From contig CAJXZP010000005.1 in the NCBI GenBank assembly GCA_913062955.1, positions 1 to 64,000 on the forward strand: DNA of 64,000 nucleotides. Direction: 5' to 3'. Below the pieces are notes generated by a model that was not told the origin of the DNA, ran no database searches, and saw only the letters and a list, made by a program, of their open reading frames with translations. This document shows positions 1 to 64,000 of the stretch, piece after piece; positions within the stretch are counted from its first letter, which is position 1; the number at the start of each line of letters is the position of its first letter. Position numbers and translations under genes: made by a program. Source of the stretch: an uncultured Flavobacteriales bacterium. Its GTDB lineage: Bacteria; Bacteroidota; Bacteroidia; Flavobacteriales_G; Salibacteraceae.

Positions 1-558
1 CAGTATAAATGCAGTAGTACCATCAGAGGCACCTTTTTCACCCGTACGAACGATGACAACAGCCACATCACCAGAAATACCATGGGTAATAAAGTTTTTT
101 GCGCCATTAATCACCCAATAGTCCCCATCTTGTACGCCTACCGTAGCCATACCTCCGGCATCCGACCCAGAACCTTGCTCGGTTAATCCCCAGGCACCAA
201 TAAACTCAGCAGAGGCCAATTTAGGTAAATATTTTTTCTTTTGCTCTTCATTACCGAATTGCAAAATATGGCCTGTACATAGGGAGTTATGAGCCGCCAT
301 AGATAAACCGATCGAACCATCTACTTTTGATAATTCCTCAATTGCGGTAACATATTCTTGATATCCAAATCCAGACCCACCATATTCGGCTGGCACCAAA
401 ACGCCCATTAATCCTAGAGCACCCATTTTTTTGAATATTTCCACAGGAAAAAATTGCGCTTCATCCCATTCCATAATATTGGGGCGAATTTCTTTTTCTG
501 CAAAATCGCGCACCATTTGCGCAATCATTTCTTGGTTTTCAGTTTGTTCAAAGTTCAT
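1..558 (-). CDS. acyl-CoA dehydrogenase, N-terminal part (cut by window edge)
   Basis: The minus strand reads from an ATG at 558 to the window edge without a stop, giving the first 186 residues of an FAD-dependent acyl-CoA dehydrogenase. This family oxidises acyl-CoA thioesters to trans-2-enoyl-CoA in fatty-acid or branched-chain amino-acid breakdown. Visible family features are the helical N-terminal domain, a segment reading [15 protein letters not shown], and the start of the beta domain with [12 protein letters not shown] and [10 protein letters not shown]. The catalytic base would lie in the missing C-terminal part. It follows the helix-hairpin-helix gene by 27 bases and may be co-transcribed with it. 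A second, complete acyl-CoA dehydrogenase lies at 46907. Substrate chain length cannot be told. Confidence 0.9.
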
Positions 559-585
559 TAAAAAAGTGTTTCTGTATAACGATAC

Positions 586-1560
586 TTACAATTCTAAGTA
601 GGGCGCAAGTTTACTATATATTTCCTCATTGAGCAACCCTATTTCCACCAACTGATGGGTGGATTTAAATTTTTTCGTGAAATCTCGATAATCTTGTATT
701 GAAATAGCCATATTCCAAGTGAAGTACGGATGTTTAACCATTTCTGGGGCTGTTGTGGAATTGACATGAATTTTAATAATTTTATTGGAATCTACCCATA
801 CAAAAGGCCAAATCTTCTGCACTGTTTCTGGGCGCATCCTTTCAATCTCATACAATTGATTGCGTGAATAGTAGCCTCCTAATTTATCTCGATACCAAAT
901 GATTTGCCTCGCATAATAACTACCTACACCACGCAGTTTCTTCAACTCGGTCGTATCCGTTGTATTTAAATCAATCCATGGGTTATCATTTGTTTGAAGC
1001 TTTGATTTTTTCAAGCCTTCCTTCCCCTCAAAAAAATCACGTGGCGGTAAACTATCCGGAAGGTGAATAAATGGTTTCATTAGCTGATATAACTCCTCAT
1101 TAATGACGAACAGTTTACGAACATCGGATTTCTCTCGAAAAGTAGCCCCCTTGTTTTTATACTTTTCTATACTTTGAGCTTGCTTTAAAGACAACCCAAA
1201 TTGCATCCACTTTGCAACATCAGCATCATTCGGATTAAAAACCACAGGCTTCCACACCTGTTTCTTCTTCTCCTTATTTCCGTCTGTATAGCGAGGATAT
1301 TTTTTTCGATTTTGGGCTAAATATTTTCGTTTTAATTCTAATTTACGCTCCGTTTTTAATTGTTCGTACGTTATAGAATCTTGCTTTAATTGCGCGACAA
1401 ACTGGAGGTACTCCGACTCATCAATTGCGGGATATACGGGTTTAAACAAAGGCAGTACTACTTGAATGCTAGACACCAAAACGATTAGTAAAATTAACAC
1501 GAAAATTCCATTTCGCTCTCTTTTATTAAACGCTAAAAGATCTTTCCAAGTCCCATTCAT
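586..1560 (-). CDS. helix-hairpin-helix membrane-anchored protein
   Basis: This 324-residue protein has one N-terminal membrane segment (about residues 18-38) followed by a basic linker and several helix-hairpin-helix motifs like those of ComEA. The clearest lies around residues 196-235, with LKKLRGVGSYYARQIIWYRD and then YYSRNQLYEIERM. Others sit near residues 105-160 and 265-324. HhH motifs bind DNA backbone, and in ComEA a membrane-anchored HhH domain binds incoming DNA during transformation. The multi-HhH form with one anchor is common in Bacteroidota, where its role is not established. A surface or periplasmic DNA-binding function is inference. No other competence gene is nearby. Confidence 0.75.
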   Translation of the reverse strand: MNGTWKDLLAFNKRERNGIFVLILLIVLVSSIQVVLPLFKPVYPAIDESEYLQFVAQLKQDSITYEQLKTERKLELKRKYLAQNRKKYPRYTDGNKEKKKQVWKPVVFNPNDADVAKWMQFGLSLKQAQSIEKYKNKGATFREKSDVRKLFVINEELYQLMKPFIHLPDSLPPRDFFEGKEGLKKSKLQTNDNPWIDLNTTDTTELKKLRGVGSYYARQIIWYRDKLGGYYSRNQLYEIERMRPETVQKIWPFVWVDSNKIIKIHVNSTTAPEMVKHPYFTWNMAISIQDYRDFTKKFKSTHQLVEIGLLNEEIYSKLAPYLEL

Positions 1561-1659
1561 AACCCATGTATTTGAAATTAAAACTTATGAATATTAGGGT
1601 GGAGCCATAAATAACCAACAACATAAATTGTCCTTACTAAAATAAAGAAAAAGTATGGC

Positions 1660-1685
1660 AAAAAAAAAGCTCCCGAATTGGGAGC
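1660..1685 (-). terminator. rho-independent terminator of the AGCS symporter gene
   Basis: A 6-bp GC-rich stem (GCTCCC / GGGAGC, loop GAATT) at 1669-1685 is followed, in the minus-strand direction, by nine T (plus-strand A run 1660-1668). It sits 20 bases past the symporter stop codon. Confidence 0.85.
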
Positions 1686-1705
1686 TTCTAAAAACAAATA
1701 ACGCT

Positions 1706-3235
1706 TTAATGGAATTGTTTAATTACTCCGGTACGCACCTTTTCCATATATACCCGCAGATCTTCCCTTACCTCACCAGACATAATTAATAAGCCAATAA
1801 TATTAGGAAATGCCATGGCTAAAATCATCATATCTGAAAAGTTGATCACGGCATTCATAGAAGTAGATGCTCCTATAACAACGAATACTAGAAACAATCC
1901 TTTGTACGTATTTTCCGACCATTTTTTCTCACCGAACAAATAGGTCCACGCTTTTAAACCATAATAAGACCAGGAAATCATAGTAGAGAAAGCAAACAAG
2001 AAAACCGCTGCCGCCAAAACTAGAGGAAACCATGAAAATGCACTTTCAAAAGCCGCAGAAGTTAATTGCGCACCTTCTAAACCAACATTTTTATATTCCC
2101 CTGTAATAATGATAACCAAGGCAGTCATGGTACAGATCACTACCGTATCAATGAATGGCTCTAACAAGGCTACAAACCCTTCACTTACGGGTTCATTTGT
2201 TTTTACAGCAGAATGCGCAATTGCCGCAGATCCTACGCCCGCTTCATTGGAGAAAGACGCACGTTTAAACCCGGTCATTAATACCCCCACAAAACCACCT
2301 CCTACAGACTCTGGCGAAAACGCACCATCTATAATCAAACCAAAAGCGTAACCTAACTGACTGAAGTTCATACCCAAAATAACTAAGGCGGAAAGCACGT
2401 ACAACACGGCCATGAAAGGAACAATTTTCTCGGTTACTTTAGCGATACTTTGTATCCCACCAATAATAACAACTCCAACTAGAGCGGCCATCCCAATTCC
2501 AAAAAAGAAACCTTTACCTTCCAAAAAAGAAAACTGCCCTGACATTTGCGCAAATGCTTGATTGGACTGAAACATATTACCTCCACCAAAAGAAGCTAAA
2601 ACCGCAAGTACGGCAAAAAGAATAGCCAGTACTTTACCCAATTGCACCATGTTCCGTTTATTCAATCCTTTAGTTAAATAATACATTGGACCACCCGATA
2701 CGGTACCATCCTCATGTAAATCTCTATATTTCACACCTAAGGTACATTCGGTAAACTTGGTTGACATACCTAATAAACCAGCAACGACCATCCAAAAGGT
2801 AGCTCCAGGCCCCCCTATAGTAATGGCAACAGCAACACTTGCGATATTCCCTAAACCAACGGTAGCAGATAAAGCGGTTGTTAAAGCCTGAAAATGGGAA
2901 ACTTCTCCTTTATCTGAAGGGTCATCAAATTTCCCTTGAATCAATTGAATGGAATGTTTAAATCCCCTAAAATTGATGAACCTCATTTTGATGGTAAAAA
3001 ATACCGCTCCAAAAACCAACCATACCACAATAAAAGGTACATCGGCACCAATATCAATCCCAACCAATTTTAGTGGATCTGCAAAAAAGAACATGGCTAA
3101 AAAGTCTACAATTGGAGCAAACATAGAATCAATTGCTTCCCCCATACTCTGAGAATCGGAGGGTAAAGGTTCTTGTGCAATAACAGCAGATAAATTGGTA
3201 ATAATGGCACTTAAAAACAAGAGTGTCTTCTTCAT
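1706..3235 (-). CDS. alanine/glycine:cation symporter (AGCS family)
   Basis: A 509-residue, highly hydrophobic protein with about ten membrane segments. It matches the AGCS family (AlsT/DagA type), which imports alanine or glycine with Na+ across the inner membrane. Family features include the glycine-rich segment ATVGLGNIASVAVAI near residue 125, GGPGATFWMVVAGLLGM after it, and a stretch near residue 330 reading FSNEAGVGSAAIAHSA. An N-terminal segment ending near LSAVIAQ looks like an extra helix or signal sequence, as in several Bacteroidota members. The gene has its own terminator at 1660-1685, and a TATATTTG-type -7 motif lies just upstream (3253-3260, minus strand). Substrate assignment rests on family membership only. 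Confidence 0.93.
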   Translation of the reverse strand: MKKTLLFLSAIITNLSAVIAQEPLPSDSQSMGEAIDSMFAPIVDFLAMFFFADPLKLVGIDIGADVPFIVVWLVFGAVFFTIKMRFINFRGFKHSIQLIQGKFDDPSDKGEVSHFQALTTALSATVGLGNIASVAVAITIGGPGATFWMVVAGLLGMSTKFTECTLGVKYRDLHEDGTVSGGPMYYLTKGLNKRNMVQLGKVLAILFAVLAVLASFGGGNMFQSNQAFAQMSGQFSFLEGKGFFFGIGMAALVGVVIIGGIQSIAKVTEKIVPFMAVLYVLSALVILGMNFSQLGYAFGLIIDGAFSPESVGGGFVGVLMTGFKRASFSNEAGVGSAAIAHSAVKTNEPVSEGFVALLEPFIDTVVICTMTALVIIITGEYKNVGLEGAQLTSAAFESAFSWFPLVLAAAVFLFAFSTMISWSYYGLKAWTYLFGEKKWSENTYKGLFLVFVVIGASTSMNAVINFSDMMILAMAFPNIIGLLIMSGEVREDLRVYMEKVRTGVIKQFH

Positions 3236-3317
3236 AGAATTGGTTTAATCCCCAAATATAATTATCTCCTCTAGAAATTGAATAAAATTGGGTGAAGTTC
3301 TCTCGAATTCGGTTAAA

Positions 3318-4226
3318 TTACTTAGAAATCTGTTCGATAGCGCACTTTATTCCTTCCACAGACCCTTTGGTTTCTATTACCCAAGTAGCATGTGATCCTT
3401 CCGATTTTAAACAAGAAATACGAGGTCTTAAATTTGCGCCTTGAATATTACCTGATTCCGACTTCAAAACATCCCTCACGTTTCCATTAGAAAGCTTGCC
3501 AATTTGAATTGCAAAATCGTGTACTGAATTCACATCATCTCCCCCAATATGGAAATAGCCTACATTTCTATTTATACAAATTATTTCTACCAAATTCACA
3601 ACGTCCATCACATAAGTAGGTGTTCTAAATTGATCCGTCACCACTTTAATCTTGGTCTTTTCCTTAAGAGCGTTAAAAACCCAAGTAAATATGTTGGGAC
3701 GCGCAGCCACTTTGGAATACCCGTAAACCAAAACAGGACGAATAACAGCCCATTGACACCCGCCATTCTCCACTAACAATTCTGCGGCTCGTTTACTCTT
3801 GGCATAAACACTTATTGGGTTAGGCACATTCATTGGTTTTTCCCACATGTGTTCCCCATTAAAAACAAAGTCAGTGGAAAAGAAAATAAAATGAGCATCC
3901 ATTTCTTTAGCGCACTTTACAAGCATCCCCGTAGCCATCGTATTGACTTGATCACACAATTCAGGATTAGATTCACATGTATCTACTTGAGAAATAGCTG
4001 CGGTATGGATAATTATATTAGGAGAAATTTTAGCCACTATACTTTCCAAACCTTCCAGGTTCCTTAGGTCAACTTTTTTATACCTCACTATTGACAATCT
4101 AGGGTTCCGATTTTCACCTTTAGAAATTCCGAATACAAAAAAATTAGAATTTTGCAGCAACTGATTCACCACTAAGGACCCAATAAAACCATTCGAACCT
4201 GTCACCAAAACCACTAGACGATTCAT
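3318..4226 (-). CDS. SDR-family NAD(P)-dependent reductase, RfbD-like
   Basis: A 302-residue extended short-chain dehydrogenase. The nucleotide-binding glycine motif TGSNGFIG lies at residues 9-16 and the catalytic pair is Tyr141 and Lys145 (YAKSK). The overall pattern (HTAAISQVDTCESNPE near 74-89, FFSTDFVFNGE near 115-125) is closest to dTDP-4-dehydrorhamnose reductase (RfbD). There is no nearby rhamnose or polysaccharide locus, so the true substrate is uncertain and an RmlD-like family call is safer. Its ATG overlaps the stop of the upstream K+ channel gene (TAATG), so translation of the two is probably coupled. Confidence 0.8.
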   Translation of the reverse strand: MNRLVVLVTGSNGFIGSLVVNQLLQNSNFFVFGISKGENRNPRLSIVRYKKVDLRNLEGLESIVAKISPNIIIHTAAISQVDTCESNPELCDQVNTMATGMLVKCAKEMDAHFIFFSTDFVFNGEHMWEKPMNVPNPISVYAKSKRAAELLVENGGCQWAVIRPVLVYGYSKVAARPNIFTWVFNALKEKTKIKVVTDQFRTPTYVMDVVNLVEIICINRNVGYFHIGGDDVNSVHDFAIQIGKLSNGNVRDVLKSESGNIQGANLRPRISCLKSEGSHATWVIETKGSVEGIKCAIEQISK

Positions 4227-5242
4227 TACAAATGCAATAAGGTATTGATTTGTCTAATTTGACTTTGTGTACCCAAAACAAATATTTTGCATTCAGGAAT
4301 TATCTCCAAATTAGGGTCTGGGTTTACCCTATACTCCCCCTCAGGAGTACGATATCCGATAATTAAACAACCTGAATCATAACTTCTATCCAGTTCAGAT
4401 AATGTTCTCCCATGAAATTTAGAAGGAATATTTTTATATGAGATTTCTTCCAAATTAACTTCATTACTACCCATAACCGAAATATGATCCAAAAACTCAT
4501 ATACATCTGGGGTAACTACTAAAGACCCCATATGAGTACCCCCCACTTTATCGGGCATAATCACATTATTACTTCCGGCTATTCTTAATTTTTTTACGGA
4601 ACTATCTTTCGAGGCACGGCTAATAATTTGAATCGACTTTGCTAATTCTCTTGCGGTCAACACCACAAAAACATTAGCGGCATCACTGGGCAAAGTAGTA
4701 ATAATGGATTTGGCACGCATAATACCACTACGAATTAAGGTCTTTTCGTCCGTAGCATCCCCTTTCATATACAATAAATTGGCATCCTTTAATTGGGTAA
4801 GAATTTCATCATCGTTTTCAATGATCACTACTTCCTTACTATAGGCCAACAATGTTTTTACGGCTTGCGCGCCATTTCTGCCATAGCCACAAACAATTAC
4901 ATGGTCTGAAATTCTATCAATATATGCGTCCACTTTATAATTTTTAAAATAATTCTGAAGGTTACCATTCACGATATACCTAGTAATGTAGGAAACCGTA
5001 TACGCAAAAATACCAAAGCTGAAAATGATCAAAAAAGCTGTAAAAACCCGACCTTCAATCGAAAGGGGATGTACTTCTTTGAATCCTACAGTAGATACTG
5101 TAATAATGGTCATGTAAAAGGCATCCACAAAGATGTAGTCCTCAATAACCATATACCCCAGAATACCGGTAATGATTACGGCAGACAGTAATGCAAAGGA
5201 AAAATAAAGTTCCTTGAAATATTTAAAAGCACCCGTCACCAA
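4226..5242 (-). CDS. potassium channel with TrkA-N (RCK) domain
   Basis: A 338-residue protein with two membrane helices around a pore loop (about residues 15-85), then a Rossmann-type RCK/TrkA-N domain (HVIVCGYGRNGAQAV near 113-127) and a TrkA-C-like end. This is the architecture of MthK-type ligand-gated K+ channels of the inner membrane. The selectivity filter reads TVGFK at residues 51-55 rather than the usual TVGYG, so the second filter glycine is a lysine. Translation appears to start at a TTG next to the stop of the PspC gene, with a GTG as the next codon. The gene sits in a four-gene coupled operon (DUF2851, PspC, channel, reductase). Confidence 0.88.
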   Translation of the reverse strand: MVTGAFKYFKELYFSFALLSAVIITGILGYMVIEDYIFVDAFYMTIITVSTVGFKEVHPLSIEGRVFTAFLIIFSFGIFAYTVSYITRYIVNGNLQNYFKNYKVDAYIDRISDHVIVCGYGRNGAQAVKTLLAYSKEVVIIENDDEILTQLKDANLLYMKGDATDEKTLIRSGIMRAKSIITTLPSDAANVFVVLTARELAKSIQIISRASKDSSVKKLRIAGSNNVIMPDKVGGTHMGSLVVTPDVYEFLDHISVMGSNEVNLEEISYKNIPSKFHGRTLSELDRSYDSGCLIIGYRTPEGEYRVNPDPNLEIIPECKIFVLGTQSQIRQINTLLHL

Positions 5243-5470
5243 TTACAATTCCCAAATGGTATTTTTCTTTGGTTTGAACCAGGATTTATTTTTTAAAATA
5301 AATGCCATTGCCAAATAAACAACCAAAGGAGAGCCCAAAGTCAAAAAGGACAGGTAAATGAAATAAACCCGAATGGCGTTGGTACTAACATTAAACCTTG
5401 TACCCCACCACTCACAAACTCCGTAAGCTTTGGCATCAAAAAGTTCCTTTATATAATTTACCAATTTCAT
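5243..5470 (-). CDS. small PspC-domain membrane protein
   Basis: A 75-residue protein matching the PspC domain. It has a short motif around AYGVCEWWGTRFNVSTNAIR (residues 15-34) followed by one or two hydrophobic segments (residues 35-62). In Enterobacteria, PspC is an inner-membrane sensor of envelope stress, but stand-alone PspC domains in Bacteroidota have no settled role. Its ATG overlaps the TGA of the DUF2851 gene (ATGA) and its TAA directly abuts the TTG start of the K+ channel. The coupling suggests that the small protein and the channel are made together. A regulatory link is inference. Confidence 0.75.
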   Translation of the reverse strand: MKLVNYIKELFDAKAYGVCEWWGTRFNVSTNAIRVYFIYLSFLTLGSPLVVYLAMAFILKNKSWFKPKKNTIWEL

Positions 5471-6738
5471 TTATTTAATATTTGTTTACCAATACCACAA
5501 TTTAAGCATTTCTTTAACGTGCAAAACCTATTTGTTAATTCAATTAGTGATTGACTATCCGAAGCACTTTCAGCAAAAATATTGTTTTGTGACCAATTCC
5601 GCAGTATGAAATTATTTTCTGCGGGTAATTTTTCTAATAAATCAATCGCCAATTCTTGATGATGAATACTCCCTATTTCTTTTCCATAGAAAAAGAGCAT
5701 CGGGCTGACTGTATTTATCAGTAAATTTTCAATCGACTTCGTTCCCAGCGGTTTTTTCTTGAATTTGCTTTCCTTATCAAAAGTATAATGTGTTTCCCAA
5801 TAGGAGGAAACATTCACCTTAGGTATATCCTTATTTGATTCGATTTTAAACTCACGTACAAAGGAATCAAACAAGTTTCCTTGCATATGAATTAAATGGG
5901 CCAGTTGGCTGAGCCGAAGGGTTGGAAAGCCAATGGGGCGAATTTTACCGAATTTCCATAAATCCGAAGGTATACACTGCAGACCATATTTACTTTTTTG
6001 ATGTGTAAATTCTTTTTTTAATTGGGTGAAATATTCATCTTTAAAATCACCGTCTAATAATCCTGCCACCCCAAACAAAAGGGACTCCAACTTAAAAAGG
6101 TCATCTTTGTTTTTTAAAAGAATTATGAAATTCAGGTTTCGGCTTAAAGCTAACATGGGCTCTGCGTTCGTTTTAAACCCAAAATTTTTACAAAACGAAA
6201 TAAAGAAGGTTTGCTCCCAATTGTTTTTCGTTACTTGATAGATTTCCTGTAATTCCAAAACTTTTCTTTCCAATCTTTCGATCAAAAGCCGTCCCAACCA
6301 ATTGGAAATTTCGAAATCATTTACGGTATGTAACGAATCGGAACACATAATTTTATTTCGATTTAAAATCAAATGATCAAATTTGGAAATAAGGGAGTTG
6401 GAAACGCGTCCTTTTAAAATAATGGTTGGGATAATATTTCCCAAATGATCCGATACGGGTTTATTGTTCACCCACACCACATGTAGTATGGTTTTTTGAT
6501 ATAAGGGATCTTCTTGGTGATTATGCGCAAACCAATCGGATGAATTAATATGGATTTCAACGTTACCTGCCCAGATTAAATCACCTATCTGAATCTTCGC
6601 ATTCGAAAAGTCAGGACCTGAATTATGGTTATGAAAACCCTCTTGAAGGATCATCACTTCTTGCTCATCTTCTGTCCTCAAGTTATGCAGGTTAAATAAC
6701 TTGTGCTTCCAGATATAGTGTAAAAAATCTTCGGACAT
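5467..6738 (-). CDS. DUF2851 family protein
   Basis: A 423-residue soluble protein of the DUF2851 family, widespread in Bacteroidota and of unknown function. Recognisable segments are GFHNHNSGPDFSNAKIQIG near residues 34-52, then GNVEIHINSSDW, and near the C-terminus LKKCLNCGIGKQILNK with two closely spaced cysteines. No signal peptide is visible. It is first in a coupled operon with a PspC protein, a K+ channel and an SDR reductase, overlapping the PspC start by ATGA. A strong bidirectional hairpin lies immediately upstream, between it and pyrF. Confidence 0.82.
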   Translation of the reverse strand: MSEDFLHYIWKHKLFNLHNLRTEDEQEVMILQEGFHNHNSGPDFSNAKIQIGDLIWAGNVEIHINSSDWFAHNHQEDPLYQKTILHVVWVNNKPVSDHLGNIIPTIILKGRVSNSLISKFDHLILNRNKIMCSDSLHTVNDFEISNWLGRLLIERLERKVLELQEIYQVTKNNWEQTFFISFCKNFGFKTNAEPMLALSRNLNFIILLKNKDDLFKLESLLFGVAGLLDGDFKDEYFTQLKKEFTHQKSKYGLQCIPSDLWKFGKIRPIGFPTLRLSQLAHLIHMQGNLFDSFVREFKIESNKDIPKVNVSSYWETHYTFDKESKFKKKPLGTKSIENLLINTVSPMLFFYGKEIGSIHHQELAIDLLEKLPAENNFILRNWSQNNIFAESASDSQSLIELTNRFCTLKKCLNCGIGKQILNK

Positions 6739-6741
6739 AAA

Positions 6742-6781
6742 AAAAGGGATTTTGGTACTCTAAAGTACAAAAATCCCTTTA
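6742..6781 (-). terminator. terminator hairpin between pyrF and DUF2851
   Basis: A long inverted repeat, with arms AAAGGGATTTT and AAAATCCCTTT and an inner GTACT / AGTAC stem, fills the gap between pyrF and the DUF2851 gene. A-rich and T-rich flanks on both sides let it act in either direction. It probably ends the purM-prfA-pyrF transcript. The DUF2851 start lies only a few bases beyond it. Confidence 0.75.
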
Positions 6782-6789
6782 CATCAATT

Positions 6790-7614
6790 TTAGGCTATAA
6801 TTCCATGGCTTTTCAAATGAATAGCCATTTCTTTTTGAATTTTATTCGCTTCTTCTTTGGCACAGTTCGCAAAATTTTCATCCGAACCGGAATAAATAAT
6901 ACCACGGGATGAATTTACTAATAACCCACAATCAGAAGTCATTCCGTATTTGACCACATCACTTAAACTTCCACCTTGCGCCCCTACACCGGGCACCAAA
7001 AAGAAGTGCTCTGGAACCAATTTTCTTACCTCACCAATATCTTCTCCCCGGGTAGCCCCAACCACATACATTAGGTTATTAATCGTTCCCCAAGTAGAAG
7101 AGACCTTCAATACCTTTTCAAACACTTTTTCACCCGAAGCCAAAACTTGTTGTTGAAAATCAAGCGCCCCTTTATTGGAGGTTAAGGCTAATAAAATGAC
7201 CCACTTATTATCGTATTCTAAAAACGGAGTTACAGAATCCTCCCCCATATATGGAGCCACGGTAACGGAATCGAAATCACTATTTTCAAAAAACGCTCGG
7301 GCATAAAGATGAGATGTATTCCCAATATCTCCACGTTTGGCATCTGCTATGGTAAAGATCTCTTTTGGAATATATTCCAAGGTCTTTCTCAAGCTCTCCC
7401 ATCCCTTTTCACCCCTACTTTCGTAAAAGGCAATATTGGGTTTATACGCTACGCAATAATCCTTTGTCGCATCAATAATAGACTTATTGAATTCAAAAAT
7501 TGGGTCTTCCAATTCTAACAAATGTTTAGGTATTTTATTTAAATCGGTATCTAAACCTACGCACAAAAAAGATTGCTTCTTTTTTATTTGTTCAACGAGT
7601 TGTTTTCTTGTCAT
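6790..7614 (-). CDS. pyrF: orotidine 5'-phosphate decarboxylase
   Basis: A 274-residue enzyme for the last step of de novo UMP synthesis, OMP to UMP plus CO2, in the cytoplasm. The N-terminal substrate-binding motif [14 protein letters not shown] and the catalytic Lys/Asp array [13 protein letters not shown] are present, together with the later phosphate-binding segments [10 protein letters not shown] and [10 protein letters not shown]. The length fits the longer PyrF type found in Bacteroidota. I chose the ATG at 7614. The longer frame begins at a TTG inside prfA, and its extra 21 residues do not look like family sequence. It is the third gene of purM-prfA-pyrF. Confidence 0.96.
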
Positions 7615-7636
7615 TATTATACAATCAATTGGTCGC

Positions 7637-8707
7637 TTATTCTTGACCTGATTTAAGTATTGCTGTGTTATTAGCAATTTTCAATTCTTCTACAAATTTT
7701 CCTAAATCACCATCCATCACCGCAGGTAAGTTGTACACTGTGAATCCAATTCGGTGATCGGTCACCCTTCCTTGTGGGTAATTGAAAGTTCTAATCTTAG
7801 CCGATCTATCCCCACTTGAAACCATCCCTGCACGTTTAATAGAATCGGCTTCTAGTTTCTTTTGAAGTTCCACATCGTAGATACGAGAACGTAATACTTT
7901 TAATGCCTTTTCGTAATTACGGGGCTGCGACTTTTGATCTTGACACTGGGCCACAATCCCGGTAGGTAAGTGTGTTAAACGAACAGCAGAATAAGTGGTA
8001 TTTACCGACTGACCACCTGGGCCAGAAGCACAATACAAATCTTTTCTAATATCCGAATTTTTGACTTCCACATCAAATTCATCTGCCTCTGGTAAAACCA
8101 TTACCGTAGCTGCAGAAGTATGTACACGACCTTGTGTTTCGGTTTGAGGAACACGTTGCACCCGGTGAACTCCAGCTTCAAACTTCAAGTCACCATATAC
8201 ACCATCACCCTCCACTTCGATAATCACTTCTTTGTACCCTCCTTGAGTTCCGTAGCTCACATCCATAACGGATACTTTCCATCCACGACTTTCACAATAC
8301 TTGGTGTACATTCTGAAAAGATCACCTGCAAAAATAGAAGCTTCATCACCACCGGCACCCGCTCTAAACTCCATCACACAGTTTTTCTCGTCTTCTGGGT
8401 CTTTGGGAATTAATAGTTGTTTTAGTTTCTCTTCCAATTCGGCTTTCATCGGAATTAACTCTTTCAATTCTTCAGAAGCCATTTCCTTAAACTCCGGATC
8501 ATCTTCTGTCGCCAATATGTCTTTATTGTTTTGAATATTAGAAACTACTTCTTTGAAGGCTTCAAATTCCGTCACAATATCCCCTAGATTCTTGTACTCT
8601 TTATTAAGCTTAACATATTTCTTCATATCCGAAATGATGTCGGGATCGACAATCATTTTTGATACTTCAATATACCGTTCCTTAATGAGCTCTAATTTTT
8701 CAAACAT
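7637..8707 (-). CDS. prfA: peptide chain release factor 1
   Basis: A 356-residue class I release factor that reads UAA and UAG and triggers peptide release on the ribosome. The universal GGQ motif is at residues 231-233. The tripeptide anticodon region reads PQT (187-189) within [12 protein letters not shown], in place of the PxT motif (PAT) of E. coli RF1. This supports RF1 over RF2, which has SPF. No RF2-style programmed frameshift is present. It begins 12 bases after purM and has an unusually good Shine-Dalgarno sequence (GAGGAG, 6 bases before the ATG). Confidence 0.97.
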
Positions 8708-8719
8708 CCTTATCTCCTC
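8708..8719 (-). promoter_or_regulatory. strong Shine-Dalgarno sequence before prfA
   Basis: The minus strand reads GAGGAG at 8719-8714, six bases before the prfA ATG at 8707. Most genes in this window have no such purine run, as expected for Bacteroidota, so this one stands out and fixes the prfA start. Confidence 0.7.
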
Positions 8720-9883
8720 TTAATAGGTAAATTCTCCAAACTCGGATTTGATTACCAATTCTCTTTTTTCAGATACTTCCACTCTACCTACAATTTTGGC
8801 AGGCACGTTAAACGACTCTGAGATTTTAATTATCTCTTGAGCGGTTTCTTCATCCGTATAAATTTCCATTCGATGGCCCATGTTAAATACTTGGTACATC
8901 TCTCTCCATTCTGTTTCCGATTCTTCTTTAATCATTTTGAATAATGGAGGTAATTCAAAAAGGTTATCCTTGATTACTTTATGTTCTCCTACAAAGTGTA
9001 GGATTTTTGTTTGTGCGCCCCCGGAACAATGAATCATCCCATCTAGTTTATTCCGATACTCTTTGAGTATTGCCGCAATAATGGGAGCATAAGTTCGAGT
9101 GGGTGACAATACCAACTTTCCTGCATCCAAAGGCGAATTTTTCACTTTATCGGTCAGGCCCATTCCCCCTGAATACACGAGGTCCGAATCAATAGCTGCA
9201 TCAAAGGTTTCTGGAAATGCGTTAGCCACCTCCTTATTAAATACATCATGACGTGCAGAAGTCAATCCATTACTACCCATTCCCCCATTGTACTCTTTTT
9301 CGTAAGACGCCTGACCAAAAGAGGCCATTCCTACAATTACATTACCTGGTTTAATATTGGCATTATCCACAATTTCGGAACGCTTCAACCGAGCAACAAC
9401 CGTAGAGTCCACAATTATCGTTCTTACTTGATCACCTACATCAGCGGTTTCTCCTCCTGTAGATACGATATCTACACCGTATTGTTTCAAATCTTCAATA
9501 AGTTCTTCCGTTCCTTCGATAATCGATTTAATAACCTCCCCTGGAATCAAACCTTTATTACGACCAATGGTAGAGGATAACAAGATGGGTCCGGTGGCCC
9601 CCACACACAATAAATCATCAATATTCATGATCAAAGCATCCTGAGCTACACCCTTCCAAACCGAAATATCTCCCGTTTTTTTCCAATATGCATATGCCAA
9701 TGACGATTTTGTACCGGCTCCATCGGCATGCATTACCACACAATGGTCCTCACTTCCTGTTAAATAATCTGGAACGATTTTACAAAATGCTTTTGGAAAC
9801 AATCCTTTATCAATGTTTGCAATGGCTTTGTGAACATCTGTCTTCTCTGCAGACACTCCTCTTTTTTCATATTTTGATGCCAT
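8720..9883 (-). CDS. purM: phosphoribosylformylglycinamidine cyclo-ligase (AIR synthetase)
   Basis: A 387-residue enzyme that closes FGAM to AIR with ATP, the fifth step of purine synthesis. Family features include the N-terminal YEKRGVSAEKTDVH, HADGAGTKSSLAY near residue 52, the NIDDLLCVGATGPILLSSTIGR segment and the later FNMGHRMEIY. It is longer than the E. coli enzyme (345 residues), which is usual for the Bacteroidota form. It is the first gene of an operon with prfA and pyrF, mixing purine, pyrimidine and translation functions. The start ATG is followed by ASKYEKRG, which agrees with the family N-terminus. Confidence 0.95.
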   Translation of the reverse strand: MASKYEKRGVSAEKTDVHKAIANIDKGLFPKAFCKIVPDYLTGSEDHCVVMHADGAGTKSSLAYAYWKKTGDISVWKGVAQDALIMNIDDLLCVGATGPILLSSTIGRNKGLIPGEVIKSIIEGTEELIEDLKQYGVDIVSTGGETADVGDQVRTIIVDSTVVARLKRSEIVDNANIKPGNVIVGMASFGQASYEKEYNGGMGSNGLTSARHDVFNKEVANAFPETFDAAIDSDLVYSGGMGLTDKVKNSPLDAGKLVLSPTRTYAPIIAAILKEYRNKLDGMIHCSGGAQTKILHFVGEHKVIKDNLFELPPLFKMIKEESETEWREMYQVFNMGHRMEIYTDEETAQEIIKISESFNVPAKIVGRVEVSEKRELVIKSEFGEFTY

Positions 9884-9943
9884 AATTTTTGATTTAAATT
9901 AGTGGTAGAAACATACATTATCCCCTACCGCTATGATGCATAC

Positions 9944-9976
9944 AAAAAAAGCATCTCTATATCACATAGAGATGCC
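9944..9976 (-). terminator. terminator of the porE-like gene
   Basis: A 10-bp stem (GCATCTCTAT / ATAGAGATGC) at 9951-9975 is followed on the minus strand by a run of seven T (9944-9950). It lies about 20 bases past the stop of the OmpA-family gene and upstream of purM. Confidence 0.88.
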
Positions 9977-9997
9977 CTTTAACACTATTTATTTAAT

Positions 9998-12052
9998 CTA
10001 ATTTCCTGACTCAGCTCCTTCCGCAGGTGCTTCTTCGGTTGTCGGAACAGCTTCCGCAGCAGTGGCTACGTAATCGTCACGCAATACACGGAACTCTGTA
10101 CGTCTATTCTTTTGATGGGCGGCATCTTTTTCTTCTTTGGTTGGAAGAGAATTAATGGTCGCATCAACAATAATCGGAGTGGTTTCCCCATAACCTTTGG
10201 CTTCCATTCTATCCACAGGAATTCCTTTAGATACGAGATAGTCCACACAACTTTGCGCACGTTTTTGAGACAAGATCATGTTTTTCCCTGATTTACCTTG
10301 CGTATCGGTATGTGCCATTAGTTCAATAACTAAAGTTGGATTTTCGATTAAGGTCGTATATAAGAAATCCAAAGAATCTTGCGAGTTAACTTCGTCATTT
10401 ACCTGCAATTCCCATTTACCCAAATCATAACGAACTTCTGGGAAGCGGATTGGTTTACTAAACGATTGCATTTTCACATCATGCACAATTTTAGTCGATT
10501 CTGTTCTTCCTAGAGTAGTTTCCTGTCCTGAACCATTCAAGTACCCTTTTTTGGAAAACTCTAGGGTATAAGACGTTTCATCTTTAATGTAACGCTCGGT
10601 AGAACCGGTAACTTGATCAAATTCAAAATAACCCAATTCGTCTGATAACACTTCAATAGAAGAACCATCCGTTCCAATTAACTTAATGCTAACCCCTGGG
10701 ATTGAACTCCCCAAATCCACATCTGAAATAGTACCTGCTAGGATAAATTTCAAAGGTGGAATTCTAAAAGAATAAATATCATCGGAACCTCTACCACCTG
10801 GTCTATCTGTGGTTAAATATCCTCTTTCTGCCACCCCATCAAACATGATTGAGAAATCATTATAAGAGGAGTTAATCGGGGATTTCATATTTTCCACATT
10901 ATTCCATTTATCCGATGTCCCTACTCTATCAGCAGAGAAAATATCCAAACTTCCCATTCCAGGATGGCCGTCCGAAGCAAAGTACAATCTACCATCTTTA
11001 CGAATGAACGGGTACATTTCATCTCCACTTGTATTTACATCCTCACCTAAGTTAATTGGGCTACTCCATGATTTTGCTTTCTTATCATATTTAACCATCC
11101 AAATATCTTTTCCCCCTTTACCACCTGGCATATCAGAGGCAAAAAACAAATATTTATCATTTAAACCCAAACTAGGATGTCCAGCCACAGAGGTGTCATT
11201 TAATTCAATAGGAAATAACTCTGGTTCTGTGTAAGCTGTACCCAATTTTTTAGTGGTATAAATGGCACAACCTAAACGAGATTTCTTTTTAGTCGAACAA
11301 CGTGTAAAATAAACTGTTTTGTATTTAGAGTCCATTACTGCAGAACCTTCATTCGCAGTACCATTGTTAATCGCCTCTTGGCCTTCATCTACCATAGTAG
11401 GTTGCATCCATTTTTTACTCTTCTTATCTTGAGAAGACCCCCAAATGGAAGAATAACTTTGCCCTGTAATAGGATCCACATTATCACCTGCACTGCCCTC
11501 TCTAGTAGAAGTAAAAATAATTGCGGTATGTTTTTTATTTGCCCAAGCGGGTGCAAAATCGGCTGCTTTAGTATTTAATACAGGGTCTTTTTCAACCATA
11601 TATCTTGTTGGATTATCTATCCAGTCTTGTGCCATTTCACATTCACTAATGTATCTCTCGGCACGTGCATCATCCGGAACAAGCGCTTGATATTTTTTAA
11701 ATTCAACAATAGCCTCATCATACAAACCTAATCTACGAATAGTTCTTGCATAGTAAAACTGCGCATTTGGATCTTGATAACCTGCCTTTACGGCCTTACT
11801 CAACCACCCCTTTGCATTGTCATAATCTTGAATATTGTAATACGAGAACCCAATTTTATAAAGAATAAGCTTCTTTTCTTTCGCAGATTTCACTTTTGAG
11901 TAAGAATCCTTATACAGATTAACGGCTTCAAAATAACGAGAAGACTTAAACATAGCGTCCGCTTCTTTAGTTACATTTTTCTGCGCCAATAACGTAGTAC
12001 CTAGCATAATAAGGATTAGGACTAGCGGAAATCGAAGTGCATTTAATTTCAT
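9998..12052 (-). CDS. PorE-like OmpA-family protein (TPR, PD40 propeller, CRD, OmpA)
   Basis: A 684-residue exported protein with a signal peptide ending near LLAQ (residue 24). Domains in order are TPR-like helices (about 28-140), a PD40/WD40-like beta-propeller (about 165-430, repeated FASDMPGGKGGKDIW and FASDGHPGMGSLDIF patterns), a carboxypeptidase-regulatory-like fold (about 435-515) and a C-terminal OmpA peptidoglycan-binding domain (about 545-665, MAHTDTQGKSG and YGETTPI). This matches Porphyromonas gingivalis PorE, a T9SS component thought to anchor the machinery to peptidoglycan. Similar architectures occur in paralogues, so the exact porE assignment is likely but not certain. The gene stands alone with its own terminator, away from the T9SS block at 49-57 kb. 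Confidence 0.82.
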   Translation of the reverse strand: MKLNALRFPLVLILIMLGTTLLAQKNVTKEADAMFKSSRYFEAVNLYKDSYSKVKSAKEKKLILYKIGFSYYNIQDYDNAKGWLSKAVKAGYQDPNAQFYYARTIRRLGLYDEAIVEFKKYQALVPDDARAERYISECEMAQDWIDNPTRYMVEKDPVLNTKAADFAPAWANKKHTAIIFTSTREGSAGDNVDPITGQSYSSIWGSSQDKKSKKWMQPTMVDEGQEAINNGTANEGSAVMDSKYKTVYFTRCSTKKKSRLGCAIYTTKKLGTAYTEPELFPIELNDTSVAGHPSLGLNDKYLFFASDMPGGKGGKDIWMVKYDKKAKSWSSPINLGEDVNTSGDEMYPFIRKDGRLYFASDGHPGMGSLDIFSADRVGTSDKWNNVENMKSPINSSYNDFSIMFDGVAERGYLTTDRPGGRGSDDIYSFRIPPLKFILAGTISDVDLGSSIPGVSIKLIGTDGSSIEVLSDELGYFEFDQVTGSTERYIKDETSYTLEFSKKGYLNGSGQETTLGRTESTKIVHDVKMQSFSKPIRFPEVRYDLGKWELQVNDEVNSQDSLDFLYTTLIENPTLVIELMAHTDTQGKSGKNMILSQKRAQSCVDYLVSKGIPVDRMEAKGYGETTPIIVDATINSLPTKEEKDAAHQKNRRTEFRVLRDDYVATAAEAVPTTEEAPAEGAESGN

Positions 12053-12149
12053 ATATTTTTCTTTTAAGTCATCCGAATGAAGTCGGATATAAACTCAGAT
12101 TAATAACGGCTCCAAAGTAAGTAATTATTTTAAATCTGAAAAACAATAA

Positions 12150-12180
12150 AAAGCCTCTTTTTAAAGTAAAAAGAGGCTTT
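12150..12180 (-). terminator. terminator of glnN
   Basis: The inverted repeat AAAGCCTCTTTTT / AAAAGAGGCTTT lies 12 bases past the glnN stop and ends in a T run on the minus strand. It sits in the gap before the porE-like gene. Confidence 0.85.
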
Positions 12181-12191
12181 CATAAATTCGT

Positions 12192-14384
12192 TTATTTAGT
12201 AAACAACATTTCTCTATATTTAGGGAGTGGCCAATTCTTATTATCAACCAGCAACTCTAACTTATCTACATCGTAACGGATTTTCTCGAAGAAAGGTTTT
12301 ACATTGTTACAGTAGGCTTTTGCTTGATCTTTTTCACGCTCCATTTTGTTAGCCGCCTTTCTGGCAGTAGTCATATCTGTGATATTCTTACGAATATCTT
12401 GAATATGTTGGGAGATATCTTTAATCATATCAATTTGTTCGCTAGCGTACTTGATAAACTCATCTCCAAAAATAGTTTTTAAGCCGTTTACATTTTCAAC
12501 CAATCCCTTTTGATATTCTACAGCGGTAGGAATAATATGATTCAATCCCATGTCGGCCATCACTCTGGATTCAATTTGAATGGAAAGTTTATACTTTTCT
12601 ACTTCAATTTCATACCGTGCTTCAATTTCTCTTTCAGAAAGAACATTTTGAGAAATAAAAAGTTCCTTTGATTTATCCGATATTAGAAACTCCAATGCTT
12701 CAGGAGTGGTTTTTTTATTATTTAACCCACGCTCTTCTGCAATCTTTACCCACTCTTCTCCATATCCATTACCATCAAAGATGATATCTTTAGATTCAAT
12801 AATATAGTTACGCAAGATTTCAAAAATAGCATCGTCCTTTTTCTTTCCTGCCTCAATTAATGTATCTACTTCAGATTTGAATCTTTTTAATTGTTGCGCC
12901 ATAGCCGTATTCAAAACGGTCATTGGATTAGCGCAATTAGCGGTAGACCCCACTGCTCTAAACTCGAATTTATTACCTGTAAAAGCAAAAGGGGAGGTTC
13001 TATTTCTATCCGTATTATCCAATAATAGTTCCGGTATTTTCCCAATATTCAATTTCAACTCCGTTTTTTCATCCGAAGACAAATTACTATTAGAAACTTT
13101 ACTTTCTATTTCGCCCAAAATTTTAGATAATTGAGTTCCAATAAAAATGGACATAATTGCCGGAGGTGCTTCGTTCGCTCCTAATCTATGATCATTCCCC
13201 GCCCCAGCAATTGAAGCACGTAATAGGTCATCATGTTCAGCCACCGCTCTAATTGAATTGATAAAGAAAGTCAAGAAACGTAAGTTCGTTTTCGGAGTAT
13301 TACCTGGATTCAATAAGTTTCTATGTTTCGGAGAGTTCGTACTTAAAGACCAGTTGTTATGTTTACCTGAACCATTAATTCCGGCAAACGGCTTTTCATG
13401 TAACAAAACCTTAAAATGGTGACGTTCAGCTACCCGTTCCATAACATCCATAAGTAATGAATTGTGATCTACTGCAAGATTACACTCTTCAAATAATGGG
13501 GCACATTCAAATTGATTTGGAGCTACCTCATTATGGCGTGTCATTACAGGAATACCCAATAAATGAACTTCCTTTTCGAAATCACGAATGAATGCATGTG
13601 CTCTGGAAGGAATGGCACCAAAATAATGATCATCCAATTGTTGTCCTTTCGAAGATGAATGCCCAAAAAGCGTTCTACCTGTTAACAATAAATCGGGTCT
13701 AGCCATAGCTAAGGCAGAATCTACTAAGAAGTACTCCTGCTCCCATCCTAAAGTTGCTTGTACTTTGGTAATGTTCTTATCAAAATACTGACATACATCG
13801 GTTGCTGCTTTATCAACGGCATGTAATGCCCGTAATAAAGGTGTTTTATAATCTAAGGCTTCACCCGTATACGAAATAAAAACAGTAGGAATACAAAGTG
13901 TTTCCCCAATGATAAAAGCTGGAGAGGTTGGGTCCCATGCGGTATAACCACGAGCTTCAAACGTATTTCTAATTCCTCCATGAGGGAATGAAGAAGCATC
14001 TGGCTCCTGCTGAATTAATTGGGCACCATCAAAAGTTTCAAAGGAAGTTCCATCTCCTGCAGGCGTATTGAATGAATCATGCTTTTCGGCAGTTCTCCCT
14101 GTCAATGGTTGAAACCAGTGGGTATAATGAGTAGCTCCTTTTGAGATGGCCCAAGACTTCATACCAGAAGCGACCAAATCAGCCACTTTTCTATCTAAAG
14201 TAGAGCCGAAATTTATGGCATTATTAACGCTTTTGTAAGCCCCTTCTGAAAGGAACTGACGCATCGCTTTTTTGTTAAATGCATTTTCACCAAAATAATC
14301 TGAAATTCTATGAGATGAAGTTTTCACTTCTTGGGGTACTCTATCCATTGTTTTTTCAAGAGCGATAAACCTTAAAGATGCCAT
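12192..14384 (-). CDS. glnN: glutamine synthetase type III
   Basis: A 730-residue type III glutamine synthetase, the large form typical of Bacteroidota, which joins ammonia and glutamate with ATP. The GSIII N-terminal domain is followed by the catalytic core: LGWEQEYFLVD near residue 202, RHNEVAPNQFECAPLFEE near 283 and the ATP/glutamate segment GINGSGKHNNWSLS near 335. A long helical C-terminal region completes it. The start MASLRFIALEK is family-like. A TATATTTG-type -7 motif lies at 14412-14419, with a paired AGGGGGTGC repeat around and above it, suggesting dedicated transcriptional control. The gene has its own terminator. Confidence 0.97.
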   Translation of the reverse strand: MASLRFIALEKTMDRVPQEVKTSSHRISDYFGENAFNKKAMRQFLSEGAYKSVNNAINFGSTLDRKVADLVASGMKSWAISKGATHYTHWFQPLTGRTAEKHDSFNTPAGDGTSFETFDGAQLIQQEPDASSFPHGGIRNTFEARGYTAWDPTSPAFIIGETLCIPTVFISYTGEALDYKTPLLRALHAVDKAATDVCQYFDKNITKVQATLGWEQEYFLVDSALAMARPDLLLTGRTLFGHSSSKGQQLDDHYFGAIPSRAHAFIRDFEKEVHLLGIPVMTRHNEVAPNQFECAPLFEECNLAVDHNSLLMDVMERVAERHHFKVLLHEKPFAGINGSGKHNNWSLSTNSPKHRNLLNPGNTPKTNLRFLTFFINSIRAVAEHDDLLRASIAGAGNDHRLGANEAPPAIMSIFIGTQLSKILGEIESKVSNSNLSSDEKTELKLNIGKIPELLLDNTDRNRTSPFAFTGNKFEFRAVGSTANCANPMTVLNTAMAQQLKRFKSEVDTLIEAGKKKDDAIFEILRNYIIESKDIIFDGNGYGEEWVKIAEERGLNNKKTTPEALEFLISDKSKELFISQNVLSEREIEARYEIEVEKYKLSIQIESRVMADMGLNHIIPTAVEYQKGLVENVNGLKTIFGDEFIKYASEQIDMIKDISQHIQDIRKNITDMTTARKAANKMEREKDQAKAYCNNVKPFFEKIRYDVDKLELLVDNKNWPLPKYREMLFTK

Positions 14385-14411
14385 AATTCCAATTTAAATT
14401 AAAAATTTTGA

Positions 14412-14489
14412 CAAATATAACCAGTTCAAGGGGGTGCGTCTAAAAAAACTACACTTTTTAATCAACACCCCTCATAATTTAGGGGGTGC
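14412..14489 (-). promoter_or_regulatory. glnN promoter with repeated operator-like sites
   Basis: On the minus strand a TATATTTG -7 element (14419-14412) precedes glnN. The plus-strand motif AGGGGGTGC occurs twice as exact 9-bp copies (14429-14437 and 14481-14489), 52 bases apart, about five helical turns. An inverted, one-base-shorter copy (ACACCCCT, 14465-14472) lies between them. The proximal copy falls in the spacer between the expected -33 and -7 elements, where a regulator could block or aid polymerase. The distal pair can also form a hairpin, so weak termination of the upstream antiporter gene is an alternative. Confidence 0.45.
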
Positions 14490-14537
14490 ACGTTAAAAAA
14501 CTTAATTTAACACATAAAAACAACAAATCCACACAGG

Positions 14538-15515
14538 TTAAGAACGAACCACTGTAAAGTAGAGGTAAGAACAATAAAGAGCCAACAAGATGAACCCTTC
14601 CACTTTGGAAATTTTCTTCCGAGTAATCATCATTGGAAATACCACCAAGCTAATCCCCATCACCCATAACATATCGATATTTAAAACCAACTCAGAGATA
14701 GGAATCTCCTTAAATATTGCCGTAATACCCAAAATTCCAAGTATATTAAAAACATTAGAACCTAACAAATTACCCACAGACAAATCAGAATGTCGCTTAA
14801 AAGCCGCCATTACCGAAGTCATTAACTCCGGCAAGGAGGTTCCAAAGGCAACCACGGTAACACTAATCACATAGTCACTAATACCCAGAACGGTAGCTAA
14901 ACCCACTGTTCCCTCTACTAATAAATGGGCCCCACCCGCCAGACCCACAGAACCAATCACTACGAAGAGCACATCCTTTGTTACGGAGCTTTTAGGAATT
15001 TTCGGTTCTTGCTTGGCTTCTTTATGAATGGCCTTCGTTACTTTTCTGGATTTCCATATCAAAAAACAACTAAACCCAACCAACAAAGAGACCATGATAA
15101 TACCGTTCATCCTGTTAATGGAAGAAACATATTCGCCTCCCATTTCGGGATCGAAATTAAGCCACATAAATCCATACACCATAAAGGTGGCCAGCATCAT
15201 AAAGGGCCAATCCACTCGATACGAATTCCGACTTACTAAAATTGGAAATATCACTGCAGTCACGCCCAATACCAAAGCAATATTTGCAATATTAGAACCG
15301 ACTACATTCCCAATGGCAATTCCTGGATGCCCTTCAAACATCGCCTCCAAACTTACCAGTAACTCAGGCGCAGAGGTTCCAAAAGCGACCACAGTCATCC
15401 CCACTACCAAGGTAGAAATATGAAACCTTTGCGCAATGGTTACAGCACCTCTGACCAGTAATTCGCCACCAATTACGAGAATAATTATTCCGACAATGAT
15501 TAATACTATATTCAA
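14538..15515 (-). CDS. calcium/sodium antiporter (CaCA family, YrbG-like)
   Basis: A membrane protein of about 325 residues with the two inverted alpha-repeats that define Ca2+/cation antiporters. These are VVAFGTSAPELLVSLEA and GNVVGSNIANIALVLG in the first half, and VVAFGTSLPELMTSVMAA and GNLLGSNVFNILGILG in the second. The conserved acidic residues of the ion site are present in both repeats. Two starts are possible: a GTG at 15575 inside tatA, and a TTG at 15515 one base after the tatA stop. I prefer the TTG, since the extra 20 residues are polar and unlike the family start (NIVLIIVG). It appears to be co-transcribed with tatA. Confidence 0.9.
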   Translation of the reverse strand: MNIVLIIVGIIILVIGGELLVRGAVTIAQRFHISTLVVGMTVVAFGTSAPELLVSLEAMFEGHPGIAIGNVVGSNIANIALVLGVTAVIFPILVSRNSYRVDWPFMMLATFMVYGFMWLNFDPEMGGEYVSSINRMNGIIMVSLLVGFSCFLIWKSRKVTKAIHKEAKQEPKIPKSSVTKDVLFVVIGSVGLAGGAHLLVEGTVGLATVLGISDYVISVTVVAFGTSLPELMTSVMAAFKRHSDLSVGNLLGSNVFNILGILGITAIFKEIPISELVLNIDMLWVMGISLVVFPMMITRKKISKVEGFILLALYCSYLYFTVVRS

Positions 15516-15516
15516 T

Positions 15517-15888
15517 TTATACTTCTTTGGTAGGTTCTTTTTCTGAATGAGGAGGAGTAGGTTTGGAGCTTTCACCTTCAGCCGTTACCGTACTTGCTAT
15601 ATCATCAAACACTTCTTTTAAGGAAGCCTGAGAATTACGCTTTACAGAATTTACAACATCTACCCCTTCTTTTACTTCTTTCATATTGGCATCGATACTC
15701 ACTTTCACCTCATCAACAGACGTTTGAATATCTCGTTTAACGCCATCGGTGGCATCTTTCACATACCGAATTCCTTTCCCTAAACTACGAGCGAACTCAG
15801 GGATTTTATCTGCTCCAAACAAAAGTAACACCACTACAAAAATGGCAAATAACTCTCCGAAGCCTAAATTAAAAAATACGAAAACCAT
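15517..15888 (-). CDS. tatA: Sec-independent translocase TatA/TatE-type protein
   Basis: A 123-residue protein with an N-terminal membrane helix (about residues 5-23), a conserved FGADKIPEFARSLGKGIR hinge and amphipathic helix, and a long acidic, coiled C-terminal tail. TatA forms the pore for folded proteins carrying twin-arginine signals. TatC is not in this window. The tail ends in a proline and glutamate-rich stretch (KPTPPHSEKEPTKEV). The gene is followed at once by the Ca2+/Na+ antiporter gene. A CAAATATA motif (minus-strand TATATTTG) lies 26 bases upstream. Confidence 0.92.
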   Translation of the reverse strand: MVFVFFNLGFGELFAIFVVVLLLFGADKIPEFARSLGKGIRYVKDATDGVKRDIQTSVDEVKVSIDANMKEVKEGVDVVNSVKRNSQASLKEVFDDIASTVTAEGESSKPTPPHSEKEPTKEV

Positions 15889-15924
15889 AAATAAACTTTC
15901 TATAAACGAATGCGCAAATATACA

Positions 15925-15957
15925 AAAGCCCTTTTAGGTGGGTACCTAAAAGGGCTT
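15925..15957 (-). terminator. terminator between secDF and tatA
   Basis: A near-perfect 15-bp stem (AAAGCCCTTTTAGGT / ACCTAAAAGGGCTTT, loop GGGT) lies 20 bases past the secDF stop. It has T-rich ends on either strand and most simply ends secDF transcription. Confidence 0.85.
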
Positions 15958-15977
15958 TCAATTAGTTCTGTAAACTT

Positions 15978-18900
15978 TTAGTGTTTTACTTCCCCTTTAC
16001 TTAGATCGTAAGTAATTGGAGTTGCAATGAAAAGGGAAGAGTAGGTACCTACTACCACACCCACCATCATAGCGAAGATGAATCCTCTAATCATTTCCCC
16101 ACCAAATATGAAGATGATAAGTAAAACAACAAACGTACTTAAAGAAGTATTTACGGTACGCGATATTGTACTATTCAAAGCGCTATTGATCACTTCTTTC
16201 GCATCCTTTTTAGGATGTAAACCTAAGTACTCTCTTAGACGGTCAAATACAACCACCGTATCATTAATAGAGTAACCTACCACTGTTAAAATTGCCGCAA
16301 TAAATGCTTGGTCAATTTCTAACGAGAAAGGCAACACCCCATAGAATATAGAGAATATTGCTAATACAATAAGCACATCATGTGCGAGTGCAGCAATTGC
16401 ACCTGCGGAATATTGCCACTTCGTAAAACGAGCGAAGATGTAAACGAAAATCACGATTAATGAAAATATAATAGCAACCAAAGCTGCATTTTTTATATCA
16501 TCAGCAATAGTAGGCTCCACTTTTTGAGATGTTAATTCAGATACAAACTCTACCTGAGTAATTTCATCCTTATACATTCCTTTAAGCCCTTCGAATAATT
16601 TGGTCTCTAGTATCCCATCCACCTCATTATCGGTATTATTGATCATGTATTTAGTGGTGATTTTTACTTGATTGGAAGAACCAAACGTTTTTACCTCAGG
16701 AATATCTTTTAATCCGTTTTCACCCACAAACTGAATGGTAAGATTCGCAGCTACATCTTCTACATTTACGGGTTTATCAAATCTTACTATATAAGAACGT
16801 CCACCTACGAAATCAACACCGTAGTTCAAACCTTTAACAGCTAAGGAACCAATCCCACCTAGAATTACAACCATTGAAACCACATAGAACATTTTTCTTT
16901 TCCCTAAGAAATCTATATTCATGTTCTGGAATAAACCTTCCGTCATTTTTGTCGAGAACTTCACAGACTTTCCATTCGCCATACCCCATTCGAAAATTAA
17001 TCGAGTGATAAATATTGCAGAGAATAAGGAGGTCATAATACCAATGATCAAGGTAGTTGCAAAACCTTGAATTGGTCCTGTACCGAAAATAAACAAAATA
17101 ACACCCGTTAACAAAGTCGTAATGTTCGAATCTAAAATTGAACTATAAGCAGCTTTGTAACCATCAGAAATAGCTTGTTTAAATCCTTTACCTGTTCGCA
17201 ATTCCTCACGAATTCTTTCGTAAATCAAAACGTTTGCATCCACCGACATACCGATGGTTAACACGATACCTGCAATACCAGGTAATGTAAGGGTAGCTCT
17301 TAACGATGCTAAGAAACCCAAAATAAAGAATAGGTTAACTACTAATGCAATATCCGCAACAATACCTGCAGTAGAATAATAGAATATCATGTAAACCAAG
17401 ATCAGAGCCAAAGCAATCAAAAATGAGCTTAATCCAGAATCAATAGCTTCTTGACCTAAAGAAGGACCTACGATAGCCTCTTCAATAATATGCAATGGAG
17501 CTGGTAATTTACCGGCTTTTAACACACCGGCTAAATCGCCCGCTTCTTGTTGGGTAAAACGCCCTGTAATTTCGGTACGACCACCAGGAATCTCCCCTTG
17601 TACGGTTGGAGCAGAATAAACTAAACCATCCAATACAACAGCTACAGCAGACTTATTTCCTTTTCCATCTCCTTTAGATAAACGTGCCGTCATTTTCTTC
17701 CAAGTGTTAGCACCTGTAGAGTTCATGTTCATGTTTACCGTTGGATTTCCAAGAGGATCAGCTCCTACACGTGCATCGGTCACTACATCACCTTCTAACT
17801 CAGCTCTACCACCTTTTGGAACTTTAATTGCATACAAGTAAAATAGGTTTTCAGTACCTTCAATTGGCATGGCTTCCCATAAAAAACGAGTTCTGGGTGG
17901 AAACAATTGTTTAATATCCTTTCGATTTAAATAGGTATTAACGATAGAGGTATCCGATGTTCTAGCATATCCTACTCTAGGACCAGCAGCAGGAGCATTG
18001 TTTTGATCTAGATTAGGGGATAAATGATAAAACAAAGGGTTTGACGCTTCTCTTTCACCTTCAGACATAGATGCAAAATCCAATGAATCTGGAGAATCAT
18101 TAGTAGCTTCGGCCATTAGCTCCTCCATTGTTTTTTCAGTAGAATCAACTACGGTAGTATCTGCAATCAATTCGTTTGACTCTGCTGTAAGCACAGAAAT
18201 AGAATCTTCAACGACAACATCAGCTACTTCATCCGATCCACTTTCTGCTTTGAAAGTAGCTCGCAAGATGTTATTTGCTTGATCTAAACCACCAATGATT
18301 TGAGAGTTATCGAAACATTCCCAAAACTCCAATTTAGCCGTTCCTTGTAAGATCTTTCGAACTCTATCCTTAGATTTCACACCAGGCAACTCAACGATGA
18401 TTCTACCAGAACCAGATAAACGTTGAATTTTTGGTTGAACAACACCTAAGTTATCTACTCTTTTTCGTAATACTTGTTCTGTTCTTGAAATGGCATCCTC
18501 CGATTCACTCGCAATAATCTCTAATATTTGCTCGTTGGTAGCATCTGCGGCAATACGATCTTTGTTTTCCAGGTTATGAAAAACTGCGGCCAATTTGAAA
18601 TCAGGAGCTATTTCTTTTTGTGCATCCCCAAAAATAGACACGAAATTATCCGAACTATTTTTTTGATTCTCTACCGCTTTTCTTAAGATTTTCACAAAAG
18701 TAGGGTTCGTACGATTACTCGCTGCCATCTCTCTAATCAAATCCGGTTCAGAAACCTCTAGAGTAACGTGCATTCCGCCTTGTAAATCCAAACCTAAGTT
18801 CATCTCACGTTTTTTCACGTAAGAATAGCTATGTCCAAATATAGGATAAACACTTTCCGGACCTTTATTCAAAAGGATCTCCGTCTCGTATTTTTGCTGA

Positions 18901-19079
18901 GCAGATTCCTTTTCGAAAATAGTCATCTCTTTGGTTAAACTTAGAGAGTCGGCTTTTTGGGCTGCTACCACAGCGGCTGCACTTTCTACACTACCTGAAA
19001 CCCAGGTAAATGATAATTGGTATAAACTTGCGAGGACCAGTAAAACTGCGAATCCCCAAATGAATGATTTATTCTGCAT
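15978..19079 (-). CDS. secDF: SecDF fused protein translocase subunit
   Basis: A 1033-residue fusion of SecD and SecF, RND-like inner-membrane proteins that use the proton gradient to pull proteins through SecYEG. The SecD half holds an N-terminal helix, the periplasmic P1 domain (EMNLGLDLQGGMHVTLEV near residue 92, IIVELPGVKSKDRVRKIL near 227), a Ser/Glu-rich insert (about 290-350) and helices with LTIGMSVDANVLIYERIREE. The SecF half begins near residue 725 with a second RND core containing VGYSINDTVVVFDRLRE. Fusion is the normal state in Bacteroidota. It has its own promoter (19132-19162), and a small hairpin lies in the predicted leader. Confidence 0.96.
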   Translation of the reverse strand: MQNKSFIWGFAVLLVLASLYQLSFTWVSGSVESAAAVVAAQKADSLSLTKEMTIFEKESAQQKYETEILLNKGPESVYPIFGHSYSYVKKREMNLGLDLQGGMHVTLEVSEPDLIREMAASNRTNPTFVKILRKAVENQKNSSDNFVSIFGDAQKEIAPDFKLAAVFHNLENKDRIAADATNEQILEIIASESEDAISRTEQVLRKRVDNLGVVQPKIQRLSGSGRIIVELPGVKSKDRVRKILQGTAKLEFWECFDNSQIIGGLDQANNILRATFKAESGSDEVADVVVEDSISVLTAESNELIADTTVVDSTEKTMEELMAEATNDSPDSLDFASMSEGEREASNPLFYHLSPNLDQNNAPAAGPRVGYARTSDTSIVNTYLNRKDIKQLFPPRTRFLWEAMPIEGTENLFYLYAIKVPKGGRAELEGDVVTDARVGADPLGNPTVNMNMNSTGANTWKKMTARLSKGDGKGNKSAVAVVLDGLVYSAPTVQGEIPGGRTEITGRFTQQEAGDLAGVLKAGKLPAPLHIIEEAIVGPSLGQEAIDSGLSSFLIALALILVYMIFYYSTAGIVADIALVVNLFFILGFLASLRATLTLPGIAGIVLTIGMSVDANVLIYERIREELRTGKGFKQAISDGYKAAYSSILDSNITTLLTGVILFIFGTGPIQGFATTLIIGIMTSLFSAIFITRLIFEWGMANGKSVKFSTKMTEGLFQNMNIDFLGKRKMFYVVSMVVILGGIGSLAVKGLNYGVDFVGGRSYIVRFDKPVNVEDVAANLTIQFVGENGLKDIPEVKTFGSSNQVKITTKYMINNTDNEVDGILETKLFEGLKGMYKDEITQVEFVSELTSQKVEPTIADDIKNAALVAIIFSLIVIFVYIFARFTKWQYSAGAIAALAHDVLIVLAIFSIFYGVLPFSLEIDQAFIAAILTVVGYSINDTVVVFDRLREYLGLHPKKDAKEVINSALNSTISRTVNTSLSTFVVLLIIFIFGGEMIRGFIFAMMVGVVVGTYSSLFIATPITYDLSKGEVKH

Positions 19080-19093
19080 CTATATTTATCTTA

Positions 19094-19121
19094 TTTTTAG
19101 GGCATTATATACCCTATAAAA
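19094..19121 (-). promoter_or_regulatory. hairpin in the secDF 5' leader
   Basis: The inverted repeat TTTTAGGG / CCCTATAAAA (one bulged base, loop CATTATATA) lies 15 bases before the secDF start and inside the predicted transcript. It could affect translation. No known riboswitch or leader-peptide pattern is visible. Confidence 0.3.
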
Positions 19122-19131
19122 TTTAGGAGCG

Positions 19132-19162
19132 CAAATATAGAATTTCCAACGAATTTACCCAA
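19132..19162 (-). promoter_or_regulatory. secDF promoter (Bacteroidota type)
   Basis: On the minus strand a TTG (19162-19160) is followed after 20 bases by TATATTTG (19139-19132). This is close to the Bacteroidota consensus of TTTG, about 19 bases, then TAnnTTTG. It predicts a leader of about 45 bases for secDF. Confidence 0.6.
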
Positions 19163-19652
19163 TGGAAAACAGGTTATCTAATTATTTTTTCGAACAACAT
19201 ACCAAAAGGTGTCATGACTAAAAAACTCTCGATAAATTTGAATTCTCATAAATCAACAAGTGCTCCTATGGATTTTACGTGGCGAGTATTATGGTTTGTG
19301 TCATAAATGACTGGTTAGTTTAATAAAAAAAAAAATGGATCCCAAAAGCAATTCCCAACCGCCCCTTTTACTGAAAAGTAAGCGAGTAATTGAGGTTTAA
19401 GAGATGTGAACACCAAAAACCGCTCATTGTTTGGGTTCATGCAGGGATGTAGGAAAAGTACCTAAGCCGTTTCCCATGTACTAAAAAAGCCCCCAAATCC
19501 TTGAGAGCTTTTCCAAATAGTATTTATTTACCCCTCTGAGATCATCATTTCTTCCTGATCAAATTACCCAAATTCTGAAATCATAAATTTGGAAAATTCG
19601 ATGGTAAAGAAACCCAACTAAGGAAGAGCTTATTCTTTTTTTTAATTAACGC
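19163..19652. other. gene-free stretch between DUF5606 and secDF
   Basis: About 490 bases without a convincing gene. It is AT-rich, holds a run of twelve A near 19325, and has a weak hairpin AAAAGC / GAGCTTTT near 19485-19511 that may be a poor terminator for the DUF5606 gene. Both flanking genes run on the minus strand. I see no RNA gene, repeat or conserved short frame in it. Confidence 0.6.
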
Positions 19653-20096
19653 CTACTTTGCTTCTTCAGCTGAGGCTTCTGATGAGGCAACTTCATCCAC
19701 TGCATTAGCCCATTCCAAGTTAATTATCTTTTTATCTAATAAAAGATTGGTCCATTGGTATATTTTTTTGATATCCGAAACATAAACTCGTTCGGCATCA
19801 TAATCAGGAAATATTTCCATGAAGTTAGTTTTCAGCTCTACTCCACTCCATTTTTTGTACGTAATACTTTCAGCATTGTATTTTAACACAATTGCTTTCA
19901 TGATCTCGGCCAATGGTTTTTCGTTATCTTCCCCATAAATACTAATATCATTCAATGCGCTTATTCTGTTATGCGCATGCGCAGGTGTTTTTTTACCATC
20001 AAGTAATGACTCCACAATAACACCGTTTTTCATGGTTCCTACCAATTTAAATAAACCACCTTTTCCTGAAATTGATAAAATATCTTGTAATCCCAT
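19653..20096 (-). CDS. DUF5606 domain protein
   Basis: A 147-residue protein of the Bacteroidota-specific DUF5606 family, function unknown. The N-terminal half (GLQDILSISGKGGLFKLVGT, then GVIVESLLDGKKTPAHAHNR) is a compact beta-rich segment. The C-terminal half is helical and ends in an Ala/Glu/Ser-rich tail. No signal peptide or membrane segment is seen. I chose the ATG at 20096 because family members begin with the GLQDILSISGK motif. The longer frame from 20129 adds eleven unrelated residues. It lies 60 bases downstream of the subtilase gene, on the same strand. Confidence 0.8.
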   Translation of the reverse strand: MGLQDILSISGKGGLFKLVGTMKNGVIVESLLDGKKTPAHAHNRISALNDISIYGEDNEKPLAEIMKAIVLKYNAESITYKKWSGVELKTNFMEIFPDYDAERVYVSDIKKIYQWTNLLLDKKIINLEWANAVDEVASSEASAEEAK

Positions 20097-20156
20097 CTGT
20101 ATTTTTGAATTTGGTGCAAATATTACCAAATGAAAGTAAATCTACACCCTATACCT

Positions 20157-22916
20157 TTAGTTTTTAATAAACTTTACTACTCGACTTCCTTCAACAGCTT
20201 GAATATCAATCATGTAAACACCCTTCTTCCAACCAGAAACATTCAACTCATAGTTCTCCGAACCTACCTCTACGGAAGATAGGAGTTCTTTTCCTGAAGC
20301 ATCCATCACCCTAAAAGACCAAGAGATTCTATTATCTCTTCGTTTTACTTTCAACATCAACCTATCTTTCGCAGGGTTGGGAAACAGTTCAATCTTAATC
20401 GGGTTTGACACCCACTCTTTGATAGCATTAGGCAGCACATTATTGTATCTAAAATAGGCACTATCCGCTACCTGATCTAGTAACTCCCTAGACTCCGCAG
20501 CTATCAAAGCAAAAGCCACTGATATAGAATCACCTGCGGAAACATTTAACCCAGCGACAGCGGTAACTTGAACCACATCATTCCCCCCATTAACCGTAAA
20601 TCCTGCCACATACCTATTAGTGGACAGGGTCATGAATTTATCAAAATTGCTAAATCCAGAAGATATATCTATCCCACCAGCACCGCCTTGAATATTATCT
20701 AGGCAGTAACTTCTGAAATCTCCTTGACTTAGTAACTGAACTCCAAACAGCATAGAGCCTGGAGCAGTACCTACGCTATAAGTCATAAATTTGCTAAGAT
20801 CGGTAAAGGATTGATTTTCATCATAATTTCCAATATCAAAATCGGCAAACAATCCTACATTTACATTTTTCAAAGAATCTCCGGAGGTGTTCACAATGGT
20901 ATATTCCAGCACCACGTAATTTTCATGCCCTTGATCCGAACTCGCATAGGTATTTTGAGTCACTTTTATACCAATTCTATTTGCTTGCGCATTCGCATCA
21001 TTAAAAACCCCAAACACTTCATATTGACCTTGATTTGCAGGAATAATTTCTTCCACACTTTGAATCACTTGAAAATCATCCTCCCAATTATCATCGTTAC
21101 GTACCCGATCCATTACTCTAGTAAAATTATCATTATCCGTACCAATCATTAATCCTCCTTCAAAAAGCTGAGATCCTTCCCCCATAAAATCAATTCCCAA
21201 ACCTTGACTTTGATCTCGAGTATTGTATCCAAATTGTCCCTTAGAACCTACGGAGGTTTTTAAATTATTAATTGTGACATTCAGATAATCAACATTTACA
21301 AAGACCTCAAAAGCCGATTTAGTAACTGATACTCCATCATCAATCTCCATTTCAAAAACGACCAGCGTATTCTTACCAATAAGGGGATCTACACTAAATA
21401 CAAATGGGTGTAAATAATTATCGGTTTGCGTAAAGGTTCCCATTGCACCGGCACTAAAACCATTAATAAGAGGAACGACACGCAACGAATTGGACGATAT
21501 CGTGACTTCAACATTAGCACTTGCTGCCAAATAATTGGTGAATTTCCCCGAAATAGACAAGGTATCACCCGCCTTAAAAACATCATCCCCATTATTGGTA
21601 ATCTGTTTATCCGAAAAAACAATGGATGGATTGATAATATTCCCCGAAACGGCAGCCAAAACATCCAACCTTCCACTCCCCATTTTATTTTCAAATGCTG
21701 GGTTGGAACTACTCATATTAAAACTAGTAGTTTTCAATCTCTGTGCTAATTGCATTGCGGTAAGCTGGGGATAAACCGATTTTACTAAAGCCGCTGCCCC
21801 AGAAACCACTGGAGCAGCCATTGAAGTTCCCGTATTGTAATTATAATTCCCCTCATTTACAGTAGAATAAATAGTTTGTCCGGGCGCTAGAATATCCACA
21901 AAGTAGCCATAATTAGTAAATGATGAGAGCACATCCGTAGGAGTAACCGAACCTACGGCTAAAACATTTTGATAAGCTGCCGGGTAAAAATTCACCTCCA
22001 AACCATTATTACCGCTAGCGGCCACCACCAGTGTATTCTTATTAAAAGTGGCATAATTTACCACATCCTGCCCAAACTCACTGAAACCTTGGCTTCCCCA
22101 AGAACAGTTCACAATATCACAACCCAAATCGGCTGCATAAACAATTCCTTCAAACCCGGCAGAAATCACCGTTCCATTCCCGGCTCTAATAGGGACAAAC
22201 TTGGTTCTAAACCCTATGGAAGCCACTCCTTCATTATTATCGGTAGTAGCCGCTGCAATACCCGCTACATGTACACCATGATCATTATCACCTATTTGGG
22301 GATTATTATCATTCTCATAGAAATCCCATCCCCAATAATTATCAATATAGCCATCGTTATCATCATCCACTCCATTAATGGGATCTCCAATATTGGCATA
22401 CATTTCATTTTGTAAATCAGGGTGATCCATGTCGGTACCAGAATCTACAATTCCAATTTTGACGCTTGGACTTCCTTGGGTTACATCCCAAGCGCTATAG
22501 GCATTTATTTGTGACAAATAGCTTTGTTTCCCTATTTCTGGATCATTCGGATGAAAAGAAATATCGTGAATAACTTTCCGTTCTACATATTCAAAAACTT
22601 CCAAGGCCTTCAACTCATTTATAAATTGAGAAAGTATAGTTTGCGAATTAATTCCCAACACATAAACCAATGATAAGTCAACTTCCTGCCCAGAGGGTTT
22701 ATCTAACGCCAATTGATTTGGAAAAACCCGATTAATCGAAATTATCCCTTTTAAGGAAGAATTCGCATCCAAGAAATGGCGATGACTAGGAAGTAATTTC
22801 ACCACCAATTGGTGACTAACATACTTCACTTTAGAAACCGGTTGTTTCTGAGCCTGTATGGAAATCATACTGCAAAAACAAAGTACTAAACTTACTAATA
22901 GGTATTTTTTATTCAT
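20157..22916 (-). CDS. T9SS-exported subtilisin-like serine protease (S8)
   Basis: A 919-residue secreted protease. A signal peptide (about 1-22, ending SIQAQ) is followed by an inhibitor-like prodomain, then the S8 catalytic domain with Asp158 (GIVDSGTDMDHPD), His213 (DHGVHVAGI), Asn near 303 and Ser365 (TGTSMAAPV). A large beta-rich region (about 430-830) follows, and then a type A sorting domain from about residue 840 (IELFPNPAKDRLMLKV, ending GVYMIDIQAVEGSRVVKFIKN). The sorting domain marks it as a substrate of the T9SS whose sortase and shuttle genes lie at 52-57 kb. Its ATG overlaps the end of the HsdR-N gene by eight bases. Confidence 0.93.
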   Translation of the reverse strand: MNKKYLLVSLVLCFCSMISIQAQKQPVSKVKYVSHQLVVKLLPSHRHFLDANSSLKGIISINRVFPNQLALDKPSGQEVDLSLVYVLGINSQTILSQFINELKALEVFEYVERKVIHDISFHPNDPEIGKQSYLSQINAYSAWDVTQGSPSVKIGIVDSGTDMDHPDLQNEMYANIGDPINGVDDDNDGYIDNYWGWDFYENDNNPQIGDNDHGVHVAGIAAATTDNNEGVASIGFRTKFVPIRAGNGTVISAGFEGIVYAADLGCDIVNCSWGSQGFSEFGQDVVNYATFNKNTLVVAASGNNGLEVNFYPAAYQNVLAVGSVTPTDVLSSFTNYGYFVDILAPGQTIYSTVNEGNYNYNTGTSMAAPVVSGAAALVKSVYPQLTAMQLAQRLKTTSFNMSSSNPAFENKMGSGRLDVLAAVSGNIINPSIVFSDKQITNNGDDVFKAGDTLSISGKFTNYLAASANVEVTISSNSLRVVPLINGFSAGAMGTFTQTDNYLHPFVFSVDPLIGKNTLVVFEMEIDDGVSVTKSAFEVFVNVDYLNVTINNLKTSVGSKGQFGYNTRDQSQGLGIDFMGEGSQLFEGGLMIGTDNDNFTRVMDRVRNDDNWEDDFQVIQSVEEIIPANQGQYEVFGVFNDANAQANRIGIKVTQNTYASSDQGHENYVVLEYTIVNTSGDSLKNVNVGLFADFDIGNYDENQSFTDLSKFMTYSVGTAPGSMLFGVQLLSQGDFRSYCLDNIQGGAGGIDISSGFSNFDKFMTLSTNRYVAGFTVNGGNDVVQVTAVAGLNVSAGDSISVAFALIAAESRELLDQVADSAYFRYNNVLPNAIKEWVSNPIKIELFPNPAKDRLMLKVKRRDNRISWSFRVMDASGKELLSSVEVGSENYELNVSGWKKGVYMIDIQAVEGSRVVKFIKN

Positions 22917-23361
22917 TCATCAAGTTTTGATAGGAAGGAATCTCTTTAACAAACTCTACTTTTTCGCCTTCCACATAACAACAGTATAATTCTTCTCCAT
23001 TTGTTAGCATCAAATACGGAACTTTCAAAACAATATTGTATCGAAACGCTTGATCAAAAGTAGATTGTGTAATTCGAATACTCGGTCGTTTACATTCTAC
23101 TAATATAATTGGGTTTCCTTCCGTATCGTGTACAATAATATCCGTGCGTTTTGTCCTTTTATGTAATACAAATTGTTTTTCTAAAGCGATTAAGCTTTTG
23201 GGAAAACCCAATTCCTCGTGAATATACTTCACGGTATTTTGACGTACCCACTCTTCGGGAGTATTCACAACAAACTTATTTCGAATGGAATCGAAAATTA
23301 ACATTCTCCCGTCTGCATCGGTTTTAAACTTAAAACCACCTTGTTCTATCACTTCTGCCAT
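22909..23361 (-). CDS. HsdR N-terminal-like restriction endonuclease-fold protein
   Basis: A 150-residue protein matching only the N-terminal nuclease region of type I restriction HsdR subunits. The PD-(D/E)XK residues are visible as Asp74 (RTDIIVHD) and Glu89/Lys91 (ILVECKRPS). There is no helicase part, and no hsdM or hsdS gene is nearby, so this is not a restriction system. Stand-alone versions beside holA are common in Bacteroidota and their job is unknown. A role in DNA repair or replication is possible but unproven. It is divergent from holA and overlaps the subtilase start by eight bases. Confidence 0.8.
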   Translation of the reverse strand: MAEVIEQGGFKFKTDADGRMLIFDSIRNKFVVNTPEEWVRQNTVKYIHEELGFPKSLIALEKQFVLHKRTKRTDIIVHDTEGNPIILVECKRPSIRITQSTFDQAFRYNIVLKVPYLMLTNGEELYCCYVEGEKVEFVKEIPSYQNLMNE

Positions 23362-23450
23362 CGAAGCAAATGTAAATTCATTTTTTTGTTTTCCACAATA
23401 GGCTTTAAAATGAAATGCTATTCTAATTTTGGAGCGAATTTATTTATCGT

Positions 23451-24452
23451 ATGTCAACGTATCCAGAAATCATAAGTCAATTAAAGAATAAGCAATACAA
23501 ACCGGTGTATTTGTTATTTGGTTTGGAACCCTTTTTCATTGATAAAATAACGGATTTCATTGCCAACAATGTACTTACGGAGGCAGAAAAAGGATTTAAC
23601 CAAACTATTTTTTATGGTCGAGATGCCCAGGTTGGGGCAATTATTGAAACCGCAAAAAGATACCCGATGATGTCGGATAAACAAGTGGTTATTGTACGTG
23701 AAGCTCAAGATTTAAAACAAATTGATGCCTTGGAAGATTACATGGTTAATCCAGTAGACTCCACCATACTAGTATTTGCCTTCAAGTACAAAAAGCCAGA
23801 TGGGCGTAAAAAAGTTTTTAAACAAATGAAAAAGGTGGGCATTGCCTTTGAATCCAAACCCATTTACGATAACCAAATGCAAAAATGGATTGAAGAATAT
23901 ATCCATACTCATCACCGTACCATTACTCCCAAAGCAGCAATGTTAATAGGAGAATACATTGGCACCAATTTATCGTTAGCTTCTAATGAGATAAACAAAC
24001 TCTTTATTACCGCAAAAGAAAACAGTACGATTGACGAAAATATGGTCAGCGATGTTATTGGAATAAACAAAGACTTTAACAACTTCGAGTTTCAACGAGC
24101 TCTAGGAATGAAGGATGCAAAAAAGGCCATGCAAATTGCCATCTATTTTGGCAACCATCAAAAGGAGCATCCATTAGTGGTCGTTTTGGGAATATTAGGT
24201 AAATACTTTTCCAACCTAGTCTTAATGTACTTCAACCCAAAAGCATCCAGAGATCAACTCGCCAAAATGCTAGGTGTAAACCCCTATTTTGTCGAGGAGT
24301 ATTTCACGGCAAAATCGAAGCATTCGGCAGCTGGAGCCGTAAAAGCCATTGAATTAATTCGGGAGTATGATTTAAAATCCAAGGGAGTTAATTCTGGCCA
24401 AGTTCCTCCGGGTGAGCTACTCAAAGAATTGGTCGTGAAAATACTTCGTTAA
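23451..24452 (+). CDS. holA: DNA polymerase III subunit delta
   Basis: A 333-residue clamp-loader subunit that opens the beta clamp and hands it to DNA. It has the delta N-terminal domain (QYKPVYLLFGLEPFFIDKITDFI near residues 14-33), the AAA+-like mid-part and the helical collar domain at the C-terminus (FNNFEFQRALGMKDAKKAMQIA near 206-227, ending ELLKELVVKILR). Delta subunits carry no working ATPase motif, and none is seen. A TAATTTTG -7-like element lies 20 bases upstream. Confidence 0.93.
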   Translation: MSTYPEIISQLKNKQYKPVYLLFGLEPFFIDKITDFIANNVLTEAEKGFNQTIFYGRDAQVGAIIETAKRYPMMSDKQVVIVREAQDLKQIDALEDYMVNPVDSTILVFAFKYKKPDGRKKVFKQMKKVGIAFESKPIYDNQMQKWIEEYIHTHHRTITPKAAMLIGEYIGTNLSLASNEINKLFITAKENSTIDENMVSDVIGINKDFNNFEFQRALGMKDAKKAMQIAIYFGNHQKEHPLVVVLGILGKYFSNLVLMYFNPKASRDQLAKMLGVNPYFVEEYFTAKSKHSAAGAVKAIELIREYDLKSKGVNSGQVPPGELLKELVVKILR

Positions 24453-24525
24453 TATATTATTCACCGCCCAACTATTCTTACTAATAGCCGTTTATATCCC
24501 CAAATCACCTACCACTATTTTTTAA

Positions 24526-24555
24526 TTGGACGCTATCGTTAAAAAAGTATATTTG
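24526..24555 (+). promoter_or_regulatory. promoter of the TonB-dependent receptor gene
   Basis: TTG at 24526-24528 and TATATTTG at 24548-24555, 19 bases apart, give one of the best matches to the Bacteroidota promoter consensus in this window. The predicted transcript begins near 24561, which supports the ATG at 24578 over the upstream TTG. Confidence 0.7.
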
Positions 24556-24577
24556 CGAGGCTTTGAGCAAAATTTCT

Positions 24578-26893
24578 ATGAGAACAAAATTTACACTTTT
24601 TTTAGTTTTACTTTTTATCAGTAGCGTATCTATTGCCCAGAATACGGGTACTATAAGAGGGTTTGTCTACGATGGAGGATCAGGCGAGTCCGTCATTTTC
24701 ACGAATGTAATTATTCAAGGAACCACGATTGGTTCTACTACAGATGATAACGGCTACTTTTCCATTACGGAAGCTCCTGTCGGAAAACAAACCGTAATAT
24801 GCACGGCTTTGGGATATGATACTGCAAAAATGGAAGTTAATGTTCAGAAGGGGCGAATTTCAAACATTAAACTTATCATTAAGGAAGTATCGGTTCAGCT
24901 AAACGTTTTTGAAGTTTCGGCTGCTAAACAAGCCCAACGAACGGAAGTTAAGGTATCCAGTATGAAAGTTACCGTAAAAGACATTCAAAAACTTCCTTCT
25001 GTTGGGGGAGAAGCAGATATCGCACAATATTTACAAGTATTACCGGGCGTTGTATTTACGGGAGACCAGGGGGGACAATTATACATTCGAGGTGGATCAC
25101 CGGTTCAGAACCGGGTACAATTAGATGGAATGAACATTTACAATCCCTTCCACTCTATTGGTTTATACTCTGTTTTTGAAACGGAGATCATAAAAAACGC
25201 TGAGGTAAGCACAGGTGGGTTTAGTGCAGAACATGGCGGAGCTATTTCTTCAGTAATGAACATTAGTACCATTGACGGGAACCGAAACCGAATGGAAGGA
25301 AAAGTTGGAGCAAGTACTTTTGGGGCAAAAATCGCATTAAATGGCCCTCTTAAAAAGCCAAAAGAAATTGGGGGGTCAGCTATTACCTATGTTTTATCAG
25401 CGAAAACATCCTATTTAGATCAAACGAGTAAAAACATGTACTCTTATGTAAATGACGGTGAAGGATTACCGTATTCTTTTATGGATGGGTATGGCAAAAT
25501 TTCATTTCACGGGACCAATGGGAGTAAATTTAATGTCTTCGGTTTTTCGTTTAATGACAAAGTTGATTACAACGCCAACAAACTGGACTGGAACTCCTTT
25601 GGAGGTGGCGGTAATTTCATGATGGTACCTTTGGCCTCTGACCTATTACTGGAAGGGAATTTCTCTTATTCAAAATATTCGGTACACCAACAAGAGGCAG
25701 ATCGCAATCGTTCTTCGGAAATTGGAGGATTTGAAATCGGATTAGATTTCACCAAATTTAAAGGAAACAATTCCATCAAGTATGGGATGGACATTTTAGG
25801 AATGCGAACCGATTTCCAATATCAGAATACCGTGGGCAGAAAAATTGAAGAGGTTAATAATAGCACCGAATTTTCGGCCTATTTTGATTACAAATTTATT
25901 TCTGGAAAATGGGTAGCTGAACCTTCCATTCGAACGGTATTTTATTCTTCTTTAAATGAATTTAGTACGGAACCCAGAATAGGGTTGAAATATAATTTGA
26001 ACGACAAAATTCGGTTTAAAGCAGCGGGAGGTATTTATTCCCAAAACTTAATTAGTTCAAATTCCGACAAAGATGTGGTGAACTTATTTAATGGCTACTT
26101 ATCTACACCAACCGATCTACCTAAAAACTTCACGGACAAAAATGGCGAAACCAGAAAAGTGACATCCTCCCTACAAAAATCAATTCATTACATTGTAGGT
26201 ACAGAAATTGATTTAACCCATCGAATTTCATTAAACGTTGAAGGGTATTACAAAGACTATTTACAACTAATTGGAATCAATCGTTATAAAATATTTGATG
26301 ATGTAGATGCAAACGATGATAAACCAGACATTCGCAAAAAAGACTACTTAATAGAGGATGGTTATGCCTATGGTTTGGATATGACGTTAAGCTACAATTA
26401 TAAAGGAATGAGTTTATGGGCTGTTTATTCTATTGGTTATACCCGCAGATGGGATGGCTTACAAGAATACGCTCCTGTTTTTGATCGCAGACATAATGTA
26501 AACCTAGTGGGTAGTTACGAGTTTGGCAAATCTAAGAGTTGGACGGTTAATGCCCGATTCAACTTTGGTTCTGGGTTCCCGTTTACTCAAGTGAATGGAT
26601 ATTACGAAGGCTTTGATTTTCAAGATGGTTTAGAAACCGATTTCGTGACTGACAATGGCGACCTGACGACAGACTATGCGCCAATAAACAAAGGTAGGTT
26701 ACCGGATTATGCGCGTTTAGATATTGGGGTATCAAAAACCATCACCATGAGTCAATACACCATTCTTGAATTAAACGCGGGGATTACCAATGTAATGGAC
26801 CGAGAAAACATTTTCTACTTTGATCGATCCACCTTTACTAGAGTAAATCAACTCCCATTTTTACCAAGTATTGGAGCAAGTTTAAAATTCTAG
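24578..26893 (+). CDS. TonB-dependent outer-membrane receptor
   Basis: A 771-residue outer-membrane transporter. A signal peptide (MRTKFTLFLVLLFISSVSIAQ) leads to a carboxypeptidase-regulatory-like N-terminal domain (about 25-110), a plug domain (about 130-230, YIRGGSPVQNRVQLDGMNIY) and a beta-barrel ending in LPFLPSIGASLKF with a terminal Phe. No SusD-like lipoprotein follows, so it is not a polysaccharide locus, and the ligand is unknown. Energy would come from the ExbB-ExbD-TonB type of complex, one set of which lies at 42-44 kb. The ATG at 24578 is preferred to the TTG at 24563, since it opens directly into the signal peptide. Confidence 0.92.
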   Translation: MRTKFTLFLVLLFISSVSIAQNTGTIRGFVYDGGSGESVIFTNVIIQGTTIGSTTDDNGYFSITEAPVGKQTVICTALGYDTAKMEVNVQKGRISNIKLIIKEVSVQLNVFEVSAAKQAQRTEVKVSSMKVTVKDIQKLPSVGGEADIAQYLQVLPGVVFTGDQGGQLYIRGGSPVQNRVQLDGMNIYNPFHSIGLYSVFETEIIKNAEVSTGGFSAEHGGAISSVMNISTIDGNRNRMEGKVGASTFGAKIALNGPLKKPKEIGGSAITYVLSAKTSYLDQTSKNMYSYVNDGEGLPYSFMDGYGKISFHGTNGSKFNVFGFSFNDKVDYNANKLDWNSFGGGGNFMMVPLASDLLLEGNFSYSKYSVHQQEADRNRSSEIGGFEIGLDFTKFKGNNSIKYGMDILGMRTDFQYQNTVGRKIEEVNNSTEFSAYFDYKFISGKWVAEPSIRTVFYSSLNEFSTEPRIGLKYNLNDKIRFKAAGGIYSQNLISSNSDKDVVNLFNGYLSTPTDLPKNFTDKNGETRKVTSSLQKSIHYIVGTEIDLTHRISLNVEGYYKDYLQLIGINRYKIFDDVDANDDKPDIRKKDYLIEDGYAYGLDMTLSYNYKGMSLWAVYSIGYTRRWDGLQEYAPVFDRRHNVNLVGSYEFGKSKSWTVNARFNFGSGFPFTQVNGYYEGFDFQDGLETDFVTDNGDLTTDYAPINKGRLPDYARLDIGVSKTITMSQYTILELNAGITNVMDRENIFYFDRSTFTRVNQLPFLPSIGASLKF

Positions 26894-26918
26894 AAATAGC
26901 ATTCCGAATACATAAAAG

Positions 26919-26947
26919 AAGGTTGAATAATTATTCAGCCTTTTTTC
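26919..26947 (+). terminator. terminator of the TonB-dependent receptor gene
   Basis: An inverted repeat (AAGGTTGAATAA / TTATTCAGCCTT, one G-T pair) followed by six T, about 25 bases past the stop codon. Confidence 0.85.
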
Positions 26948-27058
26948 ATGTCCAAAACTCAGTAGGAATCAGCTTTTGGCACACAAACGAATTACCCCAA
27001 ATTAAGTTTAAAGGAACTTAATTCATACCGGTTTTAATCTTAATTTTGTCCCCCGTAA

Positions 27059-28702
<1,644 letters not shown>

Positions 28703-28703
28703 A

Positions 28704-30611
28704 ATGGATAAAAGAGGAATAACCGGTCTACTATTGATCATGGCCATCTTATTTGCTTGGCAATATATGAATCAGCCAAGTCCGGAAGAATTAGCCGAAA
28801 TGCAGGCTAAACAACAGCAAGAGATCGAAATGGTTTCGGATTCGGAACAAGCTAAAGATGAAATTTCCCTAGCGAATACAGACGTACAGATCCAAAATTT
28901 CGGTTCTGATTCTGCTAGTTTAATTCTAATAGATTCTTTAGAGAATGTCGCATTAGTTTCCAAGTTTGGCTCATTCGCATCTAGTGCAAATGGAACGGAA
29001 GAGTACACCACTATAAGCACCCCAATTATTACGACCGTTTTCAGTAATAAAGGGGGACGTATGGTTTCGGTTGAATTAAACGACTATCATACATATGATA
29101 GTTTACCATTATTACTTTTCACCGAGGATTCTACCTTCTTGGACTTCAATTTCAATTTTGAAAACAGAGCCTTAAAGGCATCTGATTTTTACTTTGAGTC
29201 GGAAGTTATTGAACCCATAGGAGCAACGGATTCAACGGTGGTTATATACCGTGCGTATGCCGGATCAAAAGCGAAGTATATCGAACAACGATACACTTTC
29301 TTCCCAGATGAGTATATGTCAAAATATACGATCAACTTTGTAGGAATGAATGATGTGGTTGCGGAAAACAACAATAGCATTTTATTAGATTGGAACATGC
29401 GGATCTTGAACAAAGAGAAAGGTATGGATCTTCAACGTCAAAAAACCACTCTTTTCTTCCGTACCAGTGATGGAGACACCGATTACTTATCGGAAGGTAG
29501 AGATGATGAAGAGATTGTAGAGTTAAACACCCAATGGGTTTCCTTTAAACAACAGTTTTTCTCGGTCGTTTTAATTTCTAACAATAGTTTTAAAGCTAAT
29601 TCAACCGTATTAACGACCACGGCATTAAAATCTACCGATTATGTTGCTGGGCTATCCGCCAAAATGGATGCCGAATTAAACAATGGTGGTATTGCGATGG
29701 ATCTGTACTTAGGTCCAAACGGATACTCTATGTTAAAGGAATACGACATTGATCTAGATAAGCAAATTGATTTAGGTTGGGGCATTTTTGGATGGGTAAA
29801 CCGTTTTTTAGTGATCCCAGTATTTAATGTTTTAGATGGGACGGGTATCTCTTATGGAATTATCATTTTAATTCTTACCGTATTTATCAAGTTGTTGCTA
29901 TCACCAATTACGTATAAAACGTATTTGAGTAGTGCCAAAATGAAGGTTTTGAAACCAGAAATTGAGGAAATAAATTCCAAGTTCAAGGACGGTGACAAAA
30001 TGAAAAAACAACAAGCCACTATGGACTTGTATAAGCAAACGGGGGTAAATCCGATGGCGGGTTGTATTCCCATGTTAATCCAGATGCCCATTCTATATGC
30101 CATGTTTAGGTTCTTTCCTGCCGCATTGGAATTACGTCAAAAAGGTTTCTTGTGGGCCGATGATTTATCCGCTTATGATTCGATATACGATTTAGGTTTT
30201 GCCATTCCATTTTATGGAGATCACATTAGTGGGTTTACCATTTTAATGGCTATTTCCATGGTTTTTTATACCCGTAACAACTCACAAATGAGTATGGGTG
30301 GTGGAATGGGCGGTGCTCAAGAGCAACAAATGAAAATTATGATGTGGATGATGCCTGTAATGATGGCCGTATTCTTAAACAGCTTTGCAGCGGGTCTTAC
30401 CTTGTATTATTTCACGGCAAATATGGTTACCATGGCTCAGCAATTTGTCATCAAGAAATTCTTTATTAATGAAGATAAAATTCTTGCAAAATTACAAGCA
30501 AACAAAAGCAATCCTAAAAAGAAAAAGGGAATGTTTGCCAAACAACTAGACAAAATGACGGAGGCACAAAGTGAAACTCAAAACCGTCAAGCCAGAAGAA
30601 GAAATAAGTAA
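28704..30611 (+). CDS. yidC: membrane protein insertase YidC
   Basis: A 635-residue insertase that places proteins in the inner membrane, alone or with SecYEG. It has an N-terminal helix (residues 5-21), a large periplasmic domain (about 25-360) and the conserved insertase helices from about residue 370, with KTYLSSAKMKVLKPEIEEIN and MKKQQATMDLYKQTGVNP in the cytoplasmic loop. A Met-rich segment near residues 530-550 and a basic tail (KSNPKKKKGMF, RRNK) follow. It is coupled to pyrG upstream and overlaps the next start by one base (TAATG). Confidence 0.97.
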   Translation: MDKRGITGLLLIMAILFAWQYMNQPSPEELAEMQAKQQQEIEMVSDSEQAKDEISLANTDVQIQNFGSDSASLILIDSLENVALVSKFGSFASSANGTEEYTTISTPIITTVFSNKGGRMVSVELNDYHTYDSLPLLLFTEDSTFLDFNFNFENRALKASDFYFESEVIEPIGATDSTVVIYRAYAGSKAKYIEQRYTFFPDEYMSKYTINFVGMNDVVAENNNSILLDWNMRILNKEKGMDLQRQKTTLFFRTSDGDTDYLSEGRDDEEIVELNTQWVSFKQQFFSVVLISNNSFKANSTVLTTTALKSTDYVAGLSAKMDAELNNGGIAMDLYLGPNGYSMLKEYDIDLDKQIDLGWGIFGWVNRFLVIPVFNVLDGTGISYGIIILILTVFIKLLLSPITYKTYLSSAKMKVLKPEIEEINSKFKDGDKMKKQQATMDLYKQTGVNPMAGCIPMLIQMPILYAMFRFFPAALELRQKGFLWADDLSAYDSIYDLGFAIPFYGDHISGFTILMAISMVFYTRNNSQMSMGGGMGGAQEQQMKIMMWMMPVMMAVFLNSFAAGLTLYYFTANMVTMAQQFVIKKFFINEDKILAKLQANKSNPKKKKGMFAKQLDKMTEAQSETQNRQARRRNK

Positions 30612-31093
30612 TGAAACTTTTTTCTACTTTTATAAGTATCGTATTAATTTTCGCAGGATGCAGTGCCACAAAAAGCACTGCATCTTCCGAGAATACTTCA
30701 AATCCTTCGCTTTCCGATTCTAGTATAATTATTTCATTTGAACAAACCGCCTGTTATGGAACTTGTCCTGTACATAAAATGGTCATTCTAAATAATGGAA
30801 AAGCTACTTATTTTGGAGATCGTCATGTAACTAACCTAGGCTATTTCTCTGCAAATCTTACCCCTCAACAAATTCAAGATATTTATTCCAAAGCAAAGCA
30901 ACTTGAATTCTTTAAGTTAGCTAGTGTATACACAGCCGCTATGACTGATTTCCCTACTTCCAAACTAACTATTATTACTCCAACCCAAAACCACTCTGTG
31001 ATTGCTTATGGAGAATATCCAGAGAACCTAAGTCAATTTATTAGGTACCTCTACACCACCTCTCAAAACATAGATTGGAAAAAGGTTAAATAA
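30611..31093 (+). CDS. DUF6438-type lipoprotein
   Basis: A 160-residue predicted lipoprotein. The signal ends in IVLIFAGC, so Cys17 is the likely lipid site. The body begins with SIIISFEQTACYGTCPVHK, in which two cysteines four residues apart plus the ACYGTCP pattern are characteristic of the DUF6438 family. The function is unknown. Its start overlaps the yidC stop by one base (TAATG), making it the third gene of pyrG-yidC. Any link to membrane insertion is speculation. Confidence 0.72.
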   Translation: MKLFSTFISIVLIFAGCSATKSTASSENTSNPSLSDSSIIISFEQTACYGTCPVHKMVILNNGKATYFGDRHVTNLGYFSANLTPQQIQDIYSKAKQLEFFKLASVYTAAMTDFPTSKLTIITPTQNHSVIAYGEYPENLSQFIRYLYTTSQNIDWKKVK

Positions 31094-31204
31094 CCATCCC
31101 TCTTACTTTCCATACCTCTGGTCTTGGTAGTCCACGCATTTTGAAGACCATACCCTTAGGTAAATCAATCCTCTGTTCGATACAAATACCCTATAGTTTA
31201 AGCA

Positions 31205-31233
31205 TAAAAAAAGGGACAACTAACGTTATCCCT
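31205..31233 (-). terminator. terminator of the type B sorted protein gene
   Basis: On the minus strand an 8-bp stem (GGGATAAC / GTTGTCCC, loop GTTA) is followed by seven T. It lies 38 bases past the stop of the large gene. Confidence 0.8.
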
Positions 31234-31270
31234 CTTATCTCTTTTCAAGGCGTAAGCGTCATTATTAATA

Positions 31271-34200
31271 TTATCTAATTAAATGTACAATGCCCGTACT
31301 CCCAAACTTTCTATTATCATGTAAACGTAAGGAGTAATAATAACTATATGTTCCACTAGGAAGTTCATCTCCGGTATTGAATTTACGTCCATTCCATCCA
31401 TCGTCTCTGGAAGAACCTTTGTAAACCAGTCCACCCCAACGGTCATAAATTTCCAGAATGAAATCTTCTTTGATAACTCCCTCTCCTTCCATTTTGAAAA
31501 CATCATTTAGATTATCTCCATTAGGAGTAAAAGCGGTTGGAAAAAAGAAGGTAGTCACTTCATTCACCTCTAAATCGGTGGTTGTGGAATCCAAACAACC
31601 CTCCTCGTTTCCTACGACCAGTTTGATCGTATAAAGCGCTTCCAACGGAAATGGAGATGAAAATTTTTCATTCGAATCTAAAAACATATCGTTACTATAC
31701 CATAACCATGTAGAGGCTCCGCTACTCTCATCCCAAAAGTCCACATAATGTTCCAAAACATCTGGTTTATGTGATTCAAAATCAAATCGGGCGATTGGAC
31801 TTGGCAAAACTTCAATCAAACATGGATATACTTTAGAAGATACACATCCATGTTTGGTAATAATTTTCGCAGAAATATCATGGCATCCATCATCATCCAT
31901 ATCCTTATAAATAGTATCCAACCCATTTACTTTTTCAAAACCTTTTCCATAATCAATAAAATATTCAAAAGAAGTCGTTAAGGTATCCCAATGAAAAGCA
32001 AAAATGGCCGGGTCACAATTCACATTGGTATCCACCCCTAGAGTATATCCATTATAATCTCCAAAATCAAGATATATTTCACCAATTCCGGGAGTCGTTA
32101 AACACTCATCGGTTACCGTAACGGAATAAACCGTAGCATAGCTAGGCACATGATTCTGAAATTGCCCAAAACCCAAACCATTATCCCATTCGTAAGTATA
32201 CGTTCCTATTCCTCCACGTCCATCTGCACGCATATAGTACCGTTCTCCTAAACAAATAGTATCCGTAGCATTAACCAATACATTAATAGCTGGATATCCA
32301 CCTACTTGCACCCAAATGGAATCTTCAACGAGTGGCGTCCCACAATTATCCGATATGGTTACGGAATACGACTGAGAAGTGGATCCTACTAATCTTCCTA
32401 TCTTGTTATTTCCTAAGCCGGACGACCAAGAATAAGCATACAGACTATCCCCCCCAAATGCGGTAGCAATAAGATCCAAAGTATCACCCGGACAAATGGT
32501 ATCAATTGCATTAAGGGACATACTTAATAAGGGCCGCACGCTAATTTTCACAGAAATAACACTTTCTGGACAGTTGTTAACATCGGAAACCGAAACACTG
32601 TAACTTGTCGTAGTTATTGGCGACACTGTACTTGTATTTAAGGCTTGGGCACCTAAGCCCCAATCGTATGTATAAGGGGCGGTACCTCCACTTCCATTGG
32701 CCATGATAGTCGCACTATTAGAAACACAAATCAATTGTTTCGGACTAATACTGGCAATAATGGGTGGCGGTTCATTTACATTAAAATCTGAAGTATCTAA
32801 ACACCCTTTACTGTCTTTTACAATTACATAATTTGCACCGGCACAAAGGCTATCTGTATTTATTAAGGTATCTCCGTTACTCCAAACAAACGAATAGGGT
32901 GGAGTACCATTAAAAACCAACGCATTCGCTTCACCATCACAACCTATTCCAAAACATTTTGTTTTTTGAGTACCAAGTAGTATAACGTTTATTGGATTAA
33001 CGGTACCCAAATTTACGGGCCAAGAACTAGAACACCCATTGCCATCAATTAATTGCAAATTATACAGTCCTGCAAATAATCCTCCAGCTGAATCTGGCAG
33101 GATACTTCCCAAATTCATATGCACCACATTACCACCTTGATCTGTAAAAATAAACGACCATGGCATGGGTATTTGACTCGCATCCGGAGAGGTTAAAATA
33201 CTTCCATCATCCCTTCCTGAACAGGATACCAAATTCTTACCAAAAACAGGACTTACAGGAGTATAACATACGGGATCACACCTATCTCTTACAAAAAAAC
33301 AAAATGTAGAATCATGGGTACACCCAAATCCATCTAACACGTTCACCGTATAACAATAGGTGGCACTATCTACTTGGGGCTGCACCACTAAACTATCATT
33401 CGTAGCCACTAAGGTTACGGCATTTAAGGCTGTATCTACCCATATGGAGTCAATTCCTGGATTATACGTTATGACCGAATTTGGATATAAACTAGAATCC
33501 AAATCCACTCCCCATGAGAACAAATAACCATCATCTCCGCCCCATTGATCCACAATGGTTAATGACCATGTTCCATTTAAGGGACACCCAATCATATTAG
33601 TATAAGTTTGAAATGGGGTATAACTATCAGCAGGAATAGAAGCACCCGCACTACCTCCACTACACGGATCTGTCACATTGGGACACCCACATCCATAACC
33701 CGTTAAAAAAGTTTGGTTATTACCTGTTGGAAACCATTCATAGAGGTATCCATTCCCAATTCCCGTACCCGTACAAGGCTCTCCTAAATTGGTTCCTCCA
33801 CCTCCTGGAAAGGATTTCAAAACTGTAGAACTCCCATTAGGGCACGTCATAGAAATAGATAGGTCACCTAAAAAAGTATGTTCCATTACCGCCCAGAACT
33901 TAGTAATATCGGCAATGGAGGTAATAACAGCACCTGTTTGAAACTTAGAAAATGTTAAGGTATTCACATATACACCCGGATTTGATCCTGTCCCATCTGG
34001 CAGAAAAGTAGTTGGAACGGAAGTAGAAGAATCCGCATTACTCCAAGTTTGAGTAGTAGCACCAAAGGTTAGGGTATTGGACTCCCCAATACATATAGTA
34101 TCCAATTCTAAAAATGTAGGTGTAAAACTAGGTTCGGAGGAAACACGCACCCAATAATTCAAATTAAATTCCGCTTCACAACCTAAACTGTCGATCGCAA

Positions 34201-34906
34201 AAACCTGAACTAGAAAGGCACCTGCACTATCGGGAAGGAAATTTAAAGTACTCCCCGAATCAATTACAACGGAATCCAAATACCAATAAAAATTAACATT
34301 AGAGTTATTCTGATTGTAATTCAAATTATTGTTAGGATAAATACCCGTTACTTCTATTCTAGCCGTATCAATATCACACACATCAATAAAGCCACCCAAG
34401 GTCGTATCCGGAAAAAAGGAGGTCGCATCTATCGTAAATTGTTGACAAGGAATATCACACGATATAAAGGCATTCCACCCATTTCCAATACCCGCACCAT
34501 CCGAAATAAAGTGAAACGTTAAACAACCGGATGGGTTGGTCACAGATTGAGCCGAAATAATACCCATAATCGGATTCGAAGCATCATACGTTCCTAGCAA
34601 CGGTGCCGCTGTAGTGGTTCCATTATATACCATTAACATATCGCCTGCGCCAATAACACAGGTAGCAAAATTAAAATTCACTACATTCCCAGCGGTTAGC
34701 GGGCAAAAAGTCATAATATAGTTTTCGTTATTCGTATAACCAGGGGTACCCGCACCACCAGAACCAAAACCGGTACTCGATTCAAAGTTCCCGGAACAAA
34801 CGGTTTGGGAACCATTGGCCATAAAAATAGATTGCGATTGGACTTCAAGAATACCCAAAACACCCAAAACCATAATTAGCCATAATTTTCTCATCGGGAT
34901 CCTCAT
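31271..34906 (-). CDS. large T9SS type B sorted surface protein (CUB, P-domain, SprB-like repeats)
   Basis: A 1211-residue secreted protein. A signal peptide (ending EVQSQ near residue 25) is followed by a CUB-like domain (about 30-150) and a proprotein-convertase P-domain-like region (about 280-475, with HTFLGDLSISMTCPNGSS and GTWSLTIVDQWGGDDGYLFS). SprB-type repeats follow (for example PPYSFVWSNGD near 680 and TAPYTYDWGLG near 750), then PKD-like segments. The C-terminal gliding-associated type B sorting domain has AFTPNGDNLNDVFKMEG and ILEIYDRWGGLVYKGS. Type B domains bind a SprF/PorP-like protein for export, and one such gene lies at 50945. An adhesive or matrix role is inferred. A second ATG at 34894 is possible. 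Confidence 0.88.
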   Translation of the reverse strand: MRIPMRKLWLIMVLGVLGILEVQSQSIFMANGSQTVCSGNFESSTGFGSGGAGTPGYTNNENYIMTFCPLTAGNVVNFNFATCVIGAGDMLMVYNGTTTAAPLLGTYDASNPIMGIISAQSVTNPSGCLTFHFISDGAGIGNGWNAFISCDIPCQQFTIDATSFFPDTTLGGFIDVCDIDTARIEVTGIYPNNNLNYNQNNSNVNFYWYLDSVVIDSGSTLNFLPDSAGAFLVQVFAIDSLGCEAEFNLNYWVRVSSEPSFTPTFLELDTICIGESNTLTFGATTQTWSNADSSTSVPTTFLPDGTGSNPGVYVNTLTFSKFQTGAVITSIADITKFWAVMEHTFLGDLSISMTCPNGSSTVLKSFPGGGGTNLGEPCTGTGIGNGYLYEWFPTGNNQTFLTGYGCGCPNVTDPCSGGSAGASIPADSYTPFQTYTNMIGCPLNGTWSLTIVDQWGGDDGYLFSWGVDLDSSLYPNSVITYNPGIDSIWVDTALNAVTLVATNDSLVVQPQVDSATYCYTVNVLDGFGCTHDSTFCFFVRDRCDPVCYTPVSPVFGKNLVSCSGRDDGSILTSPDASQIPMPWSFIFTDQGGNVVHMNLGSILPDSAGGLFAGLYNLQLIDGNGCSSSWPVNLGTVNPINVILLGTQKTKCFGIGCDGEANALVFNGTPPYSFVWSNGDTLINTDSLCAGANYVIVKDSKGCLDTSDFNVNEPPPIIASISPKQLICVSNSATIMANGSGGTAPYTYDWGLGAQALNTSTVSPITTTSYSVSVSDVNNCPESVISVKISVRPLLSMSLNAIDTICPGDTLDLIATAFGGDSLYAYSWSSGLGNNKIGRLVGSTSQSYSVTISDNCGTPLVEDSIWVQVGGYPAINVLVNATDTICLGERYYMRADGRGGIGTYTYEWDNGLGFGQFQNHVPSYATVYSVTVTDECLTTPGIGEIYLDFGDYNGYTLGVDTNVNCDPAIFAFHWDTLTTSFEYFIDYGKGFEKVNGLDTIYKDMDDDGCHDISAKIITKHGCVSSKVYPCLIEVLPSPIARFDFESHKPDVLEHYVDFWDESSGASTWLWYSNDMFLDSNEKFSSPFPLEALYTIKLVVGNEEGCLDSTTTDLEVNEVTTFFFPTAFTPNGDNLNDVFKMEGEGVIKEDFILEIYDRWGGLVYKGSSRDDGWNGRKFNTGDELPSGTYSYYYSLRLHDNRKFGSTGIVHLIR

Positions 34907-35328
34907 TATTTTAACGAATTAAATTGTTCTATCAAGACTCTAGGAGCAATAAACACAATCACGGTTCCTGTTTCCCCCACTCGATACGTTAAGTACTCTT
35001 CTTGTTTCCGAACAATATCTAATTTCAATATATTCAAATCATTGAAATCAGCAGCGGTGAGTTTTTCACCCGTTTTGGAATAGTTAATTTCTGAAATATC
35101 CTTAAAATGAATCCATTTCGATTCCGGAATATCTGTTAAAACTTGATAGGCATTTTTAACATAATAATTGAGATAAGCCAAACTTTGGGGTTGATTGGTG
35201 GTCATATTTGCAATTTGCTCCGTAGAATACACCTCCAGTAACCGTTGATCAACAGCTGAATTTTCAAGCTGTGCAATACCACTAAAAGTCACTAAAACCA
35301 AAGCATACAAAAGAAAATAAAATCTCAT
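34906..35328 (-). CDS. small exported protein coupled to the type B sorted protein
   Basis: A 140-residue protein with a signal peptide (MRFYFLLYALVLVTFSGIAQ), so periplasmic or surface. The rest is a mix of helix (QPQSLAYLNYYVKNAYQVL) and strand with no family I can name. Its stop codon overlaps the ATG of the 1211-residue gene (TAATG), so the two are almost surely translated together. Small exported proteins in this position before gliding-associated proteins occur in other Flavobacteriales, but I know of no defined function. The ATG at 35328 is chosen because it opens the signal peptide. Confidence 0.7.
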   Translation of the reverse strand: MRFYFLLYALVLVTFSGIAQLENSAVDQRLLEVYSTEQIANMTTNQPQSLAYLNYYVKNAYQVLTDIPESKWIHFKDISEINYSKTGEKLTAADFNDLNILKLDIVRKQEEYLTYRVGETGTVIVFIAPRVLIEQFNSLK

Positions 35329-35442
35329 TCTATAACAATTTAAATAGGAATATATCCACAAGACGAAAACAGGACTAAAATAGCTGCTTTTAAATTAAAA
35401 AAAAACATGTTATTGGTCATTTATTCACGCTATTAAAAATGG

Positions 35443-35450
35443 TACATTTG
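35443..35450 (+). promoter_or_regulatory. -7 element upstream of mdh
   Basis: TACATTTG matches the Bacteroidota -7 consensus TAnnTTTG and lies 60 bases before the mdh ATG. No TTG sits at the ideal distance upstream, so this rests on the -7 element alone. Confidence 0.4.
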
Positions 35451-35509
35451 CGAGCGTTCTTAAAATTAAGAGCTTAAAAATATTAAATTATCCAATCAAA
35501 TTATTCGAT

Positions 35510-36442
35510 ATGAAAGTAACCGTAGTAGGTGCCGGAAATGTAGGAGCTACTTGCGCTAATGTTTTAGCCCACAATGAAGTAGCAAATGAAATTATTCTTC
35601 TTGATATTAAAGATGGCTTTGCAGAGGGTAAAGCTCTTGATATTTGGGAAACTTCTCCAATCAACATGTACGATTCAAGAACAATTGGTGTAACCAATGA
35701 TTATGCAGCTACTGCAGGATCTGAGGTTGTAGTCATTACTTCTGGACTTCCACGTAAACCGGGGATGAGCCGTGACGATTTGATCGCTACCAATGCTGGA
35801 ATCGTAAAATCGGTTACCGAACAAGTGGTAAAACATTCTCCTGATGCGATTATCATTATCGTTTCTAACCCTTTAGACGTTATGACTTACCAAGCATTTA
35901 AAACTGCTGGTATTGATTCAAGTAAAGTATTCGGAATGGCTGGTATCTTGGATACCGCTCGTTACCGTTCTTTCTTAGCTCTTGAGCTAAACGTTTCTCC
36001 AAAAGATATCCAAGCGGTATTAATGGGTGGTCATGGAGATACAATGGTTCCACTTCCTAGATATACTACAGTAGCTGGTATTCCAGTAACTGAAATGATT
36101 GACGAAGATAAATTAAACGCAATTGTTGACCGTACCAAAAAAGGTGGTGGCGAAATCGTTAAATTATTAGGTACTTCTGCTTGGTATGCTCCAGGTGCTG
36201 CAGCTGCCCAAATGGTAGAAGCTATTGTTAAAGATCAAAGACGTGTTTTCCCAGTTTGTGCTTGGTTAACCGGTGAGTACGATCAAAACGAAATTTACCT
36301 AGGTGTTCCCGTAATTTTAGGTAAAAACGGTATTGAAAAAATTATTGAATTAGACCTTAACGCAGATGAAAAAGCGTTATTGGAAGAATCTTCTGCCGCA
36401 GTACGTGGCGTTAAAGATTTATTAGACGGAATGGATATCTAA
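35510..36442 (+). CDS. mdh: malate dehydrogenase
   Basis: A 310-residue NAD-dependent malate dehydrogenase of the LDH-like type, interconverting malate and oxaloacetate in the TCA cycle. The NAD motif VVGAGNVGATCA is at residues 5-16. Substrate arginines are Arg82 and Arg88 (PRKPGMSR) and Arg151, and the catalytic His175 lies in MGGHGDTMVPLPR. Arginine at position 82, in place of lactate dehydrogenase's glutamine, supports malate. It is a single gene with a strong terminator. Confidence 0.97.
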   Translation: MKVTVVGAGNVGATCANVLAHNEVANEIILLDIKDGFAEGKALDIWETSPINMYDSRTIGVTNDYAATAGSEVVVITSGLPRKPGMSRDDLIATNAGIVKSVTEQVVKHSPDAIIIIVSNPLDVMTYQAFKTAGIDSSKVFGMAGILDTARYRSFLALELNVSPKDIQAVLMGGHGDTMVPLPRYTTVAGIPVTEMIDEDKLNAIVDRTKKGGGEIVKLLGTSAWYAPGAAAAQMVEAIVKDQRRVFPVCAWLTGEYDQNEIYLGVPVILGKNGIEKIIELDLNADEKALLEESSAAVRGVKDLLDGMDI

Positions 36443-36461
36443 TCCCATTTTAACCATATAT

Positions 36462-36492
36462 AAAAGCCGCTAAATTATTAGCGGCTTTTTTT
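36462..36492 (+). terminator. terminator of mdh
   Basis: A 12-bp stem (AAAAGCCGCTAA / TTAGCGGCTTTT, loop ATTA) followed by a T run, 20 bases past the mdh stop. Confidence 0.93.
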
Positions 36493-36540
36493 GAACCCGT
36501 ACTTTTGATCTGGGCATTCCCCCACTCCATTCTATTTCGT

Positions 36541-36653
36541 GGGGTCGGGCTTTCCGCTATAACTTTTTATTTCCTTTATCACCCTCCAACAAACTTCGGG
36601 TTATTTTGTCAATAAAAAGGATGCCGCTCCTATCCCTAATGCTAAATAGGAGC
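36541..36653. repeat. putative Bacteroidota intergenic palindromic element
   Basis: The stretch opens with GGGGTCGGGCTTTCCGCTAT, holds a long-range inverted repeat CTTTTTATT (36563-36571) / AATAAAAAG (36611-36619), and continues with GGATGCCGCTCCTATCCCTA. A second hairpin (GCTCCTAT / ATAGGAGC) overlaps its end. From memory, this frame (GGTCGGGCT..CCGCTAT, a variable hairpin, GGAT..CCGCT..ATCCCTAA) recurs between genes of many flavobacteria. Only one copy is seen here, so the repeat claim needs the rest of the genome. Confidence 0.4.
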
Positions 36654-36874
36654 AAAAATGGAAATTGCTAGGACGGTGTAAAATCTCAAATTAGTACAAG
36701 ATAATATGGCCCAAGTTGATTTACCCTCTCCAAACAACATCACACATCAGCTGGCTAAACGTATTTTTAATATACTGAGTAAGACCACACTAAAAAAAAG
36801 CATTCTTTTATAGCTGGTTATCAAATAATGCCTTCTTTTACCTTCGCAATTTTGCAATACTTTAATTCTATAAA
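36654..36874. other. gene-poor stretch before the tyrosinase-like gene
   Basis: About 220 bases without a convincing gene. A 35-codon frame at 36706-36813 begins MAQVDLPSPNNITHQLAKRI. It has no family I recognise and no clear start signal, so it could be a gene remnant or chance. TACCTTCG near 36840 resembles a -7 element for the next gene. Confidence 0.35.
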
Positions 36875-39800
36875 ATGAAAAAAATAACTCAATTCACCTT
36901 AATGGCCATTTTATGCCTTTTGGTCAACTCCATTATCGCACAAACTTGACCAAACATTAACAGTTTCAGTCAACCAGACCGTCTAACCTTAGCTACTGCA
37001 ATGCAGACCTATATTGACGCTAACATTCTTCAACAACATGCACTTAACAATATGTTCATTCATGGTGACAATAACATAATTCCATTTCATAAACTTTACC
37101 TAGAAGGGTTAGAAGATTATCTTTTCAAAATTGGTTTAACCCAATTTATTCCTTTTCCATATTGGAATCCCGAGATAGGTCCAATCCCATCCGAATTTTG
37201 GGTAGTGGATGCTGATTGTTCTACATTTTCAAACGCTACTTGCACCAGCCCAACAAGCAATACTCCAAATGCAGGATGGAATACTCAAGTATCTGCTACA
37301 GGTCCATTATGGACCAATGAATGGAACATTTCCCATAACTCTATGAATAATACAACAACATTCCAGTCCTACATTAATCATTGGAAATTTACTCATGGAG
37401 AAGGCCATGTAGCGGTTGGAGGAAATATGGTTGACATGAATTATTCTCCATCATCCCTAGTTTTTTGGTTTTGGCATGCGTACTTAGATAATATAGCGGC
37501 TGTGAAAAATTGCGCTATGAGTTCTTTAAGCATGCCATTTTGGGAATCACCAGGTCTTTCTATGAATGACGCTTTAAATATTAACTATGTATTTGACATT
37601 GGTAACGAACCATCTCAGCATAATTATACAAATCCTGAAGATTGGTATAACAGCCCTGACATATGGGTCAGAAATCAAGCTGATGGAATTGGTAATCAAA
37701 TCCACCAAGCCCCCATTGAAAATGCTGTTAATTACATATATGTGCGCATAAGAAACAGAAGTTGTTTTACACAATCCGGGCATAAACTAAAATTAGGTTG
37801 GGCCAAAGCGACTGCTTCCCTTGATTACCCAATCGATTTTGACAACTCAAGCCCAGATGGATATTTAAATGGAAGTGAATTCACAGTTCAAACTATTCCT
37901 CCCATGGGCCCTGGTGAGTCGTATATTATGGAAATAGCTTGGACCCCCGTAAATTCATTTCAATACATAAATAACTTTGGTGCAAATTTCAATAAATTCA
38001 CCATTTTGGCAATATTAGATGACTATGCTATCCCAAACAATTTCACAGTAACTAATGAAATAGAAGCAATAAATAGTGTCGCTGGGTTAAATATTCAAAC
38101 AACACAACAACAGCCATTAACATTAACCACTTCTGCACCAAACTGTATGGGAACCTGTTCAGGAAGTGTATCTCTTGCCATCAACAACAATGTAAACATC
38201 ACCAATTTTTTATGGAGTGATGGAATATCAGGTACAGGCACTCCACAAAATCGAAATGATTTTTTCCCTGGCCCAGGTTATCTTACTATTTGGATAAATG
38301 GGATAAGTATATCTTATAATTATGATATTAATCCATCAACAACTACCAATTGGCACTCAACTACCGATAATATTAACGGATATGAAGATAAAATCATCAA
38401 AATATTGACTGATAATTCAACACATGACGTTTATGTTTTAGGGGAATTTCAAATAGAGTCTCAAATTTATAATTCAAACTTAAGTTTTGCAACGGGTAAT
38501 ATGAAAACCGGAATTTTCGTGGTGAAATATGATGAATGTGGTAATGAGTTATGGGCTGTACATACCCACAAATCCAATCCAGGATGGGTGGACAGGATGG
38601 AAGCTATTGATATGGTTTTTGTAGGCAGTAATATTCGTGTTTTTGGAAAAACAGATGGTAATGGCCCGTCATTATTTCAATTTATAACTTCCTCCAACGG
38701 AAGTACTGGCAATATTGATATAACTAACGGACAAGCTTTTAGTTCCGACATTTCCTTTTCAGGAAACATTTCAAATCCTCAGACGTATAATTTTCAATAT
38801 TCTGACATAATCCATCAAACAATAATCGATGGAAATGCTACCTATTTTGCCGGTCAATTTTCTGGATATGCTGGCGTAAAAAAATGGGCTAACGGTTCTA
38901 TGACATTAGTTATGGAAGATCTTAACCTAGAAAATGAAATACGAGCAATGGTTTTAAGTGGGTCAGATATTTATGCCGTTGCAAACCTCCAAACGGATGC
39001 CAATTTTGTGGGTGCTGTTACCGTACCGGTATTAGGGCAAACGGAGGCGGTTCTTTTGAAATCAGATGGTGTAACTGTTATTGACATACAACCTGCATAT
39101 GCCAACAATTTCGTACAAGCTACTGACATAGCTAAAGATGCTTATGGAAATTTCTGGGTTTCTGCCCAATTTGATGAAGAGTTACCGGGGTGGCGTACTT
39201 CTAATTCACACATCAGAACAGGAATAGTGGTTAATTTCAATTCAGATTTAGACCCCTTAGAATCCTTTTTCATTAACCCTTCTCTTGTCCATGATTTACA
39301 AGAATCGAGTGCCAATTCTATATCCATTGAAAATGATCAACTCTATGTTGCGGGTACTTTTATTGGGACTGAAATAGTTATTGGAAATTCAAATTATGGA
39401 TTTACCACCCCATCTACCATTTTTGGTTCTAGGTATTCGGCTGATTTATGGATGGCGAAATACGACTTCAACGACCAAATGTTTACTTGGATTGAAGGTT
39501 CTAATTCTTCCGAAGAAGTAGAATTAAATGATATTACTTTTGATGGTATGAATGCATATATGGGAGGAGCATACAAACAAAATATTGACTTCATGAATAA
39601 ATTAGTAAATCTCAATCACCCACAATCGAGTAGCGATTTCTTAGGTTTTGCCATTAGAGGTGGCGACCTAATGTCAGGAGGTGCACAAGGCTTGTATTAT
39701 AAAACCAATGGTAACACCACAACAAATGAAAACAAGGAAGAAGCAATGGATCAAACGACCCGTTTAAGCATATACCCCAATCCAAATGAAGGCACCTTTA

Positions 39801-40006
39801 CCCTATCCTACATTTCGGAAACACTTGGGAACTTGGAGGTGATTATATTTGATCTAACAGGGAGTATTGTTTATCAGGTAATTTCAAATAAGAATTCCGA
39901 GGTAATGGAACAGGAAATTAATTTAAGTCATTTAAGCACGGGAATTTACATGATAAAATCCCAGCAGCATGAAGTGACTAAATACCAAAAAATCATGATA
40001 AAATAA
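36875..40006 (+). pseudogene. tyrosinase-like copper protein with T9SS sorting domain, split by an in-frame TGA
   Basis: The frame starts at an ATG at 36875 with a signal peptide (MKKITQFTLMAILCLLVNSI, then IAQT) and meets TGA at 36947-36949. It then continues open for 1019 codons to 40006. The first downstream ATG is at 37001. Numbered from there, a di-copper tyrosinase domain shows His13, His21, His30 (PFHKLYLEGLEDYL) and His132, His136, His159 (FTHGEGHVAVGG, FWFWHAYLDNI). Then come a C-rich beta segment, propeller-like repeats and a type A sorting domain (LSIYPNPNEGTFTLSY, ending EVTKYQKIMIK). As written the exported form cannot be made unless TGA is read through. The intact remainder suggests a recent mutation, a sequence error or true recoding. 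Confidence 0.75.
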
Positions 40007-40029
40007 CAATTTATAATTGTTAGTAAAAA

Positions 40030-40067
40030 GTGCGACTATCGTTTTATTTCGGTAGTCGCTTTTTTTA
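40030..40067 (+). terminator. terminator of the tyrosinase-like gene
   Basis: The stem GCGACTATCG / CGGTAGTCGC (G-T pairs allowed, loop TTTTATTT) is followed by seven T, 25 bases past the stop. Confidence 0.88.
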
Positions 40068-40165
40068 TGCTTGAAAGACGAGCAATTAATATATACACCT
40101 TTAATTCAAATAACCTAGAAGTCGGAAGACGGAAGTGGTAAAACGAAAACTTTTACAATTCTCCT

Positions 40166-40260
40166 TAGGAGGAGGGGTGGAATCGAACACCGTGAGATTC
40201 AGTGGATTGAAACCGAATTAATAGAATAACTTCCTAAACTTAACAAAAGTGAATCCTCCT
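40166..40260 (-). other. degenerate tRNA-like sequence
   Basis: On the minus strand a perfect 7-bp acceptor-like pair (AGGAGGA at 40260-40254, TCCTCCT at 40173-40167) encloses 80 bases. These include a canonical T-loop string GTTCGATTC followed by CCACC. One G seems lost from the T-stem (GGTG for GGTGG), the D-arm is poor, and no good anticodon stem forms. A loop-like TTTCAAT near 40212-40206 is held by only two pairs. I read it as a decayed long-arm tRNA gene, not a working one. Confidence 0.35.
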
Positions 40261-40503
40261 AACGCCCACCGACAAGGGGGAATTCGCTATTCGTAAAACA
40301 CAAGAAAACAGTCCACAACAAATGCCCATCTTATGGTTTGGATTTGCTAGCTTGTTTTGATTCGATAATTTAAAACCATCTATTTTTCTTGAAACCAGCT
40401 GTATTGCAGCGGTTTTACTATTTCGGTTGATCTGAGATTAAAAAAACATGTTAAGCATCCCCTTCGGCTACACCTACAATTCGTTCTTCCAAATATGCCA
40501 AAT

Positions 40504-40607
40504 TTCTTGGGATTGCTGCGCATTCCCTCTATTTGCCTGTGGGTTTTTAGAAGTAAAGCCTATTCTGCTTGCGCAGAATTTTGGCTTTTTCGTTTAAAAT
40601 TCTCAAG
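40504..40607 (+). repeat. 105-bp direct repeat, copy A
   Basis: This copy matches 40661-40766 at about nine of ten positions. It opens with GGGATTGCTGCGCATTCCCT, passes through GAAGTAAAGCC, and ends in a terminator-like hairpin (stem TTCTGC / GCAGAA, then GGCTTTTTCG). The last third is also shared, inverted, with the sequence downstream of tRNA-Val. Confidence 0.8.
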
Positions 40608-40660
40608 TAAATACTTGTTGACGTGCTTTCGATTACAGCTCCATACCAAATAGATATTCT

Positions 40661-40766
40661 TTCTCGGGATTGCTGCGCATTCCCTCTACTTGCCTGTGGG
40701 TTTTTAGAAGTAAAGCTTATTCTGCTAGCGCAGAATTTCGGCTTTTTTCGTTTAAAAATTCTCAAG
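40661..40766 (+). repeat. 105-bp direct repeat, copy B
   Basis: Second copy of the repeat at 40504-40607. The changes are few and partly compensatory around the hairpin (stem TTCTGC / GCAGAA kept, loop TAGC in place of TTGC), and the T run is longer by one. Confidence 0.8.
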
Positions 40767-40790
40767 CTTTGCTTGGATATTTTTTAAACG

Positions 40791-40818
40791 AAAAAAGCCT
40801 ATCACTTTCGTGATAGGC
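40791..40818 (-). terminator. terminator of tRNA-Val
   Basis: On the minus strand the perfect stem GCCTATCAC / GTGATAGGC with a GAAA tetraloop is followed by six T, 10 bases past the tRNA. Confidence 0.92.
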
Positions 40819-40828
40819 TTTACTTCTG

Positions 40829-40903
40829 TGGGCAATGAGGGATTCGAACCCCCGACCCCCTCGGTGTAAACGAGGTGCTCTGAACCAGCTGAGCTAATTG
40901 CCC
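40829..40903 (-). tRNA. tRNA-Val (anticodon TAC)
   Basis: A 75-base cloverleaf on the minus strand. The acceptor stem is GGGCAAT / ATTGCCC with discriminator A. The D-arm contains AGCTCAGCTGGTTCAGAGC, the anticodon loop is TTTACAC with anticodon TAC, and the T-loop GTTCGAATC is present. CCA is not encoded. It is the only intact tRNA gene in the window. Confidence 0.96.
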
Positions 40904-40987
40904 GAATTGGATGAGTGTGCTTTTGTTTGACTCTCGTTCCGTATTCGTGGTGCAAATGTACGTCAACGATTCGAATTGACAATGACT

Positions 40988-42214
40988 TTAATTGAAAAAC
41001 TTTAGTGCATCTGCGACTACAAAAGTACTCCCACCGACATACACGATGTCATCTTCTTGAGAATCAGCAATTGCTATCTTTACAGCCTCCGAAACTTTAT
41101 TAAAACTTTTTTTATTTTTTTTTGCTGAAGTGAATAAATCATCCAATTCTGCTATGGGTTTGGCTCTTTCAATTTCAGGTTCACACAAATAATAATGCGC
41201 CTCATCCGGAAGAAGCTCCATAACCGATTCTGCATTTTTATCATTTACCATTCCAAATACAATTCGCATCTCTCCTTTACAGATATCTTGCAAATGCTTC
41301 ATGGTATAGGCCAACCCTTCCTTGTTATGTGCGGTATCGGCAATTACAGTGGGTTTGTTTTGAAGGACCTCCCAACGCCCCCGTAAGCCGGTATTCCGGA
41401 TCATATACTCTACTCCTGACACCAAATGATTATTACTAACCTCAAATCCAAAAGCACGTAATTCTTTCGTGGCAATTACAGCCGTTTGCACATTCTTTTT
41501 TTGATAGCTTATCAAATTAGGAACATCAATAATCTCCGATTGTTGATCGGCAAATACAATTTCTGATTTCAGGTTTTCTGCGATTTCGGTAAAAACACCT
41601 CGAACTTCTTCTTGGGTTTCGCCAATCACCACTGGCACACCTTCTTTAATAATTCCCGCTTTTTCAGTGGCCACTTTTACCAAAGTATTTCCTAAAAACT
41701 GGGTATGGTCTAATCCAATATTTGTGATTACGGAAACAAGTGGTGTAATCACATTAGTCGAATCTAAACGTCCTCCGAGTCCCGTTTCAATAACCGCAAT
41801 ATCGACCTGCTCCTTTGCAAAGTAACTAAAAGCAAGTCCAACGGTCCATTCGAAAAAAGAAGGTGAAATATCCTCTAATAAATCACTTTTATTTTCCACG
41901 AAATGGATGACTTCCAGTTCCGGGATCATCTTACCATTAATTTTAATCCGTTCCCGGAAATCTAATAAATGTGGAGAAGTATATAAACCTACTTTATAGC
42001 CTGCATCTTGTAAAATAGAGGCAATAAAATGAGAGGAGGATCCTTTCCCATTGGTTCCCGCAATATGTATGCTTTTAAATAGCGTTTCCGGGTTACCTAA
42101 TTTTTTACACAAAGCCAATGTATTTGACAAATCCGCCTTATACGCAGCTTTGCCTTGTCTTTGGTACATCGGTAACTTAGAAAACAGGTAATTAACTGTT
42201 TCTTGATACGTCAT
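40988..42214 (-). CDS. folC: bifunctional folylpolyglutamate synthase / dihydrofolate synthase
   Basis: A 408-residue Mur-ligase-like enzyme that adds glutamate to dihydropteroate and to folates. The ATP loop HIAGTNGKGSSSHFIASIL lies near residues 50-68, the FolC segment YTSPHLLDFRERIKING near 78-94, and IAVIETGLGGRLDSTNV near 139. Length is normal. Its ATG overlaps the tonB stop (TAATG), so it is the last gene of exbB-exbD-tonB-folC. A folate gene after a TonB energy module is a shared transcript, not an obvious functional link. FolK, another folate enzyme, begins at 63550. Confidence 0.95.
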   Translation of the reverse strand: MTYQETVNYLFSKLPMYQRQGKAAYKADLSNTLALCKKLGNPETLFKSIHIAGTNGKGSSSHFIASILQDAGYKVGLYTSPHLLDFRERIKINGKMIPELEVIHFVENKSDLLEDISPSFFEWTVGLAFSYFAKEQVDIAVIETGLGGRLDSTNVITPLVSVITNIGLDHTQFLGNTLVKVATEKAGIIKEGVPVVIGETQEEVRGVFTEIAENLKSEIVFADQQSEIIDVPNLISYQKKNVQTAVIATKELRAFGFEVSNNHLVSGVEYMIRNTGLRGRWEVLQNKPTVIADTAHNKEGLAYTMKHLQDICKGEMRIVFGMVNDKNAESVMELLPDEAHYYLCEPEIERAKPIAELDDLFTSAKKNKKSFNKVSEAVKIAIADSQEDDIVYVGGSTFVVADALKFFN

Positions 42215-43020
42215 TATTTGATTTGGAAATCGTAAATTATTCTTCCCTTTTGCTCAATAGGAGCTCCGTCTTTGGGTTGCCACTTGGTTTTGTAAGCAGC
42301 TTGTAAAGCTTTTTTGGTTAGGCATTCTGCGGTATTGGTAGTCCCCTGTCCTACGGAAGCATAAACTACCTTACCATTTCGATCTACTTTAATATTTACG
42401 TAAACTTTACCTTCTTCTTGACATTCATAAACTGGCTTTGGTTTGGTCAAAGCAGCACGATCACCTAAGGCATAGTTGCCATTACCGATACCGCCACCTG
42501 TATACCCTCCATCAGCACCACCATCTTGTTGGCCTCGATCACCCGGTTCGTCATCGTCTCCATCACCACCACCCGCTTCCTGGGTTGGGTTATTCAGTTT
42601 ACCTGCCATGGCAGCTAGTTTCTTACGTATTTCTTCTTGTTCCGCTTTCTTAATGGCTTCTGCTTCTGCCGCTCGCTCCGCTTCCTTTTCTGCCTCTGTT
42701 TTTTCTTTCGGAACCTCAATGGTTTTCACATCATCTTGGGTGGCCACATCAGGAATAGCTGCTTCGGGTTCGGTTTGAGAAGGCTCAACGGGTTTATCTT
42801 CTGGTTGCTCCTCCGGTTCTACAGGAGCTGTAGCTGCTTCCGGTTGATTATCTCCACTCCCCATTTCTGTGGTACCAAAGTTTACCGTAAGACCCGTTTC
42901 TGGATAGGGTACGGTATACGATAACCCATAAATCAAGAAAAATATGAATAAGACCACATGAAACACAATGGTTCCAATAAGTCCTTCCTTCTTTTCTCTT
43001 TCTTCCGGTAATGCAAACAT
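42214..43020 (-). CDS. tonB: TonB-like energy transducer
   Basis: A 268-residue protein with one N-terminal membrane anchor (about residues 17-38) and a Pro/Glu-rich then Ala/Glu/Lys-rich periplasmic spacer (about 60-150). A Gly-rich hinge with GDGDDDEPGDRGQ and a C-terminal TonB-like domain (about 195-268) with KVYVNIKVDRNGKVVYASVG follow. It passes energy from ExbB-ExbD to outer-membrane receptors such as the one at 24.6 kb. The domain is also compatible with a TolA-like role, since the ExbB/ExbD neighbours belong to a family shared with TolQ/TolR. It abuts exbD and overlaps folC. Confidence 0.85.
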   Translation of the reverse strand: MFALPEEREKKEGLIGTIVFHVVLFIFFLIYGLSYTVPYPETGLTVNFGTTEMGSGDNQPEAATAPVEPEEQPEDKPVEPSQTEPEAAIPDVATQDDVKTIEVPKEKTEAEKEAERAAEAEAIKKAEQEEIRKKLAAMAGKLNNPTQEAGGGDGDDDEPGDRGQQDGGADGGYTGGGIGNGNYALGDRAALTKPKPVYECQEEGKVYVNIKVDRNGKVVYASVGQGTTNTAECLTKKALQAAYKTKWQPKDGAPIEQKGRIIYDFQIK

Positions 43021-43413
43021 TTATTTTGTTCTTGTGGCTAATACCATTTGATATTTATTCCTATTCGCAATTTCCATAACGGCAACGACATATTGCACAT
43101 CCACTGTTTCCTCAGGACGTAGCAAAAAACTAGGTTTTTCTTCCCCAACTAGTTGCGCCTGTAAAGCTCTTTCTAATTGATCAAATTTCACCTCACGTTG
43201 CCCAATAAAATATTTCACATCTTTTGTTATCGAAACAGATACTTGATTTTTTTTATTCGTTCGAGTACTTCCTTTTGGTAATAAAACCTCCACTCCATTC
43301 GGACTAATCATCGTAGAAGCGATAATAAAAAACACAAGCAACAGAAATACGATATCCGTCATAGACGACATATTGAACTCTGGACTTACTTTATTTCTTC
43401 CCTTTACTGACAT
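43021..43413 (-). CDS. exbD: ExbD/TolR-family biopolymer transport protein
   Basis: A 130-residue protein with one membrane helix (about residues 17-37). The conserved Asp sits in MSSMTDIVFLLLVFFIIAST and carries protons in ExbD/TolR. The periplasmic domain follows. It starts two bases after exbB and abuts tonB, forming an energising complex at the inner membrane. Confidence 0.9.
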   Translation of the reverse strand: MSVKGRNKVSPEFNMSSMTDIVFLLLVFFIIASTMISPNGVEVLLPKGSTRTNKKNQVSVSITKDVKYFIGQREVKFDQLERALQAQLVGEEKPSFLLRPEETVDVQYVVAVMEIANRNKYQMVLATRTK

Positions 43414-43415
43414 AC

Positions 43416-44105
43416 TTATGCTGGTTCTTGTAACATATCAATAAAACGAACCGAAAGTTCATCCATTTTATACGCTACTTTATCAATTTTTCCTACTAAA
43501 ATATTGTAACTCAAATACGCAATAATACCAATTACCAAACCGGCTGCCGTAGTTACCATGGCCTGCATAATACCCCCGGCTAATTGATTTAACTCTACCG
43601 AGTTTCCATTGGTGTTCATTTCGTGAAAGGCAGACATCATACCAATTACAGTACCTAAGAAACCAATCATTGGAGCTGCTCCAGCAATAGTGGCCTCCAT
43701 AGACAATGATTGTTCCAATTTAGTGATTTCAAGTTTCCCCTCATTATCGATTGCTAACCCAATATCAGCCATGGGCTTGCCCACGCGCATCAATCCTTTT
43801 TCAATCATTTTTGAATACGGGTTATTCACTTCCTTACAGATTTGACGAGCTTGGTTAATTTCACCTTTCAATACCGATTCTTTCACCTTTTCCATAAAAG
43901 AAGTATCTCCTTTTACCACTCTAGCTACCGATAAATATCTTTCAATAAAAATGTATACTGCAACAATGGATAAGATTCCTAAAGGAATCATAATATACCA
44001 TCCCCCACCAATGAGCAGGCTCATTATCGATAAAGTTTCTTCGGTGGGTACCACCTCCACTCCTTCAGCTCCAGTATTAATTTGTAAAAACAATCCGTAA
44101 TTCAT
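43416..44105 (-). CDS. exbB: MotA/TolQ/ExbB-family proton channel protein
   Basis: A 229-residue protein with three membrane helices (about 32-54, 135-158, 182-202). The ExbB/TolQ core lies in AGAAPMIGFLGTVIGMMSAF and AMVTTAAGLVIGIIAYLSYN. The short N-terminal part may be periplasmic. With ExbD it converts the proton gradient into force on the TonB-like protein encoded next. ExbB versus TolQ cannot be settled by sequence alone, but no tolB or pal gene follows. Confidence 0.9.
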   Translation of the reverse strand: MNYGLFLQINTGAEGVEVVPTEETLSIMSLLIGGGWYIMIPLGILSIVAVYIFIERYLSVARVVKGDTSFMEKVKESVLKGEINQARQICKEVNNPYSKMIEKGLMRVGKPMADIGLAIDNEGKLEITKLEQSLSMEATIAGAAPMIGFLGTVIGMMSAFHEMNTNGNSVELNQLAGGIMQAMVTTAAGLVIGIIAYLSYNILVGKIDKVAYKMDELSVRFIDMLQEPA

Positions 44106-44148
44106 AATAATTTTATATTGCGTTGATAACGATAATTTTCAAGATCTA

Positions 44149-45585
44149 TTATAACATGGTATTTTCTATGTAGTAATAAAGTGCACCGGCTAGGTATCCA
44201 GAGAGCGCTAACAAACTGATTCTTTTCATATACCACATAAAGTCAATTTTCATAATTCCCATCACAGCCACTCCAGCCGCTGAACCAATAATCAAAGCAC
44301 TACCACCCGTTCCCGCACAATACGCTAAGAATTCCCAGAATGGATGATCCACAGGATAAGCTAAACCAGGTTGAAATGGGCCTACTTCATACATTCCCAT
44401 GGCACCTGCAACCAACGGAACGTTATCCACAATGGAGGATAACAATCCGATTATTACGTTAATGGCATAGATATTACCCGACATTTTTACTTCCAACCAG
44501 GATGCTAAATCCAATAATTGTCCCGCACTAGTTAACGCACCTACCGCTAACAAAATACCTAAGAAAAACATCACCGAAGGGGTATCCACTTTACGAATAA
44601 CCCCCGTTACCGAAAGTTTCGATTTGGCATGCATACTTTTTCTTCTATGGATAATTTCTGTCACCGCCCACATAACGCCCAAACCAAACAACACACCCAT
44701 AAATGGCGGTAAATGGGTGAAAGTTTTATAAATAGGTACAAAAAGCAAACTTCCCACACCTAACGTAAATACTAAGTTTCTTTCCGAATCCGTTGTAATA
44801 CGTATATCATCACCTTCTGCTGAATCTGGTCTTCTGATCTCCCCTTTTAAGGTAAAAGATAAAATGCCAAGTGGAACCAGAAGCGCAATTAAAGAGGGAA
44901 TAAAAATACCCGTTATGATGTGTGCGGCCGTAATGTTACCACCAATCCAAAGCATAATAGTGGTTACATCCCCAATCGGAGACCATGCACCACCCGCATT
45001 TGCAGAAACAATCACCATACCTGCAAATAACCATAAATCATCTTTATCCTTAATCAACTTCTTTAACAAAGCAGACATCACAATAGCTGTAGTTAAGTTA
45101 TCCAATGCAGCAGAGAAAAAGAAAGTAATCAGGGTCAACACCCATAATAACTTCACCTTATTTAGGGTTTTAATTCTTTCGGTAATTACCGCAAAACCAT
45201 CATGTGCATCAATGACTTCCACAATGGTCATCGCTCCTAAAAGGAAGAACAAGATCTCCGCAATATCCACTAAATGATGAGACAGCTCATACCCAATAAA
45301 ATGACTAGTCGCCTCTTGCACGCCATCACCTTTGGTCAAAATTTCAGATTCGTGCCCCGTTAAGAAGTTTTGAAATCCCTTTAAATAATCCGCAGAATGG
45401 CCATACAATTCGGTAATACTCCAAGAATAATCAATACCTAAAATACTTTCAGCTCCGAATACAAAAACGGTCCAAACTAACACACCAGTTACCAAAGCGG
45501 AAGCGCCTTTATCAATGTGAATATTGTGTTCCAACGCAATGGCTAAGTAACCAATTACGAAGATGATGATCATTAAAATGTACAT
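44149..45585 (-). CDS. nhaD: Na+/H+ antiporter NhaD
   Basis: A 478-residue inner-membrane antiporter with about twelve helices, of the NhaD type common in marine and halotolerant bacteria, which exports Na+ for H+. Family stretches include FFLGAMTIVEVIDAHDGFAV near residue 112, ALDNLTTAIVMSALLKKLI near 160 and SSIVDNVPLVAGAMGMYEVG near 385. It lies 43 bases upstream of exbB on the same strand. Its presence beside a Ca2+/Na+ antiporter and a Na+ symporter elsewhere in the window points to a sodium-rich habitat. Confidence 0.94.
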   Translation of the reverse strand: MYILMIIIFVIGYLAIALEHNIHIDKGASALVTGVLVWTVFVFGAESILGIDYSWSITELYGHSADYLKGFQNFLTGHESEILTKGDGVQEATSHFIGYELSHHLVDIAEILFFLLGAMTIVEVIDAHDGFAVITERIKTLNKVKLLWVLTLITFFFSAALDNLTTAIVMSALLKKLIKDKDDLWLFAGMVIVSANAGGAWSPIGDVTTIMLWIGGNITAAHIITGIFIPSLIALLVPLGILSFTLKGEIRRPDSAEGDDIRITTDSERNLVFTLGVGSLLFVPIYKTFTHLPPFMGVLFGLGVMWAVTEIIHRRKSMHAKSKLSVTGVIRKVDTPSVMFFLGILLAVGALTSAGQLLDLASWLEVKMSGNIYAINVIIGLLSSIVDNVPLVAGAMGMYEVGPFQPGLAYPVDHPFWEFLAYCAGTGGSALIIGSAAGVAVMGIMKIDFMWYMKRISLLALSGYLAGALYYYIENTML

Positions 45586-45754
45586 TTTCCCTTAATCTTT
45601 TGTGTTAACTAAATCTTCTTTTTACAGCCGCCAAAAGAAGACATAATTTATCCAAATCCAAAGATAAGCACCCACCTATTTGCAGGTAATTTTAGAGTTT
45701 TATTTGTTAACAACAAATTCTTGACATCCATCGAAAAAACACCCTGTTTACTAG

Positions 45755-46819
45755 CTAATTAGGGATATATATTTTACCGGAAGAATGATCCGTTTTTGCC
45801 CCGGTTACCGATTTCAAAACATTTATTTGATTCTTCCATTTCAAAACACCTAGAAATGCAAAAACCAAGGCCTCTTTAAATTCTACAATAACCTTTTCTG
45901 GAACAATAATTTTAGGGGTAGCCAATGAATTTAATCGTTCCATAAAAAAAGAGTTGTATACCCCACCCCCAGTAACCAACATGGAATCAATACCGTATTC
46001 CTTACACACTTTGGCAATCTGAAAAACAGAATGCTCCACCACCGTTCTTAAAAGTGAATCCACATCCGTTTTCTTCGCAAACAAAGGGTAAACACAATCT
46101 TCTACCCATTCCACTCCGAGCGATTTTGGTACGGGTCGTGAATAATATTCCAAATTGTGAAGCTGATTTAACAGGCTCTCATCTAAAACACCGGAACGCG
46201 CCCAATCTCCATTTTGATCGTAGCTAATCCCTTTAGACTTCACCAAATGGTTTAAAACAATATTGGCCGGACCAATATCAAAAGCAATTCTTTTTGAATC
46301 ACGCTCAAATGATATATTAGAAAACCCACCCAAATTTAAACAGGCATCATACCTCCCAAACAATAAACGATCACCTATGGGAACTAAAGGAGCGCCTTGC
46401 CCTCCCAACAATACATCCTGAATCCGAAAATCATTCACCACAGGAATTTTAATAAATTCAGACAACGTAGGTCCATCGCCAATTTGAACCGTAATTCCAG
46501 CCTCCGGATTATGGTGAATGGTATGACCGTGGCTGGCTACAAAATCTACATTTCGAATTCCATATTGATCCAGAAAAGTCTGGACACAAGAACCTAGATA
46601 CGACCCATATTTCAAATTCAATTTAGCTAACCCCTGTTTTTCTAGGAACCGCGCAGCATTCAATGCATCCAACCAACTCGAGGAATAGGACATTGTTTGT
46701 GCATGAATAACCTCAAAGGACCAGCCTGATTCTCCATTCTTAAATTTCACATACGCAAGATCCAACCCATCCATGGAGGTTCCTGACATCAACCCAATTA
46801 CCTTAAATTCCACCATCAT
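45755..46819 (-). CDS. anmK: anhydro-N-acetylmuramic acid kinase
   Basis: A 354-residue sugar kinase that opens and phosphorylates 1,6-anhydro-MurNAc from peptidoglycan turnover, giving MurNAc-6-P. The ATP motif GLMSGTSMDGLDLAYV lies near residues 9-24, followed by ASHGHTIHH near 96, the catalytic-loop region NDFRIQDVLLGGQGAPLVPIGD near 127-148, and VTGGGVYNSFFMERL near the C-terminus. No murQ gene is adjacent. Translation starts at one of two adjacent ATG codons. About 170 bases upstream of nhaD's start separate the two genes and hold a small palindrome (TTTGTTAACAACAAA) of unknown meaning. Confidence 0.95.
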   Translation of the reverse strand: MMVEFKVIGLMSGTSMDGLDLAYVKFKNGESGWSFEVIHAQTMSYSSSWLDALNAARFLEKQGLAKLNLKYGSYLGSCVQTFLDQYGIRNVDFVASHGHTIHHNPEAGITVQIGDGPTLSEFIKIPVVNDFRIQDVLLGGQGAPLVPIGDRLLFGRYDACLNLGGFSNISFERDSKRIAFDIGPANIVLNHLVKSKGISYDQNGDWARSGVLDESLLNQLHNLEYYSRPVPKSLGVEWVEDCVYPLFAKKTDVDSLLRTVVEHSVFQIAKVCKEYGIDSMLVTGGGVYNSFFMERLNSLATPKIIVPEKVIVEFKEALVFAFLGVLKWKNQINVLKSVTGAKTDHSSGKIYIPN

Positions 46820-46906
46820 TTATCAACCAAATCTTTAATAGGATATGTACTTTTGGAATAGTACTTTTGCAACCTTAATATTATTCGAAATTATAACTAC
46901 AAAATA

Positions 46907-48046
46907 ATGGATTTTCAGTTAACAGAAGAGCAAATTGCGGTAAGAGATGCGGCACGAGACTTTGCCAAAAACGTGGTAGCAAAAACGGTATTAGAAAGAG
47001 ATGAAAACCAAAGGTTTGGTGAAGACGAAATCCGTCAATTAGGCGAATTAGGATTCATGGGAATGATGGTTGATCCTAAATATGGTGGTAGTGGAATGGA
47101 TACGGTATCGTATGTATTGGCTATGGAAGAAATTTCTAAAGTAGATGCTGCAATATCTGTTACTATGTCTGTAAACAACTCCTTAGTTTGTTGGGGTCTT
47201 GAAAAATTCGGTACGGAAGAACAAAAGATGAAATATTTAGTTCCACTTGCTTCCGGACAAAAAATTGGTGCTTTTTGTTTATCAGAACCAGAGGCAGGCT
47301 CAGATGCCACTTCCCAAAGAACAATGGCTGTTAAAGATGGAGATGATTACATTTTAAACGGAACAAAAAACTGGATCACTAACGGTTCTAGTGCTTCTAC
47401 ATACATTGTAATTGCCCAAACCAAACCTGAGTTAGGACACAAAGGAATCAGTGCATTCATTGTAGAACGAGGAATGGAAGGTTTTGTAGTTGGAGCAAAA
47501 GAGAACAAATTAGGTATTAGAAGTTCAGATACTCATACCTTACTTTTTACGGATTGTAGAGTACCTGCTGAAAACATGATAGGCGAAGAAGGATTTGGAT
47601 TCAAATTCGCCATGATGATTTTAGAAGGTGGACGAATTGGGATTGCTTCTCAGGCTCTAGGTATAGCTTCTGGTGCATTTGAAGCCTCCGTTGAATATGC
47701 GAAAACAAGAACTGCCTTTGGAAAACCAATTTGTGAACACCAAGCTATTGCTTTCAAATTAGCAGATATGGCGACTTCCATTGAAGCCGCTAGATTATTA
47801 TGTTTACAAGCAGCCTATTTAAAAGATCAACACTTACCTATTACTAAGGCTGGTGCAATGGCTAAAGAATTTTCTTCTCGTGTAGCTATGGAAGTTACCG
47901 TAGAAGCAGTTCAAGTTCATGGTGGTTACGGATTCGTTAAAGAATACCATGTAGAACGTATGATGCGTGACGCTAAGATTACACAGATTTATGAAGGAAC
48001 TTCAGAAATTCAAAAAATCGTGATTGGAAGATCTATTTTAAAATAG
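46907..48046 (+). CDS. acyl-CoA dehydrogenase (short/branched-chain type)
   Basis: A 379-residue FAD enzyme that oxidises acyl-CoA to enoyl-CoA. It matches short-chain or butyryl-CoA-type dehydrogenases: FQLTEEQIAVRDAARDFA at the start, FCLSEPEAGSDATSQR near residue 123 for FAD and substrate, and the catalytic Glu363 in YEGTSEIQKIVIGR. Two copies of TACTTTTG (46848 and 46862) upstream resemble -7 elements. It is convergent with murF, and a strong plus-strand terminator for it lies inside the murF coding end. Electrons would go to ETF, which is not encoded here. Confidence 0.95.
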   Translation: MDFQLTEEQIAVRDAARDFAKNVVAKTVLERDENQRFGEDEIRQLGELGFMGMMVDPKYGGSGMDTVSYVLAMEEISKVDAAISVTMSVNNSLVCWGLEKFGTEEQKMKYLVPLASGQKIGAFCLSEPEAGSDATSQRTMAVKDGDDYILNGTKNWITNGSSASTYIVIAQTKPELGHKGISAFIVERGMEGFVVGAKENKLGIRSSDTHTLLFTDCRVPAENMIGEEGFGFKFAMMILEGGRIGIASQALGIASGAFEASVEYAKTRTAFGKPICEHQAIAFKLADMATSIEAARLLCLQAAYLKDQHLPITKAGAMAKEFSSRVAMEVTVEAVQVHGGYGFVKEYHVERMMRDAKITQIYEGTSEIQKIVIGRSILK

Positions 48047-48049
48047 TCT

Positions 48050-49333
48050 TTACAACATATCTTTAAAGGTTTCCATTCGCATTCCGCGAGAACCTTTTAA
48101 TAGAATTATCGCTCCTTCGGGAGCGATTTTTTTGATGTAAACTTCCGCTTCTTCTTTCGTAGGAAATACCTTTATGTTATCGGGGAAGATGGTTTTTGCA
48201 TAATTTTCTCCGACAAAGACATTCCGTTCGAAATGACAATCTGAAACCTTTTCAACCATTTCCTGGTGTTCACTATCACTAAAGCTACCTAATTCAAACA
48301 TATCCCCCAGAAGCACCATTTTTGACTTATCGGTAACCATTTCCAACAAACTTTTTACCGCTTCCCAAACCGAAGACGGGTTCGCATTATACGCATCCAT
48401 AATCAGGGTATTCCGTTCAGAAATTAATACTTGCGACCTATTATTATCTGGCTGGTAATTCGCTAAGGCTTTGCACATATCCGACTCAGGCACTGCAAAA
48501 TACTTACCTACACAATAGGCTAATTTGATATTATTAAAATTAAAGCCACCAAACAATTGGGTACTTACGTGAACCCCATTTTCACTCACCAAAGACACGA
48601 ATGGATTCGCACCATTACTTTCAATAAAGGAATAACCACCTACCTGTCCATAAGAGATCACTTCTAATTCTTGTTGAGCCATCCCTTTTACCAAGTCATC
48701 CGAATAATCTACAAAGGCTTTCCCACCAGATAGATTTAAGTAATCAAACACTTCCTTTTTCGCCAAAACATTATTCTCGAATGACCCAAAGCCTTCCAAA
48801 TGATCTTTACCCACATTGGTGACAAATCCAAAATTAGGTTTTGCAATTTCGCAGAGTAACGCTACCTCATTCGGATGATTATCTCCCATTTCAATCAATG
48901 CAAGCGTATGTTTGGGTTGAATCTCCAAAAGCGTTAATGGAACTCCGATATGGTTATTTAGATTGCCTTTGGTAAAAGCTACCTCATAGCTCTTTGATAA
49001 CACCGCATTCAGCAGCTCTTTTGTGGTGGTCTTCCCATTGGATCCAGTAACTGCAATAACGGGTATATTCAATTGATTTCGATGGAATGAAGCCAAATCT
49101 TGCAACGTTTTCAGGACATCATCCACCAAAATCGCTTTTTCAAAATCCGAAAATTGTTTATCGTCCACAATAGAAAATGAAGCCCCTTCCCCAATGGCTT
49201 TATCCGCAAATTCATTCCCATTAAAATTTGCTCCTTTTAATGCAAAAAACAAACTGCCATTTCTAATATTTCTAGTATCGGTACAAACCCCTGTACTTTC
49301 AGTAAATAATTGGTATAAATCAGCGATCTTCAT
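48050..49333 (-). CDS. murF: UDP-MurNAc-tripeptide D-alanyl-D-alanine ligase
   Basis: A 427-residue ligase that adds D-Ala-D-Ala to the peptidoglycan precursor in the cytoplasm. The N-terminal Mur domain has GVCTDTRNIRNGSLFFALKG, the ATP loop is AVTGSNGKTTTKELLNAVL near residue 98, and LILMDAYNANP-like segments follow. I chose the ATG at 49333. The longer frame begins at a TTG that overlaps a likely -7 element (CAAATTTA, 49349-49356). It follows gldJ on the same strand, as in flavobacteria, but a terminator separates them. Its last codons also encode a terminator for the opposing gene. Confidence 0.95.
   Translation of the reverse strand: MKIADLYQLFTESTGVCTDTRNIRNGSLFFALKGANFNGNEFADKAIGEGASFSIVDDKQFSDFEKAILVDDVLKTLQDLASFHRNQLNIPVIAVTGSNGKTTTKELLNAVLSKSYEVAFTKGNLNNHIGVPLTLLEIQPKHTLALIEMGDNHPNEVALLCEIAKPNFGFVTNVGKDHLEGFGSFENNVLAKKEVFDYLNLSGGKAFVDYSDDLVKGMAQQELEVISYGQVGGYSFIESNGANPFVSLVSENGVHVSTQLFGGFNFNNIKLAYCVGKYFAVPESDMCKALANYQPDNNRSQVLISERNTLIMDAYNANPSSVWEAVKSLLEMVTDKSKMVLLGDMFELGSFSDSEHQEMVEKVSDCHFERNVFVGENYAKTIFPDNIKVFPTKEEAEVYIKKIAPEGAIILLKGSRGMRMETFKDML
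48108..48133 (+). terminator. plus-strand terminator inside the 3' end of murF
   Basis: The perfect stem ATCGCTCC / GGAGCGAT with a TTCG tetraloop is followed by seven T in the plus direction. It lies about 60 bases past the stop of the acyl-CoA dehydrogenase gene, while on the other strand the same bases encode the IAPEGAI segment of MurF. Confidence 0.85.
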
Positions 49334-49361
49334 TCCTATAATTTTTGTCAAATTTAAAGCA

Positions 49362-49390
49362 CAAAAAAAGGCTTCACAAAGTGAAGCCTT
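49362..49390 (-). terminator. terminator of gldJ
   Basis: A 10-bp stem (AAGGCTTCAC / GTGAAGCCTT, loop AAA) is followed on the minus strand by a T run. It lies 23 bases past the gldJ stop and just before the murF promoter. Confidence 0.88.
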
Positions 49391-49413
49391 AATAAATTTC
49401 TTTTGTTTAAAGA

Positions 49414-50892
49414 CTATCTCGATCCCAAACCGGTTGGAGACCCCATTCTATCCATAGCACATCTAAACCCAATATGATCTGTAGATAAATTTTCATCTAG
49501 GAATCTTCTCGAACCTGGATGTAACCAGTAGGCTCTATCTTTCCAAGACCCTCCCTTATATACTCTAGAGTGATCCGTAATTAATGAGGTGACACCATAT
49601 TCATACATTCCACTAGATTCAGGACCTTCCGTAGCTTCCGCTTCTTTCCAAACCGCATCATTTAATTGCGTTTCAAAATCACCATCCAAATAGTTAATGT
49701 TATCTGCTCTTCTGTAATTTCGTCTATCCTTAGCATCTTCAGCTTCAATATCCTGATAAATCATTCGACCTAAAGAATCCTTCTCTGCAATATATCCATC
49801 CTCATCACGAGAAATTTTCTGATATTTGTTCCCTCTGAAGGATCTAAAGTCCGTTTCATCTTCAGCGGTATTTGCTCTATACACATCCATTACCCACTCA
49901 TTCACGTTACCCGCCATATTATACAAGCCATAATCGTTTGGCCAATATTGGTACACAGGCGCAGTTATATCTGCATTATCATTCAACGCACCTGCTAGTC
50001 CCATATTATCACCTCTACCTCTTTTGTAGTTTGCCAACATAGCACCCATGTATGCTTCTTCTGGATTTCTCATCGCATGTCCATTCCAAGGCCATTGTCT
50101 TCTTTCCAAAACATTTTCGCCATAAGAGTTTCCAATCAATCCATATGCAGCATATTCCCATTCCGCTTCCGTAGGTAGACGGTACTTCGGTAAAAGAATT
50201 CCATCTTCCATTTTCACATTTCTGTAACCTGGACTATTTGGACCTTCCCAATCCACCCCATCAGTATTACGATCGCCTTCATACTGGCCATATAAATAGG
50301 CATCGGTATTAAAATTATCATCAGATACTTGATTTGGGTTATGATTATAAAAACCTTCTCTAATCATAATTTGCTCATTCACACGATCGGTCCGCCACGC
50401 ACAAAAGTCAGTAGCTTGCTTCCAACTTACCCCTACTACCGGATAATCTCTGGTAGCTGGATGACGTAAATAATAATCCACATAAGGTTCATTATAGGCT
50501 AATTTATCTCTCCATACTAAAGTATCTGGTAGTGCATTTTCATACACCTCTGGATAATCATCCGCATAAATACGTTTCACCCAATACAAGTATTCCAACC
50601 AATCTAAGTTCTTTACTTCGGTTTCATCAATATAAAAAGAGGAAACAGAAACACGTCTTGGCGTATTTTCCCAATTATGCATTACATCATCTGTAACCCT
50701 CCCCATGGTAAAGGTACCCCCTTCTACCAGAACCAAATTTGGTCCTGTTTCTTGCTCAACAAACGGAGCTTTCTGGAAGTCACCATTCTCTTTATTATCG
50801 TAATCCCATCCAGTTACAGATGACAGTTCATGATTACATGAACTAAGTACCAAAGAAACAGTGGCTAAAGCTAAAATCGTTTTTTTCATCAT
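49414..50892 (-). CDS. gldJ: gliding-motility / T9SS lipoprotein GldJ
   Basis: A 492-residue lipoprotein whose signal ends VSLVLSSC (Cys19). The mature part begins with a short segment (VTGWDYDNKENGDFQKAPFVEQETGPNL..) typical of GldJ and then a formylglycine-generating-enzyme (SUMF1) fold with LVEGGTFTMGR near residue 55, YRLPTEAEWEYAAYG near 237 and YKGGSWKDRAYWLHPGSRRF near the end. In Flavobacterium, GldJ is needed for gliding and for T9SS assembly and lies beside porU and porV, as here. It is about 55 bases downstream of porP and probably transcribed with it. Confidence 0.9.
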   Translation of the reverse strand: MMKKTILALATVSLVLSSCNHELSSVTGWDYDNKENGDFQKAPFVEQETGPNLVLVEGGTFTMGRVTDDVMHNWENTPRRVSVSSFYIDETEVKNLDWLEYLYWVKRIYADDYPEVYENALPDTLVWRDKLAYNEPYVDYYLRHPATRDYPVVGVSWKQATDFCAWRTDRVNEQIMIREGFYNHNPNQVSDDNFNTDAYLYGQYEGDRNTDGVDWEGPNSPGYRNVKMEDGILLPKYRLPTEAEWEYAAYGLIGNSYGENVLERRQWPWNGHAMRNPEEAYMGAMLANYKRGRGDNMGLAGALNDNADITAPVYQYWPNDYGLYNMAGNVNEWVMDVYRANTAEDETDFRSFRGNKYQKISRDEDGYIAEKDSLGRMIYQDIEAEDAKDRRNYRRADNINYLDGDFETQLNDAVWKEAEATEGPESSGMYEYGVTSLITDHSRVYKGGSWKDRAYWLHPGSRRFLDENLSTDHIGFRCAMDRMGSPTGLGSR

Positions 50893-50944
50893 GCTTATTT
50901 TGTTACGCTATAACGCAGCGGTAAAAATAATATTTTATCAAACA

Positions 50945-51928
50945 CTACCAACTCGGACAAGGAAGTCCTCTTCTTCGTGTTCTTTTCTTATGACATTTTA
51001 GTTTCAAACCCAAAGAAATTTCGTGAGCCCCACCGGTATTACCCGATAAATTTGAAACTGTAATATCGTAACTATACCCAAATTTAAAGTTTTCATTCTG
51101 CAACCCAACCAAGGCGATAATAGCATCACCGTTCGGACGGCTATATCTATACCAGAAACCGACTGTAAAAACGCTCATACGTCCATACATCCCTATATTA
51201 AGCTGGCTCGACTCTCCTTGTTTCATGTAAATAACATTAGGAGATACAGAACCCTCTTCCGGGTGACGCTTATCCAATGCCCATGTGGCACCCGCTTGAA
51301 ACGTCAACCTTCTATATAAAGTGGCATCTTGATTCCCAAAAAAACTTTCGGAAGGTTGTGTTAAATGGTGTACTGCTCCACCAATAAACCAATCTTGACT
51401 ATATAATAAAACGCCAGCTGAAAAGTCAGGTGCATTCACATTTTCATCTCCAAAAGGCTCATTTGTGGAATAAATAAACCCGTAACGATCATCTATCATA
51501 TCTCCAAAGGTCAACTCATCCCATTCTAAAGATTTCTGCCAATAAGCAGCTTGACCACCAAATTTCAAGGCTAAATCCCTATTAATTTCTAGCGTATAGG
51601 CATAGGACAATGACGCATTAAACGTTTTTATGGTACCATTAGCCGCATTATCTTGAAACACTTGTACGCCAAGTCCTCCTTTCAAAAACTCCACGTATTG
51701 ATCCGCACTTACACTGTAGGTTGTAAACCCTCCAGGTAATTTAGGCCATTGGTTTCTGTAATTTAAAACAACTCGAGGACAAATTTCTGATCCTGCAAAG
51801 GCAGGATTGGTATATAATGGGTTGGCGTAAAATTGAGAAAACTGCGGGTCCTGAGCAAAAAGACTAGAAACCAATCCCAACGTCATAACCAATACAAGTG
51901 TATAATGATGAATTCCTATTTTATACAT
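50945..51928 (-). CDS. porP: PorP/SprF-family T9SS outer-membrane protein
   Basis: A 327-residue outer-membrane beta-barrel protein of the PorP/SprF family. The signal peptide ends SSLFAQ, then the hallmark DPQFSQFYANPLYTNPAFAG follows, with strands such as LNYRNQWPKLPGGFTTYS. SprF-type members handle type B sorting-domain cargo, while PorP-type members belong to the T9SS core. Which of the two this is cannot be told, though the type B gene at 31 kb would be a fitting client. The C-terminus has an unusual basic end (KCHKKRTRRRGLPCPSW). The ATG at 51928 is chosen over an upstream TTG. Confidence 0.88.
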   Translation of the reverse strand: MYKIGIHHYTLVLVMTLGLVSSLFAQDPQFSQFYANPLYTNPAFAGSEICPRVVLNYRNQWPKLPGGFTTYSVSADQYVEFLKGGLGVQVFQDNAANGTIKTFNASLSYAYTLEINRDLALKFGGQAAYWQKSLEWDELTFGDMIDDRYGFIYSTNEPFGDENVNAPDFSAGVLLYSQDWFIGGAVHHLTQPSESFFGNQDATLYRRLTFQAGATWALDKRHPEEGSVSPNVIYMKQGESSQLNIGMYGRMSVFTVGFWYRYSRPNGDAIIALVGLQNENFKFGYSYDITVSNLSGNTGGAHEISLGLKLKCHKKRTRRRGLPCPSW

Positions 51929-52101
51929 AATTAGATTCAATATTCTTTTTTAGTTGCACGAGGCAAGTATAGCGAATTATTTTTACTTCTGAAACCAATA
52001 TTTTTTATCAAATATAACTTTCGCAATAATTATACTTTACTTTCGTTTTAAAGCCAATCTACGCATATCGATAGCGTTAAAAACCAACAAACAAACGGTA
52101 A

Positions 52102-55100
52102 ATGAAAAAAATATTGTTATTCTCGATTCTCCTTATTTCCACTTTTTCGGCTTTTTCCCAACAAAATGGAATCGAACAAAACAAATCGGGCAAACAAGAA
52201 ATAATTTGGATGGGAACAAGTGACATTTTAGAATTTGACGAAAGTTACTTTACCGTTTTAAATTTCCAGGGTGCGGAATATCAACTTCAAAGCTCCCACC
52301 TACCTTTTCTAAGTAAAACGATTTATGCCTCTCCATCAACTACCTCCGCAACCACCACCATTGTGGTTAAAAGTTCGGAACCTCTAAATGAAAAAGAACT
52401 TCTTGGAATAAACAACGAATCCATTCCTAACACCATTACGGCACAGACCAAAATAACCTGGTATCGCAAAAAAGCGATTGCAACATTTACATTCACACCT
52501 TTATATAAAGATCGGAGTACCGGACAAATTTTTAAGGTGACTTCCTATAGCTATTCCATTCAAGAAAAAGAATCGTTCACCACCAATGCGAAAAGAAGTA
52601 CATTCAAGATCAATTCCGTTCTTCGTTCTGGAACATGGACTAAAGTAGGGACAGTAACGGATGGTATTTATTCTTTATCCTATCAGGATTTACTGAGTTT
52701 AGGACTAAATGTATCGGGAATTAGTTCGAGTTCAATTCGATTCTTTGGAAATGGCGGAGGATACCTACCCTTTCAGAACTCTGAGCCACGATTAGATGAT
52801 TTAGAAGAAAATGCCATTGAGGTAGTGGATGGCGGTGATGGCATTTTTAACGATGGCGATTACCTTTTGTTTTATGGCCAAAGTCCACATCGATGGAAAG
52901 CAGATGGAAATAGATTTAATCATTACCAACATTTCTTTTCTGACACCACTTATTACTTTATTACTATAGATTACAAAATAGGAGCACCCAAGCGAATCAC
53001 AAAAAAGGCCCTCCTTACCACCCCAACAGATATCACGGTAACTACATTTAATGCCCATCAATATCACGAGGTAGATCTGACCAACTTTGTTAAATCTGGA
53101 AGAAATTGGTATGGAGAATCCTTTAGTTTTACTAAAAATCAATCTTTTGGATTCAATTTCCCAAACGCCATTCGAAATACAGCTAACCTAAAATCAAGAC
53201 TCGCATTTAGAGCTATAGGGCGTTCATCCACCTTTACCATGAGCGTGAACGGTACAGATATCCAATCCTTATCTTACCCAAGCATATCGGGACATTATTA
53301 CGAAGCATATGCAGGTATTAAGTCTGGAGTATCCAGCTTCACCTTACCCAGTGCTAATTTTTCATTGGATGTTAACTTTAGTAACCCGAGTTCATCCGAT
53401 AACGGATGGATCGATTACTTTGAAATTAATTGCGAAAGAGCCTTAACACTTTCCCAATACCAAATGCCCTTTCGGAATTTAAGCTCCATAAACCCAGGAG
53501 TGATTCAATATAACTTATCCGGATCAAACTACAGAATATGGAATGTAACGAGCCCAACCAACGTTTATGAAAACACCCTCAGCGGAAACACCCTAAAAGA
53601 AAATGGCGGTCAGCTCAACCAGTTTGTTGCATTTACCAATGGCCAGTATCTTAGCCCTGTAAAATTTGGTATGGTACCCAATCAAGACCTTCATGGACTT
53701 CAGCCGGTAGATTATGTCATCATTACCCACCCTCTTTATATATCTCAAGCGAACCAACTCGCCAATTTCCATCGAACCCACAGCAAACTCTCTGTTCATA
53801 TTGTAACGACTCAGCAGATTTACAATGAATTTTCCAGTGGTTCACAGGATATCACGGCCATAAAGATGTTCAACAAAATGTTATACGACCGTGCAGGTAG
53901 TGATCCGGATAAAATGTTACGTTACGTATTGTTATTAGGAGATGGTTCATACGACTACAAAAACAGAAAACCCAACAACACCAACCAAGTACCTTCCTAC
54001 CAATCAAGCAACTCAGAAGCCCCATTGTCATCCTATGTTTCGGACGATTATTTTGGTTTCTTAGATAACAATGAGGGGGATGCCTTAAATTCAACTTTGG
54101 ATATAGGAATTGGACGAATAATGGCTAAAAACGTAATCGAAGCCCAAAACATTATTGATAAGACCATTCATTATATGTCCTCCCCGAATCGCTTTTCTGC
54201 CTTTCGAAATAGGCTCACCTTTGTTGGAGATGACGAAGATGGCGTAACACACATGGACCAATCCGATCAATTGGCTCGAAAAATTGATACCAACTATGGT
54301 CAATTCAATATTACAAAAATCTATTTGGATGCCTATCAACAAGTAAGCAACGCTGGCGGCAGCACATATCCAGATGTAAATACGGCTATTGATAATGCCA
54401 CAGAAAAAGGAAGTATGATCATTAATTATACGGGTCATGGGGGAGAATTAGGATGGACTCATGAACGGGTCTTAGGTCTTTCCCAAATAAACAATTATAA
54501 AAACATAAATACATTGGCATTGTACGTCACTGCCACCTGTGAGTTCAGTCGATTTGATGACCCTGATAGAACATCTGCTGGGGAGTACACCCTATTAAAC
54601 CCAAACGGAAGTGCACTAGGCTTATTAACCACTACACGGCTAGTATATTCCACTCCCAACTTTGCTTTAGCACAACGATTTTTCGATGCCGCGTTTGAAA
54701 AAATTGATGGCGATTGGCCACGACTAGGAGATTTATCCAGGATATCCAAAATAAACGGAAGCAGTATTAATACCCGAAATTTCACCATGTTAGGAGATCC
54801 CGCAGCACAGTTAGGATATCCGGAATACAGAATACAAACCACCAGTACCCCTGACAGTTTAAAGTCGTTACAAAAAATCACCATCTCGGGTGAAATCACG
54901 GATGATCTCCAACAAAAAATAACTAATTTTAATGGCACTGTTTACCCCACCATCTATGGCCAAAAGAAAAAACAAACCACATTAAATAATGATGGCTATG
55001 GGCCTTTTGAATTCGAAACCCAGGAAAACGCACTCTTTAAAGGGAAGGCTTCGGTAATCAATGGAGAATTTACATTCTCATTCATTGTACCAAAAGATAT

Positions 55101-55875
55101 CAATTTCAAATATGGGTATGGGAAAATTAGCTATTACGCTGAAAACGGATCTACAGATGCCAGTGGCTTCGATAATTCTATAATAATTGGAGGAATAGAT
55201 GGCGACCCAAATTTAGATCAAACAGGCCCGACTATTGATTTGTGGATGAATGACGAATCTTTTGTTATGGGAGGTTTAACCGATGAGAACCCTTTATTAT
55301 ATGCCAAAGTTTTTGACGAAAGTGGTATCAATACGGTAGGTAATGGGATCGGTCATGATATTGTTGCGGTCATTGATGAAAACACAGCAAACCCTATCAT
55401 ATTGAATGATTATTATGAAACCGAATTAGACTCTTATAAAAAGGGCTCCATATCTTATAACCTTTCCAACCTATCTGAAGGAAAACACACTTTACGACTC
55501 AAGGTTTGGGATGTTTACAATAACTCCCAAGAGGCAGTAACGGAATTTGTGGTGAGCAAATCATCCGGTTTCCAAATCGACCATGTTTTAAACTACCCGA
55601 ATCCCTTTACCACCAATACGGACTTTTACTTTGACCATAATGCGATCGGACAACAATTAAAAGTACGGATTCAAATTTTCACCGTTAGTGGCAAATTAGT
55701 CAAGACTATTGACCATGTTGACAACTCGGAGAGTTTTAAAGTAGGTCCAATAAACTGGGACGGTCGAGATCAATACGGAGATCGAATTGGCAAGGGAACA
55801 TACGTATATCGGGTCAAAGTGACCAATGCTTTTGACCAGACCATAGAAAAGTTTGAAAAAATTGTTATTCTCTAA
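52102..55875 (+). CDS. porU: T9SS sortase PorU (gingipain-like C25 peptidase)
   Basis: A 1257-residue outer-membrane sortase that removes the C-terminal sorting domain of T9SS cargo and joins it to the surface anchor. A signal peptide (ending FSAFSQ) is followed by a long N-terminal region and the C25 peptidase domain (about 540-900) with His779 in YTGHGGELGW and Cys813 in VTATCEFSRFDDP. Beta domains follow, then a C-terminal sorting-like domain (LNYPNPFTTNTDFYFD). It is divergent from porP and gldJ and directly upstream of porV, its partner. The 1257-residue length is normal for Bacteroidota PorU. Confidence 0.94.
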   Translation: MKKILLFSILLISTFSAFSQQNGIEQNKSGKQEIIWMGTSDILEFDESYFTVLNFQGAEYQLQSSHLPFLSKTIYASPSTTSATTTIVVKSSEPLNEKELLGINNESIPNTITAQTKITWYRKKAIATFTFTPLYKDRSTGQIFKVTSYSYSIQEKESFTTNAKRSTFKINSVLRSGTWTKVGTVTDGIYSLSYQDLLSLGLNVSGISSSSIRFFGNGGGYLPFQNSEPRLDDLEENAIEVVDGGDGIFNDGDYLLFYGQSPHRWKADGNRFNHYQHFFSDTTYYFITIDYKIGAPKRITKKALLTTPTDITVTTFNAHQYHEVDLTNFVKSGRNWYGESFSFTKNQSFGFNFPNAIRNTANLKSRLAFRAIGRSSTFTMSVNGTDIQSLSYPSISGHYYEAYAGIKSGVSSFTLPSANFSLDVNFSNPSSSDNGWIDYFEINCERALTLSQYQMPFRNLSSINPGVIQYNLSGSNYRIWNVTSPTNVYENTLSGNTLKENGGQLNQFVAFTNGQYLSPVKFGMVPNQDLHGLQPVDYVIITHPLYISQANQLANFHRTHSKLSVHIVTTQQIYNEFSSGSQDITAIKMFNKMLYDRAGSDPDKMLRYVLLLGDGSYDYKNRKPNNTNQVPSYQSSNSEAPLSSYVSDDYFGFLDNNEGDALNSTLDIGIGRIMAKNVIEAQNIIDKTIHYMSSPNRFSAFRNRLTFVGDDEDGVTHMDQSDQLARKIDTNYGQFNITKIYLDAYQQVSNAGGSTYPDVNTAIDNATEKGSMIINYTGHGGELGWTHERVLGLSQINNYKNINTLALYVTATCEFSRFDDPDRTSAGEYTLLNPNGSALGLLTTTRLVYSTPNFALAQRFFDAAFEKIDGDWPRLGDLSRISKINGSSINTRNFTMLGDPAAQLGYPEYRIQTTSTPDSLKSLQKITISGEITDDLQQKITNFNGTVYPTIYGQKKKQTTLNNDGYGPFEFETQENALFKGKASVINGEFTFSFIVPKDINFKYGYGKISYYAENGSTDASGFDNSIIIGGIDGDPNLDQTGPTIDLWMNDESFVMGGLTDENPLLYAKVFDESGINTVGNGIGHDIVAVIDENTANPIILNDYYETELDSYKKGSISYNLSNLSEGKHTLRLKVWDVYNNSQEAVTEFVVSKSSGFQIDHVLNYPNPFTTNTDFYFDHNAIGQQLKVRIQIFTVSGKLVKTIDHVDNSESFKVGPINWDGRDQYGDRIGKGTYVYRVKVTNAFDQTIEKFEKIVIL

Positions 55876-55905
55876 TACCATGAACCAATAAATAGCGTTA
55901 ATCGC

Positions 55906-55913
55906 TATATTTG
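55906..55913 (+). promoter_or_regulatory. -7 element upstream of porV
   Basis: TATATTTG, an exact match to the Bacteroidota -7 consensus, lies 20 bases before the porV ATG. porV may therefore have its own promoter besides read-through from porU. No clear -33 TTG is seen. Confidence 0.4.
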
Positions 55914-55932
55914 CCAGTCATATTTGTATCGA

Positions 55933-57225
55933 ATGAAATTAATTACATCATATACTACGTTTTGTTTATCTGGATTACTGCTCGTTTCTACGACCGTTTT
56001 TTCTCAAAACAGACAAAACACAATTACCACAGCAGTTCCATTTTTAACCATCACCCCAGATGCACGTCACGGAGCCTTAGGTGGTGCAGGTGTCGCTACA
56101 AGTCCGGATGTATATGACAACTTCCACAATGCGGCCAAATTAGCATTTATGGAAGAGGAATCCAGTTTAGGACTTTCTTACACCCCATGGCTCGGAGCAT
56201 TAGTTCCGGGCATTAGTTTATCGTATTTGGCGGTAACGAAGAAAATTGACAAGATGTCGGCTATTGGGGCATCCTTGCGATACTTCTCTTTAGGCGAAAT
56301 TCAGTTTACCGATGAATTTGGAAACAATACGGTAAACCACAATCCCAATGAATTTGCCTTGGATGCGGCCTATTCTAGAAAACTTGCAGATCAGTTTTCC
56401 ATGAGTATTTCTTTACGATTCATCTATTCCAACCTTACTGGTGGGCAATCCGTAGGGGGGGCAGATACCAAACCTGGATTAGCAGCTGCATCAGATATCA
56501 TGATGTATTATCAAAATGACAATATTAGATTAGGAGATAAAGATGCCACCTTAGCTATTGGTGGGGGATTTAGCAACATTGGTAATAAAATGACCTATTC
56601 GGACATTAATCAGCAAGATTTTTTACCCATGAATTTTAAGGTGGGAAGTGGACTAACCATGCACCTAGATGAATACAACGATTTTTCATTTGTTTTTGAT
56701 ATGAACAAATTACTTGTTCCAACTCCTCCCATTTACGGAAAGGTAAATGGTTCCACGCAAAACACTTTAATCGCAGGTAAAGATCCCAATCGAGGAATTG
56801 CAAATGCCATTTTTTCAAGTTGGTCGGATGCTCCTGGAAATCCAATAAAGGACAATACAGGTGCCTATATTGTAGATGCGGACGGAAATGCTGAAATTGA
56901 AAAAGGAAGTGTTTTCAATGAAGAAATGAGAGAGCTTTATTTCAGTTTCGGAATGGAATACTGGTACAACAAAGTATTTGCTGCAAGGATGGGATATTTT
57001 ACTGAACATGATACCAAGGGAAATAGAAAGTATCTATCTTTTGGAGTAGGATTAAAACATAATGTTTTTGCCATTGACATTTCTTACCTCGTACCATTTT
57101 ACGTGGGGGGGCAAGTTTCTTATGGGCAATCTCCACTAGCAAATACACTCCAGTTTACCATGTCATTTGCTTTTGATAAAAGCAAATCTTCCGGTTCATC
57201 TGAGTCATCATCTGATTCATTTTAA
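55933..57225 (+). CDS. porV: T9SS outer-membrane shuttle protein PorV
   Basis: A 430-residue FadL-like beta-barrel (PorV, also called LptO or PG27) that takes cargo from the translocon to the PorU sortase. The signal peptide ends STTVFSQ and is followed by the hallmark FLTITPDARHGALGGAGVAT and PDVYDNFHNAAKLAF. The C-terminus is FTMSFAFDKSKSSGSSES.., a serine-rich tail. It lies 58 bases after porU. The ATG at 55933 is chosen over a TTG nine bases earlier, since it starts the signal peptide. Confidence 0.95.
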   Translation: MKLITSYTTFCLSGLLLVSTTVFSQNRQNTITTAVPFLTITPDARHGALGGAGVATSPDVYDNFHNAAKLAFMEEESSLGLSYTPWLGALVPGISLSYLAVTKKIDKMSAIGASLRYFSLGEIQFTDEFGNNTVNHNPNEFALDAAYSRKLADQFSMSISLRFIYSNLTGGQSVGGADTKPGLAAASDIMMYYQNDNIRLGDKDATLAIGGGFSNIGNKMTYSDINQQDFLPMNFKVGSGLTMHLDEYNDFSFVFDMNKLLVPTPPIYGKVNGSTQNTLIAGKDPNRGIANAIFSSWSDAPGNPIKDNTGAYIVDADGNAEIEKGSVFNEEMRELYFSFGMEYWYNKVFAARMGYFTEHDTKGNRKYLSFGVGLKHNVFAIDISYLVPFYVGGQVSYGQSPLANTLQFTMSFAFDKSKSSGSSESSSDSF

Positions 57226-57234
57226 ATTTTCTTC

Positions 57235-57732
57235 TTGCGTAAAGAAATATCATACACCAGTACCATCACCTCCTACTCCTCGACAGAAGAGTTACCGGAA
57301 GAATATAAGGAACTGTTGAGTCTGGCCAAAAAGACTTTAGTATCTTCCTATTCCCCCTACTCCGGATTCCAAGTAGCATCGGTAATCAAACTAAAAGACG
57401 GCACCATCGTAAAAGGAAGTAACCAAGAAAACATTGCTTACCCCTCTGGATTATGTGCAGAACGGGTGGCTATTTTTTCTGCAGGTACAAATTTTCCAGG
57501 GGAACAAATCGATGTGATTGCTATTACCGCTAACAGTTTAAATGGTGTTGTAAATACTCCGGTGACCCCGTGTGGATCTTGTCGACAAGTAATGATTGAA
57601 ATAGAGTCTGTTCAACAAAGTGACATTACCGTTATCATGAGTGGATTTGAAGGAGAGGTTTGGGTAGCTGAATCTGTAAAAAACCTTATTCCCTTTTACT
57701 TTACATCCGATAAAGTGAACCGTTTAGGCTAA
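57235..57732 (+). CDS. cdd: cytidine deaminase
   Basis: A 165-residue zinc enzyme that deaminates cytidine to uridine for pyrimidine salvage. The zinc and catalytic residues are Cys74 and Glu76 (GLCAERVAIF) and Cys113/Cys116 (PCGSCRQVM). The start is a TTG at 57235, ten bases after porV, with no ATG nearby that keeps the family N-terminus. The position between porV and pdhA is the same in Flavobacterium, so linkage rather than function joins it to the T9SS genes. Confidence 0.94.
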   Translation: MRKEISYTSTITSYSSTEELPEEYKELLSLAKKTLVSSYSPYSGFQVASVIKLKDGTIVKGSNQENIAYPSGLCAERVAIFSAGTNFPGEQIDVIAITANSLNGVVNTPVTPCGSCRQVMIEIESVQQSDITVIMSGFEGEVWVAESVKNLIPFYFTSDKVNRLG

Positions 57733-57801
57733 CCTTTTTATCTCATTATTTTTTTCTTTAAGGGATTACCACAAGTGTAATTTTTAATGACCCATTTGTA
57801 T

Positions 57802-57809
57802 TAAATTTG
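57802..57809 (+). promoter_or_regulatory. -7 element upstream of pdhA
   Basis: TAAATTTG fits the consensus TAnnTTTG and lies 27 bases before the pdhA ATG. The 100-base gap after cdd supports a separate promoter. Confidence 0.45.
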
Positions 57810-57835
57810 CCGACCGTAATATTCAATATATACAT

Positions 57836-58855
57836 ATGGCAGCAAAAAAATCGACCAAATTGGCATTTAGCAAAGACCAATACCTTAAATGGTATGAAGA
57901 CATGCTATTAATGCGAAAGATAGAAGAGAAAACAGGTCAGCTTTATATTCAACAAAAATTTGGTGGTTTTTGCCATCTATACATTGGACAAGAAGCTGTA
58001 GTTACTGGTACTGTTTCAGCCACACAAAAAGGCGACAAACATATTACCGCATATAGAGATCACGCACACCCTATTGCTCTTGGAGTTCATCCAAAGTATA
58101 TGATGGCCGAGTTGTACGGAAAGTCAACGGGTATGTCAAAAGGTAAAGGTGGATCGATGCATATGTTCCATAAGGAAACCGGATTAATGGGTGGCCATGG
58201 AATCGTAGGAGCCCAAATTGCGATGGGTGCTGGTATTGCATTTGCAGAACAATATAAAAACACCGGAAACATCTGTATTACCTCTATGGGTGATGGTGCA
58301 ATTCGTCAAGGGATACTTCATGAAACCTTCAACATGGCCATGAATTGGAAAATTCCAGTAGTTTTCTTAATTGAAAACAACAATTATGCTATGGGAACAT
58401 CGGTAGACCGAACCACAAATGTAACGGACCTTTCTGAAATTGGTAAATCTTATAATATGCCTTCTAAATCTGTAGACGGCATGAAAGTTACCGAAGTTCA
58501 CGAAGCAATGACTTGGGCTGCTGATCATGCACGTTCAGGTAAAGGACCGGTTCTTTTAGATATTAGAACCTACCGATTCAAGGGACATTCTATGAGTGAT
58601 CCTCAAAAATACCGTACCAAGGAAGAAGTTGAAAAGTACAAAGCTCAGGATCCAGTTCTATTTGTAAAAGATATTTTGATAAAAAACAAATTTATTGACG
58701 ACAAAGGATTGGCCGAAATTATGGACCGAATAAAAGCAACTGTAGAAGAGTCTGTAAAATTTGCAGAAGAATCTCCATCTCCAGAAGCTTCAGAATTATA
58801 TAAAGATATTTACGTAGAAGACAATTATCCGTACATCATGGATAACAAGTTTTAA
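57836..58855 (+). CDS. pdhA: pyruvate dehydrogenase E1 alpha subunit
   Basis: A 339-residue thiamine-diphosphate enzyme subunit that decarboxylates pyruvate and passes the acetyl group to E2. The cofactor motif GDGAIRQGILHETFNMA..PVVFLIENN is present near residues 150-180, and the phosphorylation-loop-like RFKGHSMSDPQKYRTKEEV near 250. The beta subunit gene is not here; in flavobacteria it usually lies elsewhere. It is followed after 10 bases by the E2 gene. Confidence 0.96.
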   Translation: MAAKKSTKLAFSKDQYLKWYEDMLLMRKIEEKTGQLYIQQKFGGFCHLYIGQEAVVTGTVSATQKGDKHITAYRDHAHPIALGVHPKYMMAELYGKSTGMSKGKGGSMHMFHKETGLMGGHGIVGAQIAMGAGIAFAEQYKNTGNICITSMGDGAIRQGILHETFNMAMNWKIPVVFLIENNNYAMGTSVDRTTNVTDLSEIGKSYNMPSKSVDGMKVTEVHEAMTWAADHARSGKGPVLLDIRTYRFKGHSMSDPQKYRTKEEVEKYKAQDPVLFVKDILIKNKFIDDKGLAEIMDRIKATVEESVKFAEESPSPEASELYKDIYVEDNYPYIMDNKF

Positions 58856-58865
58856 ATCAGGATTT

Positions 58866-60116
58866 ATGGCGGAAATTATTAGAATGCCAAAGCTTAGCGA
58901 CACCATGACTGAAGGTGTGGTAGCTGAATGGCACAAGAAAGTAGGGGATACAGTTGAGTCTGGAGAACTACTTGCTGACATCGAAACAGATAAAGCTACC
59001 ATGGAATTTGAATCATTCCAAGATGGTGTACTCTTACATATTGGAATTGAAAAAGGACAAACCGCTCCTGTAGATTCTATTTTAGCCGTACTTGGCCAAA
59101 AGGGGGAAGACTTTCAATCCATGATTGATGATGATGTTGTACCAGCCACAGAAGAACCTGAAGCTGAACCAGCTCCGGCACCTACACCAACCGCTGAAAC
59201 TCCAAAAGCAACCACTCCGGTTAATACTCCTACTACGACTCCTTCTCCCATTGTGAATGATGGGTCTATCAAGGCTTCTCCATTGGCTAAAAGTTTAGCC
59301 AACGAAAGAGGAATTGATTTAGCGACTGTTAATGGTACTGGTGACAACGGAAGAATTGTAAAGGCAGATATCGATAGTTATAAAGTACCTGCTGCCAACT
59401 CCTACAAGGGAGGAATAGCGGTACCTGCAGGTCAGGAATCATTCTCAGAAACACCGGTTTCGCAAATGAGAAAAACCATTGCCAAAAGATTAGCGGCAAG
59501 TAAATTCTCAGCTCCTCACTTCTATTTATCTATGGAAATAGATATGGAAAATGTGATGGCTGCAAGAAAAACGGTTAATGCGGCACAAGAAGTAAGAGTT
59601 TCATTTAATGATTTCGTTGTGAAAGCAGCCGCCATTGCATTAAAGAAACATCCATTAATCAATTCTTCTTGGTTAGAAGATAAAATCCGTTACAACAATC
59701 ACGTAAACATTGGTGTGGCTGTTGCGGTTGATGAAGGTTTATTAGTTCCTGTAGTTCGTTTTGCGGATACCAAGACTTTACCCCAAATTTCAATGGAAGT
59801 AAAAGAATTGGCAGGTAAAGCACGTGACAAAAAATTACAACCTGCAGAATGGGAAGGCAATACTTTCTCGATCTCAAATTTAGGAATGTACGGAATTGAA
59901 TCTTTCACTGCAATTATTAATCCACCAGATGCAGCCATTATGGCCATTGGAGGTATTATTGAAAAACCAGTGGTGAAAAGCGGTCAAATTGTTCCGGGAC
60001 ACACTATGAAAGTTACGCTTTCATGTGATCACAGAGTAATTGATGGTGTTATGGGATCTGAATTCCTAAACACATTTAAAAGCATGCTAGAACAACCTGT
60101 TCTTATGTTATCGTAA
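58866..60116 (+). CDS. pdhC: pyruvate dehydrogenase E2 (dihydrolipoamide acetyltransferase)
   Basis: A 416-residue E2 core with a single lipoyl domain (about 1-80, lipoylated Lys43 in ETDKATMEFES) and a Pro/Thr/Ala-rich linker (about 95-130). A subunit-binding domain (about 135-172, ASPLAKSLANERGIDLATVN) and the catalytic domain with His389 in SCDHRVIDG follow. It is co-transcribed with pdhA. One lipoyl domain is fewer than the three of E. coli E2. A strong terminator follows. Confidence 0.96.
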   Translation: MAEIIRMPKLSDTMTEGVVAEWHKKVGDTVESGELLADIETDKATMEFESFQDGVLLHIGIEKGQTAPVDSILAVLGQKGEDFQSMIDDDVVPATEEPEAEPAPAPTPTAETPKATTPVNTPTTTPSPIVNDGSIKASPLAKSLANERGIDLATVNGTGDNGRIVKADIDSYKVPAANSYKGGIAVPAGQESFSETPVSQMRKTIAKRLAASKFSAPHFYLSMEIDMENVMAARKTVNAAQEVRVSFNDFVVKAAAIALKKHPLINSSWLEDKIRYNNHVNIGVAVAVDEGLLVPVVRFADTKTLPQISMEVKELAGKARDKKLQPAEWEGNTFSISNLGMYGIESFTAIINPPDAAIMAIGGIIEKPVVKSGQIVPGHTMKVTLSCDHRVIDGVMGSEFLNTFKSMLEQPVLMLS

Positions 60117-60135
60117 CCCTCGATTCAAAATTATA

Positions 60136-60165
60136 AAAGCCACTTTTTAAAGTGGCTTTTTTTTT
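60136..60165 (+). terminator. terminator of pdhA-pdhC
   Basis: An 11-bp stem (AAAGCCACTTT / AAAGTGGCTTT, loop TT) is followed by nine T, about 20 bases past the pdhC stop. Confidence 0.92.
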
Positions 60166-60201
60166 GCCAATACTTTTCTAAAATTGTTTTAGTTTGGAAC
60201 T

Positions 60202-61494
60202 ATGAAAAACTGCATTTCTACACTATTTGCACTCCTTGCAACCCTTGCTTCATATTCTCAATTTAATACGCGTTTATTATCTCCTATTCCGGAACCCGTT
60301 TCCAATAATGCCGTGTGTGGGGTAACCATGGGTGGCCAACCGTTTGTTTACTCATTTGGAGGTATGGATACCACAAAATCGTATTTAGGCATCCACAATC
60401 GCTCCTATAAGCTTAACGTGAACACCAATACTTGGACTACCTTGCCCGACCTTCCATCCCCAGCAACAAAAATTGCCGCAGGTGCGAGTTGCATAAATAA
60501 CATCATTTACATCATAGGAGGCTATCAGGTTCTAGCAAATGGCAATGAAATTTCACATCCTTCGGTTCATCGATTTGATGTAGCGGGCGACACCTTTTTA
60601 ATAGATGGCGCTCCTTTACCTAAAGCAACCGATGATCACGTTCAAACCATTTACAAAGACAGTTTAATCTATATTATTACCGGCTGGAGCCAAAACACCA
60701 ATATTCCAAATGTTCAAATTTACTCCCCACAATTAGACACCTGGTTAATTGGCACCCCTGTACCCAATAACAATCTATATAAATCATTTGGTGCATCAGG
60801 CTCCATACTAGAAGATACCCTTTACTATTTTGGAGGAGCTCGATATGCCTCCAATTTCCCAATACAAAGGGAGCTTCGAAAAGGGTTTATTAATCCAAAT
60901 AACCCAACCGATATTACCTGGACTATTGACACGATCCATAGGGATATTGTAGGATATAGAATGGCGTCCACAACATTTAACAGCGAACTCCTATGGATAG
61001 GTGGATCCAACCACACCTATAATTACGATGGAATAGGTTATCAAGGTTCCATTCCGGTGGAACCTAATCATAGAATTTTAAGTTACTCCCCCCTAATGGA
61101 CAAGTGGGACACCACCCATCACCTTGAAATTAATATGGACTACAGAGGAATCGCCAACTCTGGAAGCCAACTAATCTTGGTCGGTGGTATGGACGAAGGC
61201 CAACGAGTAAGTCCAAAAACGCTGGAAATATCTTCCACGACCCAATCCATTATAAATACAACCATATCCCCCATTTCAATTTACCCGAACCCTACCAACG
61301 ATCACATTACCGTTTACGGACCACATAAAGTCTTTCATCTCCAAATAATCAATCTGCAAGGTCAAATGGTAATGGATTCAACTATTCCACCCAAAACCAC
61401 CATTAGTTTGCGACATTTACCCTCCGGAATGTATGTAACCCGGGTATATTTCGAAAATAAAACCTACTATACCCGATTACTTATTACCCCATAA
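60202..61494 (+). CDS. kelch-repeat protein with T9SS type A sorting domain
   Basis: A 430-residue secreted protein. A signal peptide (ending LASYSQ near residue 20) leads to kelch-type beta-propeller blades, each with a YxxGG-like turn (VYSFGGMDTT, IIYIIGGYQVL, LYYFGGARYA, LLWIGGSNHTY, LILVGGMDEG) and a following W/Y. A type A sorting domain begins near residue 350 (SIYPNPTNDHITVYGP) and ends VYFENKTYYTRLLITP. Kelch propellers bind proteins or glycans, and the ligand is unknown. It is a monocistronic cargo gene of the T9SS, convergent with sppA. Confidence 0.85.
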   Translation: MKNCISTLFALLATLASYSQFNTRLLSPIPEPVSNNAVCGVTMGGQPFVYSFGGMDTTKSYLGIHNRSYKLNVNTNTWTTLPDLPSPATKIAAGASCINNIIYIIGGYQVLANGNEISHPSVHRFDVAGDTFLIDGAPLPKATDDHVQTIYKDSLIYIITGWSQNTNIPNVQIYSPQLDTWLIGTPVPNNNLYKSFGASGSILEDTLYYFGGARYASNFPIQRELRKGFINPNNPTDITWTIDTIHRDIVGYRMASTTFNSELLWIGGSNHTYNYDGIGYQGSIPVEPNHRILSYSPLMDKWDTTHHLEINMDYRGIANSGSQLILVGGMDEGQRVSPKTLEISSTTQSIINTTISPISIYPNPTNDHITVYGPHKVFHLQIINLQGQMVMDSTIPPKTTISLRHLPSGMYVTRVYFENKTYYTRLLITP

Positions 61495-61521
61495 AAAAAG
61501 CCATTTATTACTAAATGGCTT
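61493..61521 (-). terminator. terminator of sppA (shared gap with the kelch gene)
   Basis: The stem GCCATTTA / TAAATGGC (loop TTAC) at 61500-61519 has a seven-base T run on the minus strand. It lies between two convergent stop codons and mainly serves sppA. The plus-strand tail is poorer. Confidence 0.8.
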
Positions 61522-61544
61522 CTTCAATAAAAACGTAAGTAATA

Positions 61545-63350
61545 TTAATAGATTTCAATCGTATAAGGAATTCTAGCTTGAACACCTCTCATGCTTTCTA
61601 CCTGGTTAATTACTTCCAAATATTTATAACTCGCACCAAAGTTTTGCTTCATGAAATTCATGGACATATTCATTTGGAAATTTGTAAGAAACTCCTCAAA
61701 AGGATCTTTTACTTCCGGTAACTCATACAATCTATACCCCTCTAAATTCGTCACTTCGGCTGCATAGGCAATGGCATCGTCTAAGCCTCCAATTTCATCC
61801 ACCAAACCAATTTCCAGGGCATCTAACCCTGTCCATACTCGACCTCTAGCCACTTCATCCACTTGTTCGGTAGTTAACCCACGACCATCGGACACCTTTT
61901 TAAGGAAATCTTCATAAATACCAATAATTGATTCGTTTATCACATTGTATTCCGCCTCGTCTAAACGAGCAATTCCATCGGGAAATTTTGAATGCGCATT
62001 GGTTTGCTCACTTTGAAACACAATTCCTAATTTATTTTTAAAGAATTTTTCCGTAACCGGCATCATCCCAAACACACCAATTGAACCCGTTATTGTGGTT
62101 TCATTGGCATAAATTTTATCGGCATTACATGCAATAAAATACCCACCAGAAGCGGCCAAATCTCCCATGGAAACAATCAAGGGTTTTTCTGCTTTTGCCA
62201 ATACCGTTTCCCGCCACATTACATCCGAAGCTAAAGCACTTCCTCCAGGGGAATTCACTCGTAATACAATCGCTTTCACATTGGTATCCATGCGCGCCTT
62301 TTTAATGGATTTGGCAATGGACTCTGACCCCATCACACCATCCGAGTTTTTACCTGATCTGATTTCTCCATTGGCATAAATCACGGCAATTTTCTTCGTC
62401 TCACTACGAGTTGCCCCTTCCTTTTTAGTCGCTAACTTTTTCTTTTTATATTTAGAAAAGGCGACTAAATGCAACTCTTTTTCAGATCCCACTTCCACGC
62501 GACTCATTAAATCCGCTATCACTTGATCTTGGTATTTTAACGCATCTACCAATCCAAGACTTACGGTCATTTCCGCATTCTTCATGCTTAATTCATCTGC
62601 ATACCTATTCAACTTCTCTACAGAAATACCGCGTTCTTTGGAAATACCTTCCAGCCAATGCCCCCAAATGGAGCCTAAATAAGCTTTAATTTGTGTGCGA
62701 TTGGCATCACTCATTTCATCTGCAGTAAAAGGTTCCACGGCACTTTTATAAATATTTCCAGGCCCTTTGATCGCTTGCATTTCAATATCCAGCTTTTCCA
62801 ACATGCCTTTCATGTACATAATATTGGTGGCTAATCCTTTAAAGAAAATATCACCCTCCGGGAACATGTAAATTTTATCCGAAACAGAAGCCAAATAATA
62901 AGCCGACTGCGAATACCCTTCGCTATAGGAAACAATCCATTTACCCGATTTTTTAAAATCAACCAACGCATTACGTACTTCTTCTAATTGAGATAAGCCA
63001 CCCGAAAAACCACCTATCTCCATGTAAATCCCTTCCATATTTTCATCCGTAGTTGCATATTCGATAGACTGAACAATATTTCTTAAACTCATTTTCGAAA
63101 CATCGGAAAAGGGGCCCAAATCAATATTCTCAAACGGATTATCTCCAGCTCTTTCTGCAATAGATTGATTGAACTTTAAGTGATAAATAGAATTACTTTT
63201 AACTACAGTCTCCTTCTTATCAGCTGAAAAATCACTTTTCGCAGTACTAATTAAACTGGCGATACCCGCAAAAAACATAAGCATTAGTATACCCCCAGCC
63301 AGGACCATACCCAACATGGATGCAAAAACATATTTAAAAAATCTTCTCAT
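61545..63350 (-). CDS. sppA: signal peptide peptidase SppA, long type
   Basis: A 601-residue inner-membrane S49 peptidase that cuts cleaved signal peptides, fitting the many exported proteins in this region. An N-terminal helix (about 12-35) anchors it. The two S49 repeats carry Lys202 (GNIYKSAVEPFT) in the first and Ser401 (GDLAASGGYFIA) in the second, the Lys/Ser dyad of the E. coli-type 67-kDa enzyme. No signal beyond the anchor is seen. It is divergent from folK. Confidence 0.95.
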   Translation of the reverse strand: MRRFFKYVFASMLGMVLAGGILMLMFFAGIASLISTAKSDFSADKKETVVKSNSIYHLKFNQSIAERAGDNPFENIDLGPFSDVSKMSLRNIVQSIEYATTDENMEGIYMEIGGFSGGLSQLEEVRNALVDFKKSGKWIVSYSEGYSQSAYYLASVSDKIYMFPEGDIFFKGLATNIMYMKGMLEKLDIEMQAIKGPGNIYKSAVEPFTADEMSDANRTQIKAYLGSIWGHWLEGISKERGISVEKLNRYADELSMKNAEMTVSLGLVDALKYQDQVIADLMSRVEVGSEKELHLVAFSKYKKKKLATKKEGATRSETKKIAVIYANGEIRSGKNSDGVMGSESIAKSIKKARMDTNVKAIVLRVNSPGGSALASDVMWRETVLAKAEKPLIVSMGDLAASGGYFIACNADKIYANETTITGSIGVFGMMPVTEKFFKNKLGIVFQSEQTNAHSKFPDGIARLDEAEYNVINESIIGIYEDFLKKVSDGRGLTTEQVDEVARGRVWTGLDALEIGLVDEIGGLDDAIAYAAEVTNLEGYRLYELPEVKDPFEEFLTNFQMNMSMNFMKQNFGASYKYLEVINQVESMRGVQARIPYTIEIY

Positions 63351-63549
63351 AGGACATTTAATTTAATTCAAAATTAAGTCCTCAATTTAACAATTGATAA
63401 ACAAATACACTAATGGCAACAAATACGTGATTAACGGAATCCAAACGATAATTGCCAGCAGGAAATTATTCAAGAACCACCCATTTAATTCCAAAAAAGA
63501 CAAACAGACATTCTTTATACCCTTAAATTTGCACCACGAATAATCAATT

Positions 63550-64000
63550 ATGAATACAGTTTTTCTTTTACTAGGGGGTAATTTAGGAGATGTACAAAGC
63601 TCTTTTGAGATCGCCTGCCAATTCCTACAAAAGCAAGTGGGGATCATTGAAAAAAAAAGCGAGTTATATAGCAGCCCCGCCTGGGGATTTGAATCAAAAA
63701 ACAACTTTCTCAATCAAGTACTGAAACTTCATACCGACCAATTACCCTTGGAAGTATTATTTGAAACTCAAAAGATAGAGAATGAGATGGGCCGCAAACG
63801 AAATGCACATTCCAAAACTTTTGAGTCTCGATTAATTGATATCGATATTTTGTATTACAATGAGGAAATAATAAAAGAGGAAAACTTAATTATCCCGCAT
63901 TACGCCATGCATCATCGAAATTTCACCATGAAACCCATAACCGAAATTGCGGCAAATTTCATTCATCCTGTTCTAAACAAAACCAATGAACAGTTACTGA
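63550..64000 (+). CDS. folK: 2-amino-4-hydroxy-6-hydroxymethyldihydropteridine pyrophosphokinase, partial
   Basis: The frame opens at an ATG at 63550 and runs to the window edge without a stop, giving 150 residues of HPPK, which pyrophosphorylates the pterin for folate synthesis. The N-terminus has LLLGGNLGDVQSSFE, then SELYSSPAWGFESKNNFLNQ, and the signature RLIDIDILYYNEE near residues 96-108 with the metal-binding Asp pair, followed by IPHYAMHHRNFTMKP. Little of the enzyme is missing, perhaps the last few residues. A TAAATTTG -7 element lies at 63524-63531. Confidence 0.95.
   Translation, partial: MNTVFLLLGGNLGDVQSSFEIACQFLQKQVGIIEKKSELYSSPAWGFESKNNFLNQVLKLHTDQLPLEVLFETQKIENEMGRKRNAHSKTFESRLIDIDILYYNEEIIKEENLIIPHYAMHHRNFTMKPITEIAANFIHPVLNKTNEQLL

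Follow-up and report, generated by a model that had tools for sequence, protein, structure and literature searches.

The locus and the exported protein it encodes

On the forward strand of the window (the whole 64,000-nucleotide stretch that was analysed), the ATG at 36875-36877 opens a signal-peptide coding segment of 24 codons (36875..36946; MKKITQFTLMAILCLLVNSIIAQT, ending in ...IIAQT), which is followed by an in-frame TGA at 36947..36949, with C as the base immediately 3' of the stop. Beyond it, translation continues through 1018 sense codons to a TAA at 40004-40006, and read-through of the TGA would fuse a 27-codon open segment with this 1018-codon frame. The stop is the sole lesion across 3.1 kb of tyrosinase-like gene. 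Under translation table 11, the longest ATG-initiated ORF starts at the first same-frame ATG 3' of the stop (37001..37003, forward strand) and comprises 1001 amino acids with no signal peptide, so that a restart product would presumably lack an export signal. The initial annotation had described an ATG opening a signal peptide, a TGA followed by C, a frame open for more than 1000 codons thereafter, a gene otherwise intact and the loss of the export signal in the absence of read-through; sequence and translation bear out this description, with the frame, the six copper-binding histidines and the sorting domain all whole.

The tyrosinase (type 3 copper) domain occupies 37040..37498 on the forward strand and is identified by stretches matching the Pfam Tyrosinase family (PF00264; 39.8 bits against a cut-off of 22.6), by PDB sequence matches, the closest of which are Streptomyces tyrosinases, and by fold matches. 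Counted from 36950, its CuA histidines are H30, H38 and H47 (37037-37039, 37061-37063 and 37088-37090, spanning 37037..37090, forward strand), and its CuB histidines are H149, H153 and H176 (37394-37396, 37406-37408 and 37475-37477, spanning 37394..37477, same strand). All six fall in columns that are invariant or at least 90% conserved (alignment A4, 33 sequences), in agreement with the earlier description of a six-histidine di-copper domain. The NCBIfam MelC2 model gives a weak match only (21 bits against an equivalog cut-off of 450). The predicted domain structure is confident in parts only (mean pLDDT 59.7), and its core alone was used for comparison; the leading Foldseek matches are nearly all tyrosinases, though with E-values of 0.01 or worse. 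At the C terminus (39770..40003, forward strand), the T9SS type A sorting domain that had been noted earlier is recognized above cut-off by both Pfam (Por_Secre_tail, PF18962; 51.3 bits, cut-off 27) and NCBIfam (TIGR04183; 43.3 bits, cut-off 23). Between the two domains, a segment with the pattern DIWVR..HQ.P...YVRVRNR (37592..37930, forward strand), over which the Pfam scans placed no family, is common to other secreted proteins and not tied to tyrosinases; it recurs in many otherwise different secreted proteins of the phylum, such as the trypsin-like protease L022. Without regard to the stop, the predicted product is a large exported tyrosinase-like, copper-enzyme protein.

A group of T9SS/gliding genes lies at 49414-57225 and encodes a GldJ-like lipoprotein (just under the cut-off), a PorP/SprF-type protein (256 bits), PorU (1315 bits) and PorV (428 bits). 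Given these genes, the host has parts of a T9SS.

To assess the signal peptide, all 1155 segments of the window, on either strand, that open with ATG and run for 24 codons or more were put through a test demanding a basic n-region, an equally hydrophobic core and a cleavage motif before Q. Seven segments pass: the one at 36875 and six that start exported-looking proteins, two of the six being nested starts of one gene. These include PorU and S8-type protease, OmpA-type and TonB-dependent-receptor-like proteins, whose names, PorU excepted, were taken from reading the translations. In relatives of the gene, signal peptides colinear with that of the window occur at the same distance from the tyrosinase domain and precede the same conserved stretch (MKRYNIARIALLASLIIPTLLNAQVRPDINSF in L185, ...AAAAAFAGDRPDIYSF in L095 and ...SSAISSAGHRPDIYSF in L187). 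Judged by these comparisons, the predicted signal peptide upstream of the TGA is not a product of chance. Since the relatives place it identically, the upstream ATG is taken as the true gene start, with the stop lying inside the gene.

The residue at the stop and the relatives of the gene

An alignment of the read-through frame, with X at the stop, and 71 tyrosinase homologues has a residue at the stop column in 68 of the homologues, and in 67 of these it is Arg; the sole exception is an Asp in a poorly aligned row. The homologue pattern v-R-k-n-v-x-s-L aligns with T-stop-P-N-I-N-S-F of the window. The four closest relatives, which form a subfamily with the window gene (L095, L185 from G517, L187 from G882 and L188 from G762), all carry the conserved Arg directly 3' of the signal peptide, as in AQ-V-R-PDINSF compared with AQ-T-stop-PNINSF in the window. 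Their Arg codons vary (the three read are CGG, AGA and CGC), and both AGA and CGA are one substitution away from TGA. No stop occurs at this column among the aligned tyrosinase homologues or the subfamily relatives, and neither Cys nor Sec was found there in the relatives, which have Arg instead. The initial annotation had proposed a single TGG-to-TGA change of a Trp codon, to be checked by aligning homologues; that alignment yields Arg, free of gaps, and lends no support to Trp as the original residue. With Arg in this column, a Trp inserted through near-cognate decoding of UGA would fail to bring back the ancestral residue.

A random substitution in the 1018-codon frame has a chance of about 4% of introducing another stop. 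Because none is present, the age of the lesion can be capped at about 2-2.6% neutral divergence; three further stops would be expected at roughly 2.2-2.6% neutral substitutions per site, if the gene had drifted freely since the stop arose. The absence of further stops also speaks against an old decaying gene. Such a lesion-free frame would fit a recent nonsense allele, an error in the consensus or selection acting through read-through.

The gene is the only tyrosinase gene in its genome, a 131-contig draft that is 95.8% complete. When 42 genomes of the order were searched at the protein level, no further copy of the tyrosinase domain turned up; the matches in relatives fell on a different shared segment, and thus none of these genomes supplied a close relative with the stop position open. 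Close relatives were likewise absent from genome contigs and viral contigs by single-sequence scan, from viral contigs by alignment scan, and from plasmids. In the same-genus genome G001, whose mdh protein is 95% identical to that of the window genome, mdh is directly followed by tRNA-Val and a folC-type gene, without the tyrosinase block of about 3.9 kb (36562..40509 on the forward strand of the window, boundaries approximate). Present in one copy, and lacking in G001 where the site is otherwise syntenic, the gene is dispensable in the lineage. Its presence there is variable, and either gain here or loss in G001 would fit. A 97-nt intergenic direct repeat (40503-40599 and 40660-40756, 91% identical) lies beside tRNA-Val, where the missing block ends on the right; G001 has one counterpart.

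The subfamily relatives share architecture with the window protein beyond the tyrosinase domain. One of them, L095 (JADLCX010000089.1), comes from a Phycisphaerales genome and matches with 29% identity over 418 residues, an occurrence that suggests transfer of tyrosinase-like genes between phyla; its protein has the same downstream segment and lacks a recognized T9SS tail. The G517 relative (L185:1589-3979), 37% identical to the window protein, is open over about 800 codons, with no frameshift seen, save for two stops: a TAA after VPLPY, at the Trp of a PYW motif in homologues, and a TAG after LSYPSH, at a position that is Trp in the otherwise unrelated protease L022 sharing the downstream segment. 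These two different in-frame stops suggest that the gene is dispensable, and since the stops differ in place between copies, they point to loss of a dispensable gene rather than to a conserved recoding signal. Stops are thus carried by two of the five subfamily copies found. The copies together make up a small, patchy subfamily of large exported tyrosinase-like proteins, present in this phylum and in a Phycisphaerales genome; a literature search on T9SS tyrosinases yielded nothing useful.

Decoding of UGA

Stop-codon use was surveyed over about 178 kb in total, made up of the window and about 114 kb from other loci of its own genome. TGA terminates five of the 102 ORFs with 150 or more codons in this sample and is the rarest stop there, a low share that, at the window GC of 38%, agrees with the reported fall in UGA stop use at high AT (PMC4989110). 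This rarity might be taken to favour UGA as a sense codon, either for selenocysteine or through genome-wide reassignment, as might the incomplete set of recovered tRNAs. Against this, prfB (RF2) is present with its classical frameshift site (AGGGGG TAC CTT TGA C), so that UGA is a working stop here, and some genes do end in TGA. No second gene bridged by TGA was found in the window or in the other loci surveyed, and the other TGA joins in the window either extend a segment briefly upstream or downstream or lie in frames outside genes; reassignment of the code 4 type is accordingly rejected. Selenocysteine is rejected as well, given Arg rather than Cys in the homologues and no tRNA-Sec above the gathering score of 47, the best match (35.6 bits) lying at a tRNA-Leu site. 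No UCA anticodon occurs among the recovered tRNAs, a weak test since tRNAs for Trp, Lys, Thr and Tyr were not recovered. The probability that UGA is a sense codon in this genome is therefore regarded as negligible.

In functional read-through, some ribosomes would pass UGA-C and so produce the complete exported enzyme, perhaps to control its dose. UGA leaks more than the other stops in bacteria, with read-through of 10^-2 to 10^-3 in Salmonella and E. coli (PMC4989110), and shortening the anticodon stem of tRNA-Trp can boost UGA read-through in E. coli (PMC13092985); the intact frame 3' of the stop is also in keeping with it. However, none of the homologues carries a stop in this column, the conserved residue is Arg and not Trp, which is the usual near-cognate insertion, no other gene in the loci surveyed is bridged by TGA, and folding of the 120 nt 3' of the stop does not surpass that of shuffled sequences (z-score 0.23). 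With no stop in relatives and no stimulating RNA structure, conserved programmed read-through is rejected, and functional read-through is considered improbable. More doubtful still is the specific idea that the UGA is under selection and leaks usefully, giving a small, tuned dose of exported tyrosinase from the position at which relatives have Arg. Overall, no sign of recoding at this TGA is apparent from the available sequences.

A probable nonsense change in an accessory gene and its comparison with known systems

The simplest reading of the lesion is a point change that inactivated the gene recently (or an error in the consensus), and not a new mode of decoding. The initial annotation had left the choice among a recent change, a sequence error and real read-through; that set of options is supported, and the evidence ranks them in this order. 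An accessory gene for an exported tyrosinase-like protein was probably interrupted, immediately 3' of its signal-peptide segment, by a recent nonsense point change. The codon for the conserved Arg that opens the mature protein would have mutated to TGA, whereupon ribosomes would mostly release a 24-residue peptide, and ordinary UGA leakiness or restart at 37001 could still yield a little product. A restart product, having no Sec signal, could presumably not use the T9SS. In the sampled strain the gene thus probably has little or no function. Against a recent nonsense change, nothing besides the stop points to a loss of function, the frame, histidines and sorting domain being intact, and in the 131-contig draft, which may be a population assembly, the stop could reflect an erroneous consensus or a minority allele.

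An error of consensus or assembly, or a minority variant fixed by the assembler, is accordingly the next reading to be weighed, under which the real gene would encode a normal exported tyrosinase-like protein. Such an origin would account for a single lesion of one base with all else intact, and the draft state and completeness of the genome are compatible with a population assembly. Substitution errors are, however, rare in deep short-read consensus sequences, and the nonsense codons of the G517 copy indicate that other genomes carry such alleles of the gene; an error is seen as rather unlikely, though second in probability. The recent nonsense change remains the preferred explanation. The case is mainly a clean negative, in that homologues turn an apparent instance of Trp/UGA recoding into a nonsense change at an Arg codon, and the analysis also reveals the small, scattered subfamily described above.

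Compared with bacterial tyrosinases of PF00264 (Streptomyces MelC2 and that of Bacillus/Priestia megaterium), which include its top PDB hits by both sequence and fold, the window protein is alike in the six copper histidines, the HxxxH CuB motif and the colinear domain start. Unlike them, it has about 1000 residues, is predicted to be exported and carries extra domains and a T9SS tail; it has FWFWHA where the usual tyrosinases have FWLHHA, and its gene has a stop codon after the signal peptide. With T9SS type A cargo (TIGR04183/PF18962), the gene shares an upstream Sec-type signal peptide, a C-terminal sorting domain and the proximity of PorU, PorV, PorP/SprF-type and GldJ-like genes. In contrast to such cargo, signal peptide and cargo are parted by the TGA: the signal peptide lies in frame upstream and is cut off from the translated protein. 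Ordinary nonsense alleles, or early pseudogenes, of accessory genes provide the closest parallel, as the window gene likewise has a single in-frame stop and is absent from the nearest relative compared (G001), and no observed feature separates it from them.
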